Below, in pieces: positions 1-64,000 of a DNA stretch of 64,000 bases. Position numbers and translations under genes: made by a program. The DNA lies in the NCBI RefSeq assembly GCF_001592085.1, contig NZ_BCWD01000009.1, positions 1 through 64,000 on the forward strand, written 5' to 3'. Within the stretch, counting starts at the first letter, position 1. Every line of letters begins with the position of its first letter. This DNA is from Levilactobacillus senmaizukei DSM 21775 = NBRC 103853. Lineage in GTDB: Bacteria; Bacillota; Bacilli; Lactobacillales; Lactobacillaceae. Below the pieces are notes generated by a model. It did no database searches and was not told the origin of the DNA. It was given only the letters and a program-made list of their open reading frames with translations.

Positions 1-3000
1 GATTCAGATGCTGCTTCAGATTCACTTGCTGCTTCGGATTCAGACTCAGACTCACTATCAGACTCTGAGTCGCTTTCTGAATCGGCCTCGCTGTGCGCTT
101 CAGAGGCCAAACTTGCATAATTATTGGCATCGTTGGCGGCACTAGTAGCCTTATCCTTTGCGGCTGCAGCAGATGATGCTGCCTGCTTGGCCGTTTCAGC
201 GGCACTAGATGCCGTTGAGTTGTCCCCAGCTGCAGTAGCGGAATCAGCATTCGATTGAGCGGCCTGCGCTGCGGATGCGGCAGATGAAGCCTCAGCCGCG
301 GCAGACGCTGCAGTAGAAGCTGCAGCTTGTGCTTGTTCAGCATATGACGTGGATGCAGAGTACTTGTCACCACCATATTGATCGGCAACATTAGCGTAAG
401 AGTTTGCTAGGCTAGCATATTCCCCAGCGGCAGCAGCGGCTTCGGATGCTGATAGGGCTGCAGATGAAGCATTATCAGCACTAACTCCGTCAACCGTCAA
501 TTCGGCTGGCCCCAACGTCATGGTCAAATCGCCATCAGTAACAACCAAGTAGTAGTAACCCGCTTGGCTCGTCTTTACATCGGTCAAATCCAGTTGTGCA
601 CTAGTTGCTCCGTCAATGGCAGTACCACCAGTACTACTATCGGTTGCAGAGTAATACCATTGGTAAGTAACTTCAGAGGTATCGTCATTAGTTGTTGTCA
701 AACTTGAGTCTGGTAACCAAATGACATTGTCACCCGCATTAACAGACTGATCGACTAACCCATTACCCACCGTGACCGTCTTAGATGAAGAATAACTTGA
801 ACCGTCCGCGTTGGTAATCGTAGCTGTAATGGTGACTTTTCCTTCTGATTTATCGGAAACGGCACTAACCAAACCGCCGTTATCTACCGTAACGATGCTG
901 GTATCACTACTCGTCCACTTGATTTCACCAGTAGCATTACCTGGGTTCGTTGTCGTTGTAAACTTCGATGATTGGGTATTCAGGACATAGTCCGGTCCAC
1001 TAATTTCAATACTTGTTGCTGGTACATCAGAATCATACACATCAACTTCAGCAATATTACTACCGTGAGTGATATGCGTAACCGTCAGTGCATCTTGATA
1101 CTGTGCCACCATCTGGAACATCATCGTTCCAGTAAAGTCGGAGGCCGTCTGAACGGTTACCGTGTTCGAAACGTTGGTCAATACTGGCAGAATGTTGTAT
1201 TGGTCGGTCTTCTGTTCAGAGTACGTCAGGTATCCAGCATCCTGAGCCGCAGACAATTTCATCCACGAACCATTGATCTGGACATACCAATTTGAAACAG
1301 TGTTGTTGGCGTACAAGTTCACCGTGTTAATGTAGGAAGTGGCACTCAAAGTGAATGTGTTCCCAGAAACAGTAGAGGTAATCGCCGATGGTTGAGTGGT
1401 AAAACCAGCTTTCAAGGTCATCCCAAGGAATTGACTTGCATCCCCAGTAATTGATGCTTGAGAGGTATTGGTCTTGTTAGAATAATTGGTAGCATTAACA
1501 ACAGCGATCGCTGCATTACTTGCAGCGGATGTTGCCGCCGTTGCATACGCCTTTGCGTCTTCCAATGCTTGATTAGCATCAGCTGCGAAACCACTAGCGG
1601 CGTTAAAGTCACCAGCAGCAACAGCAGACGAAGCCAAAGTCATATAGCTATTAGCATTAGATGCCGCATCGTCACCTTGAGCGGCAGCCAGTTGTGCCTG
1701 TTGGGCTAAACTAGAAGCTTGGCTGATGAACGATGCTCCAAGACTCGTGTTTGACTTGTACTTCGCCGCGAGTGACGTTGCTGCAGAAGAAGCACTAATT
1801 GCAGACGCATTTGCGGCTGAAGTTGCTGCCGTCATATCTGTAGCAACTGATGAGGCATACGATGATTGCGCTGTCACAATAGTTGTTGTGGCGGCGTTTG
1901 CAGCGCTTGCTGCATAACTTTGTTGTTCAATCGTCTGCTTCAAGTACGTACTAGTAGAGACAGCGGCATTAGAGGCCGCCTTGTAATTCCCATCCGCACC
2001 ATAACTGGCAGCCGTTGAAGCGGCACTACTTGCTAATGCAGCGAAGTTTGAAGCGGCAGATGCTGCAGATGTTGCTAAACTATTGGCTTCGGTCGCAGCT
2101 GAGTTGAACTCAGGCGATGAAGACCACGCGTTGTTAGCCGCGGCAGCATTTGAGCCTGCTACTGAAGCAACACTAGCTGCACTTGAAGCCGTCGCAGCAG
2201 CGATTGCTGCATAACTGGCACCCAAATAGTCAGCCGTATCTTTATCAGAAGAAGCTTCCTCTGCGGCGGACAAAGCTAGGTCGACGCTAGCTAATGCAGA
2301 TGATGCAGCTGAACTAGCTAAAACACCGTAAGAGCTAGCTTTGAAGGCTTGATCTGCAGCAACACTAGCAGCTGAACTAGCAGCGGCATAGTCTTTGGTT
2401 GCTTCAGTTAACGCGGCCGCACTCTTCGACACAGCAGCAATGCTGGCAGCTTCACTGGCCAATGCGGCATACGAAGTTGCCGTTTCACTACTCTTAGTTG
2501 CTAAAGAAGCGTTGTAACTGGCCGTGTTGTCTGCGGACACATCCACGATCGAATTCATATTGGCGATTGCTGAGCTGGCAGCGGCAGCAGCGGCTTCAGC
2601 TGCCTTTGCATACCCAGCTGCTTCGCTAGCTGACTGTGTTGACTGATCCGTGTAATTTCCCTTGGCATCAGTGACCACCACGGTGATGACATTCGAACCA
2701 GCCTTAAATTTAGCGGTCGACAGTAATGCTGACTTCGTTCCAGTAACAACCGCTTGGTAATAATAAGTCCCGGCCGTCGTGGCCGTTGGCGCAAATATCG
2801 CAGAAGTTTGGCCACTCACAGGTGACCAAGTACGTCCATCGGTTGAAACGTACCAAACATAATCTGCTGTCTTAACGTCATAACTATTGACAATCAAGTA
2901 GTAACCCAAGTTACTAATATTGGTCGTAATGGAGATTTGTTCACCAACGTTGTATTGGGTCTTGGCTGCACTAGCAGTAAGGCTAGCCCCACTGGCCGTC

Positions 3001-4727
3001 GAATCTTGGCCAGTAACCGAGGTATTGAATGCCTTAGCTAGCGTGGCAGCATTTGAAGCATCCGCTGCGGCTGAAGAAGCCAAAATTGCTGCGGCTGCAG
3101 CTTCACGTGCATAAGACGTTGCGTCCTGAGCCGTTAAAGCAGCGGCAGCATTTGAGGCAGCAGCACTGGTCTTAGCAGCTGCTGAACTGGCGATCACAGA
3201 GGCACTGGAAGCGCTAGAAGCATAGTTGGCCGATTGCGTCCCTTTGTAACCAGCAGCTTCAGAGGCTGCCGTACTTGCCAAGTTTGCTGACGAAGCCGCC
3301 AATGAAGCACTGGAAGCAGCAGAGCTAGCCAAGTCCTGAATGGATAAGGTCGAGGCTTTTGACCCTGCTGATTGGGCAACACTGTTAGCATCCGTGACAG
3401 TTGTGCTGGCGATTGCAGCGGCACTGGCAACACTATTCATGCTGACATTAGCATTGCTGGCTGCGGCGTAATCACCATTTACACCAGCCGCACTGGCTGC
3501 AGCATAGGCGGCGTCAGCCTGACTGGCTAAATCACTTAAGGTCGCAGCGGCACTAGAGGCCACGGTTGCGGCACTAGTTGCCGTTGAATATTCCGCCATG
3601 GCTGCTGAATTTTGTTTAGCATATTGTGTTGCTGTGTACGCGCTGCTGGCAGCGGCTGCAGCTTCAGCGGCTGCAATCGCTGCGGCACTAGCTGCCGAGT
3701 GAACATCCACACCGGCACTACTTACCAAGCTTGCCATTCCTTGAGCTGCTGCTAATTGAGCAGCCGAGGCGGCACTGGAAGTAATATCAGCATAGGAAAC
3801 GGCCGCAGCGGCATAGGAGGCCGCTGCACTAGATGCAGTAGCGTAATTCTTGGTCATCTCTGAAGCATCACTGGTGACGTTTAAAGAGTCCAAGTACATG
3901 TTAGCCAAGCTATTGTAGTGTTTAGCAAAATCATAAGCCTGGAGAGTTTCCTGATAAGCACTGGAGGCAGTCTTGTAGGCCGCCTGAGTATCTAACGTAT
4001 TAACTAAAGATGCATAACTACTTGCTGCACTGGCAGCAATTGCTGCGGATGATGCTGCGGCTGAAGCCGCATCTGCAGCACTACTATCCCCCGTTGAAGC
4101 ACTGTTTGTATTACCTGTGGTCGTGACTAATGAAGCACTTTCGGCCACTGGCATCACAACAGCCTGTCGGGTCATCGCAACTTTAGTCACAGTCTTAGTG
4201 ACATTAGTTGTCAAGGTGACATCGGCATCTGTATTAGCAGCTAAGCTCGCAACCTTCTTATTCGTATCATTCGTTGCAGCGTCTGAGGCTGAAATAGTCG
4301 TGATCGCTGAACTATCAGATGAAGAATTTGCTGAACTTGAGTCAGAAGCACCCGAACTCTTCTCTGCAGCAGAACTTAATTCTGCCGATGCTGATGAGAT
4401 GTGATCAGCTGAAGAAGATGCTGTGGAGCCTGACTCATCACCTGCTGAACTAGCAGTAGATGATGCTGATGAACTGTCAGCCGCTGAGCTATTTCGCAGC
4501 TTAATGGTTGACGAAGAACTTGCCGAAGAGGCAGCAGACGAAGTACTACTTGCTTTGTCGCTGGACTCATCAGCCTGACTAGCCGTGTCGGCCTTGGCAG
4601 TCAAATTACCGGCACCCAAAAGCGTAAAGGATGCTAACGCCGCGAAGACCCAGGTCTTCCCTGACTTGAACATCTTGTATCGCAATTTTGGATCACCGTT
4701 GAATGCCTTGTTCCGCATGAATTTCAC
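1..4727 (-). CDS. Giant Ala/Ser-rich surface adhesin, KxYKxGKxW signal, 3' end beyond window
   Basis: One open frame runs from a GTG at 4727 (GGAGG 11 nt upstream) through base 1, about 1575 codons, with no stop. The first 50 residues form a long signal peptide with a KxYKxGKxW-type motif (KMFKSGKTW), a hydrophobic stretch and a cleavage region near LTAKADTAS. A Ser-rich segment follows. Next come about 900 residues of Ala/Ser/Tyr-rich repeats (ASSAAAYA-like units), interrupted near 2640-2940 by an Ig-like module. A BIG_2-like domain lies near 790-1030 and another Ig-like domain near 490-780. The frame enters a Ser-Glu/Ser-Asp repeat at the left edge, typical of a wall-spanning stalk. Known family members are exported by Sec or accessory SecA2/SecY2, often glycosylated, and anchored by sortase; the anchor is not in view. 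An in-frame ATG three codons downstream (4718) is a possible alternative start but lies too far from the SD. Confidence 0.9.
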   Translation of the reverse strand, partial: MKFMRNKAFNGDPKLRYKMFKSGKTWVFAALASFTLLGAGNLTAKADTASQADESSDKASSTSSAASSASSSSTIKLRNSSAADSSSASSTASSAGDESGSTASSSADHISSASAELSSAAEKSSGASDSSSANSSSDSSAITTISASDAATNDTNKKVASLAANTDADVTLTTNVTKTVTKVAMTRQAVVMPVAESASLVTTTGNTNSASTGDSSAADAASAAASSAAIAASAASSYASLVNTLDTQAAYKTASSAYQETLQAYDFAKHYNSLANMYLDSLNVTSDASEMTKNYATASSAAASYAAAAVSYADITSSAASAAQLAAAQGMASLVSSAGVDVHSAASAAAIAAAEAAAAASSAYTATQYAKQNSAAMAEYSTATSAATVASSAAATLSDLASQADAAYAAASAAGVNGDYAAASNANVSMNSVASAAAIASTTVTDANSVAQSAGSKASTLSIQDLASSAASSASLAASSANLASTAASEAAGYKGTQSANYASSASSASVIASSAAAKTSAAASNAAAALTAQDATSYAREAAAAAILASSAAADASNAATLAKAFNTSVTGQDSTASGASLTASAAKTQYNVGEQISITTNISNLGYYLIVNSYDVKTADYVWYVSTDGRTWSPVSGQTSAIFAPTATTAGTYYYQAVVTGTKSALLSTAKFKAGSNVITVVVTDAKGNYTDQSTQSASEAAGYAKAAEAAAAAASSAIANMNSIVDVSADNTASYNASLATKSSETATSYAALASEAASIAAVSKSAAALTEATKDYAAASSAASVAADQAFKASSYGVLASSAASSALASVDLALSAAEEASSDKDTADYLGASYAAIAAATASSAASVASVAGSNAAAANNAWSSSPEFNSAATEANSLATSAASAASNFAALASSAASTAASYGADGNYKAASNAAVSTSTYLKQTIEQQSYAASAANAATTTIVTAQSSYASSVATDMTAATSAANASAISASSAATSLAAKYKSNTSLGASFISQASSLAQQAQLAAAQGDDAASNANSYMTLASSAVAAGDFNAASGFAADANQALEDAKAYATAATSAASNAAIAVVNATNYSNKTNTSQASITGDASQFLGMTLKAGFTTQPSAITSTVSGNTFTLSATSYINTVNLYANNTVSNWYVQINGSWMKLSAAQDAGYLTYSEQKTDQYNILPVLTNVSNTVTVQTASDFTGTMMFQMVAQYQDALTVTHITHGSNIAEVDVYDSDVPATSIEISGPDYVLNTQSSKFTTTTNPGNATGEIKWTSSDTSIVTVDNGGLVSAVSDKSEGKVTITATITNADGSSYSSSKTVTVGNGLVDQSVNAGDNVIWLPDSSLTTTNDDTSEVTYQWYYSATDSSTGGTAIDGATSAQLDLTDVKTSQAGYYYLVVTDGDLTMTLGPAELTVDGVSADNASSAALSASEAAAAAGEYASLANSYANVADQYGGDKYSASTSYAEQAQAAASTAASAAAEASSAASAAQAAQSNADSATAAGDNSTASSAAETAKQAASSAAAAKDKATSAANDANNYASLASEAHSEADSESDSESDSESESESEAASESEAASE

Positions 4728-4881
4728 TGTCGTTACGCCCTCCTTTATAAAAGAGATTCCAATAAATAAACAATCACTACCCCCAAAATTACCTAACTTT
4801 TTGAAATGATAGCGTTCAAAAGTTGAATGGTCTATACGCTTCCCCCACCATAGGGTCTCCCCTATAAACCAATCCCCTGAT

Positions 4882-4897
4882 GGTGTTCATTCTAGCA
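4882..4897 (-). promoter_or_regulatory. Putative extended -10 promoter of the adhesin gene
   Basis: On the minus strand TGCTAGAAT (4889-4897) is an extended -10 element. No convincing -35 lies 17 nt upstream. Transcription would start near 4882 and leave an untranslated leader of about 155 nt. The same extended -10 occurs upstream of asnB. Confidence 0.4.
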
Positions 4898-5461
4898 CAA
4901 TTTCACTATACGTACTATTTTTAAAGTTAAATTACTAACGTCAAACAAGTGATTTCATAAATATGATTCCTTTCTTAAAAGTTTCTCAGTAAAATCAATC
5001 GAGATTTTCAGCCCTGTTAATCAATGAAAACGCTTTATACTTCTTCAGTAATTAACGATCGTGATCAGTTTACAAACCTTATGTTACCGCGGTTTTCACG
5101 AATGTCACTCTTTAGCAGGATTTCAAACCTTTTTGCCTGATAGTCAAGACTATTCATTACTGTCATTTCAATGCTTACTATTTGACTAAGTAATATTACA
5201 TTTTCGTTAAAATTTTGACCACTTTTGCCGTTCTGAGGCACTACTTTCAGCACACATTCTTGCCAAAAATCAAGGGATCAGTTTAGTTTTCTTTAAGGTT
5301 CACGGGAGCGTTTTCCTCACAATACATCAAATGTGTAACGCTGGTAATCTAAGTCATCTCATTATAATTCACAATATTTTTCACAAAAGCTTTTATATCA
5401 AGCCTTATCACTATTTTTCTACTTAACTAACACTTGATAACTGACAGTTAAGGGGAGGCAC
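4898..5461. other. AT-rich intergenic region upstream of adhesin, two cre-like sites
   Basis: No convincing gene is seen in this stretch of more than 500 bases. Two sequences resemble CcpA cre sites. ATGAAAACGCTTTAT at 5024-5038 differs from the WTGNAANCGNWNNCW consensus at one position. GGAAAACGCTCCCG (5303-5316, minus strand) is a weaker match. They lie about 140 and 420 bp upstream of the putative adhesin promoter. Whether CcpA binds is inference. Confidence 0.35.
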
Positions 5462-5496
5462 AAAAAAAGCTTGCTAACCGAACTTGGTTAGCGAGC
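5462..5496 (-). terminator. Rho-independent terminator of the relQ-nadK-rluA operon
   Basis: On the minus strand the arms GCTCGCTAACC and GGTTAGCAAGC pair over a 5-nt loop and are followed by seven T. It lies directly after the pseudouridine synthase stop codon. Confidence 0.85.
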
Positions 5497-5504
5497 TTTC
5501 CTAA

Positions 5505-6404
5505 TTAAATCATGATTTCTTGCCTAATGACCTCGGCTAGGTCGTTAGGAAGTTGAGCGTAGCAAGTGATCCACTGCTCCATAAAAGGTTGATAAAATTT
5601 AAGCCGAGCACAGTGTAAAGCTTGCCGATGAATCCACGGATCCGTTGGTTGACTGTATAACCAGTCCCCTAGCAATGGGTGTCCCAAGGATTCACAATGC
5701 ACCCGAACCTGATGAGTCTTTCCAGTATGAAGCTTAATGGCTAATAAACTAGCCATTTTTGAACGGCGACGAACCCAAATTTCCGTTCTGGCGGCCTTGC
5801 CATCGGGTCGGACGGCCCGTTTGACAAAGGACCCTTCTGCCCGACCGATGGGTTGATTCACTTCAAAATGGTCGGGAGTGACCGATCCGCGGGCAACGGC
5901 AATGTAACGCTTGTCCAGCTGACCTAACTTCAACTGTTTATCCAGAACCGAATGGGCAAAGTGATGCTTAGCAAACAGGACACAACCACTCGTATCCCGA
6001 TCTAACCTGGTCACGATGTGTGTCACATCACTATCGGCCTGGATGGCCCGGAGATGGCCCTTCACTCGATTGGCTAATGTATCATCTGGATAAAGGTGAG
6101 ATGGGACAGAGGCCATTCCAGCTGGCTTATTCACCACCAAAAAATGTTCGTCTTCATATAGAATATCTAGCGGGTGGGTCGAAATGCTCACGTGAGCATT
6201 CGTCGGTTCCGGAGGCAACACCAGTCCCACGCGTTGGCCAGGTTGGGCCATCACGATCACCCGGACGGGTTGGCCATCCAATGTCACAATGCCCCCATGG
6301 AATTTGATCTGTTTTAGAAAAGTCCTGGTGACGCCATGCGCCATCAGGACTGTCCGAACGTGCACCGGGCTTTCGCCACCCACCAACCATTCAAAAGCCG
6401 TCAT
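5505..6404 (-). CDS. RluA-family 23S/tRNA pseudouridine synthase (YjbO-like)
   Basis: The 299-residue protein has the RluA/RluD-family catalytic motif TRLDRDTSG, with the Asp that attacks uridine, and the preceding [16 protein letters not shown] signature. The first ~70 residues resemble an S4-like RNA-binding segment. It isomerises specific uridines in structured RNA; the exact target cannot be read from sequence. Its ATG overlaps the nadK stop (ATGA), so the two are translationally coupled. The order relQ-nadK-rluA matches Bacillus subtilis yjbM-yjbN-yjbO. Length is normal for the family. Confidence 0.9.
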
Positions 6405-7204
6405 GAGCGTTCTCGTCCGATGAAGGACGCCTCAACACGTTGCCAAAAGTGTGTGTGCCGGTACTCGGCAAATTGGATTCGCTGCGGAGCAATTCGATAG
6501 GTAATTGCCTTGATCGGTCGGCCTTCGATGCTGAGCTGATCACACATCAAAACATTATCGACCGAACTAGTCGGTTCAATCCGAATCCACTCATCCGCAG
6601 GGATAACAAGGGGTGAGCCCAGCGTTCGAAAAACAATATTATTAATCGACCCAATTTCTGCCATTTGAATTGCATTGAAACGGGGATCAAGGACCGCGCC
6701 GCCGACAGATTTATTGTAAGCCGTCGAGCCTGTCGGAGTGGAAATACACAGACCATCTCCTCGAAAGCTTTCGAACAACTCATCCTTGATGTAAACATCG
6801 GCAACCATGGTTCCCGAAACCTTTTTAATCGTCGATTCATTCAGGGCCAACGCTTCATCCGCATGGGTCCCATCCGCGTACTCAACGCGAATCGCCAGCA
6901 TCGGATAACTAATACTTTGACCGTTGTCTTCAATGAGACTAGCCACCAATTCATCGACCTCATAGTCGCGCCAATCGGTATAAAATCCGAGATGACCAGT
7001 ATGAATTCCAACGAAACGAACCTGATCTAACCGGTCGTTATAGTGATGAACAGCAGACAAAAGCGTCCCATCACCACCGACCGTGACCACGATGTCGGGG
7101 TCCAGGCTATCGATGGTTACACCACCGGCTACGAGGCCTTCATGGAGCGCTGTCGCCACTGCCTTAGATTCTGGTCCATTGTTACTAAAAATGGAAACCT
7201 TCAT
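6401..7204 (-). CDS. nadK: NAD kinase
   Basis: The 267-residue protein contains the family's GGDGT motif ([14 protein letters not shown]) near residue 45 and a central [14 protein letters not shown] segment, both hallmarks of ATP-NAD kinases. It phosphorylates NAD to NADP in the cytosol. I start it at the ATG at 7204 rather than at an upstream in-frame codon, because GGAAG sits just before it and the N-terminus MKVSIFSNN matches the usual start of the family. That ATG lies one base after the relQ stop (TGATATG), which implies coupling. Confidence 0.95.
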
Positions 7205-7205
7205 A

Positions 7206-7859
7206 TCATTCTTCCTTGCTTTGCCCCGTCGAAGACGAGTCATGGTGTTGAGGCGTCATGTACTGCTGTGCCTCTTGAATTTCTTCACGAATTTCCGACA
7301 TTTCGGTGTCCAACTTGAAGGCCGCCTCCGCTGCCCGCTGTAGCCGGCCACTTAATTCTTCCGGAAAGTCGCCTTGATATTTGTAATTTAAAGAGTGCTC
7401 AATCGTTGCCCAAAAGTTCATTGCTAGTGTCCGCACTTGAATTTCTGCCAAAATTTTCTTTTCACCAGAAACTAACTGGACTGGATACTCAATAACAATG
7501 TGATAGGAGCGGTAACCACTCGGCTTTTCATTGTGAATATAATCGCGTTCTTCCAGAATTGTCAGGTCCGTACGCCGCCGCAAAAGGTCAACAACATCAT
7601 AAATGTCCTCAACAAATTGGCACATGATGCGTAGACCCGCAATGTCTTGCATATCTTGTTCGAGACGCTCTTCGGCGACATGCCGTCGCAACATTTTTTC
7701 CTTAATACTAGCAACCGGTTTCACTCGGCCAGTTACAAACTCTATCGGTGGCCGTTCATTACGATTCTCAAATTGTTTACGAATCCCACGGAGCTTAACT
7801 TTCAGCTCGCTAACAGCCTGCTGATAGGGTAATAAAAATTGGTCCCAATTTGCTATCAT
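7206..7859 (-). CDS. relQ: Small alarmone synthetase RelQ (GTP pyrophosphokinase)
   Basis: The 217-residue protein carries a stand-alone RelA/SpoT synthetase domain. Visible motifs include [46 protein letters not shown] and [23 protein letters not shown]. There is no HD hydrolase domain and no TGS/ACT region, as expected for RelQ/YjbM. It makes (p)ppGpp under stress. The start at 7859 is supported by AGGGGG nine bases upstream; the longer frame lacks a ribosome binding site. It is first in the operon with nadK and the pseudouridine synthase, divergent from spxH. Confidence 0.93.
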
Positions 7860-8181
7860 AATCACGTTCCCCCTATCATTTGATACAGATGTCCTATCCG
7901 ATTTTACCATACTTTGACCATAACCGAGAGAAATTACCGATCACACCTGTGCGACTTTTCACAGCCTCGATTACGTCCAACAAACTAGTGGGGTTACGAG
8001 GCGTTTAGCTTTACCTGACCGTAAAAATGTTGCATGATTAGGTTGCGTTTTAAATGGACGGTCTTCACCTCAAACAAACGTTCCGATTGCTATTTTTATT
8101 TTTTTTGGTAGTGTAGTGTTATTAGTTTTTGTTTTGGCGACCTTGCTGATTGCCAATTAGACAGGTATAGGAGGAAGCAAT

Positions 8182-8829
8182 GTGTTAGAAGTCTATTTGT
8201 TCGTCAACCCATTGGGCGCTCGCTGTATGCGTTCCGAGCGTAATATTATGAAGTTGGCTGACCATTTGAATAGCAAGGTGTCCTTTCAATTTGTGCCGCT
8301 GCTCAATCAACAGATCATTGAACAGTCGCTCACGGCGCGTCCAACCTTAGCGGAACGGAACGACCGGTTTAATGTGTATTATCAAGCAATCCTGGCCTAT
8401 AAGGCAGCCCTTTTCCAAGGGAAGCGTAAGGGTCGGTCATTCCTACTCAATATGCAATCTGCTGTCGTTGACCACCACCGGACATTCTCACAAGATCTAG
8501 CACTGGAACTCGCCAAAGACTGCCAGTTAGATCTCGATATGTTCGTGGAAGACTGCGATTCTGACTTGGCCAAACAGGCCTTCCAAACTGATCAAAAACT
8601 CGCTGCCGAGATGAAGGTTCAGCAATCCTCATCAGCGGTCATCTTTAATTGTAGCGCCTCTCAGTGTGGCTTGTTACTCAATGATGTCACCTACGAATCA
8701 CTCTGTGATGTTTGTGAAAGCCAGGGTGTTGCGACTAAAGAAATGTTAATGACAGAACCAACTTACCCACAAAATAACCAAGCCGCTTCAGCAGGTGGCG
8801 ATCTACATCCCCATCTGCACGTCTTGTAA
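8182..8829 (+). CDS. spxH: DsbA-like ClpXP adaptor, SpxH/YjbH family
   Basis: The 215-residue protein looks like the thioredoxin-fold DsbA-family adaptor SpxH. It starts with MLEVYLFVNPLGARC, where one Cys stands near residue 15 instead of a CxxC pair, and a later cluster contains NCSASQC and CDVC. In Bacillus the homologue delivers Spx to ClpXP. Position supports the call: it is divergent to relQ-nadK-rluA, as yjbH lies next to yjbM-O. The start is a GTG with AGGAGG upstream; the ATG two bases earlier opens a two-codon frame (ATG TGT TAG) and cannot be the start. The loss of CxxC is common in lactobacilli. Confidence 0.8.
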   Translation: MLEVYLFVNPLGARCMRSERNIMKLADHLNSKVSFQFVPLLNQQIIEQSLTARPTLAERNDRFNVYYQAILAYKAALFQGKRKGRSFLLNMQSAVVDHHRTFSQDLALELAKDCQLDLDMFVEDCDSDLAKQAFQTDQKLAAEMKVQQSSSAVIFNCSASQCGLLLNDVTYESLCDVCESQGVATKEMLMTEPTYPQNNQAASAGGDLHPHLHVL

Positions 8830-8853
8830 ACGGCGCTGAATCGTTTTACCCTT

Positions 8854-8883
8854 GCCCGACCGGCGTTTGGTCGGGCTTTTTTA
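8854..8883 (+). terminator. Terminator of spxH
   Basis: Perfect arms GCCCGACC and GGTCGGGC enclose a 7-nt loop and are followed by TTTTTT, 24 nt after the spxH stop. Confidence 0.9.
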
Positions 8884-8964
8884 TTGGGTCAGATATGAAA
8901 AATAATTACAGTATGTTATGATGAAGCCAATTAATTGATTCTCAATTAAAGGGGTGCTAATTTT

Positions 8965-9831
8965 ATGACTACCGCTATCGTGACTGACACTGCTGCTTAT
9001 CTAACCCCAACGCAACTTGCGCAGTATCACATCACCGTGTTACCAATCACAGTGATCTTAGGTGAGCAACAATATCCAGAATCAGAATTAGAAGAACAAC
9101 CACAAATGTTTTACGACTATTTGCGGACCAACCCAGACCTGCCAACCACCTCGCAAACGTCGTTGGGCGCTGTCAAAGAAGCGTACGATAAACTGGCAGA
9201 TCAGGGGATTGATGAAATTATTTCGATTCATCTCTCTAGCGGCATCACATCATTCATGGATAACCTGCAAATTTTTGCAAAAGACTATCCGCGGGCCAAG
9301 GTCTACCCGATCGACTCCCTTGTAGCCAGTGCCGGCGAGGCTAACCTCTGCCTCCTGGCGGGACAAATGGTCGCTAACGGCGATCACGCAGACACCATTG
9401 TTCCGGAACTGAAAGACCTGCGGACCACCATGCAGGTGTACTTCGCCGTGAATAGCCTCAGCCATTTGGCTCGAACTGGTCGCCTAAGCAATCGTTCCGC
9501 CATCATTGGTGACCTTTTCAATATCAAGCCCATCCTGACATTCAATTCGGCGGGACAAATCATCGCCATCGATAAAGAACGGACGATGAAAAAGGCCTTT
9601 CACTTTATGGAAATGCATCTCAAAGCAACATTACAGTCCGTCGACTATCCAATTTTAGTCACTGTGATCGCGGCTAACAATCCCAACCTTGCCAACCAAT
9701 GGGTCCAAAAAATTGCCGAGGACTTTCCCGAAGTTCGGGTAGTCTTTAGCGAACTGGGGCCCGTCATTAGTGTTCATACTGGCGAAAAGACCATGGGACT
9801 AATCTGGCAACGCGACTGGAAAACTATCTGA
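8965..9831 (+). CDS. DegV family fatty-acid-binding protein
   Basis: The 288-residue protein begins TTAIVTDTAAYLTP, the DegV N-terminus (ivtDSt). It carries the lipid-headgroup motif HLSSGITSF near residue 92 and the SLSHLARTGRLS segment. In Firmicutes DegV/FakB proteins hold a fatty acid for phosphorylation by FakA; which acyl chain this paralogue binds is unknown. It is monocistronic, with AAAGGGG upstream, a terminator before it and a bidirectional terminator after it. Confidence 0.9.
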   Translation: MTTAIVTDTAAYLTPTQLAQYHITVLPITVILGEQQYPESELEEQPQMFYDYLRTNPDLPTTSQTSLGAVKEAYDKLADQGIDEIISIHLSSGITSFMDNLQIFAKDYPRAKVYPIDSLVASAGEANLCLLAGQMVANGDHADTIVPELKDLRTTMQVYFAVNSLSHLARTGRLSNRSAIIGDLFNIKPILTFNSAGQIIAIDKERTMKKAFHFMEMHLKATLQSVDYPILVTVIAANNPNLANQWVQKIAEDFPEVRVVFSELGPVISVHTGEKTMGLIWQRDWKTI

Positions 9832-9847
9832 GCTTCATCATGAATAA

Positions 9848-9885
9848 GAAACGCCATCAGCAATCGCTGATGGCGTTTCTTTGTG
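9848..9885. terminator. Bidirectional terminator between degV and pepF
   Basis: A 14-bp perfect stem (GAAACGCCATCAGC and complement, 4-nt loop) with T-rich flanks on both strands separates two convergent genes. Confidence 0.85.
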
Positions 9886-9889
9886 TCTT

Positions 9890-11695
9890 CTACTTCAGTT
9901 GTTTAGCCAATCCCTTAAACTCCGCCAATCGTTTATCGAATGTGGCGAATGCCGTTTCCAAGTAATCGGGCTTGGTCATATCCACTCCAGCCGACCGCAT
10001 CACATCTAATGGCGCCGCCGAATTACCAGCCTTCAAGTACCCCAAGTAAGCCTCTCGTTTGGTGGGATCGCCGCTCAAGATGCGTTGGGCCAGGGTTGTT
10101 GCCGCAGCAAAACCTGTCGCGTACTGATAAACATAATAGTTATAGTAAAAATGTGGGATTCGGGTCCACTCATCAGCAATTTCCGGATCGGAGACGACCG
10201 CATCCCCGTAATACCGTTGATTGAGCTTGCCATAAAAATCACTCATGAAATCAGCCGTCAATGACTGCCCAGCCGCCGCTTGCTGGTGAATGAAGTCCTC
10301 AAACTCAGCAAACTGGGTCTGCCGATAGACCGTCCCCTTGAAGCCATCCAGATAATGATTCAGGACATATGCCCGCACCTTTGGATCTGTTTGCGTCTTC
10401 AATAAGTAATCCGTCAACAGGTTCTCGTTAGTCGTCGACGCAATTTCCGCTACAAAGATTGAGTAATCTCCGTATTGAAACGGCTGATTACTCCGGGTGT
10501 AATGGCTGTGCATGCTGTGCCCCATCTCATGCACCAAGGTGAAGAGGCTCTCTAGGCTGTCCTGCCAATTAAGGAGAATGTAAGGCTTCGTATCATATGC
10601 CCCACCAGAATAGGCACCAGTCCGCTTCCCCTGGTTCTCTACGACATCGATGGCACGACCCGTAAACATGGCCTGCACCTGATCAATATAGTCTGGACCC
10701 AGCACGCTAAGGGCCTTGAGTGCCTCTTGTTGTGCTTCCTCATAAGTGTAGGTCAGACTAGGCTCCCCCGTGATTGGCGTATAGAGGTCGTACATATGCA
10801 GTTCGGGTAACCCCAGAATCCCCCGACGCAAGCGAACATAGTCATGCAAGGAGTCCAGATGATTGTTCACGGTTGTAACTAAATTATCGTAAACTTTGGC
10901 GGGAATTTGATTGTCGGCCATCGCCGCCTCACGGGCACTGGTATAATGTCGCGTTTTAGCCATGAAATTATGCGTTTTAACCTCGCTGGATAACGTTGCG
11001 GCAAAGGTATGCCGGAACTGCTGATAAACGCTATAGAGGCCCTTAAACGCCTGCTCACGAACTCGTGGTGTCGTGGACTGTAACAAAACGCCATACAGGC
11101 CCTCTGACAGCCGGACATCCTTCCCCTCAGCATCCTGAACCACTGGGAACTTCAAGTCCGCATCACTCAGGACGCTATAAGTCTTAGCCGAAGCGCCAAA
11201 GATGTCCTGCGCACCGGCCAACAGCTTTTCCTCGCTGGTGGATAACGTATGTTCCCGCTGTTCCGCCAGCACATCGAAGAAGTGCTGGAAGTCTGCCAGC
11301 TTGGGCTCACTATCAATTAGATTTTGCAAATCCGTTGCACTGAGTGCCAGGACTTCTGGCTCATACCAAGCCGTCGCACTGGCAACCGTGGCCACCAAAC
11401 TCTCTGCTTGGTCCGCCAGATCTTGATAAACCGCATTACTGGTATCCTGATCATTTTTCAATGAGGCGTAAACGTAAAGCCGCTCGAGCTGTCGATTCAG
11501 ATCTAGGATGGCCATTGTCACCCGATAGAGGTCTGCCCCGCTTTTGCTAAGCTGGCCCGACAGCGAATTAATCTGATCGGCAGCCGCCTTGACCTGTTGA
11601 ACCGCCGTTCTGAAGTTCGCGTCATCCGGATAAATCGAGGTCAGATCCCAAGTTAGATTTTCCGGCACCGCCGAACGTTGAGGTAATTGTTTCAT
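9890..11695 (-). CDS. pepF: Oligoendopeptidase F (M3B metallopeptidase)
   Basis: The 601-residue protein has the thermolysin-like zinc motif TLVHEMGHSMHSH near residues 385-397, with the downstream zinc Glu in the FVAEIASTTNE segment. Length and termini match lactobacillal PepF, a cytosolic oligopeptidase that cleaves peptides of roughly 7-17 residues. The ATG has GGAGG nine bases upstream. It follows coiA by 47 bp on the same strand, the usual coiA-pepF order in Firmicutes, and is probably co-transcribed with it. Confidence 0.95.
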   Translation of the reverse strand: MKQLPQRSAVPENLTWDLTSIYPDDANFRTAVQQVKAAADQINSLSGQLSKSGADLYRVTMAILDLNRQLERLYVYASLKNDQDTSNAVYQDLADQAESLVATVASATAWYEPEVLALSATDLQNLIDSEPKLADFQHFFDVLAEQREHTLSTSEEKLLAGAQDIFGASAKTYSVLSDADLKFPVVQDAEGKDVRLSEGLYGVLLQSTTPRVREQAFKGLYSVYQQFRHTFAATLSSEVKTHNFMAKTRHYTSAREAAMADNQIPAKVYDNLVTTVNNHLDSLHDYVRLRRGILGLPELHMYDLYTPITGEPSLTYTYEEAQQEALKALSVLGPDYIDQVQAMFTGRAIDVVENQGKRTGAYSGGAYDTKPYILLNWQDSLESLFTLVHEMGHSMHSHYTRSNQPFQYGDYSIFVAEIASTTNENLLTDYLLKTQTDPKVRAYVLNHYLDGFKGTVYRQTQFAEFEDFIHQQAAAGQSLTADFMSDFYGKLNQRYYGDAVVSDPEIADEWTRIPHFYYNYYVYQYATGFAAATTLAQRILSGDPTKREAYLGYLKAGNSAAPLDVMRSAGVDMTKPDYLETAFATFDKRLAEFKGLAKQLK

Positions 11696-11742
11696 TGCAC
11701 TCGTCCTCCTTCAATTTCCATAGGAATAGTTTAACACTTTCG

Positions 11743-12819
11743 TTAATTTCCACCTGATCCAGCGACTTCCGTGGTCCAGGTTGGTTGACGGACTATTCGC
11801 CAACCGTCGGCCACCAAGAGTAAATACCCCGCGTCGATCCCCGTTTGTAAGAACGCCCGAACCGCCGTTTCAAGCAGGTCCGGGACTGCAAATCCAGCTG
11901 CCGTCAGTCTCCCGCCAATCTTAGTGAAAACCTGCTGGCCTTCCGCCAAAGCAGCCGCCCAGGTGATCACAGCACCACCAAATAGCCGCGAGATCATCAA
12001 TATTCGCCAGTAGGCCTCCCCTAAACCAAACAGCGGCCACGTCGGCTGAGTATCCATCAACGCAATGGGAAATGTAGCTAAATGCTGTCCCCGCAAATAA
12101 AGCTCCTCTTGTAGCGGTCGCAGATGACTATCGGCCCGCCATAAGCGTTGCTGCAACCGACGCCGAAATTGCAGCCAATCCGGCGTTACTGCGGAGGTTA
12201 CCACTGGCTGAATTTGACAAAATTGGTCCAGACTTGAGAACCAGGACGTCTCGCCACCACAATGCCCCCCAACCTCTTGATGCAGGTGATGGACTACCCG
12301 CAACTGGCACCGGTCCACATCCCAGAAAAATAAACACAATCCCCATTGGCCCCGCAAGGCTGCAAACCGTTGAATTAATGATAACGAGATCGTCTGCCGC
12401 GCGAACCGTTTTCCCAGGACCCAACATACCTGGATACCGAGCTTTACGTAGCCTCGCGTCCGCATCTGGACCTGGAGATCGTTGATGGGACTGCATTGAA
12501 ATTCCAGTACCAGTGGCTGGGTTTCATGGGCCACCCACACATCGGCTCGTTGCTGAATTGCCGGCAGAATTTCTTCAAAGCGTACGGGACCCCATCCCTG
12601 GAAAAAGGTGGCTAGTTGTCGCTTTCCCAGTAAATGCTGTCTGCTTTCATTCTCACTGACGAACCGGCACTGTGTATGCGGGAAATGGGAGAAATACGGC
12701 GGAACTCGCCGTCCATGACATAGCTTGACCCGTTCCTTACATGCCGGACACATGAAGTTTGCCCCCCTGATCGCCGCCTGTGCATCCACCAAACAGTGAT
12801 CGACTTCTGCTATTAACAT
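11743..12819 (-). CDS. coiA: CoiA-like competence protein
   Basis: The 358-residue protein has the CoiA layout. An N-terminal zinc-ribbon-like segment (FMCPACKERVKLCHG) is followed by HFPHTQCRF and then a PD-(D/E)xK-type nuclease region with RADVWV and LEFQCSP. In streptococci CoiA is induced in competence and helps recombination of incoming DNA. I start it at 12819 because AAAGGAG lies eight bases upstream; the longer frame has no RBS and lacks family similarity. It is preceded by the trmB terminator and followed by pepF. Whether this organism is transformable cannot be judged here. Confidence 0.88.
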   Translation of the reverse strand: MLIAEVDHCLVDAQAAIRGANFMCPACKERVKLCHGRRVPPYFSHFPHTQCRFVSENESRQHLLGKRQLATFFQGWGPVRFEEILPAIQQRADVWVAHETQPLVLEFQCSPINDLQVQMRTRGYVKLGIQVCWVLGKRFARQTISLSLIQRFAALRGQWGLCLFFWDVDRCQLRVVHHLHQEVGGHCGGETSWFSSLDQFCQIQPVVTSAVTPDWLQFRRRLQQRLWRADSHLRPLQEELYLRGQHLATFPIALMDTQPTWPLFGLGEAYWRILMISRLFGGAVITWAAALAEGQQVFTKIGGRLTAAGFAVPDLLETAVRAFLQTGIDAGYLLLVADGWRIVRQPTWTTEVAGSGGN

Positions 12820-12868
12820 CCCCTCAGCTCCTTTAAGGAAACTCCGGTGAGTCCAGCTAAAATTTTGC

Positions 12869-12895
12869 AAAAAAAGTGACTCTTTTCAGAGCCAC
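12869..12895 (-). terminator. Terminator of trmB
   Basis: On the minus strand GTGGCTCT-GAAA-AGAGTCAC is followed by seven T. It lies between the trmB stop and the coiA start and separates the two units. Confidence 0.85.
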
Positions 12896-12904
12896 CTGGT
12901 TGAC

Positions 12905-13549
12905 CTATTCTTCTGGAAAGTGCGCGATCACTTGATAAATTGGACCCTTAGACGAGAACTTCTGCTCGTACTCGGTCTCGACATCTTCTACACCATCGGT
13001 CGCAGCATGTAGGTCGAGCCAGACCCCTTCAAACACCATGGGAAAGTTACTCAAGCTCGTCAGAGAATATTCGAACAGTCCTCGGTTATCCGTTTTAAAC
13101 TGCAATTGCCCCTTAGGCTGCAAAATGTCTTGATAGTGGGAGAGGAAAACGGGTGATGTTAACCGCCGCTTGATGTGTCGTTTCTTTGGCCACGGGTCGG
13201 AGAAGTTAAGGAAGATTCCGGCAACCTCAGCGGGTGCAAAAATCGTATTAACGGCCACGCCATCGGTATGAACCAACTGAATATTGGTCAAGCCACTGGC
13301 AACGACTAGCTTCAAGGCCGCCGCAATCACAGACATTTGAATTTCAATCCCGATGAAATTGTGGTCGGGATGACGACGAGCCATTTCAACGATGAATTGC
13401 CCTTTTCCGGTCCCAATCTCGACGTACAACGGTTGATCGCTGGGAAAACGACTCTGCCAGTCACCACGTAAGGGTTCTGGTTCAACCACCATTCGTTCTG
13501 TATGTTCGGCCATATAATCCTTGGCCCAAGGTTTATTGCGCACCCGCAT
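12905..13549 (-). CDS. trmB: tRNA (guanine-N7)-methyltransferase
   Basis: The 214-residue protein carries the Rossmann SAM-binding motif VEIGTGKGQFIVEMA, the substrate motif FSDPWPKKRHIKRRL and the conserved GIEIQ. It makes m7G46 in the variable loop of tRNA. Length is typical. AGGAGG precedes the ATG. It lies directly downstream of a kinase-like gene, the pair corresponding to Bacillus ytmP-ytmQ. Confidence 0.95.
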   Translation of the reverse strand: MRVRNKPWAKDYMAEHTERMVVEPEPLRGDWQSRFPSDQPLYVEIGTGKGQFIVEMARRHPDHNFIGIEIQMSVIAAALKLVVASGLTNIQLVHTDGVAVNTIFAPAEVAGIFLNFSDPWPKKRHIKRRLTSPVFLSHYQDILQPKGQLQFKTDNRGLFEYSLTSLSNFPMVFEGVWLDLHAATDGVEDVETEYEQKFSSKGPIYQVIAHFPEE

Positions 13550-13573
13550 TGTAAGTCCTCCTATATGACAAGA

Positions 13574-13601
13574 ACGGGAGTGAGGAAATCCCCACTCCCG
13601 T
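13574..13601 (-). terminator. Hairpin between the kinase-like gene and trmB
   Basis: Arms ACGGGAGTG and CACTCCCGT form a stable stem. The tail on the minus strand (TCTTGTC) is a poor T-run, so it may only attenuate or stabilise the mRNA rather than stop transcription fully. Confidence 0.5.
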
Positions 13602-13607
13602 CGACGG

Positions 13608-14399
13608 CTAATCCGTCACCGATTCTCGTGTCAATTTTTCTAATAAGATTAAGTGTTGATTCATAATTTGAAAACGTTGTTGATGGAAGCTATCGGCGAT
13701 CACTGTCAAGCAGTGAATCCGAGCATACCAATTCACCCGCGCCAATAGGTCCGGCGTCAATCGTTCCCCATAGTCCTGGAGCCAACGTTGCCACTCTTCT
13801 AACGGTACGTACTCACAGAGCAAAGCCCCGAGGTCGTAAGCGGGATCGGCAAAACTCGCTGAATCCCAGTCTACTAAGTAGAGACGTCGCCGATCGGACA
13901 ACAGCCAATTCTTATGGTTGAGGTCACCGTGACAAACTTCATAATCGGTCTTGGGCAGTTGTGGTTGTTCGTTCTGTAAGGCAACAAAGGCCGACTGGAT
14001 TAACGGATGTTGCCGTAAATCCGAAGCCAAGGCTGGCTGAAGTCGCGTTAACAACTGGGCAGGCGTTGTAAATCGCCCGCCGACTTTTAATAACATATCA
14101 TGAAGTAAATTTGAATGATGAACCCGATGGAGTAGCCGGGCAACCCGTTGCTCCCGCATTTCACTGCGACGTAACGTTCGACCATTCAGCCACTCTTGAG
14201 CAGTCATCACGTCGCCCGAAGCCAGCCGTTTCGTCCAGACTAGCCGCGGCGTGATGCCTTCCATCGACAACGCCGCAAGGAAGGGTGAAGCATTCTGCTT
14301 GAGAAAGACTTTCTGTGAAGCCTTAGTCCCCATAAAGGCCGTTCCGGTGTTGCCACCTAACGGATAAAGACTCCAGCCGTCACTAATATCCAACGCCAT
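13608..14399 (-). CDS. Choline-kinase-fold phosphotransferase, YtmP-like
   Basis: The 263-residue protein has aminoglycoside/choline kinase signatures: catalytic loop CHGDLNHKNWL near residue 170 and metal-binding LVDWDSASFADPAYDLGALL. The substrate is not known; homologues beside trmB are conserved in Firmicutes. I choose the ATG at 14399 because AGGAGGGG lies eight bases upstream; the GTG three codons earlier overlaps that site. Confidence 0.85.
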   Translation of the reverse strand: MALDISDGWSLYPLGGNTGTAFMGTKASQKVFLKQNASPFLAALSMEGITPRLVWTKRLASGDVMTAQEWLNGRTLRRSEMREQRVARLLHRVHHSNLLHDMLLKVGGRFTTPAQLLTRLQPALASDLRQHPLIQSAFVALQNEQPQLPKTDYEVCHGDLNHKNWLLSDRRRLYLVDWDSASFADPAYDLGALLCEYVPLEEWQRWLQDYGERLTPDLLARVNWYARIHCLTVIADSFHQQRFQIMNQHLILLEKLTRESVTD

Positions 14400-14460
14400 G
14401 CTTGCCACCCCTCCTTGATTTGTCAGCTACAATCAATTCTATTGGGAAATGTTGGACACG

Positions 14461-15687
14461 TCAACCCCTATTTTTGATTGCCCGGGCAAGTCTTCGCGGT
14501 GTATAAATCCGAGCAAGGTACCAGACTTCAATCAGCTCAACGACTAGACTTCCCCCGGCCGTCTTAACGGTTGGGTTAGCAATTAAAATAATTACCCATA
14601 ACAGGGCTGCCGCCACTGCTAAGATTATTGTGACCAGCTTAACAAAGCTCTTCACCTGTTGTTGTTCCGTCAATGGGTAGACATGGGTGAAAACCACGTC
14701 GTCGTACTGCTGGAAGAACGGCAACAATTGGAACCCAATCAGGTAAATAAATAAGGCGGCCAAGAAAATTGGCAACCATTCACCCCGAACAAAGTACAAT
14801 AACAGCATGCCGATCACCGTCAGCCGAACCACGAGGCCACTGAACTCCGTCCCACGCAACATTCCACGACTATATAGGTAAAGATAGGTTTGTGAATGCG
14901 TCGGTTTGACGAGTCGCAAAATACCATCGAGATAGCGTCGACGCTTGATCGTCCCCGCCACCATTGGTACCTCAGTGAACAGGTTAAAGAAACGATAGAT
15001 GCCCAGCATTCGATTATCTTCAATCTTAATCTGTTCTCGCCAACGAATTTGCTGTTTGGGCCACCGTTCCTCTAACCAAAGCCAAGTAAACACGTCAATG
15101 AACAAGATCAAGACGAATGACAAAAACGGCGTTAACCAAAGACCCGGCACCAAAACAATGATACTAACCAGCCATTTCACGGCCCAATGGTTCATTCGTC
15201 GTTGGCCAGTGACCTGATAGGCACTAGAGATGTCCAGCCTTAACAAGGCATCCTTCAAAACCAACTGCGCCACCACTAATAGAATAACTTCCATCAGTGA
15301 CCAGCCCAAAGCAACCCGCAGAAATGGTGTTAGGATAAACATCACAATCACCTGTGCAATTTCTGCCAAAACTAGGCTGTACTTGCGTGCCTGAACAAAG
15401 TAAGCGTGCATCGCCCGCTCTTTAGGCAACAAGAAGACCCGGTCGGCATCTTCAATCAAGGTCGCATACCGGCCAAACTGAGCGGTAATAATCAAGACTA
15501 ACAGGGCTACAAACGGTGCCCACCATTGATCGGCCTTGAGGTTTTTTAAAATATTGGAATATCCCAGGCCAAGCCCGCCCAAGAAAAATAACAGTGCGAA
15601 AACAAAGAAGTCGTTAAAAACTAACCGCAAGTACTTCGCCATTTCCCGGAGATGACGTTGCAGTCGCTCATGAAATAGCTCGGTCAT
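14461..15687 (-). CDS. ecsB: ABC transporter permease EcsB
   Basis: The 408-residue protein has many hydrophobic segments, beginning near residues 25-55 and continuing to the C-terminus, in the pattern of EcsB. It is the membrane partner of EcsA. In Bacillus and Staphylococcus the Ecs transporter affects secretion, proteolysis (RasP) and competence; the cargo is not firmly established. Its ATG overlaps the ecsA stop (ATGA). There is no clear terminator after it, so the downstream kinase-like gene may share the transcript. Confidence 0.9.
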   Translation of the reverse strand: MTELFHERLQRHLREMAKYLRLVFNDFFVFALLFFLGGLGLGYSNILKNLKADQWWAPFVALLVLIITAQFGRYATLIEDADRVFLLPKERAMHAYFVQARKYSLVLAEIAQVIVMFILTPFLRVALGWSLMEVILLVVAQLVLKDALLRLDISSAYQVTGQRRMNHWAVKWLVSIIVLVPGLWLTPFLSFVLILFIDVFTWLWLEERWPKQQIRWREQIKIEDNRMLGIYRFFNLFTEVPMVAGTIKRRRYLDGILRLVKPTHSQTYLYLYSRGMLRGTEFSGLVVRLTVIGMLLLYFVRGEWLPIFLAALFIYLIGFQLLPFFQQYDDVVFTHVYPLTEQQQVKSFVKLVTIILAVAAALLWVIILIANPTVKTAGGSLVVELIEVWYLARIYTPRRLARAIKNRG

Positions 15688-16418
15688 GAGCGGTCGACCT
15701 TCGTCATCGAAAGATAAATATCATTGAGTGACTCCCCCGCTTCCGGTAGCGCGGCCTGTAGTTCACTCAACGTGCCTTCGGTCTTCACCTGACCATCGTG
15801 CAACAAGACAAACCGGTCACAATATCGTTGCGCCGTATCCAGCACGTGGGTCGACATCAGAATGCTGGCCCCTGCTTGCTTACGCTTCTCAATCAGCTGA
15901 AGAAGATCATTGACCGCTAAGGGATCGAGGCCCAAGAATGGTTCATCAATGATGAATAGTTTGGCCTGCGTCAAGAAGGCACAGACAATCATCACCTTTT
16001 GTTTCATCCCTTTTGAAAAGTTGGCCGGAAACCAGTCAAGCTTGTTATCTAATCTGAAGGTCTTCAAAAGTTCATGCGCCGTGGCCCATGCCACGTCATG
16101 ATCCAGATCATAGGCCATCATGGTGAGTTCCAAATGTTCCCGTAAGGTTAATTCTTGATATAGCACGGGTGTTTCTGGAATATAGGCAATCTGCTGCTTG
16201 TAAGCCTGACTATCTTGAGCAATGGTCACGCCATTTAACGTAATCGTTCCCTTGTGAGGCGTCAATAAGCCAATCACATGGTTAATAGTTGTGGACTTGC
16301 CAGCACCGTTGAGTCCGATCAGGCCAACTAATTCACCGTCTTGAACATCAAAACTAATATCTTTTAAGACGGGAATTTGTGAGTACCCACCCACGACATG
16401 GCTAACTTCTAATGCCAT
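15684..16418 (-). CDS. ecsA: ABC transporter ATP-binding protein EcsA
   Basis: The 244-residue ATPase has Walker A GLNGAGKSTT, a signature-like NFSKGMKQKV, Walker B LFIIDEPFLGLDP and a switch His in STHVLD. It powers EcsB. The ATG at 16418 has AAGGG six bases upstream; the in-frame ATG two codons earlier touches the SD and is unlikely. It is divergent from hit, the classical hit-ecsAB arrangement. Confidence 0.93.
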   Translation of the reverse strand: MALEVSHVVGGYSQIPVLKDISFDVQDGELVGLIGLNGAGKSTTINHVIGLLTPHKGTITLNGVTIAQDSQAYKQQIAYIPETPVLYQELTLREHLELTMMAYDLDHDVAWATAHELLKTFRLDNKLDWFPANFSKGMKQKVMIVCAFLTQAKLFIIDEPFLGLDPLAVNDLLQLIEKRKQAGASILMSTHVLDTAQRYCDRFVLLHDGQVKTEGTLSELQAALPEAGESLNDIYLSMTKVDRS

Positions 16419-16453
16419 AAACATCCCTTCATTTCATCGAATTTAACCGTCTC

Positions 16454-16521
16454 ATTATACCATAGCTCACCCGGGAATCGAATAGTCTGCGGTGAACCGA
16501 CAGGGTTTGATGGTGTATAAT
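16454..16521. promoter_or_regulatory. Divergent promoters of ecsAB and hit
   Basis: Two TATAAT -10 boxes point away from each other: 16454-16459 on the minus strand, preceded by an extended TGG, for ecsA, and 16516-16521 on the plus strand for hit. Neither has a good -35. Confidence 0.55.
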
Positions 16522-16552
16522 GGATGAAACTTGAAGGAAAGAAGGAGTTCGT

Positions 16553-17011
16553 ATGGATAAAATGACCCTCGACCCCCACTATGATGATGACTGTATTTTT
16601 TGTAAGATTTTGAAAGGTGATATTCCCAGCTACACTGTGTACGAAGACAATGTGGTCAAAGCCTTCCTCGACATCTCGCAAGGAACCCCAGGTCATACGT
16701 TAGTCATCCCTAAAACCCATGTAGCCGACATCTTTGCTTACGATACTGATCTGGCAGCAGTCGTTTTCTCGCGGATTCCCAAGATTGCTCGGGCCGTCAA
16801 GGCAGCTAATCCCGACATTACCGGAATGAATATTGTCAATAACAATGGTGAAGTGGCTTACCAATCCGTCTTCCACTCACACTTCCACTTAGTCCCGCGG
16901 TACACGGATCATGATGACTTTAAGATGATTTTCAAGGATAATTCTGATAATTACTCCCCTGCAGATTACCAAGCCATCCAAGCAAAAATCAAAGCCCAAT
17001 TGGAGGATTAA
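16553..17011 (+). CDS. hit: HIT family nucleotide-binding hydrolase
   Basis: The 152-residue protein has the N-terminal CIFCKILKGDIPSYTVYED segment and the histidine-triad HSHFHLVPR near residue 108. HIT proteins hydrolyse nucleoside phosphoramidates or AMP conjugates; the physiological substrate is unknown here. GAAGGAG precedes the ATG. The next small gene begins two bases after its stop. Confidence 0.92.
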   Translation: MDKMTLDPHYDDDCIFCKILKGDIPSYTVYEDNVVKAFLDISQGTPGHTLVIPKTHVADIFAYDTDLAAVVFSRIPKIARAVKAANPDITGMNIVNNNGEVAYQSVFHSHFHLVPRYTDHDDFKMIFKDNSDNYSPADYQAIQAKIKAQLED

Positions 17012-17013
17012 CG

Positions 17014-17334
17014 ATGCGTTTAAGTCACTTAATAACCGGAACCGTATTGGCTGCCGGCGTTGGTTTGGCAACCTATTTAACCATCTCAAAACAGGACCCC
17101 TTGACCTGGGGGCGCCACGTCAAACAGCAAGCCAAACTGACCACTAAGAATATTAATACCGTCAAGGATGCCAAGGAGCAATTGAATCAGAGCGCCCGTA
17201 ATCTGGCCACAGCGATCGAAGATGCCCAGCCGGCTTTTGATGAAATTCAGTCCGCAGTCGACAAGTTTTCCTTTAAAATTGCCCCTCGATTAGAGACCAT
17301 CGAATCCACGCTTGACCAGATGAATAATCGGTAA
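17014..17334 (+). CDS. Small membrane-anchored helical protein, YtxH-like
   Basis: The 106-residue protein has one N-terminal hydrophobic segment (LITGTVLAAGVGLATYL) and then a charged helical, coiled-coil-prone tail with AKEQLNQSARNLATAIEDA. I recognise only a YtxH-like architecture. It starts two bases after hit and probably shares its transcript; prsA follows with its own extended -10. Confidence 0.7.
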   Translation: MRLSHLITGTVLAAGVGLATYLTISKQDPLTWGRHVKQQAKLTTKNINTVKDAKEQLNQSARNLATAIEDAQPAFDEIQSAVDKFSFKIAPRLETIESTLDQMNNR

Positions 17335-17446
17335 GTTTGAACTTTTTGTAAAGCTTCATCGACCTTTTTAGGTTTGCCTATTTTTGTGTTATGATGTCTG
17401 AGTATGGTGTTTACACCAATCTTGATGAATGGATGTGTTGATTAAT

Positions 17447-18370
17447 ATGAAGAAATGGTTTATCGCCCTCGCTGGTTTGTTACTTACTGTAACGCTTGCC
17501 GGTTGTGGGAACAAAACCGTTGCTACCACTGACGGTGGCAAGATTACCGAAAGTGCTTACTACAGCAGCTTAAAGGGAACTTCCTCTGGTAAGCAAGTTC
17601 TGCAACAAATGATCCTGAACAAGGTCTTGGAAAAGCAATACGGTAGCAAGGTAAGCAAGAAAGAAGTTACCAAGCAATTCAACACCTACAAGGCGCAATA
17701 CGGGTCATCATTTAGCAGCGTCTTATCTCAAAGTGGGATGACGCAATCAAGTCTTAAGACGGAAATCCGTTCCAACTTACTGTTGAAGGAAGCCGTTAAG
17801 GACAACGTTAAGGTATCCGACAAGCAACTCGAAAAGCAATTCAAGAGTTACCAACCTAAGGTTACTGTTGCGCACATCTTAGTTTCCAAGAAGTCCACGG
17901 CCGAAAAGGTTATTAGCGACCTCAAGGATACCAAGAAGAGTGACTTGACTAGCGAATTCACCAAGGACGCCAAGAAGTACTCGACTGATACGGCTACCAA
18001 GAACAAGGGTGGTAAGTTGAGTGCCTTCGATAGCACCGATACTTCCCTTGACTCAACCTTTAAGAAGGCTGCTTTCAAGCTTAAGACTGACGAATACACC
18101 GCAACGCCCGTTAAGACGCAATACGGTTACCACGTCATCTTAATGTTAAAGAATCCTGGTAAGGGCACGATCAAGGAACACAAGGCAGAATTAACGAAGC
18201 AAGTCATTGATAACGATATGAATGACAGCACGACTCTGCACAACGTGGTTGCCAAGGTCTTGAAGAAGGGTGACGTCTCCATCAAGGATAGCGATCTTAA
18301 GAACATCTTGTCTGACTACTTGTCAACATCATCAAGTTCTAAGACCTCTGCTTCATCCTCATCCAAGTAA
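17447..18370 (+). CDS. prsA: PrsA peptidyl-prolyl isomerase lipoprotein
   Basis: The 307-residue lipoprotein starts [10 protein letters not shown] with lipobox LAGC. It has a parvulin (PpiC) core from about residue 140 ([12 protein letters not shown] to YGYHVILML) flanked by chaperone-like helical regions and a Ser-rich tail. It folds secreted proteins outside the membrane. I start at 17447, where the signal peptide begins; the upstream in-frame ATG adds an uncharged extension without a good SD. A -10 TATGAT with extended TGT lies at 17387-17395. Confidence 0.95.
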
Positions 18371-18384
18371 TTTACAACTAACAT

Positions 18385-18424
18385 AAAAGGCAGCGACCAA
18401 TTAATTTGGTTGCTGCCTTTTTTC
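18385..18424. terminator. Bidirectional terminator between prsA and yhaM
   Basis: A 16-bp stem (AAAAGGCAGCGACCAA and complement with one wobble) with T-runs on both sides lies between convergent genes. Confidence 0.9.
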
Positions 18425-18429
18425 TGTGG

Positions 18430-19398
18430 CTAGGATTCCTTTGGTTTCGGCTCGGATGGCCGGTAGAACCGCCGACCGTCCATGGCGAAGACGCGTTCGG
18501 AGAACTCCCCTGGCGCGGTATGTTCCACCACCGTATCGAGCATCATGATTGAGGCATCCAACTCGTCCAGTTGATGCAAGACGTCCGCCTCCCGTAATGC
18601 CGGTCGGACGGGTGACCCATATTCCAACAGACCATGGTGACTTAAAATCATGTGCCGCAACAACAAAACATCTTCCGCCTGAGGATCTAGCTTCAATGGC
18701 TCACAGGCCCGGACCAGCTCCCCATCGATAAGGACGATATGTCCCACTAAATTTCCAGCTAACGTATACGTCGTCGACTTCGGTCCGGACAGTTCAATGG
18801 TCTTACCTAAGTCATGCAGAATAGCTCCGGCAAATAGCAATGGCGCATTCAGATCCGGATACTGTTTGACCACCGAATGGGCCAATTTCAGAATGGAAAT
18901 CGTATGAAAGGCCAAGCCACCTTGGAAGGCATGGTGGTTGGTTTTGGCTGCTGGAAACGTAAAAAATGCCTCCTGGTATTCCGCCAACAGCTTACGCACC
19001 AGCCGATTCCAGGTTGGCTGGGTAATTTCAAAGACTGTTTGATTAATGTAATCCTCCATATCGGCTCGCGACATCGGTGCCTTTTCGATATATTGGTTCG
19101 GATCATCTGGTTCCCCGACCGTCGTCAAACGCAGGTGGAAAATCTTAATTTGGGGATGTGTTTGATAATTCTCCCGTTTTCCTTGCAAGTGCACCACGAT
19201 GCCAGCCACATAGTTCTCGATGTCCTCTGGTGAGGCATCCCAGTACTTTCCGGAAATTTCACCCGAACGGTCTTCGAACACCAACGCAATGTACTGTTTG
19301 CCATTCTTGGCCGTACGCACATCTGCTGATTTCAACAGGACAAAGGCGTCTACCGCTTCGTCCACCGCATAGTCCATTAACTGTTTTGTTGCCGCCAT
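18430..19398 (-). CDS. yhaM: 3'-5' exoribonuclease YhaM
   Basis: The 322-residue protein has an N-terminal OB-fold (KNGKQYIALVFEDRSGEISGK) and a C-terminal HD domain with HTISILKLAHSVV and AGAILHDLGKTIEL, the order found in YhaM. It trims single-stranded RNA and DNA from the 3' end. The ATG at 19398 has AGGAGG seven bases upstream; a TTG codon before it is less likely. It is last in the yhaO-yhaN-yhaM operon, 14 bp after yhaN. Confidence 0.93.
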   Translation of the reverse strand: MAATKQLMDYAVDEAVDAFVLLKSADVRTAKNGKQYIALVFEDRSGEISGKYWDASPEDIENYVAGIVVHLQGKRENYQTHPQIKIFHLRLTTVGEPDDPNQYIEKAPMSRADMEDYINQTVFEITQPTWNRLVRKLLAEYQEAFFTFPAAKTNHHAFQGGLAFHTISILKLAHSVVKQYPDLNAPLLFAGAILHDLGKTIELSGPKSTTYTLAGNLVGHIVLIDGELVRACEPLKLDPQAEDVLLLRHMILSHHGLLEYGSPVRPALREADVLHQLDELDASIMMLDTVVEHTAPGEFSERVFAMDGRRFYRPSEPKPKES

Positions 19399-19412
19399 CA
19401 AGATCCCTCCTA

Positions 19413-22040
19413 CTAGTCCATCAAACGAATGATATTACCCGACACTGATCGAATTGCGGGCTCATCCGCCGTTAATAATAATATTTGTAATTGATCGCTG
19501 AGATCGATTAACACCTGAATCGCCGCTTGCCGCCGCTGGGCATCAAAATTAACGAGTCCATCATCAATGACTAACGGCATCTGAACCCGCTCATTCATGA
19601 CCACCGCAAAGGCCAACTTAACGGCCAGATCCAGCTGCTCGGCAGTCCCCCGCGAAAGTTGACTAACTTGGCGCCACTCACCCGTAGCCAAGCGCACGCG
19701 CAAATCACTTTCAGTCAAAGAGATCTCAGTATATCTATTTGAAGTTAGTTTACCATAAAAAACACTGGCTCGTTGCAGAATTTGGGGCAACCGATCACCA
19801 GAAGCCGCCGCCAAAGTTGCCTTAATCCACTGGCTTACCAGCTGGTGAACCAGCCAACTCTGGGCATTAACCTGCATCTGCGCTTCCAGATTGGCTAGTT
19901 TTTGCCGTAGCGTCGACTGCGTGCCACTCGCCGTCAAATGATCCAGCTGTCCCGCAATGGTCGCCAATTGACTAGTACTGGCATCTAGGGCCTGTTGGGC
20001 CCCCTGTAGTTCCGTCTGTGCCGCCTGCACAGCCGTCTGAAGGCTGGTCTGACTCTGATAATGTTGTAACTGGGTTATAGCCGCCGTCCCCAGCTGGTGA
20101 GCCAGCGCCATCTGTTGGACCTGTTGATTATGAAACTCTCGATTGGCCTCGTACCGTTCATAAAATGCCTGCGGGCTCCGGACGTTACGCGTCTGCAAGA
20201 AGACCTGCTGATCGCGTTCTGCGGCCTGCAAAGCCGTTTGCGATTGTTTGAGTTGGTTCATCAGGCTGGTGAGCTCATCATCACGAGTACTGAGCTGATG
20301 GCGCGTCTGGTCAATCGCGGTTAACTCATCTAAAACGGCTGCTGTGGGTCGGTGAATCAGATCGGGAAATAAGGTCCCGACTGACTGCTGAAAAGCCATC
20401 TGTTGATCGGTACCAGTCGTTAACTGATCCGTGACCGTTTCCAACTGTTCGGTCAGCTGATCCCATTCGTGAATCGCGGCTTGCGCGGCATCCCACTGTT
20501 CAACGGGCAAATTATCCAAGCCATAGGTCGACCCGATTTCATCTAGCTGACTCGTCAACTGATCGATCCGTTGCCCCCCCTCACGAAGCTGAGCCTGGGT
20601 ATCTCGAATATCATCCGTAATCCCTTGTAGTTGGCGACTGGCCGGCGTTGCGCTATCGACAATGAAGACCCCGTAATAGCCAATCGCCATACCCAACAAG
20701 GCTCCGGCTAACTTAAATGGCGCAGCTGGTAACAGCATGGCCCCTACCAAAATAATTAATCCAGCCGCCAACCACCCGACTTGCTTATCTGCCAACGGAT
20801 TGGTCCGCTTGCGACTCGTCGGCTGAACTTGACGAAACTGTTCATTAAGCTGATTTAATTCTTGTTGCAGTCGACGCCGTTTCTGGGTGGCCTTAACCAG
20901 TTCTGCCTGCCAACGGGTCACGTCATGGGCCACTGATAACGGGAAACTTCGGGGCATTGTGCCATCGGCATTGGCCACCTGTTGTTCAATCACCGCCATC
21001 CGCTGCTGAAGCCCCTGCTGAGTTTGCCGCAACTGCTCATGCGCCGTCACAAGCTGTCGTTGTTGCGGTAACTGGGCTAACAGGGGATCCGCCCGAGTCG
21101 CAACTGTGACATATTGTTGAAAATTAGCCGGTAAGTCAGCCTGAACCTGGGCCTTTTCCAGGGAATGCTGTAGAGTCGCATTACCCGTGGTGGCCGCCTT
21201 CACCTGTCCCGTCAGCCGCTCCAATTCGGTCAGATCGGTCTGGCCGAAACCACTGGTGGGCTGGACCGTTGTTTTCTGAAGGCGCTGCCACTGATCAAAG
21301 GTGGGCCACAAACTGGCTAAATGGGCTAATTGTTCACTGACTTGTCGTTGTTGGTCCAACTTAACTCGTTGCTGTTTCTGACGCTGCAGCAACGACTGAC
21401 GTTCCTGGAGTAAAGACCAGTACGTATCATAGGCCGCATTGGCCTTCGCCAATTTGGCTGACAGCTCCGCATGCTCACGTAGCTGTTGATTTAACCGCGG
21501 ATTACGTCCCAAAGGCTTATAAAGCGCCTCCGCTGCTTTTTCCTGTTGGGCAGCCTGCTGAAGCCAATAATCACTCCCCACCGCACCCACGTGTCGAAGC
21601 CGCTCAACCATGACCTGTTTAGAGGCAGCAAAAACCTCACTGAGTCGTGGCTCATTAATGCTATAAACCTGACTAAATAATTGCTCATCGACTGGGGCCA
21701 GTAACCGATTCAAATTCTCGGGTGGTAGCGGGCTGTCTGTCGTGAGGTTGGTCAGCGTCACCTTCCCGCCCTTGGGGCCATCAACTCGACGAACCAGATA
21801 ATCCACCCCGGCTTGACACAACACCATTTCGCCACCAAACTGGCTACCGTCGAGGGGTTCATACCGCAACTCTGGATGCTTCTTGGTTGGAAAACCAAAC
21901 AAAATTGCCGTAATAAACTGGGTAATTGTCGACTTTCCCGCTTCATTTGGCCCCACTAAAACATTCAGGCCCGGCGTGAGATCGAAGGTCCGATCATGAA
22001 ATTTACCATAGCCATAAATAGTCAAGCGTTTAAGTTGCAT
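19413..22040 (-). CDS. yhaN: SbcC/Rad50-like ATPase YhaN
   Basis: The 875-residue protein opens with an SMC-like head (MQLKRLTIYGYGKFHDRTFD, Walker A VGPNEAGKSTITQF). Long Gln-rich coiled coils follow. Uniquely for the family, a hydrophobic hairpin of about 40 residues lies in the middle (LAAGLIILVGAMLLP and LAGALLGMAIGYYGVF). The C-terminal head has SRGTAEQLDLAVKLAFA and VIDDGLVNFD. It probably forms a nuclease complex with YhaO; the membrane hairpin suggests the complex is tethered. It overlaps yhaO by 11 bp. Confidence 0.9.
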   Translation of the reverse strand: MQLKRLTIYGYGKFHDRTFDLTPGLNVLVGPNEAGKSTITQFITAILFGFPTKKHPELRYEPLDGSQFGGEMVLCQAGVDYLVRRVDGPKGGKVTLTNLTTDSPLPPENLNRLLAPVDEQLFSQVYSINEPRLSEVFAASKQVMVERLRHVGAVGSDYWLQQAAQQEKAAEALYKPLGRNPRLNQQLREHAELSAKLAKANAAYDTYWSLLQERQSLLQRQKQQRVKLDQQRQVSEQLAHLASLWPTFDQWQRLQKTTVQPTSGFGQTDLTELERLTGQVKAATTGNATLQHSLEKAQVQADLPANFQQYVTVATRADPLLAQLPQQRQLVTAHEQLRQTQQGLQQRMAVIEQQVANADGTMPRSFPLSVAHDVTRWQAELVKATQKRRRLQQELNQLNEQFRQVQPTSRKRTNPLADKQVGWLAAGLIILVGAMLLPAAPFKLAGALLGMAIGYYGVFIVDSATPASRQLQGITDDIRDTQAQLREGGQRIDQLTSQLDEIGSTYGLDNLPVEQWDAAQAAIHEWDQLTEQLETVTDQLTTGTDQQMAFQQSVGTLFPDLIHRPTAAVLDELTAIDQTRHQLSTRDDELTSLMNQLKQSQTALQAAERDQQVFLQTRNVRSPQAFYERYEANREFHNQQVQQMALAHQLGTAAITQLQHYQSQTSLQTAVQAAQTELQGAQQALDASTSQLATIAGQLDHLTASGTQSTLRQKLANLEAQMQVNAQSWLVHQLVSQWIKATLAAASGDRLPQILQRASVFYGKLTSNRYTEISLTESDLRVRLATGEWRQVSQLSRGTAEQLDLAVKLAFAVVMNERVQMPLVIDDGLVNFDAQRRQAAIQVLIDLSDQLQILLLTADEPAIRSVSGNIIRLMD

Positions 22041-23250
22041 GATTGTCCTCCCCTCCCATTAATTTAGTCAACTCTTGCTCAGCTTGTTGCTTAAGCTGCA
22101 CGGTGGTAGTGGGCTGCATAAACCATTCTGCCAGTGAGGTGTCCTGCAGGAGCTTGCCAAACGTTGCCCGTTCATTTGCGGATTCAAAGACTTGAGCTTG
22201 CCCCCGTTCCCAATACTGCTGATCAATCTGCGGGGCTGTTATTTTGGTTGCTGCCTGGCTCACTTGTAACTTAATCAGCGTTCGATTGGCCGCAACCAAG
22301 TATCGCTGATGTGTTCGCAAATAAAGAGAAAGCCAGTCACCGCTGGTGATTTGAGCCAGCTCGACGGCATCTAGCGGTTGCGCTAAGGTGACGGTTAAGG
22401 CGGTCAGCGTAAGCTGTGAAGTAACGTGAGCCTCCAACCAAGTTGTCAGGGCCAACCCCAGCGCCTTTAAATCCGTCACGTGATCAAAGACCACAGTCAA
22501 ATTTTCCCATAAGACGGCACTGGTTGGAAAGAAACTTGGCACCAACTTACCCGCCTGGCTAGACACCAAATAAGCGCCCTTAACCCCGGTCTCATTCACC
22601 GAACGTCCTTGGGTATTGCCAGCATAGAGTACCGGCGGCTGTTCATTCAGCAATTGACGGTGGTGGATGTGGCCCAAAGCCCAATAGTCGTACCGCTTGG
22701 CTAACAATTCACTAAGCTTAAACGGTGCATAGTGGTCATCACTGCCGGTCGCAAGCGCCCCATGGAGCAGGCCAATCTGCCAATCGGCGGCCGACCGGTC
22801 TGGAAATGTGGCGACTGGGTCCTGCGTCACCCAACGTTCCGGATAGCTAAACCCACTCACCGCAACCGTTTCACCGCTTTGAAGCGTCAACGTCTTGGTG
22901 GTCCCCATGGCCCCAAGAATTGTCACATTATCCGGATAAGCAACCGACTGGTGCTGGTCTGCCGCAAAGTCATGATTACCAAAGCTAATGATCACCGGTA
23001 TCTTTGCCTGATTGAGACGCTCAAACTGGTGGAACAGGTAGGCCTGAGCGGCGACACTCTGTTCTGCCCGGTCAAACAGGTCCCCCGCGAGCAAGACAAA
23101 GTCGACCTGATCGGTCAGTGCCCGGTCAAACACCTTAGTTGCTGCCGTGAAAGTTGCCTGTCGCACCGTGCTGAGCACCGTATTCGGCAGGTTGGTCAGT
23201 CCCAGAAAGGGACTATCTAAATGCAAATCGGCTGCGTGAATAAACTTCAT
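22030..23250 (-). CDS. yhaO: SbcD/Mre11-like metallophosphoesterase YhaO
   Basis: The 406-residue protein starts MKFIHAADLHLDSPF and carries GDLFD, SFGNHD and ALGHIHHRQ, the metal-binding motifs of calcineurin-like DNA-repair nucleases. The start at 23250 is preceded by GGGGG at nine bases; an in-frame extension of 19 codons reads through an upstream terminator hairpin and is rejected. It pairs with YhaN as SbcD pairs with SbcC. Confidence 0.92.
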   Translation of the reverse strand: MKFIHAADLHLDSPFLGLTNLPNTVLSTVRQATFTAATKVFDRALTDQVDFVLLAGDLFDRAEQSVAAQAYLFHQFERLNQAKIPVIISFGNHDFAADQHQSVAYPDNVTILGAMGTTKTLTLQSGETVAVSGFSYPERWVTQDPVATFPDRSAADWQIGLLHGALATGSDDHYAPFKLSELLAKRYDYWALGHIHHRQLLNEQPPVLYAGNTQGRSVNETGVKGAYLVSSQAGKLVPSFFPTSAVLWENLTVVFDHVTDLKALGLALTTWLEAHVTSQLTLTALTVTLAQPLDAVELAQITSGDWLSLYLRTHQRYLVAANRTLIKLQVSQAATKITAPQIDQQYWERGQAQVFESANERATFGKLLQDTSLAEWFMQPTTTVQLKQQAEQELTKLMGGEDNHAT

Positions 23251-23280
23251 GATGGTACGCCCCCTTTCCTGTTTCAAAAC

Positions 23281-23328
23281 AAAAAACCGCCGGCACCGAC
23301 CCTCCAAATTGAGTGGTTGCGCCGACGA
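23281..23328 (-). terminator. Terminator of the YlbF-like gene
   Basis: A long imperfect stem with G-U pairs (CGTCGGCGC...GTGCCGGCGG on the minus strand) is followed by TTTTTT, immediately before yhaO. Confidence 0.7.
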
Positions 23329-23340
23329 TTTACGATCTCA

Positions 23341-23685
23341 TTACCCTTGATAAATATCTTCGATGGGTTGAGTAATCATCTTATTCAAGTCTGACAACAA
23401 ATTATTCACGTCGCGTTCCTTGTCCATCAAGGTCTTGATGACGTCGATCTTAGCAACTTGATCGGCAACCTCGCGAGCGTGTTTCATTTCGTCATCCGTT
23501 AATTGTTGACCTGCCATTTGCTTTTGTTGGAGGTCCATTTGGATTTGTTGGAATTGCTTGAAGAGCGTATACGTTGCTTCGTCCGCCTTCATTGCTTCGA
23601 AAGCGTCCTGTAACCCTTGAAATTCTGATGTCTCTTGGAGCGCCTGGGCAACTTCGGTACCCAAGGTCTTCATTTTTTCAGCCAT
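23341..23685 (-). CDS. YlbF/YheA family regulatory protein
   Basis: The 114-residue all-helical protein matches the YlbF/YmcA/YheA family (EFQGLQDAFEAMKADEATYTLFKQFQ). In Bacillus YlbF-YmcA-YaaT bind RNase Y and modulate mRNA maturation; YheA-type members lack a known role. AGGAGG lies eight bases before the ATG at 23685, which is better supported than the frame's earlier start. It sits between pbp and yhaO, as in other lactobacilli. Confidence 0.85.
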   Translation of the reverse strand: MAEKMKTLGTEVAQALQETSEFQGLQDAFEAMKADEATYTLFKQFQQIQMDLQQKQMAGQQLTDDEMKHAREVADQVAKIDVIKTLMDKERDVNNLLSDLNKMITQPIEDIYQG

Positions 23686-23771
23686 GCTGCTTCCTCCTAA
23701 CAAATATCGTTCCGTTAAAATTGTCAATTACTATTGTAACATGCTTTAACTCTCGGCCCTAGGCCATTTGT

Positions 23772-25871
23772 TTAATTCACCCAGGATTTAGCCTTTTCCC
23801 ACCAATCCTTTACCTGATCGGCGGCATTATCAAATTGCTTGCCTGCATTATTGATGCCCTTTTGCACCTGATCCCAGACATCGGTACTGCCAGAACCGGC
23901 GGCATTATTTTCCCCGTTGGCAATTGTCGATGCGTCCTTCGTATCGAATGACGTTCCCTTAGTGTTCGGTAGAATTCCCTGCATTTCTGCTTGATACAAT
24001 GGACCTTCACCGGTCCCGCTAACGTCTTCCAAGTGATGGGCTGAGCTGGTGTTATCGAAGCCTTCCCAAGTCGTCACGACGATATCTGGCGTGTACCCCA
24101 CGATCCACTTGTCTCGGGTGGCATCATTATCGCCATCGGCCTCGGTGCTCCCTGTTTTACCAGCGATCGTATAGCCGTATGGCTTGGCACTGGTCCCAGT
24201 CCCATAGTTGAAGACACCCATCATCATACTGGTCATTTGCTTGGCGGTCTTGCTCGACATGACTTGCTTGGTCTTGGCAGCCGAGTCCTGTGTATCGACG
24301 ACCACGTTTCCTGAAGCGTCCACAATCTTTCGAATGTAATGGGCCGAGGACATGGTCCCGTTATTGGCATACGCCGTGTAAGCTTGGCCCAACTGTTGTG
24401 GTGACACCCCGGTCTTCAACCCTCCCAGCGCTAACGCAAGGTTCTTATCGGACTTGGTCACCGGCAGGCCAAACTTTTTAACGGACTCGTAACCCTTATC
24501 GACACCAATCTTATTCAGTAACCATACGGCCGGTGCATTCTTACTTTGCGCCAACGCCTGATACATTGGTACCTTCCCACTGTATTGGTTACCATAGTTG
24601 TGCGGCGAATAATGATTCGTCCCGTAGGACTTCTTCTTGTCCGTTAGCTCGGAGTCATAGTAGTAGCCATTTTCCAAAGCCGGCGTATACACCGCTAGAG
24701 GCTTGATGGTAGACCCCGGTTGACGCCGCATTTGGGTCGCCCGATTATACCCGCGAAAGGCATGCTTACCGCGGCCACCCACAACCGCCTCGACCCCACC
24801 GGTGTTCGGGTCAATTGCGATACTAGCAGCTTGAACCTTGGTTCCATCACTGGCGTTGGCTGGGAAGTAACTGGGATTCTTAAACAGTGTCTGCATCTGC
24901 TGCTGATTGCCTTGATCCAGCGTGGTATAGATCTTATACCCTTTATTCATGATCTCCGATTCGGTCAAACCATACTTATTAATGGCCTCATTGATCACCG
25001 CATCAAAGAAATAAGGGTACTTATAACTATTCTTATACGTATAATTGTCGCTGGTGGTCAACGCCGTAGCCTGGTATTGACTGACCTGGCCGCTCGTCAA
25101 CTTATTATTCTCACCCATCAATCCCAGGACAACGTTCCGACGGCTACGCGAAGCCTGAGGATGGTCGATTGGGTTGTAAGTGTTAGGCGACGTTAACATC
25201 CCCGCCAGCACCGCCGACTGAGGCACCGTCAGATTGGCCGCAGTCGTGCCAAAGTACCGTTCAGCGGCATCCTGAACGCCCCAGACACCATTGCCGAAGT
25301 AGGCGTTGTTCAGATACATGGATAGGATGTCTTGTTTGGTATAAACATTCTCGACCTCAATCGACAAGAACAGTTCCTTAAATTTACGGGTAAAGGTCTG
25401 CTCTTGTGTCAGGTAGGCATTCTTAACCAGTTGCTGGGTCAAGGTACTCCCCCCACCACTGATATAGTTCTGACGTAAAATCTTGTTTTTGGCATACAAA
25501 AGTAACGCCCGACCAATCCCTTTAACCGAGAACCCATGCTCATGGTAGAAATTGCGGTCTTCGGTAGAGATGACGGCATCTTGGACGTGAGTGGAAATCT
25601 TCGTCAAAGGAACGTAAGTCCCCTTTTGGGAATATAGCGTTCCCGCCTTATTATTCTTACGATCATAGATCTTCGTGGGATTCTCCAGAGCGGCCTTCAA
25701 ATCGCCAACATTGGCCGTCTTGGCCTTGAAAGTTAAATAGCCACTCATTAAAAGCATCATGGTCAACACAATGACAATCAACCACCGAATCAGCTGATAG
25801 CGTTGCCGGAACCGCCGGAAGCGAGCCCGAAAGTCTGACCAGAAGGTCTGCTTAGGTTCTTGGTTATCCAT
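23772..25871 (-). CDS. Class A penicillin-binding protein (PBP2A-like)
   Basis: The 699-residue bifunctional enzyme has a cytosolic basic tail, one TM segment near residues 28-48, a GT51 transglycosylase domain (STEDRNFYHEHG near 101, GGGSTLTQQLVKN, YLNNAYFGNG) and a transpeptidase domain (QPGSTIKP near 385, SKNAP near 443, AGKTGSTE near 570). It polymerises and crosslinks peptidoglycan at the outer membrane face. The Asn/Gly/Ser-rich tail is unstructured. It matches Firmicutes PBP2A/PbpF; the exact name is uncertain. Confidence 0.93.
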   Translation of the reverse strand: MDNQEPKQTFWSDFRARFRRFRQRYQLIRWLIVIVLTMMLLMSGYLTFKAKTANVGDLKAALENPTKIYDRKNNKAGTLYSQKGTYVPLTKISTHVQDAVISTEDRNFYHEHGFSVKGIGRALLLYAKNKILRQNYISGGGSTLTQQLVKNAYLTQEQTFTRKFKELFLSIEVENVYTKQDILSMYLNNAYFGNGVWGVQDAAERYFGTTAANLTVPQSAVLAGMLTSPNTYNPIDHPQASRSRRNVVLGLMGENNKLTSGQVSQYQATALTTSDNYTYKNSYKYPYFFDAVINEAINKYGLTESEIMNKGYKIYTTLDQGNQQQMQTLFKNPSYFPANASDGTKVQAASIAIDPNTGGVEAVVGGRGKHAFRGYNRATQMRRQPGSTIKPLAVYTPALENGYYYDSELTDKKKSYGTNHYSPHNYGNQYSGKVPMYQALAQSKNAPAVWLLNKIGVDKGYESVKKFGLPVTKSDKNLALALGGLKTGVSPQQLGQAYTAYANNGTMSSAHYIRKIVDASGNVVVDTQDSAAKTKQVMSSKTAKQMTSMMMGVFNYGTGTSAKPYGYTIAGKTGSTEADGDNDATRDKWIVGYTPDIVVTTWEGFDNTSSAHHLEDVSGTGEGPLYQAEMQGILPNTKGTSFDTKDASTIANGENNAAGSGSTDVWDQVQKGINNAGKQFDNAADQVKDWWEKAKSWVN

Positions 25872-26010
25872 AAAATAGCCTCTTCTATCTCAATTGTAAT
25901 AGGACCATTTTAGCATAGTCCGCCAATCATACCGGCGAAACCGGTAAATTTTATGAAGCTTTAAAATAGCTTAACCAGCTGTAATCGAAGTTTTCCGCCA
26001 ACTTTGCCAA

Positions 26011-26042
26011 AATAAAAGGGATCCGACCGTGGTCGGATCCCC
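26011..26042 (-). terminator. Terminator of argR
   Basis: On the minus strand GGGATCCGACC pairs with GGTCGGATCCC and is followed by TTTTATTTT. Confidence 0.85.
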
Positions 26043-26054
26043 CGCATTCAATAC

Positions 26055-26522
26055 TTAATGAATAATATCCGGATTCATCTCTGCCGCGATCTCATCATGC
26101 AACTTCACCGCGACCTCCGTGTTGGGACTCATGATAAAGATTGTGTCGTGACCAGCCAAGGTTCCGGCAACTTCCGGCAGGTTTAGATCGTCGAAAATTG
26201 CGGCCAACAGATTCCCATTACTTGGTAAGGTCTTCAAGATATTAACAAATTCGACCCGGGTCAACCCAGTGACCACTTCATTAATGGTCTCGCGAAGATG
26301 TTCCTCTTCACTTCGATTACCGGCCTTAAAGATCGTGTAACGCAAGTGACCATGACCGTCCTGGGCCTTAACGATCTGCATCTCACGAATGTCTCGGGAG
26401 ATCGTCGCTTGCGTCGCTTGAATGCCAACCTCATCCAGATGTTCCATTAGTTCCTCTTGCGTACCAATTGGATATTGATTGATTAATTGCTCAATTCGAG
26501 CTTGACGAATACTTTTCTTCAT
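26055..26522 (-). CDS. argR: Arginine repressor ArgR
   Basis: The 155-residue protein has the ArgR winged helix (GTQEELMEHLDEVGIQATQATISRDIREMQIVK) and the C-terminal hexamerisation and arginine-binding domain ending GTLAGHDTIFIM. It binds ARG boxes when arginine is abundant. The start at 26522 has GGAGGG eight bases upstream; the ORF's earlier codon lacks one. A site matching the ARG box consensus overlaps its predicted promoter, which suggests autoregulation. It lies downstream of argS, a conserved pairing. Confidence 0.94.
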   Translation of the reverse strand: MKKSIRQARIEQLINQYPIGTQEELMEHLDEVGIQATQATISRDIREMQIVKAQDGHGHLRYTIFKAGNRSEEEHLRETINEVVTGLTRVEFVNILKTLPSNGNLLAAIFDDLNLPEVAGTLAGHDTIFIMSPNTEVAVKLHDEIAAEMNPDIIH

Positions 26523-26588
26523 TGCAACGACCCTCCCGCATAATATTTCATTCATTAGTACAGAGGACCGGCAACGATGGTCACTTGC

Positions 26589-26636
26589 TCTGCATATTTA
26601 TAAAGCCAGTGTAACAAATATTCGTTTTTAACGCAA
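26589..26636 (-). promoter_or_regulatory. argR promoter with ARG box
   Basis: On the minus strand TTGCGT (26631-26636) and TACACT (26608-26613) are separated by exactly 17 bp. The sequence at 26589-26606 matches the WNTNNATWWWWATNNANW ARG box at 17 of 18 positions and covers the predicted start site. Confidence 0.65.
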
Positions 26637-26696
26637 AAGGAACCGTTCACTTCCACACAAACTTTACCAAGCTAGCCGTCAATAACGCCATCCACG

Positions 26697-26728
26697 AAAA
26701 AAAGCCGCCGAGAGAAACTTCTCGACAG
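26697..26728 (-). terminator. Terminator of argS
   Basis: On the minus strand GCTGTCGAGA pairs with TCTCGGCGGC through two wobble pairs and is followed by seven T, 20-50 nt after the argS stop. Confidence 0.8.
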
Positions 26729-26747
26729 CCCTTTACGCAACGCTTAA

Positions 26748-28439
26748 TTACATTTCATCCGGTGCTTGAACACCTAACAGGCGTAGGCTTTCCTTCAAGA
26801 CCGTGGAGACCGCCTTGACCAGTGCCAAACGGGCTGGTAGATCGGCGTCCTTCGTCAAAATCTTAGAATGTGCATAATACTTATTGAACGTCTTGGCCAA
26901 CCGGATCGCATATTTAGCCACGACGGAAGGTTCCAACTCGTCGCAAGCCATCTTGACGATCGCTGGAAAGTCAGCCAACGCCTTAATCGTATCCCAAGCT
27001 TCGGGATCGGCAACCTGGTTGCCAGTGGCAGCAACCTCGACGTCTCCGGCCTTCCGCAGAATACTTTCGGCCCGGGCATGGGAATATTGAACATAAGGCC
27101 CCGTTTCACCTTCGAACTTCAGTTGATCGGCCAGAACAAAGTCAATGTTATTCGTCCGTTCATTCTTCAAGTCACCGAAGACAATGGCACCGACCCCAAC
27201 TTGTTGGGCAACGACTTGCCTGTTCTTTAGATCCGGGTTCTTCTCGTTGATTTCTTCACCAGCTAATTTCACAGATTCTTCCAAGACCTTAGCCAACAGG
27301 ATAATCCGACCGGAACGCGTTGACAACTTCTTACCGTCAACCGTGATCAAGCCGAATGGGACGTGTTGCAGGTTATCTGCAGATTTGACGCCCATTTCTT
27401 TCAAGACCGCCTTCAATTGCTTGAAGTAGTAAGTCTGTTCAGAACCAACCACATAAAGATTCTTGGCTGGGGCGTAGGTCCGATCACGGTACAGGGCCGT
27501 CGCAATATCCCGAGTAATGTAAAGGGATGCCCCATCGCTCTTTAAGATCAGCGCGGGGTTCAAATCGTACTTGCTCAAGTCAACCACTTGAGCCCCCTGT
27601 GATTCAACCAGCAAGTGCTTGTCCTTTAGGATTTGGACAACTTCAGCTAACTTATCATTGTAAAAAGCTTCCCCATTATAGGTATCAAATTTAACGCCCA
27701 ATTCTTTATAAACGTCATTAAATTCTTGAAGTGAGGCCTCACGGAACCATTCCCACAAGTGGTGGGCTTCTTCGTCGCCATCTTCCAACTTCTTGAACCA
27801 TTCCCGAGCGGTGTCGTCTAATTCTGGCTTGTCGACATCTTCCTTATGGAAACGCACATAATATTCCACCAGTTTATTGATCGGGTCAGCCTTAACATCG
27901 GCCTCGTTACCCCACAACTTGTAGGCGGTGATCAACTTCCCAAATTGGGTCCCCCAGTCGCCCAGGTGGTTATCCTTAATTGGATGGTAACCATTCTTCG
28001 TCAAGATCTCAGCAATGGAATTACCAATCACCGTTGACCGCAAGTGGCCCATGGACATGGGCTTCGCAATGTTAGGGGAAGACATATCGATAGGAACATT
28101 ACCGCCCTCGCCGTCTTCGTTTTGACCATAGCTAGCTCCCGCCGTTAAAACTGTTTCTAGTGTGGCTTCACTGTACGTCGACTTATCAAAGAAGAAGTTC
28201 AGGTAAGGACCAACGACTTCAACTTTTTCAAAGTCAGTTGTCGCCAACTTGTCGGCTAAATCCTGGGCAATTTGTTGCGGTGCACGATGCAATACTTTGG
28301 CCAAGGTGAACGTTGGGAAAGCCAAGTCCCCTTTGTCCGACGTCTTTGGCCGTTCCAACTTGCTGGCAATTTCTTCAGCGGTCAGCTGACCGTCCAAGGC
28401 CTTCACTAATGCTGCCGTAACTTTTTGCTTGTAATCCAT
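26748..28439 (-). CDS. argS: Arginine-tRNA ligase
   Basis: The 563-residue class I synthetase has the HIGH-equivalent SMGHLRSTVIGN near residue 130 and the KMSKS-equivalent GKKLSTRSGR, an N-terminal Add-1 domain (MDYKQKVTAALVKAL) and a C-terminal DALR domain ending LRLLGVQAPDEM. Length is typical. The ATG at 28439 has AGGAGG seven bases upstream. A T-box leader precedes it, so expression should rise when tRNA-Arg is uncharged. Confidence 0.96.
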   Translation of the reverse strand: MDYKQKVTAALVKALDGQLTAEEIASKLERPKTSDKGDLAFPTFTLAKVLHRAPQQIAQDLADKLATTDFEKVEVVGPYLNFFFDKSTYSEATLETVLTAGASYGQNEDGEGGNVPIDMSSPNIAKPMSMGHLRSTVIGNSIAEILTKNGYHPIKDNHLGDWGTQFGKLITAYKLWGNEADVKADPINKLVEYYVRFHKEDVDKPELDDTAREWFKKLEDGDEEAHHLWEWFREASLQEFNDVYKELGVKFDTYNGEAFYNDKLAEVVQILKDKHLLVESQGAQVVDLSKYDLNPALILKSDGASLYITRDIATALYRDRTYAPAKNLYVVGSEQTYYFKQLKAVLKEMGVKSADNLQHVPFGLITVDGKKLSTRSGRIILLAKVLEESVKLAGEEINEKNPDLKNRQVVAQQVGVGAIVFGDLKNERTNNIDFVLADQLKFEGETGPYVQYSHARAESILRKAGDVEVAATGNQVADPEAWDTIKALADFPAIVKMACDELEPSVVAKYAIRLAKTFNKYYAHSKILTKDADLPARLALVKAVSTVLKESLRLLGVQAPDEM

Positions 28440-28503
28440 GTGCGTTCCTCCTGTATTCTTCAATGACGTTCTACGGTAAGTTTACACCATCTGGCAAACG
28501 GGA

Positions 28504-28700
28504 TAAAAAAAGTCTCTTACAAATTAATTTGTAAGAGACGAGATTACCCGCGGTACCACTCTGTTTGACTTAAAAGTCCACTTAAATGATTTATTTGATA
28601 GTGTCACTGTTGCTCCGTTCCCACCCTTAATCCTATCCGGCTTCCATTGTCCCGGACTTGCTGTGAGGCTTGGTGATGGTACTCATTCAACAATGGTTAA
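28504..28700 (-). promoter_or_regulatory. T-box leader of argS, specifier CGG (Arg)
   Basis: On the minus strand the T-box core AGTGGTACCGCGG (28548-28560) is followed by a perfect terminator, GTCTCTTACAAA and its complement, then seven T (28505-28533). Stem I can be drawn: base helix TGTTG/CAACA, then helix CACC/GGTG, with an internal loop having an AGTA motif on one side and GAACGGA on the other. That places CGG, an arginine codon, at 28615-28617 as specifier. The T-box UGG would pair with the CCA end of uncharged tRNA-Arg and favour the antiterminator. The leader is close to 200 nt. Confidence 0.88.
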
Positions 28701-28749
28701 AAACTTTCGAATAATAAGAAAGACGACCCTAACGGCCGCCCCATTCGAA
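28701..28749 (-). terminator. Hairpin directly after tRNA-Gly
   Basis: CTTTCGAAT at the tRNA 3' end pairs with ATTCGAAAG and is followed by TTTTT, with an inner GGCGGCC/GGGTCGTC stem. It looks like an inefficient terminator for the tRNA; the outer pairing uses the last tRNA bases. Confidence 0.55.
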
Positions 28750-28820
28750 AGCGGGTGACGGGAATCGGACCCGCGACGCAAGCTTGGGAAGCTTGAATTT
28801 TACCACTAAACTACACCCGC
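28750..28820 (-). tRNA. tRNA-Gly (anticodon CCC)
   Basis: A 71-nt cloverleaf is seen on the minus strand: acceptor GCGGGTG/CACCCGC, D-arm TAGTTTAGTGGTAAAA, anticodon stem CAAGC/GCTTG around loop TTCCCAA, and T-arm CGGGTCCGATTCCCG. The anticodon reads CCC, so it decodes GGG. The CCA tail is not encoded. Confidence 0.92.
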
Positions 28821-28832
28821 ACAACACAAAAA

Positions 28833-28861
28833 AGTATAGCATACCTCTAAGAGGTTGTCAT
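28833..28861 (-). promoter_or_regulatory. Promoter of tRNA-Gly with palindromic spacer
   Basis: On the minus strand ATGACA (28856-28861) and TATACT (28833-28838, extended TGC) are 17 bp apart, and the tRNA begins about 12 bases later. The spacer holds a perfect 13-bp palindrome, ACCTCTAAGAGGT (28843-28855 on the plus strand). Confidence 0.75.
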
Positions 28862-28899
28862 TACTTTTTTGCAATTACATGCAAAGAATTTCATGAATA

Positions 28900-29127
28900 C
28901 TAATCTTCGTCAGATTTTGCCTCGATAATTTTTGCCGCAGATTTCCGTACCACCGCACGGTTATTCATATCCCCAACTGCCGTTTTATCAGCGGGATCGA
29001 AATCGCGAATCTCAACTAAAACTGAATTATCATACACTTTAGTCACTTCACCCGTGAAGTCGTGTTCCAATGGGCCAAATTTCTTAGCCGCGATCATGTC
29101 ACCAATTTTAATTTCAACTTCAGCCAT
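28900..29127 (-). CDS. DUF2187 (YkvS-like) small protein
   Basis: The 75-residue protein (MAEVEIKIGDMIAAKKFGPL) has the DUF2187 beta-rich core with FTGEVTKVYDNSVLVEI. The family is widespread in Firmicutes and has no known role; the fold resembles small SH3/KOW-like domains. AAGGGAG lies nine bases upstream of the ATG. It is monocistronic. Confidence 0.8.
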   Translation of the reverse strand: MAEVEIKIGDMIAAKKFGPLEHDFTGEVTKVYDNSVLVEIRDFDPADKTAVGDMNNRAVVRKSAAKIIEAKSDED

Positions 29128-29454
29128 CAGCCGTCGCTCCCTTCATCTGCAAACTTCAATTATAGTCATATTGACCAGCCTTAGCAAGTAAACACCTTTT
29201 ACCTGCAATTCAATTGTAAGAATTCTGCAACAAAGCGGGAAAACCGAATCTTTGGTGACTGGTATCCTTGCTAACCCATCCACAGCCGAAAAAACCGAAG
29301 GTCACGGTTCAATCTGGACATTTCAAGCGAATATTCCGAACTATCCTGTCCAATATCGCCAAGGCAGATCCGTATTATTTCCAGGAAAAATAAGTTATAC
29401 TCTAGTCGTTGCGTCATCGATTTTTTAAGAAATTCTAGAGGAGGAATTTTTATT
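29128..29454. other. Intergenic region before the amidase gene
   Basis: I see no gene. A 56-codon GTG frame (about 29253-29423) has no SD and no recognisable product. TATACT at 29396-29401 is the likely -10 for the amidase; the -35 is poor. Confidence 0.4.
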
Positions 29455-30705
29455 ATGAAAGCATGGCATCATTGGATGCTACGGGGACTCGCCATGACCA
29501 CGGGGATTATTGGTCTGGCTTGGGGTACCACCACCGCCAGCGCTAACTCAATCAATACTTATATCAGTAATCAAGGGTATTCAACGCCTAAGATTACCAA
29601 GGCCATTTGGAGTGGATTTCCTAAGTATAATTATCGGCATAACAAGCCTGAAGGGGTGGTTGTCCACGAAACAGCTAACCCTCACTCCACCTTGACCAAC
29701 GAAGTTACCTGTATGAAGAATAACTATCAAAACGCCTTCGTGCACACCTTCGTGGATGCTAGCAGCATCGTCAATATCGCCAACACCAAGTACCTTTGTT
29801 GGGGAGCTGGTCCGATTGCCAACAACCGTTATGTTCAATTTGAACAGGTTGAAGTCCATTCAAAGGCCGCTTTTGCTAGCGAACTGAACAACGCGGCTTA
29901 CTACACGGCTTACATCCTGAAACAATCTGGGCTTACACCTAAGCGTTACACAACTGTCCTGTCTCACCACGACGTTTCCAACAATCTCGGTGGTACCAAT
30001 CATTCCGATCCGGATGCCTACTGGTCAAACAGCGCCAAAAACTATTTCGGCACAACCTACACCATGACCGACTTCGTGGCGTTGGTTAAGATGCAGTATG
30101 CCAAGTTAACTGGATCATCAACGACCACCGACACCACCACGGATGAAAATCAACATACCACGGCTCCCGTTGCCCCTAAGCCAAAGACGGTAACCTACAA
30201 TAAGGCCACGAATAATGAAACAGCCACCCTGAGCACCAATTATACCAAGTGGTCGGTTTACAACCACGTCAAGGGTACCAAGGGTGCTGCCAAGATTGGC
30301 TGGGGTCGTCTAAGCGCCGACCATCGGGGGGCCAAGGTTTACGTCGATAACCGTGCCGTTAAGAAAGGTGGCTGGAGTGGGACTTGGTATCGGATTCGTT
30401 TCAGCAAGAATACCAAGACCAAGTACTGGGTTTACAGTGGCGTCCTGACTTTTCCTAAAGTCACCTACTCAAACGCTTCCGGTTCAGCAACCCTGGCGCC
30501 GACCCACGCCCCACTCTATAATCACGTATTAAACTCGAATTATCTTTCCAAAAAAGTAGCCTACACAAACAGCTTTCCCGCCGGCACTAAGGTGACCATT
30601 AACAAAAAAGGCGACAAGGCTAGCGACGGATCAACTTGGTTCCGGATTACACTTAACAATAAATCTTACTGGATCCAAAACACCAATTTGGCCGGTCAAG
30701 CCTAA
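29455..30705 (+). CDS. Secreted N-acetylmuramoyl-L-alanine amidase with SH3-like modules
   Basis: The 416-residue protein has a signal peptide (cleavage near TTTASAN), an amidase_2-type domain (residues ~35-215) with zinc ligands in GVVVHETANP, FVHTFVD and SHHDVS, a Thr-rich linker, and two C-terminal GW/SH3-like modules (WYRIRFSKNTKTKYWVYSG, WFRITLNNKSYWIQ) that likely bind the wall. It cleaves the bond between MurNAc and L-Ala. GGAGG precedes the ATG. It could be an autolysin or derive from a phage lysin; the signal peptide favours an autolysin. Confidence 0.88.
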   Translation: MKAWHHWMLRGLAMTTGIIGLAWGTTTASANSINTYISNQGYSTPKITKAIWSGFPKYNYRHNKPEGVVVHETANPHSTLTNEVTCMKNNYQNAFVHTFVDASSIVNIANTKYLCWGAGPIANNRYVQFEQVEVHSKAAFASELNNAAYYTAYILKQSGLTPKRYTTVLSHHDVSNNLGGTNHSDPDAYWSNSAKNYFGTTYTMTDFVALVKMQYAKLTGSSTTTDTTTDENQHTTAPVAPKPKTVTYNKATNNETATLSTNYTKWSVYNHVKGTKGAAKIGWGRLSADHRGAKVYVDNRAVKKGGWSGTWYRIRFSKNTKTKYWVYSGVLTFPKVTYSNASGSATLAPTHAPLYNHVLNSNYLSKKVAYTNSFPAGTKVTINKKGDKASDGSTWFRITLNNKSYWIQNTNLAGQA

Positions 30706-30718
30706 TATTCAACTATCG

Positions 30719-30742
30719 GTCCGGAATTCTCCGGACCTTTTT
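30719..30742 (+). terminator. Terminator of the amidase gene
   Basis: Perfect arms GGTCCGGA and TCCGGACC around ATT(C) are followed by TTTTTG. Confidence 0.85.
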
Positions 30743-30772
30743 GTTCCTGACAATTGGAAAGGATGATACTTA

Positions 30773-31297
30773 ATGGGAAAGATAATCTTTTATGGGGCAA
30801 CTTCACTCGACGGCTACTTGGCCACACGAAACGATCAAATTGACTGGTTAACTGGCTTGACCGGGCTACCCAAAAACATCGGGGCCGAGGTCCTAGGCAA
30901 CATGACCACCGCCATTCTTGGTCGCACAACCTATGATTATCTGCAAACGACCGCGCCAGATCGCCCCCTAAACCCCTTTAACTTAGAGATCATTAGTTAC
31001 GTTCTCACCCACCGACCATTGCCCAGCCGCCACAATGTGGCCTTTAGCGATGCCGATGTCATCGACCTAGCCCAAGAACTTCAAATTCGCGGCATCGTTT
31101 GGATCGTCGGTGGCGGCGCGATCCTCACCTCATTGTTGGCCGCCGACTTAGTCGATGAACTTTACTTGCAAATCGCCCCCACCTTGCTGGGAGATGGCAA
31201 ACGTCTCTTCGGTAACTTGGCGAGTGCCCAGCAGTTTAACCTACAGGCCACCCATCAATATGGTCCCCTGGCCGAGTTGGTCTTCACCCGTCACTAA
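30773..31297 (+). CDS. DHFR/RibD-C family reductase-like protein
   Basis: The 174-residue protein begins GKIIFYGATSLDGYLA and has WIVGGGAILTSLLAADLVDELYLQIAPTLLGDGKRLF, the RibD C-terminal signature of NADPH-dependent reductases such as Bacillus YwjB/YyaP. It is not housekeeping DHFR: the folate-site pattern is absent. The substrate is unknown. AAAGGA lies before the ATG. Confidence 0.85.
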   Translation: MGKIIFYGATSLDGYLATRNDQIDWLTGLTGLPKNIGAEVLGNMTTAILGRTTYDYLQTTAPDRPLNPFNLEIISYVLTHRPLPSRHNVAFSDADVIDLAQELQIRGIVWIVGGGAILTSLLAADLVDELYLQIAPTLLGDGKRLFGNLASAQQFNLQATHQYGPLAELVFTRH

Positions 31298-31367
31298 ATT
31301 AGTATTCGTCACTCCAAGATTATGGTAATCTAGACCTATCTAGTACATTTGCTAAGGAGCGATAAGT

Positions 31368-31709
31368 ATGTGGTTAGCACTTCATCTCGGGACTTGTATT
31401 GTCCTGACCATCTTGGTCATTCTTGGTCTGACTCGTCACGCCGAAAAACGGGTCAACCAGTTTTTAATTCTATCGCGCCTGGGCTACCTGGTCATGATTA
31501 TTAGTGGCGTGGTGCTCACCATTCGGACCTTCAGTCATAATCCCTTAATAATCTCTCTCAAGTTTATTCTAGGAATTGCCACGATCGCACTGATTGAAAT
31601 CAGCTATGGCCGAAAGCTTGAACGAGATACCCATCACCTAATCTATTGGATTTTGGGCGTTGTCGCCCTCATCACGGTTGGATTGGGCCTCACTCTAGTC
31701 TATCTTTAA
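31368..31709 (+). CDS. DUF1516 (YisL-like) membrane protein
   Basis: The 113-residue protein has four hydrophobic segments and the family features ALHLGTC at the start and FILGIATIALIEISYGRK in the third segment. It belongs to the UPF0344/YisL family of unknown function. AAGGAG precedes the ATG, and a bidirectional terminator follows. Confidence 0.82.
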   Translation: MWLALHLGTCIVLTILVILGLTRHAEKRVNQFLILSRLGYLVMIISGVVLTIRTFSHNPLIISLKFILGIATIALIEISYGRKLERDTHHLIYWILGVVALITVGLGLTLVYL

Positions 31710-31714
31710 TCAAA

Positions 31715-31751
31715 AAAACGAGTTACCCCATTTACCGGGTAACTCGTTTTT
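31715..31751. terminator. Bidirectional terminator
   Basis: A 14-bp stem AAAACGAGTTACCC and complement with T/A tracts on both sides lies between the yisL-like and racD genes, which converge. Confidence 0.9.
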
Positions 31752-31752
31752 G

Positions 31753-32463
31753 CTAGGATTTTCGCTGCTTCAACGCCAATTCCAAGGAACGATCAACGAG
31801 CACGGACTGCGCATCAATCAACGGCAACTCCGTTTCTGGCTCGCGCTCTTGGGCCAATGACAACTCAGTACAACCCAGAATAACTAGGTCGGCCTTTTGT
31901 TCGGTCATCATCCGTTTCAAGATTCGGTGATACAGCGCACGATCAACATGATTATTTTCCTTAATGTTATCATAAATCAATTCCATGGTTTCCGCTTCGA
32001 TATCCGCCGTCGGAAGAACCGGTTCTAGACCAGCATTAACGACTTCGTTTTCGATAACATGGTCGGTAATGGTGCCCTGAGTCCCCGTAATCCCAATCCG
32101 CTTTGCCTCAGGAAACCGCCGCTTAATTTCCTTCACAGCTTCTCTTGGCATATGCAAGATGGGAATATCAGTGGTTGCTTGCAGATCATCATAGAAGTAA
32201 TGAGCCGTATTACATGGGAGCGCAAAGAACGCCGGACCCAAAGCACTCTGTTGCTTAATATCTTCTAATAAATCCGGCAACGGATTGGGTTGACTGTGAT
32301 CCATGATATACGTGGTGCGGTCGGGAACCGTCGCATGATTAACCAGGATATAGTTCAAGTAATCCTGGTCGTTATGTGCCGGCGTCCGTAAATTCAATTG
32401 ATGAAGGTAACTTTCGGTTGCCATGGTTCCCATGCCACCGATAATCGTAAAGAACTTTTTCAT
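31753..32463 (-). CDS. racD: Aspartate racemase
   Basis: The 236-residue protein has the two catalytic cysteines of PLP-independent amino-acid racemases, in ALPCNTAHYFYDDL and LGCTELSLA, and the GGMGTMATESY start. It interconverts L- and D-aspartate. It begins five bases after the D-aspartate ligase gene and is certainly co-transcribed with it, so its role is to supply D-Asp for the peptidoglycan crossbridge. Glutamate racemase (MurI) is less likely given this context and the length. Confidence 0.9.
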   Translation of the reverse strand: MKKFFTIIGGMGTMATESYLHQLNLRTPAHNDQDYLNYILVNHATVPDRTTYIMDHSQPNPLPDLLEDIKQQSALGPAFFALPCNTAHYFYDDLQATTDIPILHMPREAVKEIKRRFPEAKRIGITGTQGTITDHVIENEVVNAGLEPVLPTADIEAETMELIYDNIKENNHVDRALYHRILKRMMTEQKADLVILGCTELSLAQEREPETELPLIDAQSVLVDRSLELALKQRKS

Positions 32464-32468
32464 AAGTC

Positions 32469-33725
32469 TTACCCCTTATTTTCGGCGAAATACTTCTTAA
32501 AGTTAACGGTATAGTTGTGTTGCATCCATTGAATCAAAGCCCAACGCTTTAAATTCATGTCCTGGTCGTAGCGATACGTGGTGCCGTACCGACCTTCGGA
32601 AATTAACTTGAGCGCCCGTTCCTTGTCGGCATTTTCCCGCGTGTACTGCTTGAAAACCTTAACTGGCACGCCTAGCCACAAGGCGTGTTGACTGTCATTC
32701 TTGTTGGCCCGGACCGTTGGGGCATCCTTCAACTCACCCTTCACATAGTCCTTAACCACCCAGTCAGCCAAGTTGTAGCCATTGAGAGTCACAAAGAAAC
32801 TACTCCGACCTTGACGTAAATTGATTTCAAATAACTTGAACGACTGGTCACGCGAATCATATTTCATATCGAAATTAGCGTAACCCGTAAATTCGATGGC
32901 TTCCAAGAATTTCTGAATTTGGTCGTAGATCTTGTTATTATATTCCGGAATGATTGCCACATAATTTCCGATAGCGGATGGTGCTGGGTCTTCCAGTAAC
33001 GGATGACCCAAACACATCATCTTTACATGATGGTGCTGGTCCACATAGGCATTCAGCACTCGCATGTTGCTATCATCGCCCGGCACAAAGTCTTGGAGAA
33101 TCAGATCGGATTGGTAGCCATTGTCGTAAATTTTCTTCAGGACATCCCGAAATTCTGCTTCGGATTGAATCCGAAAGGCTTTCTTCCGGCCCTCAAAATG
33201 CACGTCTAACCATTCTACACTATTGGCTGGCTTCAAGGCTACCGGATAGTCAAATGGCTGTTCAACGGGGTCATCCGCCGTGGCTTGGGCCTTGCTGATC
33301 GTCCGCGTTGCCGGATATGGCAACCCGTACTTGTCACAAACCTTGTAAAAGTTTTCCTTGTTATTAAGTTGCTTCAACTTGTCATAGTCGATGTATGGAC
33401 AGATGAAGACATCTTCCAGCTCGGCTTTATGCTTACTGATTAACTCGGCATAGCCATCTCCGCACCCAATCAAAATGACTGGTTCGGGATGATCAGCGTA
33501 ACGTTCCTTCAGCTTCCGCATGGTTTCAATCCATACGGGATCCTCATCGAAGCCGGGAATCAGCTCCACGTTAACCACCTTCGTGTAACGGGTCGGTGCT
33601 AACTGAATGCTAGCAAAAGCCTGTACGGGTTCGTGATACAGGTCATAAAATGACCGGGCCATACCATAAACGTTAAAGTCACTCCCCAACAGAATGGGGG
33701 TGAACTGCTTTCCATTGGTTTCCAT
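32469..33725 (-). CDS. D-aspartate ligase (ATP-grasp), peptidoglycan crossbridge
   Basis: The 418-residue ATP-grasp protein resembles the Enterococcus faecium D-aspartate ligase Aslfm along its whole length as I recall it: FTPILLGSDFNVYGMARSF, GCGDGYAELISKHK, PVALKPANSVEWL, PGDDSNMRVLNAYVD, NFDMKYDSRD and LFEINLRQGRSSFF. It attaches D-Asp to the epsilon-amino group of L-Lys in the UDP-MurNAc-pentapeptide. The neighbouring racemase makes its substrate and the upstream AsnB-like protein may amidate the product. Full length, with intact ATP-grasp residues. Confidence 0.92.
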   Translation of the reverse strand: METNGKQFTPILLGSDFNVYGMARSFYDLYHEPVQAFASIQLAPTRYTKVVNVELIPGFDEDPVWIETMRKLKERYADHPEPVILIGCGDGYAELISKHKAELEDVFICPYIDYDKLKQLNNKENFYKVCDKYGLPYPATRTISKAQATADDPVEQPFDYPVALKPANSVEWLDVHFEGRKKAFRIQSEAEFRDVLKKIYDNGYQSDLILQDFVPGDDSNMRVLNAYVDQHHHVKMMCLGHPLLEDPAPSAIGNYVAIIPEYNNKIYDQIQKFLEAIEFTGYANFDMKYDSRDQSFKLFEINLRQGRSSFFVTLNGYNLADWVVKDYVKGELKDAPTVRANKNDSQHALWLGVPVKVFKQYTRENADKERALKLISEGRYGTTYRYDQDMNLKRWALIQWMQHNYTVNFKKYFAENKG

Positions 33726-33770
33726 AACGAATTAAAGTCCCTTCACAACTACTTATTTCTATATACAAAG

Positions 33771-33816
33771 ACGATCAAGGTTGTTATTGGAGTCGTCCGC
33801 TAACAACCTTGATCGT
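33771..33816 (-). terminator. Strong hairpin between asnB and asl, weak T-tail
   Basis: A 16-bp perfect stem (ACGATCAAGGTTGTTA and complement) encloses a 14-nt loop. The minus-strand tail is CTTTGTATA rather than a T-run, so it may be a leaky terminator or a processing or stability element that sets the ratio of asnB to asl-racD. Confidence 0.55.
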
Positions 33817-33850
33817 TATCGGCGCACCAGATACGGCTGCCGGCTTATAT

Positions 33851-35731
33851 TTACGCTTGGGTCAGATGCACTTGGTCAATCGTCTTGGCCGTCGTGTCTT
33901 CTGGGAAATAAACTTCATACCACAAGATAAATGTGTAAATCGTAAAGATTTTTTGCATGCTGGACTTACCGTTGATGTGTTCATTTAAGATATCCATCAA
34001 GGCCTCGGTGTTAAAGAACTTGTGAGCCACATCAGAATTGAAGGCTTCAATAATCCGTGACTTGTAAGGTTCTTCCTTGATCCAGCTAGCAATTGGCGAT
34101 GGGAAGCCCAGCTTCTCCTTCTTCGCGATCTTTTCAGGTAATTCCGACGTCGCCGCGGTCCGCAGGGAAATCTTCGTTTCATCTGGACGAATCCGCGTCT
34201 TGACTGGCATCGTAGCGGCAAACTTTGCAACTTCACGGTCAACCAGTGGTGTCCGTAATTCCAAGGAGTTCGCCATGCTCATCCGGTCGGCCTTGTGCAG
34301 AATATCATAAGGCAACCAGGTATTGATGTCGAAGTATTGCATTTGCGTCATTTCATCTAGGCCCTTAACATCATCGAAGAGATGCTTCGTGTAGGCACCG
34401 GCATCCCGGTTAAGTTTAGGGTTCTTCAGAATTTGATTCCGATCATGATAGTCAAAGACATAGTTAACCCGGTAATACCGTTCGCTCAGAGGTTGCGCAC
34501 CCCGAACCAAGAACCGCCGTCCATGGAACCGTGGCATCTTTTCGGCAATTGAGCCTAACATCTTACGGATTGGCTTAGCAACCCACTTCTGGTAACGCTC
34601 GAACGGAATGGCTTCCAGATAAGTGTTATACCCACCGAAGAATTCATCGGCACCTTCACCAGACAACGCCACCTTCACCGCCTTCCGCGTCCCCTTAGAG
34701 AGGTAGAAGAGTTGCATGGCCGAAGGGTTTGATAAGGGTTCGTCCATGTAGTACATGATGGTTGGCAGAATATCGAAGTAATCGTCCCCGGTCATGTAGA
34801 TTGGCGTATTCTTCTGGTTAATTTCCTTAGCAAACTCTGAAGACCAGCTTAATTCACTGTACTTAGAATTCTTAAACCCTAAGGAGAAGGACTGAATTGG
34901 CTTCAACTTGGAAGCCTCATTCAAGACGTATGAGGAATCAATCCCACTGGAAAGGAAACTACCCACTTCAACGTCGGCAATCATGTGTGCCTTTACAGAT
35001 TCGTCCACGATTCCCCGAATCTTTTCAGCGTCACCCTCAACGGTCTGTGAATTATCGATGTGGTCGTAGTTAAATTTAAAGTAACGGTGCGTCTCGGTCT
35101 TACCGTCCTTGTGCAGGAAGTATTGGCCAGGCAGCAACTTGTAGACGTTCTTGAACATCGTGTCCCGTGAAGGAATGAATTCAAAACTCAAGTGAATGGG
35201 TAATAAGGCTTCGTTAAATTCCTTCTTGAAGTTAGGATGTTCCAAGAATGCCTTGATTTCGGAGGCCCATAAGAAGGTATCGCCATCATCGTAATAGTAG
35301 AGTGGCTTGATCCCAAAGTGGTCCCGGGCACCAAAGACTTCATTGGTCACACTGTCATAAATAACGAAAGCGTACATTCCCCGCAAATGACCTAACAGAT
35401 CTGGACCCCAGGCATCATACCCGTGAATCAAGACTTCGGAGTCAACTTCCGTTTGGAACTTGTACCCCATCTTTTGCAGTTCTGCTCGAATTTCTTGGTA
35501 GTTGTAAATTTCACCGTTGAACGTCAAGACCTTGGTTTGGTCATTGTTGAACATCGGTTGCTTCCCGTGGGCCAAGTCAATAATTGAGAGCCGACGGAAC
35601 CCCATAACGGCGTTCTCATCATGGAAGAAAGCCTCATCATCAGGTCCCCGGTGTTTGATCCGATCAGCCATAGCATTAATCGTGGTAGTCGGGACATCCT
35701 TTTGGTTTACGTAACCAACGAATCCACACAT
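33851..35731 (-). CDS. asnB: Glutamine-dependent asparagine synthetase-like amidotransferase
   Basis: The 626-residue protein has an N-terminal class II glutaminase domain with nucleophile Cys2 (MCGFVGY), RHRGPD-like IKHRGPDD and FNGEIYNYQE, and a C-terminal synthetase domain with pyrophosphatase loop SFLSSGIDSSY near residue 258. The family makes asparagine, but homologues in lactic acid bacteria (AsnH in lactococci, AsnB1 in L. plantarum) amidate peptidoglycan precursors. Being just upstream of asl-racD, it probably converts crossbridge D-Asp to D-Asn; this is inference. AAGGGG precedes the ATG. Confidence 0.9.
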   Translation of the reverse strand: MCGFVGYVNQKDVPTTTINAMADRIKHRGPDDEAFFHDENAVMGFRRLSIIDLAHGKQPMFNNDQTKVLTFNGEIYNYQEIRAELQKMGYKFQTEVDSEVLIHGYDAWGPDLLGHLRGMYAFVIYDSVTNEVFGARDHFGIKPLYYYDDGDTFLWASEIKAFLEHPNFKKEFNEALLPIHLSFEFIPSRDTMFKNVYKLLPGQYFLHKDGKTETHRYFKFNYDHIDNSQTVEGDAEKIRGIVDESVKAHMIADVEVGSFLSSGIDSSYVLNEASKLKPIQSFSLGFKNSKYSELSWSSEFAKEINQKNTPIYMTGDDYFDILPTIMYYMDEPLSNPSAMQLFYLSKGTRKAVKVALSGEGADEFFGGYNTYLEAIPFERYQKWVAKPIRKMLGSIAEKMPRFHGRRFLVRGAQPLSERYYRVNYVFDYHDRNQILKNPKLNRDAGAYTKHLFDDVKGLDEMTQMQYFDINTWLPYDILHKADRMSMANSLELRTPLVDREVAKFAATMPVKTRIRPDETKISLRTAATSELPEKIAKKEKLGFPSPIASWIKEEPYKSRIIEAFNSDVAHKFFNTEALMDILNEHINGKSSMQKIFTIYTFILWYEVYFPEDTTAKTIDQVHLTQA

Positions 35732-35805
35732 GTGCGTATCCCCTTTTTCATATCTAAAGTTTAAAAGTATTTTTAGTCGTTCATTAAAATTAAATGAATT
35801 ACAAC

Positions 35806-35876
35806 AACCATTATTCTAGCAAATTTATGCTGTGAATACCATATTATTAAGGATTCTTAAGGGTTCTCAAGCTTTT
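35806..35876 (-). promoter_or_regulatory. asnB promoter with tandem 10-bp repeats upstream
   Basis: On the minus strand an extended -10 TGCTAGAAT lies at 35813-35821 with a poor -35. Immediately upstream, at about -41 to -70, are three 10-bp units read on the plus strand: TTAAGGATTC, TTAAGGGTTC and TCAAGCTTTT (35847-35876). The helical spacing and position suit an OmpR/PhoB-type activator. Confidence 0.5.
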
Positions 35877-35879
35877 TTC

Positions 35880-36581
35880 CTATTGGGGTGCCAAAGCCGC
35901 CAAATCATTGACTGCCAAAACTTTAATTTGCCGGCGCCCAATCGTCTCAATGACCCCATCAGAAACTAATTGATGGAGTTTACGACTTAAGGACTCGGGC
36001 GTCATCCCTAGGTAGGCCGCCAAGTCTTGTTTGCTCATCGGCAAATCAACGACTCCTGACTGATCATGGCTGAGTACCTGGAGGTAACCGGCCAGCCGTG
36101 GCAAAGCATCTGGAATTGCCATCAGCGTTGCCTGACGTTCGGCCGCCTTCAGCCGATCTGCCAGCGCACCTAAGAGGTGCATCGATAAGGGTGGCATCCG
36201 TGATATTAAATTGGTCAACGACTCACGTGAGATCGTACACAACTCGGTAGTCATCGTTGCCTCAGCATATGATCCGTGGATTTCATCGGTAAACAGGGCG
36301 ATTTCACCGACGAAGTCGCCCGGATTCAGCACCCGTAAAACCTGTTCCTTGCCTTCCGCCGATAAGTGGTATAGGCGAACTTGGCCGGTATTAACAATGT
36401 ATAGCGTCTGTGAAACTTCGCCAGCATTAAAGACCGCGCCGCCCCTAACTGCATGAATCGGTCGGGTCACTTGAGCTACTGATAACAGCTGCTCTTCAGC
36501 CAGGCTTTGAAAGATTGGGACCTGAGAAACACATTCCAATTCCCGCTCAATCGAATGGCCATGCTGATGTCCATGTTCCAT
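35880..36581 (-). CDS. Crp/Fnr family regulator, FLP-like
   Basis: The 233-residue protein has a cyclic-nucleotide-binding-like beta-roll (GQVRLYHLSAEGKEQVLRVLNPGDFVGEIALF) and a C-terminal HTH (SKQDLAAYLGMTPESLSRKLHQL). It lacks the FNR four-Cys cluster and the cAMP contact pattern. The only two cysteines, Cys17 and Cys115, have nearly the spacing of the redox pair in Lactobacillus casei FLP, as I recall it (Cys5/Cys102). The N-terminus carries a His-rich extension, HGHQHGH. Both suggest redox or metal sensing; targets are unknown. It is divergent from pepD. Confidence 0.82.
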   Translation of the reverse strand: MEHGHQHGHSIERELECVSQVPIFQSLAEEQLLSVAQVTRPIHAVRGGAVFNAGEVSQTLYIVNTGQVRLYHLSAEGKEQVLRVLNPGDFVGEIALFTDEIHGSYAEATMTTELCTISRESLTNLISRMPPLSMHLLGALADRLKAAERQATLMAIPDALPRLAGYLQVLSHDQSGVVDLPMSKQDLAAYLGMTPESLSRKLHQLVSDGVIETIGRRQIKVLAVNDLAALAPQ

Positions 36582-36714
36582 GTCGCCATCTCCTTTTACC
36601 TAATAGGTCTATTCTAACAAATAAATCAGGTGAACCGGTAAACAACGTCTCCGCCTCCCGTGAATGTGCTATAGTATGGCTAACAACGACTAGACCACTA
36701 AGGAGGCTCTTTAT

Positions 36715-38124
36715 ATGTCCCGTCATCTCCATCAATCTTGCACCTCATTTCTAGCTGGTAAACACGCCACTATCGATGGCAGCACCCTCATTGCTCGTAA
36801 TGAGGATAACTTCGTGGCCATCTGGCCCAAACGCGCCGTGGTTCATGCCGCGGACGAACCACGTGATTTGGCTTTTATTTCCAAAAACAACCACTTTACG
36901 ACCACCTTGCCGGCGCATGCTCAGCATTACACCGCGATGCCCGACACCAATCCCGAAGCGGGGTTCTATGAAGAAAGCGGAATCAACGCTAAGAACGTCG
37001 CCATGAGCGCAACTGAGAGTGCGTATACCAACAGTCTTGTATTGGGGAAGGATCCACTGGTTGCCGACGGTATCGCCGAGGACGCCATGGTGACCGTTGT
37101 CTTACCCTATGTGGATTCTGCCCGCGCTGGAATCAAGCGGCTTGGAGAAATGGTCACAACCGCTGGAGCAGCCGAGACCAATGGTGTCCTATTCAGCGAC
37201 GTCGAGGAAGTCTGGTACATGGAAATTGTCAGTGGCCATCACTGGGTTGCCCAGCGTATCCCGGACGATGCCTACGCCGTTGTCGCCAACCAGTTGGCAA
37301 TCGAAGACGTCAATTTCGATGACCCGCACAACTTCCTGACGTCTAATCATATTCGTCAGTTTGTCCAGCAGAATCATCTGAATCCAGACGGGAATCGCTT
37401 TAACTCCCGCCATATCTTTGGCACCCACTCAGCCGACGATGCTCACTACAATACCCCACGAGTCTGGTACGGCCAGCGGTGTTTTACGCCGAGTGCCTTC
37501 ATCGAGCCCACCAGCATGGAGCTCCCATTTATCCAACATGCCGAGCAGAAAATTACTCTGGCCGGCGTCCAAGCCTTCCTGGGATCTCACTATGAAGAAA
37601 CTCCGTACGATCCGTTGGGTAACGGGACCGCGGCACAGAAGCATCAATTCCGAGCGGTCGGCCTGTCACGCACCCAGAACTCCCACATCCTACAGTTACA
37701 GCGAGATGTGGTCCCACCACTTGCCGGAATCATTTGGCAGGCCTTGGGCAATCCGACTTACAGTCCCTATGTGCCATTCTACGCAACAGCTGGGCAATTA
37801 GATGTCAGCTACAGTGCCGACAACCGTGACTACGATGGTCAGAATCCATACTGGGCCGCAAAGACCTTAAACGTTCTGAGTGAACAATATCATCATCAAA
37901 ACTACAAGTTGATTCACGATTTTCTAAAGTCAACCCAATCACTGGGAATCCAGCGAGTCGCCACGGGTGATGAACTGCCAGCGCCCACTGCCAGCAGCCT
38001 AGGCACCTTTAATCACGAGACGGCAACCCTGTTTAATCAGGCTGTCCAAACACAGATTGGCAAACTGGTGCAGGCCAACGCAGCGCTCTCTGCCCTCACC
38101 TTTACCATGGACGCTAACCTGTAA
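36715..38124 (+). CDS. pepD: C69 family dipeptidase (PepD)
   Basis: The 469-residue Ntn-hydrolase starts MSRHLHQSCTSFLAGKHATIDG, with nucleophile Cys9, then TLIARNEDNF and the NAKNVAMSATES segment. It hydrolyses dipeptides in the cytosol. In PepDA enzymes the Cys is exposed by loss of a short propeptide, which fits the eight residues before Cys9. AGGAGG precedes the ATG, and an extended -10 TGCTATAGT lies about 40 bp upstream. Confidence 0.93.
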   Translation: MSRHLHQSCTSFLAGKHATIDGSTLIARNEDNFVAIWPKRAVVHAADEPRDLAFISKNNHFTTTLPAHAQHYTAMPDTNPEAGFYEESGINAKNVAMSATESAYTNSLVLGKDPLVADGIAEDAMVTVVLPYVDSARAGIKRLGEMVTTAGAAETNGVLFSDVEEVWYMEIVSGHHWVAQRIPDDAYAVVANQLAIEDVNFDDPHNFLTSNHIRQFVQQNHLNPDGNRFNSRHIFGTHSADDAHYNTPRVWYGQRCFTPSAFIEPTSMELPFIQHAEQKITLAGVQAFLGSHYEETPYDPLGNGTAAQKHQFRAVGLSRTQNSHILQLQRDVVPPLAGIIWQALGNPTYSPYVPFYATAGQLDVSYSADNRDYDGQNPYWAAKTLNVLSEQYHHQNYKLIHDFLKSTQSLGIQRVATGDELPAPTASSLGTFNHETATLFNQAVQTQIGKLVQANAALSALTFTMDANL

Positions 38125-38193
38125 AATGATGTCGTTTTCATAACAAATGAGCTATAATGAAATCAGCAGCTAGCCTCGAAAGGAATGATTAGG

Positions 38194-38430
38194 ATGAACG
38201 AAATGGTTCTCTTTAACCCAGGCGACTCAATCGGTAACTTCCACGATTACAACGAAGCCGTCCGCACCGCACAAATTTATCAAGAACGCCACACAGAATC
38301 CGGCCACGTCTTGGTAGTCAAAAGCGAAGGCGGTGTCCCTTCATTTGACATCTTTATCGCCGACCAACAGTTGAAAGATCCTAAGGAACCTTCAACCACT
38401 CGTCGTTACACCATCTCTAAAGAACTCTAA
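38194..38430 (+). CDS. Conserved small protein of unknown function
   Basis: The 78-residue acidic protein (MNEMVLFNPGDSIGNFHDYNEA) has no signal peptide and no motif I can name. The ATG at 38194 is chosen because AAAGGA lies nine bases upstream; the ATG three codons earlier abuts that SD. A TATAAT lies near 38152 and a bidirectional terminator follows. Confidence 0.65.
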   Translation: MNEMVLFNPGDSIGNFHDYNEAVRTAQIYQERHTESGHVLVVKSEGGVPSFDIFIADQQLKDPKEPSTTRRYTISKEL

Positions 38431-38438
38431 TTGTAAAT

Positions 38439-38473
38439 CAAAAGCCATCGCAAACCACGCGATGGCTTTTTTG
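38439..38473. terminator. Bidirectional terminator
   Basis: Stem AAAAGCCATCGC and complement around AACCAC, with T-run, lies between convergent genes. Confidence 0.88.
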
Positions 38474-38474
38474 T

Positions 38475-40976
38475 CTAACTAAATCGTTCGAGTTCGTCTT
38501 TTAAATACTTACCAGTGATGCTGTGAGCGTTGTGACTGAGTTCGGTTGGCGTGCCGGTTCCGATCAACTGGCCACCTAAACGGCCACCCTGTGGTCCCAT
38601 GTCCACAATATAGTCGGCATTTGCAATGAGCTCCAGATCATGCTCAATGGCAATAACGGTTGCTCCCTGTTCGATTAACTGGTCAAAAACCCGCACCAGT
38701 TGTTGAATATCCAAAGGATGCAGACCAACGGTTGGTTCATCAAAAACAAATAACGTCCCTGTTTGTCGTTTGCCAATCCGGGAAACCAACTTCAATCGCT
38801 GAGCCTCACCACCAGATAGTGCCGGCGTACTCTCACCCAACAACAGGTAGCCCAGACCCATATCATGCAGAATTTGCAACGTCTTTTCGATGGCATTCTC
38901 GCCGGCAAAGATCGGCAAGGCTTCATCGACTGACAAGTTCAAGATGTCCGCAATACTGTCATCATGCCATTTCACCGCCAAGGTTTCGCGATTGTACCGC
39001 CGTCCATGACACTGGGGACAAACCTCGGTGATGTCGGGCAAATACTGAACATCCAATGATATCTGTCCGGTCCCATTGCAAACTGGACAGGCACCCGCCT
39101 TCACATTGTAGGAAAAGCGACTGTTCGTATACCCCCGTTCCCGGGCCATCGGCGTTTCCGCAAAAAGCTTCCGTAGCCGATTCAAGATATCCGTATAAGT
39201 GGCCACCGTCGAACGGACATTCTTGCCCACCGGAACTGAATCAACCGTCACGACCCGTCGAATACCGGATCGTTCGAGTTGGCTCACGTGTGTCGGTAAC
39301 GGCCGATGAGCAACCTCTGCCTCAATTGCCGGAATGAGACTATCCAAAATCAAGGTGGTTTTGCCGGCCCCACTCATCCCCGTAACCGTCGTTAGCCGAT
39401 TCTTGGGGAAGTTTGCCTGGACATGGTCAATGTTAAACCGCTGATTCACCGTCACACCCAGCCGGCCTTTCTCCCATAACTTATCGGGTGCGAGGACCGG
39501 CCGCTCACGAAGTTTAGTTGTCCCATTCAAAAAGGGCGCTATCAACGATTTCTTGCTCTTAACCACTTGCGAAACCGGGCCCTCATCGACAACTGTTCCC
39601 CCATTTTTTCCCGCGCCAGGCCCAATCTCAATGACATAATCCGCCGCAGAAATGATGCGAGTGTCATGGTCAACCACGACCACGGAATTCCCCTGTGCAA
39701 CCAGACCGTGAAAGGCCTTGATCAGACCCGCCACATTAGCGGGATGTAACCCAACCGAAGGCTCATCCAGAACATACAGCACACCGGTAGTTGCACTACG
39801 CAAAGTGCGTCCTAACTGGATTCGCTGCAACTCACCAGTCGACAATGTGGCCCCGGGACGGCTAAGGGTTAGGTAGTCTAATCCTAAGTCAACTAAGGGC
39901 TGGAGGCTCTGTTCGAGTTCCTCAATCAGTTCCGTTCCCAGATGCGCCATCTTAGCGGGAAGCCAGTCAACCACCGTCGTGGCAAACTTGCGGAGATCAC
40001 TGACCGGCAGATCGCAGACTTGGGCAATGTTATGCCCATTAACCAATTGCTGTAATAACGCAGGTTTTAAGCGGGTCCCATGGCAAGTTGGACACGTATC
40101 AAAGGTATAAAACTTGTTGAGTTTGGCAATCGTGCGGTCATTCTTGGTCGTGGCAAGACTGTCTTCCACGGCGGCAAAGGCATTCTCATAAACGGCATTG
40201 TCCATATGGAAAATCTTGCCTTTACTACTAGGAATATTCAGGGCGACTGTCTGCTTGGCCCCGTGTAGTACCCGCTCCTTGTCCGCCACACTCAAATCCT
40301 TGTAAGGTACATCTGTTGGAATGCCAATGGCATTAGCGACCGTCGGCATGAAGTTACGACCGGGTAAATGCCAGGATGCAACCGCTCCTTCTTCCAAGGT
40401 AAGGGTTTCATCGCCAATAATTCGGTCGGCTGCTAGCTGCCGGACCTCACCCAGGCCCCCACAGGTCGAACAGGCCCCGTCCGAGTTAAAAGCGAAACTT
40501 TCGGCCCCAGGTGCCATGAAATGAGCCCCACAGACTGGACAAACCAGCTTCCCCATATTCTCAGCCACATCCAATGTGGGTTCGAGCCGATGACCATTGG
40601 GACAAACCATTGAACCCAACCGCGAAAAAACTAGGCGCAAAATATTGAGACTTTCCGACATCGTTCCAACCGTTGACCGAACGCCAGGCACCTGCGGTCG
40701 TTGCCGCAAAGCCAGTGCGGAAGGCAAGTACTCGACAGAATCCACAGCCGCCTTACCCATCTGATTGATGCGTCGACGAGTAAACGTTGATAAGGCATTC
40801 AGATAACGTCGGGCCCCCTCTGCATACAAGACCCCCATGGCTAGTGAGGATTTTCCCGAACCGCTACGTCCCGTAATCGCCACAAACTCATTGAGGGGAA
40901 TATCGACATCTAGGTCCTTGAGATTGTTGACCTTGGCCCCCCGGACCTTAATTTTTGTTGGTAATGACCGCTTCAC
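38475..40976 (-). CDS. Short UvrA paralogue (UvrA2-like ABC ATPase)
   Basis: The 833-residue protein has two ABC heads (Walker A GRSGSGKSSLAMG near residue 36 and GMSGAGKTTLILD), signatures LSTGELQRIQLGR and LSGGEAQRLKLVS, and CxxC zinc modules (CPVCGAHF, CSTCGG, CPTCHG, CPVCNGTG, CPQCHG). It is about 110 residues shorter than housekeeping UvrA, mainly between the first head's elements, where the UvrB-binding domain normally lies. Such paralogues are linked to antibiotic self-resistance or drug tolerance in some bacteria. The start is GTG, with AAAGGGG ten bases upstream. Confidence 0.87.
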   Translation of the reverse strand: MKRSLPTKIKVRGAKVNNLKDLDVDIPLNEFVAITGRSGSGKSSLAMGVLYAEGARRYLNALSTFTRRRINQMGKAAVDSVEYLPSALALRQRPQVPGVRSTVGTMSESLNILRLVFSRLGSMVCPNGHRLEPTLDVAENMGKLVCPVCGAHFMAPGAESFAFNSDGACSTCGGLGEVRQLAADRIIGDETLTLEEGAVASWHLPGRNFMPTVANAIGIPTDVPYKDLSVADKERVLHGAKQTVALNIPSSKGKIFHMDNAVYENAFAAVEDSLATTKNDRTIAKLNKFYTFDTCPTCHGTRLKPALLQQLVNGHNIAQVCDLPVSDLRKFATTVVDWLPAKMAHLGTELIEELEQSLQPLVDLGLDYLTLSRPGATLSTGELQRIQLGRTLRSATTGVLYVLDEPSVGLHPANVAGLIKAFHGLVAQGNSVVVVDHDTRIISAADYVIEIGPGAGKNGGTVVDEGPVSQVVKSKKSLIAPFLNGTTKLRERPVLAPDKLWEKGRLGVTVNQRFNIDHVQANFPKNRLTTVTGMSGAGKTTLILDSLIPAIEAEVAHRPLPTHVSQLERSGIRRVVTVDSVPVGKNVRSTVATYTDILNRLRKLFAETPMARERGYTNSRFSYNVKAGACPVCNGTGQISLDVQYLPDITEVCPQCHGRRYNRETLAVKWHDDSIADILNLSVDEALPIFAGENAIEKTLQILHDMGLGYLLLGESTPALSGGEAQRLKLVSRIGKRQTGTLFVFDEPTVGLHPLDIQQLVRVFDQLIEQGATVIAIEHDLELIANADYIVDMGPQGGRLGGQLIGTGTPTELSHNAHSITGKYLKDELERFS

Positions 40977-41244
40977 GTTACCACGACCCCTTTCTCAACA
41001 ACTCCTAAGGTTATTTTCCCACTCTTCAATACGTCATTCAAACTTAAACTCGTCGTCTGACAACCATTTCCAGGGGTGATTTCTTCCTGAATTAACGAAT
41101 TATTGTTGAAATTTAATCTGCCTGTTTTATACTGTTAAGAGTATGCGTAATCGCTTTCTACCGGTTGAAATTATCCACCAGCTCATGGAATCGGCTTGCG
41201 TTAAACGGGATAGACGATATCGACCCCCTCAGGAGGAACTTAAC

Positions 41245-41874
41245 ATGAAAAAATGGTTTGCAATTGGACTCACAATCTTAGCCGGTTTTACCTTAACCGG
41301 TTGCACTGCCTCACAATCATCTAGCAGTGCTAGCTCCGTCTTTGCTAGTGGCATTAAGACGATCGCGGTCAACAAGGTCACCACACCTGACAAAGCTAAC
41401 AAGTACTACAAAGACCGTTTAGACAGCACCAAGCGTTTCAAGAATGTCACGGTGACCAAGGGTATCATGACCATCGAACTGAAGAATTATGGCTTCGATG
41501 GTAACTTCATGAATGGCGGCACGGCTTACAACATTGCCGAATACATCGGGGCCGCTTCCAAGATGCCCCTGGCTAAGAACGGGGTCGCGGTCATTCAAAA
41601 CGATACCTACATGACTAAGAAAGGTAAGCAGTCCAAATTGTTAAGCTACGCGGCGTACTACTCCCGGGCCAACCTGGATAAGCGGACTTTCAAGACCTAC
41701 TTCAAGACGGTCACGAAGGAACCGAAGAAGCTGTTTACCAACGCGGACGGCTACTACCTGAACACCGCCCTTGCCAAAGCCGATGGGAGTAAAATTGCTG
41801 CCCTCGCCGGTAAGCAGGCTGGGGCCAACCAGGAACCCCTGAAGACGTTCTTCACGGAATTCAATATCCACTAG
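41245..41874 (+). CDS. Lipoprotein of unknown function
   Basis: The 209-residue protein starts MKKWFAIGLTIL with lipobox LTGC, a short Ser-rich linker and a Lys-rich alpha/beta-looking domain (residues ~45-205) with many Tyr. I recognise no family. The start at 41245 has AGGAGG eight bases upstream; the longer frame adds 34 residues before the signal peptide and is rejected. It is followed by a strong bidirectional terminator. Confidence 0.8.
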   Translation: MKKWFAIGLTILAGFTLTGCTASQSSSSASSVFASGIKTIAVNKVTTPDKANKYYKDRLDSTKRFKNVTVTKGIMTIELKNYGFDGNFMNGGTAYNIAEYIGAASKMPLAKNGVAVIQNDTYMTKKGKQSKLLSYAAYYSRANLDKRTFKTYFKTVTKEPKKLFTNADGYYLNTALAKADGSKIAALAGKQAGANQEPLKTFFTEFNIH

Positions 41875-41893
41875 AGATTGATTATGGGTTAGA

Positions 41894-41942
41894 CAATAAG
41901 GCATCACAGCAGCCGCGATGGTTGCTGTGATGCCTTATTTAT
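41894..41942. terminator. Terminator of the lipoprotein gene
   Basis: A 17-bp stem AATAAGGCATCACAGCA and complement with an 11-nt loop follows the stop. Confidence 0.85.
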
Positions 41943-42094
41943 CTGGGCCAGTTCATCCCTTGTCCGTAAAATCAGAGATTTATTTTTTTATATTCACAAA
42001 TATAACAATTTAAATGATCTAAATACTTGTGCCCCTTAACTACTCCGGATTATTATCGGTCTGTACCAAAAAACTATCTCGGGGAGAGAGTATC

Positions 42095-42331
42095 ATGAAA
42101 ATGAAGTAAATCTTCGCCACACTTGGCATCATCGTTACCCTATCCGGGGCCGGCGCCACCGCCATCACCGCTCAGGCCAAGAGCTATGTTGTCATTGCAC
42201 CACGTTATGGCCGCAAATCACATCATTCACGACATTGTCGGGGACTGAATGCCGCTAAGTCTACCAAACGGGTCACCTGGAAATGGTCTAAGCATCATCA
42301 CCGGCCACTCTGCCATTGGTGTTACCGCTAA
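42095..42331 (+). pseudogene. Small secreted Cys-protein gene with nonsense codon 5
   Basis: After GGGGAGAGAG an ATG at 42095 reads MKMK, then TAA (42107-42109), then in the same frame a complete signal peptide (IFATLGIIVTLSGAG to ITAQAKS) and a basic domain with HSRHCRGLNAAKS and PLCHWCYR before TAA at 42329. Reading the stop as Lys (AAA) restores a 78-residue secreted protein. The C-x(n)-CxxC pattern with Cys-Arg-Gly-Leu resembles Ada-like zinc-binding tails of secreted lactobacillal proteins. No alternative start lies after the stop. It could be a pseudogene or a sequence error. Confidence 0.7.
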
Positions 42332-42573
42332 GATTTAACACGATAACCTTTGGCCATTGAATACCCGGCTTCAAAAATTCATTAGTACTTAACGGGTATT
42401 CTGATACGAACCAGGCGGCACCCGCTAAATCCCCCATACCGCTGTTAATAAAGCCGCTTATGGTCAGACATCGGACCAGCCAGTCTCGGTATACTGTTCG
42501 TAAATAACCCGACTCACTTTTCAAATCATCACCATGCTGGTAAATCCATCATCCCAGCTATGGCCTTTCTCAC
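42332..42573. other. Non-coding stretch, possible gene debris
   Basis: No supported gene. An inverted repeat ATACCCG...CGGGTAT (about 42360-42400) is visible. Short plus-strand frames end in degenerate fragments, but none has a start and SD. Confidence 0.3.
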
Positions 42574-42616
42574 AAAAAAGAGCCACGCTAGACAATAAGT
42601 CTAACGTGGCTCTTTA
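42574..42616 (-). terminator. Terminator of tRNA-Leu
   Basis: On the minus strand AAAGAGCCACGTTAGAC pairs with its near-complement (loop TTATT) and is followed by TTTTTTG. Confidence 0.88.
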
Positions 42617-42634
42617 ATCTGGGTTGTTTCAAAA

Positions 42635-42718
42635 TGCCCCGAGCAGGATTCGAACCTGTACTTGGTCTCCCAAACAGCGACCTGAACGCTGCGCGTCTGC
42701 CAGTTCCGCCATCGGGGC
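42635..42718 (-). tRNA. tRNA-Leu (anticodon CAG)
   Basis: An 84-nt class II tRNA is on the minus strand: acceptor GCCCCGA/TCGGGGC with discriminator A, anticodon stem CAGCG/CGCTG around TTCAGGT, long variable arm and T-arm CAGGTTCGAATCCTG. Anticodon CAG decodes CTG. CCA is not encoded. Confidence 0.93.
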
Positions 42719-42770
42719 AACTCAACAACATATAATATATTACACTATCTCTGTATAAATGTGAACCCTT

Positions 42771-43064
42771 TTAGTCAGATTTTTTTGTTTGTGGAAATTT
42801 AACCGCGGTACCATAGCCATGAACAACTAAAAACTTAGGTGCTACGTTCATTTGCACCACTTCGGTATTGAATCGAACCTCAATCAGCCCGTCGGCACCG
42901 GCATCCTTGGCCTGCTGCAATAAAGCTTGCTTAACCTCATCAAATAAGCCATCAAAAAGTGCAAACTGATCCGGCTTCTCCGATCGCAACATCGTATGCG
43001 CCGTAGCCGTTAAAATTCCTTGAATTGCATGGGTCCGATTGAGACCCCCGGTAGTCATGAACAT
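42771..43064 (-). CDS. YbjQ/UPF0145-like protein, divergent copy
   Basis: The 97-residue protein has the YbjQ pattern in its second half (AKDAGADGLIEVRFNTEVVQM and GYGTAVKFP), but its N-terminus (MFMTTGGLNRTHAIQGIL) is divergent. YbjQ proteins form pentamers of unknown function, often labelled heavy-metal-binding. GGAGGGG lies nine bases before 43064. It overlaps the vanZ-like gene upstream by 10 bp, so the two are coupled. A closer family member lies at 62240-62566. Confidence 0.7.
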   Translation of the reverse strand: MFMTTGGLNRTHAIQGILTATAHTMLRSEKPDQFALFDGLFDEVKQALLQQAKDAGADGLIEVRFNTEVVQMNVAPKFLVVHGYGTAVKFPQTKKSD

Positions 43065-43558
43065 GACGAATCTCCCCTCCACTTATCTTGCCAAATCTTT
43101 GCTAGACCGTAACCAAGCACAACGCCTAAGGCATTGGTAATTATATCATTAATATCGACCCATAGCCCTAGGCCGACTAGCCAGTTTCCCAGTGTTTGAC
43201 CCGTTTCTAAGGCCCCACCGGTCACAACGCCCAGCAATGGCCATATTAGCCTGTTTAAGCGTGGCCAACGCCGATACCACAACCATCCCTGTGGGAGCGT
43301 CATCACAATGTTAAACCAGAAGGACGCATCAATACTGGCCTTTTGAAGTGGTCGAACGACCCAGACCCCATTGGCCCACCAATGCGTGGTGATCCCGGCA
43401 ACCGATCCGGTCGTTACCGTTATCGGCGTCCAGGTTAAGGTGGCCAGTAACCACCAGCCGAGCCACCACGACATACTGGCATACTGCTGCCTCCGCCAAG
43501 TATGACCAACTAGCCCGACCAAAATGGCCGTCACACCTACGTACGGTATCCACCGCAT
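43055..43558 (-). CDS. VanZ-like membrane protein
   Basis: The 167-residue protein has four to five hydrophobic segments and the VanZ-family features FNIVMTLPQGWL, GALETGQ and VDINDIITNALGVVLGYGLA. VanZ confers low teicoplanin resistance in enterococci; most chromosomal homologues have no tested role. The downstream ybjQ overlaps its 3' end. Confidence 0.85.
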   Translation of the reverse strand: MRWIPYVGVTAILVGLVGHTWRRQQYASMSWWLGWWLLATLTWTPITVTTGSVAGITTHWWANGVWVVRPLQKASIDASFWFNIVMTLPQGWLWYRRWPRLNRLIWPLLGVVTGGALETGQTLGNWLVGLGLWVDINDIITNALGVVLGYGLAKIWQDKWRGDSSCS

Positions 43559-43660
43559 GCCGTCACTCCCCTCGTCAGCCGAACTGATTTTAGTATACCG
43601 ACAATTGTCAGTCGTGACAATCGTCTAGACCTATTTCCCAGCCTAAGTCACTTGGAGAAC

Positions 43661-43692
43661 AAAAAAAGGTTGGAAGATCATCCCAACCTTTC
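43661..43692 (-). terminator. Terminator of the LPQTNG surface protein gene
   Basis: On the minus strand AAAGGTTGG pairs with CCAACCTTT and is followed by a seven-T tract, downstream of the stop. Confidence 0.85.
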
Positions 43693-43710
43693 GTCTTGCC
43701 TCAAACTTGA

Positions 43711-45882
43711 TTAATTGTGACGCTTGGAGGTCCCCCCTGCCAAGCCGAGAGTAGCGAATAACAGACTCAATCCTAAGGCAATTAGACCCATGGATTGCTT
43801 ACCGTTTGTTTGTGGCAAGGTTGCCTTGTTAGCGGCTGCGCTCTTCAAATCAACCGTTGTGTTCTTCTTAGCATCGCTCTTGACCGATACCTTAGCGGCT
43901 GCGGCACCAGTACTCAAGTTAACCGCCTTGCCGCCATTGTTACCAGCTTTAGTTGCGACAACCTTATCGGCAGCGCCACCATGGTCAGCCCCCGTGTCAA
44001 TCGTGGCACCGTCCCCAGCATTTTCTAACTTACTGTAGGTAAAAGTAATCGTTTGACCATCATTGCTGTAAGTGCCTGTTACGGAACCATTGCCATCGAC
44101 CTTGTAGCCGTCGATTGGATCAGCGTTGGCGGTGAAACTATCACCAAGCGCACCAGTCATAACCTTCTTGCCAATGACGTTGCCATCATGGTCAACACTG
44201 ACAACCGTGACCGTACCAGTCGTGGTACCTGGTGTTGGATCAACTGGGTTAACTGGATTGACCGGGTTGGTCGTCATCTTGTTGTCGACTTGGAAGGTTA
44301 CCCAAGCGGAGTAGCCGGAATCTGGTGAAACCAGCTTAATTAAGTAATAACCGTTTGGCGTATCCTTGCTAGCGGTGAGCTTGAAGCCCAACACCCCATC
44401 AGCGTCCTTGGAAACCGTGAACAAGTTAGAAGCGTCGGTTTGTCCAGCGGCCCAAGTTGCGTGGGCTTTGATATTATCGGCTGGCTTGTCTGCGGAGTAT
44501 GCCACCTTCATATTTCCGGTTAAATTCCCCAAAGTGTAGGACACATTCGTCACTGGAGCATTCGTAGCGGCATCCTTAACCCCGTTGATGACTCCACTAA
44601 CTGGGTTAAAGCTATTGTGGTTATTCGTGAGAACGATGTCGTCCCCGGTCAAGCCTTGACCTGTACCATCGAAGGCAATGCCATTACCCATTGGTGCGAG
44701 ACCAGTCGTAATGTGGTTGTTATTGTATTGTAGGCTATCCAGGTTGGTAACATCTGGTAAGTCTCCAGTAAAGTTGTTGCCACCAACCCGTAAGGTCGTA
44801 AATTCTTTCCAAGAATGGGTATCTGGAATGCTACCACTCAATTGGTTAGTCCAAGCACTCAAGTTCCACAGTACTGGTAAGTAACTGTAATCTGGAATGC
44901 TACCAGTTAAGTCATTTTCTGCAAAGTTGGCGTAAAGTAATTTGTCGAAGCCTTGCAGATTAGGCAGGGTCCCTGTCAAGTGAATATCGCTAACTTGCAG
45001 CGTTTGCAAGGCTTTGTTACCACTTAAGTAATTTTGCACAAACTCGTCAGCCGTCATGCCCCAATCGGACAGCAGCCCAGCATCGTTAATGTCATCGAGG
45101 AAAAAGGATCCCATTTGTGGAGAGTTGGCGAAGCTAATCATTCCAGCTGGAGTGATACTCGAGTTTTGTAAACTGACACCCGTAATATTAGTGAAGTATT
45201 GTAGACCTTCCAGACTCTTAATTGGGGTCGTAGTCATATCATCGTATAAGTTTAGCGGAACATTCGTCCAGTTCCAAATCGTCGTATCATCAATTTGGTA
45301 TTTACTTGAATATGCCTGTAAGAAGCTTGCTTCGACCGCTTGCCGTAAGGAAGCATCTGGCATCCATTCTTCAGCATTCTTCCATACAATTTCATCGGCA
45401 GTATACTTCTTAACTGGTGCAGCTTCACGAGTGGTACGCAACATTTTATCATTATTATCAGTCGTCGTTGTCCCAGCACCAGTTCCCTTATTACCAGCGT
45501 CTTTATCAGTATTGATGTGATTATCAATCTTCGTACCAGTGTCAGTATTAGTGTCAGTCTTGGTGTTAGTGTCAGTCTTGGTGCCAGTATCAGTGTTAGT
45601 CTTAGTGTCAGTATCAGTGTCAGTCTTGGTGTTAGTGTCACCCTTGACACCACCATTCACAACGTCACCATTCTCAGCAGGCTTCTGACCACTAGCATCC
45701 TTGTTAATGACGTCGCTACTAGTAACAGTGTTGCCATCAACCGTCGCGGCATTTGCCGTAACATCGACTCCCGCTAAGCCTAAACTAACAGCCAAAACTG
45801 TGATGCCAGCGAAAACCCAGCGTTTGCCTGCCTTGTAACTCTTGAAATGCGTTTTAGTTTCTCCGATGTAATTGTTAGTCAT
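43711..45882 (-). CDS. LPQTNG-anchored surface protein with LRR-like and MucBP domains
   Basis: The 723-residue precursor has a perfect KxYKxGKxW signal (KSYKAGKRW) and cleavage near VTANAATV. An Asp/Thr/Lys repeat (TNTDTGTKTDTNTK) spans residues ~75-135. A leucine-rich-repeat-like region spans about 170-430 (LQTLQVSDIHLTGTLPNLQGFD, LTGSIPDYSYLPVLWNL). An Ig-like stretch and a MucBP-like module (TVTVVSVDHDGNVIGKK) follow, then a sortase signal LPQTNG near residue 689 with a hydrophobic segment and KRHN tail. It is a cell-wall-anchored protein, probably adhesive. GGAGG precedes the ATG. Confidence 0.9.
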   Translation of the reverse strand: MTNNYIGETKTHFKSYKAGKRWVFAGITVLAVSLGLAGVDVTANAATVDGNTVTSSDVINKDASGQKPAENGDVVNGGVKGDTNTKTDTDTDTKTNTDTGTKTDTNTKTDTNTDTGTKIDNHINTDKDAGNKGTGAGTTTTDNNDKMLRTTREAAPVKKYTADEIVWKNAEEWMPDASLRQAVEASFLQAYSSKYQIDDTTIWNWTNVPLNLYDDMTTTPIKSLEGLQYFTNITGVSLQNSSITPAGMISFANSPQMGSFFLDDINDAGLLSDWGMTADEFVQNYLSGNKALQTLQVSDIHLTGTLPNLQGFDKLLYANFAENDLTGSIPDYSYLPVLWNLSAWTNQLSGSIPDTHSWKEFTTLRVGGNNFTGDLPDVTNLDSLQYNNNHITTGLAPMGNGIAFDGTGQGLTGDDIVLTNNHNSFNPVSGVINGVKDAATNAPVTNVSYTLGNLTGNMKVAYSADKPADNIKAHATWAAGQTDASNLFTVSKDADGVLGFKLTASKDTPNGYYLIKLVSPDSGYSAWVTFQVDNKMTTNPVNPVNPVDPTPGTTTGTVTVVSVDHDGNVIGKKVMTGALGDSFTANADPIDGYKVDGNGSVTGTYSNDGQTITFTYSKLENAGDGATIDTGADHGGAADKVVATKAGNNGGKAVNLSTGAAAAKVSVKSDAKKNTTVDLKSAAANKATLPQTNGKQSMGLIALGLSLLFATLGLAGGTSKRHN

Positions 45883-46051
45883 GATAGCTTCCTCCTCTTG
45901 AATAATGAAGCTTCCCTAGTAAGTGTATAGCCCGAACGATTTGCTAATAGTTTTGTCTATCGGTTTATGTTTGTGACGCTAGTCATCCATATTTTCTAGT
46001 TGAATTGTTTCCTCACACATTCGTAAATGTGGATAACTTCTTTACAAGTTC

Positions 46052-46079
46052 ATTGTACTACCTTTAATTTAAATATCAA
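46052..46079 (-). promoter_or_regulatory. Promoter of the LPQTNG surface protein gene
   Basis: On the minus strand TTGATA (46074-46079) and TACAAT (46052-46057) are 16 bp apart. The predicted leader is about 165 nt, similar in length to that of the left-edge adhesin. Confidence 0.6.
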
Positions 46080-46603
46080 GATAAAATGTACATGGGAGCA
46101 ACCATTTTTGCTGGATTCGTTTTTTGGTATTAACCACAGATTATAATTGTTCCCATTATAAGGTAATCGATAGAGATAATTACTCACAATGTTCTACCTA
46201 ATCCTTTGTCCTAATACGTTTTCACAATATCATTTCACATGAAAATCCCGCTCGACGATTTTCTAAAAGACTAACGACCCAATCAAAAAAACTTTTAAAA
46301 TTTTAAATCATTTTATCCATTTATGTCAAACTGTCACTCACATAATTTATGTATAAATCACAAAATCAGGTAATTCCGATCACCGACAGATCGCGGCTGC
46401 GTTTCAAGGCCATAATTGATCATAGGGGCGACAAGTGCCTAATCCCAACAATCGTTACTAGCAATGAAAACTCATTTTATCAATAATTATTGAACTTACA
46501 GATGTAGTTGCTATATAATTAGCCTATGGTTACGATTCGTCATAATTGTCACACAACCAAATTTTGTTGTCTTTTTATTCGACAGGGTTATGGAAGCTTT
46601 GGC
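46080..46603. other. AT-rich intergenic region between divergent genes
   Basis: No gene is seen. A plus-strand promoter-like pair TTGAAC (46490-46495) and TATAAT (46514-46519) with 18-bp spacer could serve ohrR or an unseen RNA. Low GC resembles the region upstream of the left-edge adhesin. Confidence 0.4.
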
Positions 46604-46632
46604 TTGCAAGTGGCAATTTAATTGTATACAAT
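46604..46632 (+). promoter_or_regulatory. ohrR promoter with palindromic operator
   Basis: TTGCAA (46604-46609) and TACAAT (46627-46632) are 17 bp apart. The -10 lies inside a perfect 12-bp palindrome, ATTGTATACAAT (46621-46632), typical of MarR/OhrR operators, so repression by the encoded protein is likely. Confidence 0.65.
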
Positions 46633-46665
46633 ACTCTCGAAAGTAATTGAAAGGAGGCCTGTGCC

Positions 46666-47145
46666 ATGTCAAAAGTTTCACCAGTACTGTTGGACGAACA
46701 ACTCTGTTTCTCCATTTATTCTGCTAGTAAGAAGTTTAATCACTTTTATCAGAGTGCCCTGGCACCCTTTGGGTTAACTTACCCTCAATATATTGCCCTC
46801 TTAGTCTTGTGGGAAGATGCCCCACTCACCGTTCATCAATTGGGCGATCGGCTTGAACTCGACAGCGGAACGTTGACCCCTCTGTTAAAACGTTTGGAAA
46901 AACAAGGTTGGGTTGAACGGGTCCGGAGTCGGACAGACGAACGTCAAGTACTCATTCATCTTACTGATATGGCAGCGGCTAAGCGTGACGAAGTCTACAC
47001 GCGAATTGGTCAGTGCCAGTCACTGTTAGGCATGTCCGATGATGAAATCAACATTATGATGACCGAATTGGTGACGGTCAAACAACAACTGGATGACGTC
47101 AGCAACCAACGTAAGATTGCTAAGGAAGTCGATAAGCGTATTTAG
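46666..47145 (+). CDS. MarR family regulator, OhrR-like
   Basis: The 159-residue protein starts with the OhrR-type LLDEQLCFSIYSASKKFNHFY, where the single reactive Cys (Cys14) senses organic peroxides in Bacillus OhrR. The winged helix is in LTVHQLGDRLELDSGTLTPLLKRLEKQGWV with wing RSRTDERQVLIHLT. No ohr peroxidase gene is in view, so its target may be elsewhere. AGGAGG precedes the ATG. A terminator followed it until an IS split that hairpin. Confidence 0.85.
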   Translation: MSKVSPVLLDEQLCFSIYSASKKFNHFYQSALAPFGLTYPQYIALLVLWEDAPLTVHQLGDRLELDSGTLTPLLKRLEKQGWVERVRSRTDERQVLIHLTDMAAAKRDEVYTRIGQCQSLLGMSDDEINIMMTELVTVKQQLDDVSNQRKIAKEVDKRI

Positions 47146-47187
47146 GGCTTCTTTATAAAAGGCTCGCAATTCTTCTTGTGCAATAGT

Positions 47188-47247
47188 CCCCTTAAGGTTG
47201 ATAGATGAAATACTATAATTCATCTGTTAACTTTAAGGGGATTTTTC
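47188..47247 (+). promoter_or_regulatory. IS left-end hairpin that sequesters the orfA SD
   Basis: Arms 47188-47209 and 47219-47240 pair almost fully around ATACTATAA, followed by ATTTTTC. The 3' arm contains AAGGGG, the orfA ribosome binding site. Transcripts entering from ohrR would terminate or hide the SD. Confidence 0.65.
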
Positions 47248-47248
47248 T

Positions 47249-47932
47249 ATGCCTAGAACTAGATTTACAGCTATGGAGAAGCTTGATATTTTAACTGGTC
47301 TATCACAGACCAACCTAACCAGAGCCAAATACCTTGAGCGACACGGTATTCATCGCTCTACTATTCGGACCTGGAAGGAACACTACAAACGTGAAGGCCT
47401 CGACGGCCTAGAAGAACGTCACAGCTGGACACGTTACAGTGAAGAGGCCAAACGACAAGCCGTAGAAACGTATCTAAATGGCAAGGATAGTTTAGCTGAA
47501 ATTCGTAATCGTTTTGGATTGAGGAGCACTAAGCAACTTCGCGACTGGATCAATAAATTCCAGTATAATGGGACCAATAAATCATTGACGGCTACGCCGT
47601 CAAGAAGGCAGGTCCGCATTATGAGTCGTAAAACGACATTCGAAGAACGAATTAAGATTGTGGAGTACGTCACGGCTGGAAAGCATTCGTACTCTCAAGC
47701 AGCTGAACACTTCAACGTTTCTTACCAACAGGTAAGATCCTGGGTTCTCAAATCTAAAGATGGTGGCTATAAGACATTAAAGGATAGGCGTGGACGCACT
47801 AAACCAATTGAAGAGATGACTGAGGTTGAACGTCTAAAGTTAGAGAATCGTCAACTAAAGTCCCAGCTCAAGGAACAGGAGGTAATGGAGTTCTTCGCAA
47901 AAAAATTCCGAGAACTACAGAACAAGGAGTGA
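47249..47932 (+). CDS. IS3-family OrfA, helix-turn-helix protein
   Basis: The 227-residue protein has two HTH segments (LTRAKYLERHGIHRSTIRTWKEHYK and YSQAAEHFNVSYQQVRSWVLKSK) and a C-terminal leucine-zipper-like tail (VERLKLENRQLKSQLKEQEVMEFF), as in IS150-type InsJ. It binds the IS ends and fuses to OrfB by frameshifting. Its stop overlaps the orfB GTG. Confidence 0.9.
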   Translation: MPRTRFTAMEKLDILTGLSQTNLTRAKYLERHGIHRSTIRTWKEHYKREGLDGLEERHSWTRYSEEAKRQAVETYLNGKDSLAEIRNRFGLRSTKQLRDWINKFQYNGTNKSLTATPSRRQVRIMSRKTTFEERIKIVEYVTAGKHSYSQAAEHFNVSYQQVRSWVLKSKDGGYKTLKDRRGRTKPIEEMTEVERLKLENRQLKSQLKEQEVMEFFAKKFRELQNKE

Positions 47933-48826
47933 ACGCCCAACATAAATTAGTATTCCAGACGATCCAGGAACTCGGTCCACTGATTCATGGAGCCCAAGCC
48001 ATTATCCTTCGAAAAGTGGGTCTATCTCGCCAAGCATTTAATCAATGGCTTCATCGTGAAGAAACCCCTTGGGAGCAACAAGAAACGTTACTCAAACAAA
48101 AGGTACTTCTGCATTTCAACAAGCATCGGCAAAGAATTGCTGCAGGAAAACTGAAAATTTACCTCGACCATGATACGGAACTCAACTTTTATGTCTCCCC
48201 TAAGCGTGTTAAGCGGCTTATGACCCTCCTCCATCTCAAGTGTCAAAGTAGAGTGAAGAAACATCATCATGTGAAGCAAGCTGAACAAGAATTGCGAGAT
48301 AACGTATTAAACCAGCGGTTTAATATGACAACTAAACCAAATGAAGTGTGGCTATCGGACGCCACTGAGGTTCATTATGGTATCAATGGCGAGTACAAGG
48401 CCCGTTTATGTGGGGTACTTGATCTACATGGCAGGTACCTTTTATCTTACAATCTGAGCGTCACTGAAACTAGTGACGCAATGATTGAGACCTTCAAACG
48501 AGCTTTCAACAAAGCTGGAGAAGCTCATCCAATTTGTCCATACGGACCGTGGCTCGGCATACACTTCCAAGGACTTTAATAGCCTGATGACCGAACACAA
48601 AGTTATTCGGAGTATGTCACGACCAGGAACACCGTACGATAACGCTCCAATGGAGCGTTGGTGGAACGAATTCAAGTCAAACTGGTTGGACAGCCATCCA
48701 TTGCCTAAGACTAGGGAAGAGCTAATTAGGCTCATCGAGGAAGGCATTTACTACTTCAACTACATCGATCGCACAGCACAAAGAAACGGCTCCACCGCGG
48801 TTGAATACCGTGGTGAGGCCGCTTGA
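47929..48826 (+). pseudogene. IS3-family OrfB transposase, frameshifted
   Basis: The first part (47929-48579) encodes an HTH_21-like start and the first catalytic Asp in WLSDATEVHYG. At 48533-48535 an extra T in AATTTG shifts the frame. The second Asp (VHTDRGSAYTS) and the Glu (PMERWWNEFKSNW) are in the next frame to 48826. Removing one T restores HPIVHTDRGSAY, so this copy is very probably inactive. Confidence 0.88.
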
Positions 48827-48911
48827 GTAAAGACGCTAAAATTATAGTATTTCATCTGTCAACTTGACAGGGACTAGTACATTGAATTGCGAGCCTTTTT
48901 TCGATTACTTC

Positions 48912-49598
48912 CTATTTGATTTTAAGACTAAGTAGCATCAACCCTACTGCGATCAGGTTATTAAATGCGTGAAGGATAATCGTACTCTGCAGCTTGTCCG
49001 TCTTACGGTAAACATAGGCAAAGGTGCCCCCCATCACTGCATAGATGACCCAGCTAACCGGATTATCACTCATATGAGGGATCGAGAATACCGCCCCACT
49101 AATCATGACTGGCAACCAAAATGACTTCTGTGAGAAACAGCCGTCAAGTAAAACCCCTCTGAAAGTGAGCTCCTCCACCACTGGTGATGCTAGAACCACC
49201 GTGATGCTTAACATGATCATGGTCAATGAACTCCGACCCATGATTTGTGAGATGGCCTGGTTATTGGCCGTACTCGTTTCATGATAAAGCAGGCTATTCA
49301 CGATTCCCAAAACGGCTTCCACTAATAAGATGAACCCATAGGCTCGAACCATCAACCACCAGTCTTTGCCGGTTAGCCGTTGCCACGGCCGAGGACGAAA
49401 ATGACGCCAGGCCCAGAAACCGATGAATGCAGTCAAAACAAATCCCACAATATAAAGAACACACCAGCCAACCAGCTGCCAAGTCGACCCCTGCTTCAGA
49501 AACATCGTCGGTAGCTGAACGAAATTTAATAGCACCAAGAGAATCATGACCCATCCCCAACCGCTAAAACCACCGATTTTCCATAATTTAGTCTTCAA
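48912..49598 (-). CDS. CPBP family intramembrane metalloprotease
   Basis: The 228-residue multi-pass protein has the CPBP/Abi motif EELTFRGVLL and later SGAVFSIPHMSDNP and HAFNNLIAVG, the conserved Glu-Glu, His and His-Asn positions. Members include Rce1-like proteases, often linked to bacteriocin immunity. The likely start is TTG at 49598, with AAGGAA seven bases upstream; longer frames lack an SD. Confidence 0.82.
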   Translation of the reverse strand: MKTKLWKIGGFSGWGWVMILLVLLNFVQLPTMFLKQGSTWQLVGWCVLYIVGFVLTAFIGFWAWRHFRPRPWQRLTGKDWWLMVRAYGFILLVEAVLGIVNSLLYHETSTANNQAISQIMGRSSLTMIMLSITVVLASPVVEELTFRGVLLDGCFSQKSFWLPVMISGAVFSIPHMSDNPVSWVIYAVMGGTFAYVYRKTDKLQSTIILHAFNNLIAVGLMLLSLKIK

Positions 49599-49788
49599 TT
49601 GTTCGTTCCTTCCCTTTTTGTTGTCCAACCTTACTAACATGGTCAAAGTAGCCGATCCCATCAGCCCGCGCTTTCCATTAGTTAGTAACTTTGACGTCCA
49701 GTTATTATATATTTTTTGATAGCAATTTCATAAAATGTGCGGTACTATATGGTTGCGGGCATGTTTAAGGAAACTTTTACTTGTTCGT

Positions 49789-49924
49789 GAGGTTTCTGTC
49801 CTCATTCAACAGACAGATTTCATTTTACTCCCCCAAAGTAGATGAAATTTTTTACAACATAATCCCCCAATTATGTTGTAACCTTACTCTTTGGCCATTG
49901 CGACTTATCGTAATGGCTTTTTTT
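49789..49924 (+). ncRNA. Candidate small RNA with C-rich hairpin loops and terminator
   Basis: No gene is seen here on the plus strand. Hairpin 2 (49817-49848) pairs ATTTCAT/ATGAAAT and ACT/AGT around loop CCCCCAA. Hairpin 3 is a perfect 12-bp stem (49852-49863/49870-49881) with loop CCCCCA. A strong terminator follows (GCCATTGCGA/TCGTAATGGC, 49894-49917, then seven T). A weaker 5' hairpin (49795-49813) exposes CCTC. The T-run exists only on the plus strand, which fixes the orientation. The 5' end and promoter are not certain. Repeated C-rich loops are the pairing seeds of several Gram-positive sRNAs that block Shine-Dalgarno sequences. Confidence 0.6.
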
Positions 49925-50156
49925 GTGTCGTTTTTTCATCAGCAAGGTCATCTTTTTCCGTTGTCATAGGACGATAGCGTCCCCAAGTCAGCCAAAGCGC
50001 GGCTAAGTCGGCTACCGTCGCCGCGATCATTCCCACCAGACCAATCAGTACTTTTAACCAGATTAACTTGGCCCAGGTCACCATTAACCAAATGGTTAGG
50101 CCGATGATTAACGTAGATAGTGGAATCATCCACAACCAAGCCTTAAACATCTTCAC
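49905..50156 (-). CDS. Small two-TM membrane protein of unknown function
   Basis: The protein of about 83 residues has two hydrophobic segments (WLWMIPLSTLIIGLTIWLMV and VLIGLVGMIAATVADLAALWL) and a charged tail. A GTG at 50156 has AAGGAG eight bases upstream; an ATG two codons later is also possible. Its 3' end overlaps the terminator of the candidate plus-strand RNA. I do not recognise a family. Confidence 0.6.
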   Translation of the reverse strand: MKMFKAWLWMIPLSTLIIGLTIWLMVTWAKLIWLKVLIGLVGMIAATVADLAALWLTWGRYRPMTTEKDDLADEKTTQKKPLR

Positions 50157-50252
50157 AAGCAATGCTCCTTCCCTGTCAATCACATATGTCAAATCTTACC
50201 ACGTTTACCCCCGTTATTCGAAGGAAAGTGACGAGATGGGTGCGTTCACTTC

Positions 50253-50268
50253 TGGAAACGGTTACAAT
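50253..50268 (+). promoter_or_regulatory. cre-like site overlapping the -10 of the hydroxyacid dehydrogenase gene
   Basis: TGGAAACGGTTACA (50253-50266) fits the core cre consensus TGNAANCGNWNNCW at every position. It overlaps a putative -10 TACAAT (50263-50268), a position for CcpA repression. Confidence 0.6.
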
Positions 50269-50305
50269 TGAACTGAGTTTAAATCTATTAAAGGAGTGAC
50301 CGTTT

Positions 50306-51265
50306 ATGAAGCAAGTATTAGTCACGGCACCAATCCCGACGAAGGCCTTAGCCATCCTAAAGGACGCCGGATTGGCGGTTGATAGTTATTCTGGCGAGGG
50401 CTTGATTACCAAGACAGAATTACTGCAGCGCATTCCCGGCAAGGACTTCTTAATTACACCACTATCAACCCACGTCGACGCAGAAGTCATTGACGCTGAC
50501 CCACAATTGAAGCTGATTGCAAACTACGGGGCCGGATTTAACAACATCGATACAGTCTATGCCCGCCAAAAAGGGATTCCCGTCACAAATACACCGGGAG
50601 TTTCGACTACTTCTACCGCCGAAGTGACCACGGGCCTCATCATCAGCTTGTCACACCGAATGATGGAAGGCGATCGGTTGATGCGGGGCGTCGGCTTTTC
50701 TGGTTGGTCACCACTGTTCTTCCTGGGACACGAATTGGCTGGAAAAACCTTAGGGATCGTTGGCATGGGCCAGATTGGCCAAGCCGTTGCTAAACGCATG
50801 GCGGCGTTTGACATGCACATCATCTACACACAACGCCATCCCTTGGCAGATGACGTCGCGGCCGCAATCCCGGCAAAATATGTGGATCTACCCGAACTGA
50901 TTAAGACGAGCGACGTGGTCACCCTACATTGTCCCTTGAATGAGGCCACTCATCATCTGATTGGTGCCACCGCCTTCGCTGATATGAAATCGAATGCGGT
51001 CTTGATCAATGCCGCTCGGGGCCCCGTCATCGATGAGGCCGCCCTACTGACAGCCTTACATACTCACGCTATCAGTGGTGCGGCACTGGATGTCTACGAA
51101 GCAGAACCCAACGTTGCCGATGGCTTCAAGGCCTTGGATAACGTGATCCTAACGCCACATATTGGCAACGCAACCGTTGAAGCTCGTGACGCCATGGCCG
51201 ATATTGTTGCCAACAATGCCGTCCGGGTTGCCAACAACGATGCCCCTTTGTACATCGTCAATTAA
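50306..51265 (+). CDS. D-isomer-specific 2-hydroxyacid dehydrogenase
   Basis: The 319-residue protein has the NAD-binding motif GIVGMGQIGQAVA, catalytic Arg in INAARGPVID, Glu in YEAEP and His in LTPHIGNAT. It resembles the glyoxylate/hydroxypyruvate reductase branch rather than D-lactate dehydrogenase. Substrate is uncertain. AAAGGAG precedes the ATG. It is probably under glucose repression through the cre-like site. Confidence 0.9.
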   Translation: MKQVLVTAPIPTKALAILKDAGLAVDSYSGEGLITKTELLQRIPGKDFLITPLSTHVDAEVIDADPQLKLIANYGAGFNNIDTVYARQKGIPVTNTPGVSTTSTAEVTTGLIISLSHRMMEGDRLMRGVGFSGWSPLFFLGHELAGKTLGIVGMGQIGQAVAKRMAAFDMHIIYTQRHPLADDVAAAIPAKYVDLPELIKTSDVVTLHCPLNEATHHLIGATAFADMKSNAVLINAARGPVIDEAALLTALHTHAISGAALDVYEAEPNVADGFKALDNVILTPHIGNATVEARDAMADIVANNAVRVANNDAPLYIVN

Positions 51266-51275
51266 ATTGTCTTCC

Positions 51276-51308
51276 AAGTGTCCGTCACAAAATGGCGAAC
51301 ACTTTTTT
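51276..51308 (+). terminator. Terminator of the hydroxyacid dehydrogenase gene
   Basis: AAGTGT and ACACTT arms with an inner CG/CG extension are followed by TTTTTT. Confidence 0.75.
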
Positions 51309-51498
51309 AAATTCATTTTTAGTAAACGATGAGCTCGCCTAACAATTCTGCAATCGGTTGCATTTCCGCCATAACAACAATTATAACGTAGCAATTTTTT
51401 ATGATTTTCAACGTGAATAATTGCGTTCGACCGTCATGTCCCCTAGAATTAGAAATGAATGAACTTTTAATTGTTAGCAGGAAGGATGATGAGGAAGT

Positions 51499-54213
51499 TT
51501 GAAATTAATCACGCTACATGTTTTAGACGATTCACTCGAGGTTAATTATCAACCGACTGACAGTCCCACGCAGCGGCAATTTATTATTACGTATAACCCT
51601 GAACAGACAATTGGTGAAAATCTCGAGAACCTACGCACCAAACTCGCCGGCCTTGATGTCGACGGTGGGATCGTGGATAACGCCTTAAGTTATCCCTTTT
51701 CCGATACGGTCGTTGGGATTAATCACCAACGCATCGATATTGGTCTAGCGATAGCTAATATGCTGAATATTCCCGTGGTCAGTCGTCAAAGTATCGGTAA
51801 AGCAGGCATTAAGGCTGCCCTGAATACCAAGCGAGACTATTTAACCTGGCACTTGGACTACTACGGTCAGTACACCGGCAAACGCAATTACGGACAAGAG
51901 GCAATGCTAACGGTTGGCAACGGTTTCTTTGGTTTACGGGGTGCATACACTGAGGCTCATGCCGATGCGGACAACTATCCTGGCATGTATACCGCTGGTC
52001 TCTACGACCAACTCACAACCAATCTAAACGGCCGCAACGTTAAGAACGAAGATCTAGTTAATTTGCCTAATGCTCAATCCTTGTCGTTCGGTGTCGACCA
52101 TCAACCACCATTTCAAATTAAAGCCGCCGATATTCAAGATATTTATCGTAGCCTCGACCTACACACCGGGGTTCTGACCACGACTATGCTGGTGCAACTC
52201 TCAACGGGCCATTCGCTACAGATTGAAACCAAAAAGTTGGCTGACTTTAAGCACTGGCACCGACTCGGCATTCAATACCGCCTCACGCCATTAAACTTCT
52301 CAGGGACGGTTCAAATCTATTCGGCCATCGATGGCAGTGTTATTAATGATAACGTCGAACGCTACCGGGCCTTCGATCAACACCATGTCAAGGTTACCGG
52401 GACCAGCCAAAACGCCGATGCTATCTTTCTTGAAGGCCAAACACGGTCTTCGAAGGTTGACCTAGTCTTAGGTTCCCGTCTCACGGGTGCCGGTCAGGCC
52501 CTCACGCTACCAGACGCACAATTCCCCCATGCCGATCAACAAGCTCGACAAATGCGAACGATTGACGTTCAAGCCAACCAAACTTATACCTTTGAAAAAA
52601 TTGTCGTCCTATTCACAAGCCGAGAAACTCATGGCGACCTACTGGAACATGCTGCTAAGGAAAGCCAACTGGCCAGTTTTGAAGACACGCTTCGCAGCAG
52701 TACCAAGTACTGGCAAAGTCGCTGGGCTGACATGGATATCCAAATTGAACAGGATATGACGAGTCAAAAATTAATGCGGGTCAACTTATACCATCTCTTC
52801 TCGGCGGTTCAAGCCATTTCATCGGGTAAGATTGATGCCTCGATCAACGCTCGGGGACTCGATGGCGAAGCTTACCGTGGTCACGTGTTCTGGGATGAAA
52901 TGTTTGATCTGCCCGTGTTCACACTTCACGATCCCGAATTAACTCGGCAACTCCTACTGTATCGTTACCGACGCCTACCAGCAGCCAAGCAGAATGCGGC
53001 TGACGCCGGCTACGATGGCGCCATGTACCCGTGGCAATCCGGAACGACCGGCGATGAACAATCGCAAACGGTCCACCTGAATCCCTTAACCAACACCTGG
53101 GACCCGGATTACTCCTCTCTCCAACGCCACGTTTCCCTGGCAATTGCCTACAATGTGATCATGTATTGCCGAATCTCCGGCGATGAAGACTTCATGCAAA
53201 AGTATGGGTTAGAAATGCTGCAAGAAATTACCAAGTTCTGGATTAGCAAAGCTAAGTACGACGGTAAGACGAAGCGCTACACCATCGACGAGGTCATGGG
53301 ACCAGATGAATTTCATGAAAACTATCCCAATGCCTCGTCGACGGGCCTCGCCAACAACGCCTACACCAATCTCATGGTAACCTGGCTATTTAATCAGTTG
53401 ACAGCTATTCGCGACCAGCAACCAACCGCTGCCCTGAAGGCTATTGATACTAAGACTACCTTCACCTCGGCCGACATTAAACAGGTCCACGACATCAGTC
53501 ATCATCTTAAATTAGACCTGAACGATGATGCTATCATTGGACAATTTGAGGGCTACTTCAAGCTACCAACCCTTGATTTTCAAAAGTATCGCCAAAAGTA
53601 CGGCGACATTTCACGGATGGACCGCATCTTAAAAGCCGAAGGCAAGAGCCCCGATGCCTATCAAGTGGCCAAGCAAGCCGATGCCTTGATGGCTTTCTAT
53701 AGCTTAGATGCTACCGAGGTTGAATCTCTTATGACTCAGCTGGGCTATTCATTACCAAAAGGCGCCCTGCTCAAGAACCTGCAATTCTATCTTGATCGGA
53801 CCACCCACGGATCCACCCTGTCACGGGTCGTATATGCCGCTCTAACCGCGATGGCTGGTAACATGGACCAATCCTGGCAATTCTTCTCCCAAGCCCTACT
53901 GTCGGATTATTACGACATTCAGGGCGGGACCACTGCCGAGGGAATTCACCTGGGGGTCATGGGAGCCGTGACGTTCTTGGCCACCCGCTACTACGCTGGG
54001 ATCGATAGCCTGGCGTCTAAGTTAACCATCACCCCGCACCTGCCCCACGGCTGGAATCAAATTGCCTTCAAGCAGTTGATCCGGGGAATCCGATACACCT
54101 TTGAAATCACTCATCATCAAATCACCGTCACTGCGGACCAGGCGACGACGCTGAAAGTTATGACGAAATCCGTCGACTTAAAACCCAATGAGCCCGTCAC
54201 CATTACTTATTAA
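51499..54213 (+). CDS. GH65 disaccharide phosphorylase with N-terminal extension
   Basis: The 904-residue protein has a GH65 beta-sandwich and an (alpha/alpha)6 barrel: GNGFFGLRGAYTEAH, GLDGEAYRGHVFWDEMF, the general-acid region VMGPDEFHENYP near residue 603 and phosphate-binding THGSTLS. It is about 150 residues longer than classical maltose phosphorylase. The extra N-terminal domain (residues 1-110) is unfamiliar, and the catalytic loop carries an insert ending GLANNAYTN, as in uncharacterised GH65 enzymes. It probably cleaves an alpha-glucoside with phosphate to give beta-glucose 1-phosphate, used by the next gene. Start is TTG; the SD is poor, so the start is uncertain. Confidence 0.87.
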   Translation: MKLITLHVLDDSLEVNYQPTDSPTQRQFIITYNPEQTIGENLENLRTKLAGLDVDGGIVDNALSYPFSDTVVGINHQRIDIGLAIANMLNIPVVSRQSIGKAGIKAALNTKRDYLTWHLDYYGQYTGKRNYGQEAMLTVGNGFFGLRGAYTEAHADADNYPGMYTAGLYDQLTTNLNGRNVKNEDLVNLPNAQSLSFGVDHQPPFQIKAADIQDIYRSLDLHTGVLTTTMLVQLSTGHSLQIETKKLADFKHWHRLGIQYRLTPLNFSGTVQIYSAIDGSVINDNVERYRAFDQHHVKVTGTSQNADAIFLEGQTRSSKVDLVLGSRLTGAGQALTLPDAQFPHADQQARQMRTIDVQANQTYTFEKIVVLFTSRETHGDLLEHAAKESQLASFEDTLRSSTKYWQSRWADMDIQIEQDMTSQKLMRVNLYHLFSAVQAISSGKIDASINARGLDGEAYRGHVFWDEMFDLPVFTLHDPELTRQLLLYRYRRLPAAKQNAADAGYDGAMYPWQSGTTGDEQSQTVHLNPLTNTWDPDYSSLQRHVSLAIAYNVIMYCRISGDEDFMQKYGLEMLQEITKFWISKAKYDGKTKRYTIDEVMGPDEFHENYPNASSTGLANNAYTNLMVTWLFNQLTAIRDQQPTAALKAIDTKTTFTSADIKQVHDISHHLKLDLNDDAIIGQFEGYFKLPTLDFQKYRQKYGDISRMDRILKAEGKSPDAYQVAKQADALMAFYSLDATEVESLMTQLGYSLPKGALLKNLQFYLDRTTHGSTLSRVVYAALTAMAGNMDQSWQFFSQALLSDYYDIQGGTTAEGIHLGVMGAVTFLATRYYAGIDSLASKLTITPHLPHGWNQIAFKQLIRGIRYTFEITHHQITVTADQATTLKVMTKSVDLKPNEPVTITY

Positions 54214-54226
54214 AGGAGTGCTTTTT

Positions 54227-54901
54227 ATGACAAAATTTGCTGATATTAAAGGATTCGTTTTCGACCTCGATGGTGTCATCACTGACACCTCCATTCTTCA
54301 CGGAAATGCTTGGCACCAATTAGCCGATTCCCTGGACATTACCTGGAGTACTAAACTTGGCAATGCCTTGAAGGGCATTAGCCGCATGGATTCACTTGAA
54401 ATGATTCTTAAGGCCGGTGGTAAGGCAAACGACTTTTCCGATGCCGAAAAGGAAAAGCTGGCTACCCAAAAGAACACGAACTACATTGCCGAAGTGAACA
54501 AAATGACCCCCGCCAACATTCTACCCGGGATGAAAGACTTTCTCGACGGCCTGCGGGCCAATGGTTACCAACTTTCATTGGCTTCTGCGTCCAAGAATGC
54601 GCCGCGAGTCTTGGATAAACTAGAATTGGCCGACTACTTCCCGAAGGTCGTTGATCCGGCTAGCCTAACTCATGGCAAGCCCGATCCAGAAATCTACACC
54701 AAAGGCGCTGCGCTGCTTAATCTGAAGCCGGAACAATGCATTGGGGTGGAAGATGCCGCTGCTGGTGTGGCTGCGATCAATGCCGCCGGTGAAACATCCG
54801 TCGGTATTGGAGATGCCACGGAATTGGCCGCTGCTGACATGGTCTTCAGTAACACCGCTGCCGTTACCCTAGCCAATATCAAGGCCAAGTTAGATAACTA
54901 A
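54227..54901 (+). CDS. pgmB: Beta-phosphoglucomutase
   Basis: The 224-residue HAD protein has DLDGVITDT (nucleophile Asp13, acid Asp15), SASKNAP, GKPDPEIY and GVEDAAAGVAAINAAG. It converts beta-glucose 1-phosphate to glucose 6-phosphate. It starts 13 bp after the GH65 gene with AAAGGAG, forming the standard phosphorylase-mutase pair. The earlier in-frame codon overlaps the GH65 gene and is rejected. Confidence 0.95.
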   Translation: MTKFADIKGFVFDLDGVITDTSILHGNAWHQLADSLDITWSTKLGNALKGISRMDSLEMILKAGGKANDFSDAEKEKLATQKNTNYIAEVNKMTPANILPGMKDFLDGLRANGYQLSLASASKNAPRVLDKLELADYFPKVVDPASLTHGKPDPEIYTKGAALLNLKPEQCIGVEDAAAGVAAINAAGETSVGIGDATELAAADMVFSNTAAVTLANIKAKLDN

Positions 54902-54913
54902 TTCAGGTTACTA

Positions 54914-54949
54914 AAAAAACTTCCGGTTTGCACGCCGGAAGTTTTTTAA
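54914..54949. terminator. Bidirectional terminator after pgmB
   Basis: Stem AAAAAACTTCCGG and complement around an 8-nt loop, with T-run, between convergent genes. Confidence 0.9.
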
Positions 54950-54958
54950 TATCTAAAA

Positions 54959-55729
54959 TTATTTAATTAATCCAAAGTGCTGCAAACCGGTGACAATGCC
55001 ATCAGTGGTATTCGTCCCCGTGACATAGGCCGCTTGATGCTTGGCCTGAAAGACCCCATTCCCCATTGCGATCGGCACGTCAACTTCGTCAAACATTTGC
55101 AAATCATTGAAGCCATCCCCGAAAGCGTATGTTTTTGCCCCGCTGAGGCCGGCCTCTTTCAAAAATGTTCTAATACCCGTTTGTTTAGTAATCCCGGTTA
55201 ACATCGTGTCCAATGCCCGCGGATTGTTACGAACAAAGCTCAGCGATCCGGCAAATTTCTCTTGATATAACTGTTCCTTATTGCGATTAAAGACATTTAA
55301 AAAGTTAATGTCGTGGTTGAGATACCAATCCGGATCGACGACCGGATTCAAGCGTAATAGCTTAAAGTTATCGGTCGTGTCAGTGTTCGCCTGACTTAAT
55401 CGAAAGCCTTGATTATTAAAATAGCCAACCGGGTCTCCCTGTTCATTGGCGAATTTGGTCACGGCCGTTAAGACATCTTTGTCGAGCACTGCGGCCGATA
55501 ACCGTTGCCCTTGATACTGGACGTAGCTACCATTGGCACTGACGACCGCATCGATATTGGTGGCATCGAGGACATACTGAATTTCAAAAATGTTTCTTCC
55601 TGTGGCAATAACTGGTAGAATATGATGTTGTTGCATCTCGTGAATGGCCGCAATGCTCGCGGGTAAAACATGTTTCTCATCGTCGAACAACGTGCCATCT
55701 AAATCAAAAAAAACAACTGCATTTTCCAT
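54959..55729 (-). CDS. HAD superfamily hydrolase, Cof type
   Basis: The 256-residue protein has FFDLDGTLFDDEK (nucleophile and acid Asp), ATGRN, a C2B-type cap and FGDGFNDLQMF. Cof-type enzymes dephosphorylate sugar phosphates or FMN. The ATG at 55729 is nine bases from GGGAGG. It faces pgmB but sits on the other strand. Confidence 0.88.
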   Translation of the reverse strand: MENAVVFFDLDGTLFDDEKHVLPASIAAIHEMQQHHILPVIATGRNIFEIQYVLDATNIDAVVSANGSYVQYQGQRLSAAVLDKDVLTAVTKFANEQGDPVGYFNNQGFRLSQANTDTTDNFKLLRLNPVVDPDWYLNHDINFLNVFNRNKEQLYQEKFAGSLSFVRNNPRALDTMLTGITKQTGIRTFLKEAGLSGAKTYAFGDGFNDLQMFDEVDVPIAMGNGVFQAKHQAAYVTGTNTTDGIVTGLQHFGLIK

Positions 55730-55886
55730 AAGCAATAACCTCCCAATCCGTTGTCTCTCATGGCTCCATTATACCGCAATGGCCAAAGTTAACGAAATGG
55801 GCTGATATTTTTCTGCTAAGTAGATGTGGTAGCTGGTTTTTTTATGGTACACTATATCTTGTATTTTGAATAAAAGAGGGGCTATC

Positions 55887-56534
55887 ATGGTGATAATTAC
55901 AGCTGGAATGATCGGTGTCGGTAAAACGACCTTAACTGGAAAGATTGCATCGCACTTGGGTACTCAAGCATTCTTTGAACCCGTTGGTGACAACCCGGTA
56001 TTGCCGCTATACTACCGGGATCCAAAGCAATATGGATTCTTACTTCAAATCTATTTTTTGAACAAGCGTTTTAGTATGATTAAGCGAGCGCTAGCGGACG
56101 ACAACAACGTCTTAGACCGTTCCATCTACGAAGATGCACTCTTCACTCGTGAGAACAACGCCGAAGGTAACATCACGGATACCGAACTGGAAGTCTACTT
56201 AAATCTTCTGGACAACATGATGACCGAACTCGACGAACTACCAAAGAAGGCACCGGACTTATTGGTTTATGCCGATGCTGACTTTGATACAATCCTTCAC
56301 CGGATTAAGAAACGTGGTCGGGATTACGAACAATTCGATGATAATCCAGAATTGGAATCCTACTACAAAAAAATGTGGACGGCCTACCAGGGGTGGTTCG
56401 AAAACTTCGATATCAGTCCTAAGATCAAGATTGACTTGCAAAAATATGACCTCGACGTTCCGGGTAACACTGAACTTGTCTTGGCTCAAATCGACGATGC
56501 CTTGAAGGACATTCGTTCTGACGCTACCGTTTAA
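55887..56534 (+). CDS. Deoxynucleoside kinase (dAK/dGK family)
   Basis: The 215-residue kinase has the P-loop AGMIGVGKTTLT, FFEPVGDNPVLP, LDRSIYEDALFTREN and the lid KKRGRDYEQF. It matches the lactobacillal deoxyadenosine/deoxyguanosine kinases used for nucleoside salvage. The start at 55887 follows GAGGGG by five bases. The substrate pair cannot be fixed from sequence. Confidence 0.9.
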   Translation: MVIITAGMIGVGKTTLTGKIASHLGTQAFFEPVGDNPVLPLYYRDPKQYGFLLQIYFLNKRFSMIKRALADDNNVLDRSIYEDALFTRENNAEGNITDTELEVYLNLLDNMMTELDELPKKAPDLLVYADADFDTILHRIKKRGRDYEQFDDNPELESYYKKMWTAYQGWFENFDISPKIKIDLQKYDLDVPGNTELVLAQIDDALKDIRSDATV

Positions 56535-56540
56535 CCAAAT

Positions 56541-56575
56541 AAAAATCGCTGACCAGTTGGCCAGCGATTTTTTTA
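56541..56575. terminator. Bidirectional terminator
   Basis: Stem AAAAATCGCTG(A)CC and complement with flanking T/A tracts between convergent genes. Confidence 0.85.
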
Positions 56576-56896
56576 TTCATCAATAGTTTCCGACGGTAGC
56601 AAGATAATTTGGCTGTCACCATCGTCATAGGCCAACACCTTTTCCGGTAAGGTTGTCGTAAAAGCGAACTCCGTATCGAACCCAATGCGCAAGGTCCCTT
56701 CGGATTCGTCAGCCTGAACATACTCATAAGTGGCCTTACCGTCTTTATTCTGCAACTCAAAGGTTAACAGATTACTCAACGGGAAGAAACCTTGGAGGTC
56801 ATGGTCAATGATCCGCCAAACGGCATCGATCATCTCCCCTGGTAAGGCAGCTACCGTTCCGTAGCTAGCATACCGAGCATGATTTCTTTCGAACAT
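56573..56896 (-). CDS. DUF960 family protein
   Basis: The 107-residue protein (MFERNHARYASYGTV, then IDAVWRIIDHDLQGFFPLSNLLTFEL) is a DUF960 member, a small family of unknown role in lactobacilli and streptococci. GGAGG lies eight bases before the ATG at 56896; two earlier in-frame codons overlap the SD. Confidence 0.8.
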   Translation of the reverse strand: MFERNHARYASYGTVAALPGEMIDAVWRIIDHDLQGFFPLSNLLTFELQNKDGKATYEYVQADESEGTLRIGFDTEFAFTTTLPEKVLAYDDGDSQIILLPSETIDE

Positions 56897-56960
56897 TTCC
56901 ATCGCCTCCACTTCTCATCATGAACCTATTATAACGTATCTACATGCACCATGTATAAAA

Positions 56961-58442
56961 TTAGTCAGTTGATTCATTCAGGTCACGGCCGCTCTTACGA
57001 TCAAACCAGTTCACCATAAAGGAAATGGCAATCAGGATAACTCCCGCGATAAAGATCGCATGCAGACCTTGATACAAAATGCCATGCAACGTAGGTAATA
57101 AGTGACTCGGCAACGACTTAGCCTTCTGCGGATTAATCAACTGATTCATCATCCCCATGGTCGTCCCGGAATGTTCCGCCACTCCACGAGTCATGGCCAC
57201 GTTCATAATAATCCCAAAGATTGAGACCATCACCGTCTGCCCCAGGGTTCGGGCTAACGTGTTAAACGAGGTAGCCACCCCCACTTCATCAACGTCTACC
57301 TGGCTCTGAACGGTCACTGTCGTCGTGGTGATGGTGATCCCAAAACCGGTCCCACAGATCGCGGCGATGACGAAGAATGTCCAGAACGGTGTGCTAACCG
57401 GTGCAACCGCCATGGCCACAGCGCCAACTGTAACTAGTATCAAACTAATATTCACAATTTGATACGGCGATCGACTCAGTAACAACTTTCCCGCGACGAA
57501 CGACCCCACAATCCACATCAAAGAACTTGGCGTAATCGCGAATCCCGCTTGTGAAGCTGGTAGGCCCAGCAACCCTTGCGTCCAAGTCGGCAAGTACACT
57601 TCAAACCCCATGATAAAACCACTTAACAGTGCGGCAATCAAGTTTTGGATAACGAAGGTGCGATCGGTAAATAACGTCATTGGAATTAGTGGATCGACCA
57701 CGCGTTTCTCCTGCCGAATAAACAGGCCAAACGCGATAATTGCCAGAATGAAGCCACCAACGACCCACATCAGGTTCAACTGACCTTCTCCCAATAGCTG
57801 GAAGGTCAGCATCATCAGTAATAACCCGACGGATAACCAAAGACAACCACCCCAGTCCATTGTAAAGGGCTTACGATCCATGGTTTCAAACAAGAAGAAC
57901 CAGATCAAAGCCATCGTGACAATGCCAATTGGGATATTAATAAAGAAGATCCAATGCCAACTCAAATGGTCAACGATGAATCCACCCAATAATGGCGCCA
58001 CAACGGCAGCGATTCCCCAGGCCGACCCATTGAGTCCCATGACCCGAGCCCGCTTCTCTACGGGGTAAATATCGGCTAATATGGTAAAGGATACGGGCAT
58101 GATTGCCCCAGCACCAATTCCTTGCAGGGCTCGCCAAGCAATCAGCGTTGCCATACTATGTGACATTCCCGATAGGGTTGAGCCTACAATAAAGATCAAC
58201 AAACCAATCAAAAACACTCGTTTACGACCAACCGTATCAGCGAGCTTGCCATAAATGGGAGTTGCCAGTGCATTGGTCAATAAGAAGATGGAAAACACCC
58301 AGTTCATCAGAGCCACTCCATGAAGATCACCAACAATGGTGGGCATTGCAGTGGAGACAATCGTCCCCTCGACGGCCGACATGAAGGTCGCGACAAAGAC
58401 GGCGCCGGTTACAACCCCGACGTTTGTTTGTTTCTTAGACAT
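56961..58442 (-). CDS. MFS multidrug exporter, DHA2 family (14 TM)
   Basis: The 493-residue protein has 14 hydrophobic segments and the DHA2 motifs FMSAVEGTIVSTAMPTI (motif D1), GKLADTVGRKRVFL (motif A) and WGIAAVVAPLLGGFIVD (antiporter motif C). It likely exports lipophilic drugs by proton exchange. The ATG at 58442 has AGGAGG before it. No adjacent regulator is seen. Confidence 0.9.
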   Translation of the reverse strand: MSKKQTNVGVVTGAVFVATFMSAVEGTIVSTAMPTIVGDLHGVALMNWVFSIFLLTNALATPIYGKLADTVGRKRVFLIGLLIFIVGSTLSGMSHSMATLIAWRALQGIGAGAIMPVSFTILADIYPVEKRARVMGLNGSAWGIAAVVAPLLGGFIVDHLSWHWIFFINIPIGIVTMALIWFFLFETMDRKPFTMDWGGCLWLSVGLLLMMLTFQLLGEGQLNLMWVVGGFILAIIAFGLFIRQEKRVVDPLIPMTLFTDRTFVIQNLIAALLSGFIMGFEVYLPTWTQGLLGLPASQAGFAITPSSLMWIVGSFVAGKLLLSRSPYQIVNISLILVTVGAVAMAVAPVSTPFWTFFVIAAICGTGFGITITTTTVTVQSQVDVDEVGVATSFNTLARTLGQTVMVSIFGIIMNVAMTRGVAEHSGTTMGMMNQLINPQKAKSLPSHLLPTLHGILYQGLHAIFIAGVILIAISFMVNWFDRKSGRDLNESTD

Positions 58443-58603
58443 AATTTCCTCCTGTCGTTGGCCCCACCACACAACGTTTCTGAGTAGCCAAGACCGCTAC
58501 TCCCCAATTTCTGATTAAGTCAGTAATAATTTAATTATCAATGGCCTCCGTTAAAATTTCAAGTGATTACGACGGTTAATTTTTGCTGCCAGTATCCTTA
58601 CGA

Positions 58604-58635
58604 ACAAAAATTCCGGCACCCATCGGGCACCGGAA
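58604..58635 (-). terminator. Terminator of metK
   Basis: On the minus strand TTCCGGTGCCC-GAT-GGGTGCCGGAA is followed by TTTTTGTT. Confidence 0.88.
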
Positions 58636-58662
58636 CACGTGAACCGCTAAATTAATTAACGC

Positions 58663-59850
58663 TTACTTGCAAAATTTTTGTAAAGCATCAACCTTGTCCA
58701 ATTTTTCCCAAGGCAAGTCAATGTCGGTCCGACCAAAGTGGCCGTATGCGGCGGTTTGTTCGTAAATTGGCCGCTTAAGATCTAACATTTCAATGATGCC
58801 GGCTGGACGTAAATCAAAGAATTTCCGAACGGCTTCGGCTAACTTGCTTTCGGTAACCTTACCCGTTCCAAAGGTATTGATAGAAACCGAGACCGGTTCG
58901 GCTACACCAATCGCGTAGGCAATTTGGACCTCACATTCAGTGGCCAACTTAGCAGCAACGATATTCTTTGCGATGTAACGCGCCGCGTAGCTAGCAGAAC
59001 GGTCAACCTTCGTAGCATCCTTACCTGAGAAGCAACCACCACCATGATGGGCAGCACCACCGTAGGTATCCACGATGATCTTTCGACCGGTTAAACCGGC
59101 GTCACCTTGAGGGCCACCAATAACGAACCGACCGGTTGGATTGATAAAGTACTTCGTCTTATCATCTAACAATTCGGCTGGAATCGTGGGCTTAATCACT
59201 TGTTCAATAACATCTTGACGAATTTGATCCAAGGAAGCTTCGGGATCGTGTTGGGTACTCAGAACAACAGTGTCTACTCGCATAGGCTTGTTGTTTTCGT
59301 CATACTCGACCGTCACTTCAGTCTTGGCATCTGGCCGCAGATAATCAATGGCCCCTGTCTTCCGCAACATCGCAATCCGTTGCATTAAGGCATGGCTCAG
59401 GGTAATTGGAAGAGGCATCAACTGTGGCGTTTCGTCAACAGCGTAACCAAACATTAACCCCTGGTCCCCAGCACCAATTTGGTCCAGTGGATCAGCATCA
59501 CCAGAACGCGTTTCTAAGGAGTCATCAACCCCTTGGGCAATGTCGGGTGATTGTTCATCGATAGCTACTAGCACGGCACAATTGTCACCATCAAAGCCGT
59601 ATTGACCATCTGTGTAGCCAATCCGCTTAATGGTATCCCGGACGATCTTTTGAATATCAACGTAAGCCTTGGTTGAAACTTCACCAAAGACCAGTACTAA
59701 ACCCGTCGTCACGGACGTTTCACACGCCACTCGTGAATCTGGGTCTTGGGTCAGCATAGCGTCCAAAATAGCGTCACTGATTTGATCAGCGATCTTATCA
59801 GGATGTCCTTCAGAAACAGATTCTGAAGTAAATAAATGTCTTTCTTGCAA
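58663..59850 (-). CDS. metK: S-adenosylmethionine synthetase
   Basis: The 395-residue enzyme has [47 protein letters not shown] and [13 protein letters not shown], all catalytic signatures. It makes SAM from methionine and ATP. The start is TTG at 59850 with AGGGGG eight bases upstream. That SD is part of an SMK riboswitch, so SAM shuts off its translation. Confidence 0.96.
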
Positions 59851-59855
59851 TGGAT

Positions 59856-59952
59856 ATTCCCCCTAGATTGAGTTGACGCGAGTTGACCGATAATCTCGCA
59901 GTCATTCGGTTACAAGGCAGCTTCACTGGGTTCGTGAATCCTATCGGGAATT
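59856..59952 (-). promoter_or_regulatory. SMK box (SAM-III) riboswitch of metK
   Basis: On the minus strand the core motifs appear in order: ATTCCCGATAGGAT (59939-59952), a short hairpin TTCAC/GTGAA, GCTGCCTTGTAACCGAA, and the SD AGGGGGAAT (59856-59864). GGGAAT pairs with ATTCCC when SAM binds and hides the SD. Between CCGAA and the SD lies a linker of about 40 nt that forms its own GCGAG/CTCGC hairpin, longer than in the crystallised Enterococcus version. Confidence 0.9.
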
Positions 59953-60028
59953 GACTCATAACTCAAGAAGTTTAACATAAATCAATTGAAGTTTAAAGCC
60001 GGCCACTTGTTTTTTTCACAAACAAGCA

Positions 60029-60057
60029 TTGACCCACTCGCTAATAATCACTAAGAT
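60029..60057 (+). promoter_or_regulatory. Promoter of the membrane protein gene at 60096
   Basis: TTGACC (60029-60034) and TAAGAT (60052-60057) are 17 bp apart, with transcription start expected near 60064. Confidence 0.7.
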
Positions 60058-60095
60058 AAAAGACATACTATCGACAATCGAAATGGAGCGATTCA

Positions 60096-60803
60096 ATGCC
60101 CACACTTAAAGCTCTCATCAAAAATCGAACACTGCAACAACTATTAATCTTTGCCTTTTCTCAAAACTGTCTTTGGTGGTTGGCCGGATCAACTGCCTCC
60201 ACCGGGACACCACTTTCGACCTCCGTCAAACTTTTCCTGGTTGGTTATGGCCTGTTTATGGCGGCCGGCTGCTTCCTAATTCTGCGCCGACAATTTCACT
60301 CGACTTTTGGCCCCTTGTTAGTGTGCATTGCCGCTGTCTTCGGTCTCTTTGCGGCACCCAGTGAGGGCATGGTCCAAGCCTTTTCCTTCCTTATATGTGG
60401 GATGCTCATTCTCCTCTGTGTCCCTAAGCTTGGATTACAGTCAATTTATGGTCTCCTGGTTTTCAGTTTTCTCATCGGCGTGGGAATTCCCGTCATGTTG
60501 TTCTTCCTGCGCAATCACTACCTAGCTACACAGTTTCTTTGGCCGCTAATTCCATTGGTTGCCAGCTACTTGGCCCTGTTCGAACGTTACTTCCTGCCAA
60601 CGGCCACAGATTGGCGCCTAACATTAATCACGCCAGGGATCCTGGTCGTGTCCTTGCTGAGTCTACCGCTAAGCTGGCGGAGTCTCGTGATCATATTGCT
60701 GGTTGGCAGTCATCGGTGGTTCCAACATCAACTCAACGCCCGCTACCAACTCATCACAACTGGGATCGTTCAGGTTATCGTTGGAGCCTTAATCCTCATC
60801 TAG
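60096..60803 (+). CDS. Multi-pass membrane protein of unknown function
   Basis: The 235-residue protein has about seven hydrophobic segments and a basic N-terminus (MPTLKALIKNRTLQQLL). I recognise no transporter or enzyme motif. ATGGAG lies upstream of the start. Confidence 0.65.
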   Translation: MPTLKALIKNRTLQQLLIFAFSQNCLWWLAGSTASTGTPLSTSVKLFLVGYGLFMAAGCFLILRRQFHSTFGPLLVCIAAVFGLFAAPSEGMVQAFSFLICGMLILLCVPKLGLQSIYGLLVFSFLIGVGIPVMLFFLRNHYLATQFLWPLIPLVASYLALFERYFLPTATDWRLTLITPGILVVSLLSLPLSWRSLVIILLVGSHRWFQHQLNARYQLITTGIVQVIVGALILI

Positions 60804-60934
60804 TCTGCTAGTCTAGATAAAAACCGAACATCCCCGCCAGTCTTTTAAAGTTTCGCTAAACTCCCCCTTAGAATGCCCGGCCCACATAGGGTTCATGCTA
60901 AAATGAGGCATCATCTAATATCGGAGGAACCAAT

Positions 60935-61279
60935 ATGACAAAAATTAAAGTGATTGGTGACATCTTGAGTGGTAAGTATCAACCCACTCTGACTGGTAAC
61001 CCCACCGTTGATGCCGCGCTAGTCGATCGCTTTTGTCAAAAATTAGCAATTGCTTTACATCTCGATCGCACCATGGTCCAGGCAGAACATCACTGGAATT
61101 TACAGCTGAATCCTGAGTGGATCTACCTGGTCGATTCTAAGATCCTCCAAGATAGTGACCGAATTATTCCGGCACACAACGTCGTCGGTATTAATCACAC
61201 AGACCTGCTACGTGGCCAAACAAAGACGACTGAGCAAAAATTGACTAAGTTTCTAACGACTCAACCGTCTTTAAAATAA
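60935..61279 (+). CDS. Cytosolic protein of unknown function
   Basis: The 114-residue protein (MTKIKVIGDILSGKYQP) has no signal or TM segment and no known motif. CGGAGGA precedes the ATG, and an extended -10 TGCTAAAAT lies at 60896-60904, so expression is plausible. A weak terminator follows. Confidence 0.6.
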   Translation: MTKIKVIGDILSGKYQPTLTGNPTVDAALVDRFCQKLAIALHLDRTMVQAEHHWNLQLNPEWIYLVDSKILQDSDRIIPAHNVVGINHTDLLRGQTKTTEQKLTKFLTTQPSLK

Positions 61280-61280
61280 T

Positions 61281-61316
61281 TGTCCGATCATTCAATTGGT
61301 TGGACTTTTTCTTTAG
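61281..61316 (+). terminator. Weak terminator
   Basis: GTCCGA and TTGGAC arms around a long loop, followed by TTTTTCTTT. Confidence 0.5.
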
Positions 61317-61324
61317 ACTAAATC

Positions 61325-61912
61325 TTACGTAAAGTCCTTAATATGGAGAATTGACCCCTTCAACCAGAGTGTATGCTCTTCTAGATCACGCTCCAACATC
61401 ATCAGACCATCAACTAACGGAACTGGCTTCCCAGCAATGTAGAATTGCGTCTTCAACCAATATAAGTGATGGTGGCGGATCTCGAAGGTCCGGCGTAAAC
61501 GATACCCAAACTTGCCGTAATTTAAGGTTTCAACGGCCGTACCCTTCTTGACCTCACACTCATCCGCTTGCTCCAGTTCATCTAGCGTAAACGAAAGCTT
61601 TCGATGCGAATGTCGGTCCCAGATCTCCAAGCGATACGAGGTCTCGATTGATTCTTGCAGGAAGTAGCCAACCGTCGTGAAGTAACTGCGACGAAAGTGG
61701 CCCAGATCACTTATATCATGATAGAAGAGCCGCTGTTCTTGGTAATGGTTCAGGGACGTTTGCAGGGAGTTTTCCATGTGCTTGACGATCAAACGATAGG
61801 CCTCACGAATCTCTAAAAATTGATCAATCATCTCACACTGCTCCTCAGTTAATGGCGTATCACTATCAGGTGTTCGATGCACCTGGTCACCTGAATCTTT
61901 ATCGTCGCTCAT
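61325..61912 (-). CDS. Conserved hypothetical protein
   Basis: The 195-residue protein has an acidic Asp/Ser-rich start (MSDDKDSGDQVHRTPDSD), then a helical segment and a charged, aromatic-rich domain (LYWLKTQFYIAGKPVPLVDGLMMLE). There is no signal, TM segment or recognised motif. GGAGG-like sequence is not clear; GAGAGGATAAC precedes the ATG. Confidence 0.6.
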   Translation of the reverse strand: MSDDKDSGDQVHRTPDSDTPLTEEQCEMIDQFLEIREAYRLIVKHMENSLQTSLNHYQEQRLFYHDISDLGHFRRSYFTTVGYFLQESIETSYRLEIWDRHSHRKLSFTLDELEQADECEVKKGTAVETLNYGKFGYRLRRTFEIRHHHLYWLKTQFYIAGKPVPLVDGLMMLERDLEEHTLWLKGSILHIKDFT

Positions 61913-62183
61913 AAGTTATCCTCTCTGGAGGCAATCGTTAGCTGCCGACTGGCCTTAAACGTCACTTTAACAGGTTACTGTCGACATAGATACTTTCAAT
62001 TAATGATAAATAATTAGACGAACCCGTCAGATTGATCACTTGAATGCTATGGAAATGGAACAAATCACCTGTTTGAGCTAGTATTCGCGTATAAGTTTGA
62101 GATTTTCCCCGCCCGTATACAGCTTTTCAATAATAAGGAAGTTTATATTCAGCCACCAACATTTATTTTCGTTTAAGGGTTGC
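61913..62183. other. Intergenic region
   Basis: No gene or clear RNA structure is seen between the divergent genes. Confidence 0.4.
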
Positions 62184-62212
62184 TTGTTATCGAAAGTCAA
62201 AATGCGTATAGT
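62184..62212 (+). promoter_or_regulatory. Promoter of the second ybjQ gene
   Basis: TTGTTA (62184-62189) and TATAGT (62207-62212) are separated by 17 bp, 28 bp before the start codon. Confidence 0.65.
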
Positions 62213-62239
62213 TAAAGACGTCAAAGAGGAGGAAACATA

Positions 62240-62566
62240 ATGGAAACAATTTTAGTCACAACTACCGAGAAAATTCCCGGCCACGACTACACCGTCATTG
62301 GGGAAGTGTTCGGTTTAACCACGCAGTCCAAAAATGTTTTTCGGAACATTGGCGCATCGTTAAAGAACGTTGTTGGTGGTGAAATTAAGGACTATACCAA
62401 AATGCTCGAAGAGTCACGGGACATTGCCGTTGACCGTTTACGAAGTAATGCTGCCGCTATGGGAGCCGATGCCGTCGTCATGATGCGTTTTGATTCTGGT
62501 TCTATTGGACAAGATATGCAATCCGTCGCTGCTTACGGAACTGCCGTCAAATTTCGGGAAGTGTAA
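62240..62566 (+). CDS. YbjQ/UPF0145 family protein
   Basis: The 108-residue protein starts [24 protein letters not shown] and contains [20 protein letters not shown] and [18 protein letters not shown], the full YbjQ pattern. The family forms pentamers with no established function. GGAGG precedes the ATG. It is a much better family match than the copy at 42771-43064. Confidence 0.9.
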
Positions 62567-62632
62567 CTAGTTTACCGGTTTAGTTGCACGCAATGTTCGT
62601 AACACTCTAGTTTCTTTCACAAAAGCGCTTAC

Positions 62633-62686
62633 AGGCGTCTCAGGTTCGTTGGGTTTTAGCTCGCGAAGCCGGAGGCGCCCTTTTTG
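62633..62686 (+). terminator. Terminator of ybjQ
   Basis: GGCGTCTC and GGAGGCGCC pair (one wobble) around a structured loop and are followed by CTTTTTG. A partial cre-like sequence, AAGCGCTTACA, lies just before it. Confidence 0.65.
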
Positions 62687-62950
62687 TGTTCAAAAAAAGG
62701 AAAAATCCGCCTAATTTCGGAGTTACCTTTATAGCCACAATCGTTGATGTGTAACCATTTGTCGTGCTCTAAGAGGTACTTTTCGCTCGTTTATATCCAC
62801 TTCGCCAATAATGTCCCCATGAAACTGTCCACACTGGCAGAAGTGACCGATCAACTCCTTTGATACCCGTCCTATACTAACCATAGTCAATCAGATAGGG
62901 AACAACCTAAAAAATGATTATTCGGATTTAAAAGAAAGCGGGTATTTACA
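62687..62950. other. Intergenic region upstream of the protease gene
   Basis: No gene seen. TATACT at 62874-62879 is a candidate -10 for the protease gene; the -35 is poor. Confidence 0.4.
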
Positions 62951-63523
62951 ATGTTATCAAAAATTACTAAATGGGCAGTCTTAGTCATCGCAACCGTCGT
63001 TCTGACGTTAGCTACTTTCAGTTCAACCATCATCGCATCTGCAACCACCAACACCGTCACTCCTTCATGGGGCAGTTGGGAAGATACCACTATTACATAC
63101 AAGACGAGCACCTCTTCCTCATATTACAAGGGTGTTTGGAAGAACGCCGTTAAGCGTTGGAACAAAGTTGGCGTTGTTCAATTAAAGGCTGCTAAGGCTG
63201 GCCAAAAAGCTGACATCACCTTAACCTCTTCTGCTTCATTGAGTACCAAGAGCGGCAAATTAGCTGGTTACACGAATTACTCATACTTAAAGAAGAGCAA
63301 CGATAACGAAATCGTTTCTGCTAAGTCTACTTTGAACCGTAGCTTACTGAGCAAGTACCACTACTCCAAGAACCAACGTACCAATGTTGCGACTCATGAA
63401 ATTGGCCATGCTTTAGGCTTGAGCCACTCTAAGAGCAAGAGCAGTGTTATGTATGCCTCTGACCGTTACGCATCAATCGACCACCAAGACAAGGTTGCTT
63501 TACAAAATGCTTACACCGACTAA
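62951..63523 (+). CDS. Secreted matrixin-like zinc metalloprotease (M10-like)
   Basis: The 190-residue protein has a signal peptide (cleavage near IIASATTN) and a compact metzincin domain: GVWKNAVKRWNKVG helix, the zinc motif HEIGHALGLSHS (HExxHxxGxxH) near residue 149 and the Met-turn SSVMYAS. There is no evident propeptide, hemopexin or anchor domain, so it would be released to the medium. Substrate is unknown. Upstream GCGGG is a weak SD. Confidence 0.88.
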   Translation: MLSKITKWAVLVIATVVLTLATFSSTIIASATTNTVTPSWGSWEDTTITYKTSTSSSYYKGVWKNAVKRWNKVGVVQLKAAKAGQKADITLTSSASLSTKSGKLAGYTNYSYLKKSNDNEIVSAKSTLNRSLLSKYHYSKNQRTNVATHEIGHALGLSHSKSKSSVMYASDRYASIDHQDKVALQNAYTD

Positions 63524-63554
63524 CAAAATCTGACTGATGACATTGCAATACCCG

Positions 63555-63590
63555 AAAAACCCTAGCCGCCCAGCTAGGGTTTTTATTTTG
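63555..63590 (+). terminator. Terminator of the protease gene
   Basis: CCCTAGC-CGCCCA-GCTAGGG is followed by TTTTTATTTT. Confidence 0.88.
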
Positions 63591-64000
63591 TCCAATTTAT
63601 AACCAACGTCTTCGATACGCGTCAATAAGCCATGTTGATAACTTAATTGCAGATCAAATGAGGCTCACATTTAGTTCCTGTCGCATTTTACAAGTGATCT
63701 CATGTAATTTGCCCGTGCAGTAGTCAGAAACCGTCTCGTGGCAATTCAGCGCACTCAGACCGATCCTCGTAAAAATGTCGTTCAACAACTTGGCTATTAA
63801 ATCTCCCCATGGGAGCTGACACCCCTTCCCCAAAAGAAGAAAGACGACAACCATTTGCGAAAGTTGAAATGACGTAACCTGCAGCTGCAGATCAACATGC
63901 CCCCAAACCCGCCTCCTCTGAAGAAGCATCGTACACTGAGCGCTGATTATTTGATAGCAATCATTTATGGCGGTTGATCAGAATCCCCACCCTGTTAAAT
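63591..64000. other. Right-edge region without supported gene
   Basis: A 91-codon minus-strand frame (63654-63929) has a GGAGG-like stretch that does not fit its start and no recognisable product; another, 33-codon, minus-strand frame overlaps it. I see no convincing gene. Confidence 0.3.

Follow-up and report, generated by a model that had tools for sequence, protein, structure and literature searches.

The element described here lies on the plus strand of a 64,000-nt stretch of Levilactobacillus senmaizukei DNA, called the window below, between a divergent gene for a CPBP (Rce1-like) protease and a minus-strand ORF (49905-50192) whose 3' end shares bases with the terminator of the element. 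Further 5', IS3-type-transposase-like genes at 47249-48826 separate the CPBP gene from a MarR-like gene (46666-47145), and the second IS3-type transposase frame seems to be split across two overlapping ORFs. In L. tangyuanensis (L063), the MarR-like and CPBP genes are close neighbours. Elsewhere in the window, a SAM-III (SMK box) riboswitch was found on the minus strand (59848-59966, 54.2 bits). The parts of the element are collected in Table 1.

Table 1. Features of the element in the window and of the upstream regions of its relatives
Feature	Position	Strand	Description
Conserved weak promoter	49719-49748	+	-35-like ATAGCA (49719-49724), 18-nt spacer, -10 TACTAT (49743-49748)
Predicted sRNA transcript	49755-49924	+	~170 nt; start from the -10 and the 5' hairpin, end from the terminator
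Variable 5' hairpin	49757-49786	+	Compensatory changes among Levilactobacillus copies
Nearly invariant 5' block	49786-49816	+	CGTGAGG..CCTCATTCAACAGACAG; 31 copies vary at two positions
Hairpin B	49816-49850	+	Loop CCCCCAA at 49830-49836; core TTACTCCYCCAAAGT common to the family
Hairpin C	49852-49881	+	Loop CCCCCA at 49864-49869
C/U-rich linker	49882-49892	+	CCTTACTCTTT, between hairpin C and terminator; similar in relatives
Intrinsic terminator	49893-49924	+	Stem 49893-49918, 11 pairs, 4-nt loop; T run to 49924
Direct repeat of family upstream regions			TTCAYA-N5-TTCAYA-like, TTCACACTTTCTTCACA repeat, 9 nt 5' of the -10

The initial annotation had proposed a candidate sRNA at 49789-49924 with two adjacent hairpins exposing C-rich loops, and both of these, hairpins B and C, were found. 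The minimum free energy of this segment was -41.1 compared to -17.4 +/- 3.1 in 200 dinucleotide shuffles (z -7.7), and 0 of the 200 shuffles reached the value of the native sequence. The plus-strand terminator with its T run was also found to close the element at 49924, although its stem has 11 pairs and not the ten first counted; the loop in the window copy is CUUA and is not C-rich. When the stem was read on the minus strand, no T run followed it. The initial annotation had noted that the terminator overlaps the end of the minus-strand gene without being the terminator of that gene. A third, 5' hairpin showing CCTC had been annotated as well. The region is conserved, and in the alignment of 31 Levilactobacillus copies the block can also be written CGTGAGG...CAGACAG, but the proposed structure has alternative foldings and hardly varies. 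In RNAalifold, the invariant GUGAGG pairs with CCUUAC of the linker, and an alternative partner, CCUCAU, is located just downstream. The two pairings, within 49786-49892, could act as a switch, with the linker seed masked in one state and accessible in the other.

To define the 5' end, we used an alignment of 31 Levilactobacillus copies out of the 34 distinct copies extracted. Conservation starts well 5' of 49789, with a block round TGCGGTACTATA (49738-49749), followed by a variable stretch, the nearly invariant block and the hairpins. The -35 and -10 hexamers of the window copy were picked by eye on this alignment, and the start of the transcript was placed near 49755 because of the position of the -10. 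From sequence, the transcript thus probably covers 49755-49924 (fold z -6.5) and starts about 35 nt 5' of the originally annotated 49789. The statement that there is no good promoter holds by consensus, since the five promoter-like sites are all on the minus strand, but overlooked a weak promoter that is conserved. The variable 5' hairpin showed changes on both sides in 4 of 7 modelled pairs, with 93.1% of cells paired. As a control for the whole structure in Levilactobacillus, 45 of 500 shuffles reached 4 such pairs and 0 of 500 reached 21 both-side cells. Hairpins B and C are near-invariant within the genus, leaving almost no covariation there.

The element belongs to a group that we define here as the Lactobacillaceae C-rich-loop sRNA family. 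A DNA search matched 49 of 301 Lactobacillaceae genomes, outside Levilactobacillus often with hairpin B alone. The exact core TTACTCCYCCAAAGT was present in 124 of 397 genomes and 15 of 40 genera, at no more than 5 copies per genome, compared to nine matches counted for the reversed control pattern in the 397-genome table; all 25 Levilactobacillus genomes carried it. When one genome per species was scanned (84,980 species), 101 stretches with the core were found. Among the 80 of these that were listed with titles, 77 came from Lactobacillaceae and three did not, and the genera listed include Levilactobacillus, Lactiplantibacillus, Lacticaseibacillus, Secundilactobacillus, Loigolactobacillus, Latilactobacillus and Agrilactobacillus. 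Searches of plasmid and phage collections gave no match to the element in either.

A covariance model, R1, was built from eight copies at eight loci of one genus, by inference Lacticaseibacillus, and contains no Levilactobacillus sequence. Its sole match in the window was the element, at full length (49816-49923, model positions 1-103, 40.7 bits, E 3.7e-6). Over 100 chosen sources, R1 gave 100 matches in 92; the eight without a match were the three non-Lactobacillaceae core records, L165, L191, L194, L195 and L058, the last of which was missed despite having the exact core. Within Lactobacillaceae, R1 matched 98 of 301 genomes, from 15 of 40 genera; across the order Lactobacillales, it matched 91 of 295 genomes (29 of 74 genera), the highest copy number in a genome being 12. 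These 91 genomes comprise 16 in Lactobacillaceae and 75 in five other families. Twenty R1 stretches from the other families were 66-77 nt long and had no hairpin C, and some were in tandem. At L247 and L261, from two genomes of a different Lactobacillales family, three and four near-identical copies stand in tandem at a 195-bp spacing. Conservation of the loops and stems in relatives, the check proposed in the initial annotation, was strong, and the sRNA reading is well supported.

By sequence, the window copy is assigned to the Levilactobacillus 'type C' members (loop CUCCCCC) of this multicopy family. A divergent CPBP gene was found upstream of type C at 28 of 32 named Levilactobacillus loci and at 9 of 14 other named loci, with incomplete loci scored as misses; this synteny is evidence that the type C copies of Levilactobacillus and Lactiplantibacillus are orthologous. 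A second family copy in the source genome has CTCCTCC and is located upstream of a gene whose product begins like a metallophosphatase.

At curated thresholds, no Rfam family covers the element. A permissive Rfam scan gave six sub-threshold matches, the best being LhrC, tsr26 and Ref84; the tsr26 model scored 24.2 bits compared to a cut-off of 141. The listings of a literature search showed no description of the family, though the supplementary sRNA tables of PMC8220740 may contain members, and the loop sequence appeared only in papers that by their titles were on other subjects. The family is very probably large, uncurated and new, although its kind, a multicopy, C-rich, Shine-Dalgarno (SD)-directed sRNA that is often under two-component control, is already known.

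Aligned with MAFFT, diverse copies did not line up by structure and gave only 5 consensus pairs, so hairpins were anchored by scripts and the covariance model was used. The R1 alignment has 90 distinct rows. Of its 2268 cells, 94.6% pair, compared to 61.6% in shuffled alignments and 31-47% with slid structures, and there were 826 both-side-changed cells compared to 234. Both-side changes affected 22 pairs, only slightly more than the 20.1 of the shuffles. The terminator showed such changes in 9 of 9 modelled pairs across the family.

Because the R1 alignment is fitted to the model and leans towards it, hairpin C was re-tested without the model. A script parsed 87 full-length copies using hairpin B and the linker, whose own conservation in this set is partly due to the way the copies were chosen and is no evidence alone, but not hairpin C. 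These copies contained 39 distinct 7-nt 5' stem arms of hairpin C. Among 64 distinct segments of hairpin C, best stems averaged 10.1 pairs compared to 4.6 in mononucleotide shuffles, and the stem score of the segment itself was reached by 34 of 3200 shuffles. CCC was within the loop in 53 of the 64 segments, compared to 303 of 3200 shuffles (9.5%), and was absent from the loop in 11. The terminator loop contained CCC in 49 of the 87 copies, with the window copy not among them. An earlier count on 44 distinct hairpins gave 341 of 350 pairs, 45% with swapped arms, and CCC in 33 of 44 loops compared to 8.6%; that count takes the best stem per segment, making its pairing high partly by construction, and the 64-segment shuffle test is the fair control. 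Outside Levilactobacillus, hairpin C has another stem and a loop that is mostly still C-rich. Judged from these alignments, the stems of hairpin C appear to have been replaced almost completely while the C-rich loops were mostly kept. This amounts to a natural experiment suggesting that the loop, and not the stem, does the work. We take the stretch to be, very probably, a genuine sRNA gene of lactic acid bacteria.

The upstream regions of relatives carry a direct repeat that was scored as [TG]TCA[CT][AC]-N5-TTCA[CTA]A in 164 distinct upstream regions, three chance records included. It was found in 93 of 131 regions, namely 77 of 115 of type T and 16 of 16 of type C outside Levilactobacillus, compared to 4 of 3280 mononucleotide shuffles. 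The second half of the repeat ends 9 nt 5' of a -10-like hexamer in 67 cases. The second copy in the source genome carries the repeat as GTCACATTTTCTTCACA. A TTCAYA direct repeat was absent before the window copy and from all 33 Levilactobacillus type C upstream regions (0/33), and no tandem TTTAAG (CiaR box) was found 5' of the window -10 on reading the sequence. When TTCACANTTTCTTCACA was searched with at most 1 mismatch in 14 chosen genomes, 13 of the 23 places found precede a family sRNA.

A perfect TTCACAATTTCTTCACA box was also seen in the source genome near 91397 (L165), followed by a short stretch with a terminator-like hairpin and, by eye, no C-rich loop, 5' of a gene for a protein that begins like a secreted one. 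At L191 and L195, both of one genus, box-preceded short regions have C-rich or family-like sequence without an R1 match, and at L183 in Levilactobacillus a similar box-preceded region has no core. The regions at L191, L195 and L183 are possibly further sRNA types of the same regulon.

The repeat and its spacing have the geometry of a direct-repeat site for an OmpR-type response regulator, as described for CiaR in the relevant part of PMC3091779. Three known regulators were considered. The repeat resembles a PhoP box, but 7 of 14 pstS-like loci in seven genomes carried a box, six of them TTTACA-N5-TTTACA and one TTAACA-N5-TTAACA, and none TTCACA, so PhoP control was not adopted. CiaR control was rejected, because the CiaR box (NTTAAG-N5-WTTAAG) differs in sequence from the TTCAYA-N5-TTCAYA-like repeat, and because the Cia distribution contradicts it: Table 3 of PMC3040137 gives no Cia system for L. 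plantarum or L. sakei, whereas the core is carried by Lactiplantibacillus (L. plantarum included) and Latilactobacillus loci. For control of the listerial LisR type, the LhrC promoters differ by eye in sequence and spacing. In the same Table 3, Cro, Eta and Yyc systems occur in almost every species and Pho in many, so no single regulator is named here. The RNA structure, the family membership, its multicopy nature and the promoter architecture are all shown by comparison between genomes.

We consider it likely that the element is a trans-acting regulatory sRNA of about 170 nt, a plus-strand type C member of the family with a conserved promoter and its own terminator, in which C-rich loops and linker act as anti-SD seeds. 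Transcription would start at the weak promoter and stop at the terminator. The unpaired loops and the linker would then serve interchangeably as seeds, pairing with the G-rich ribosome-binding sites of several mRNAs and keeping translation from starting there. Many family members, but not the window copy, would be switched on by an OmpR-type regulator binding the TTCAYA-N5-TTCAYA-like repeat. What suggests this anti-SD mechanism is analogy, together with the retention of C-rich loops. The source genome contains 57 TTGGRGGA-spacer-ATG sites, one of which is the complement of the element itself, compared to 8 reversed-control sites; SDs are G-rich anyway, and C-rich seeds fit many of them. By the strict pattern, the window has one site besides the complement of the element, before a 106-aa ORF at 17000. 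Of 30 sites that were fetched, 19 lead into an open frame of 60 aa or more, and the products of five of these 19 begin, by eye, like secreted proteins. Such candidate products would fit an envelope role.

Alternatively, the C-rich loops may bind a protein or another RNA, as a sponge or decoy, and not the SD sites of mRNAs. We judge this to be unlikely. CsrA-type sites are GGA and not CCC, and on inspection, the loops and the linker read as complements of SD-like sequence. It is true that protein-titrating RNAs of the Csr/Rsm kind are likewise built of repeated loops on replaceable stems, a comparison likewise drawn in the text on LhrC, but a similar LhrC layout was shown to pair with SDs (relevant sections of PMC4132741 and PMC5880928).

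That the element is only a cis-acting or structural one, either a long terminator region or a cis-antisense RNA to ORF 49905-50192, is very improbable. The terminator does cover the last bases of this ORF. However, where the ORF was found at other Levilactobacillus loci it was mostly 26-46% identical (70.5% in the nearest), tblastn did not find its product next to any of the 14 named type C copies outside Levilactobacillus, the stem on the minus strand has no T run after it, and copies of the family are located in many contexts, many with their own promoter. Least likely of all is a small-protein or dual-function gene: short open frames exist, but those that span 12 codons or more vary in their start (GTG, TTG and rarely ATG) and length over the 34 Levilactobacillus copies, with no conserved ORF found among them, in line with the initial reading that no gene is encoded, and the compensatory changes favour structure.

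Knowledge of sRNA regulation in lactobacilli seems sparse. The L. paracasei BL23 survey (PMC8220740) names one earlier report only and finds most sRNAs to be group-specific by BLAST. A multicopy family defined by structure and spread across many genera, often with a site like that of a response regulator, would represent a layer of control conserved among food and probiotic bacteria, and it could tie together sRNAs that are now known separately in enterococci and Listeria.

Among the known sRNAs, Ref84 (RF02846, Enterococcus sRNA 84) has a similar order of parts, with a UUUUUCAUUUUACUC hairpin, a UACUCCUUUU linker and a terminator. Its model scored 20.5 bits on the window element (E 2.3 in 311 bases), below the gathering score of 52, and matched 94 of the 295 Lactobacillales genomes, with no Lactobacillaceae genome among them. 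At 20 Ref84 loci, the hairpin B loop had no run of at least 3 C, there was no hairpin C, and no TTCAYA repeat was evident by eye. Conversely, R1 gave its sole match in each of these 20 loci at the place of Ref84 (E 0.02-0.33), the two models match the same coordinates at several places in other families of the order, and 12 of 19 scanned R1 stretches from those families match Ref84 below the cut-off of 52 (33.9-45.1 bits). From these sequence matches, a remote common origin of the family and Ref84 seems likely. The name 'Ref84' was not found in the literature search.

The LhrC1-5 model (RF00616; Listeria, LisRK-controlled) scored 24.8 bits on the element (E 0.099), below its gathering score of 110, and above its cut-off it matched in the order, among the matches listed, one family only, by inference Listeriaceae. 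In LhrC, several equivalent C/U-rich sites were shown to pair with SDs (the same sections of PMC4132741 and PMC5880928), and this feature of redundant C/U-rich sites in loops and single strand recurs here in CCCCCAA, CCCCCA and CCTTACTCTTT; the LhrC promoter sequence is, by eye, unlike the family promoters. The csRNAs of streptococci share with the family the multicopy state, stretches complementary to SDs and the layout of an OmpR-type site, being controlled by CiaR on repeats with an 11-bp spacing according to the relevant part of PMC3091779.

These likenesses allow a tentative and somewhat doubtful extension, namely an ancient post-transcriptional regulon across Lactobacillales, in which one OmpR-type regulator on TTCAYA-N5-TTCAYA would mainly drive the C-rich-loop sRNAs, 1-12 in each genome. 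Ref84 would be a local descendant or replacement, as perhaps would LhrC and the csRNAs, and Levilactobacillus type C would have left the regulon and gained a new promoter. The extension is slightly less likely because the strict repeat was found in only 11 of 26 regions outside Lactobacillaceae, several from a single genus.

A C-rich seed is also the idea behind staphylococcal RsaE and Bacillus RoxS, to which the initial annotation had likened the element. Neither was among its Rfam matches, the permissive search included, and Ref84 and LhrC were nearer. The nearest known relatives are, distantly, enterococcal Ref84 and, in architecture, listerial LhrC, and not RsaE/RoxS. The best reading, by analogy, is that the sRNA of the window would work like LhrC or the csRNAs while being a member of neither.
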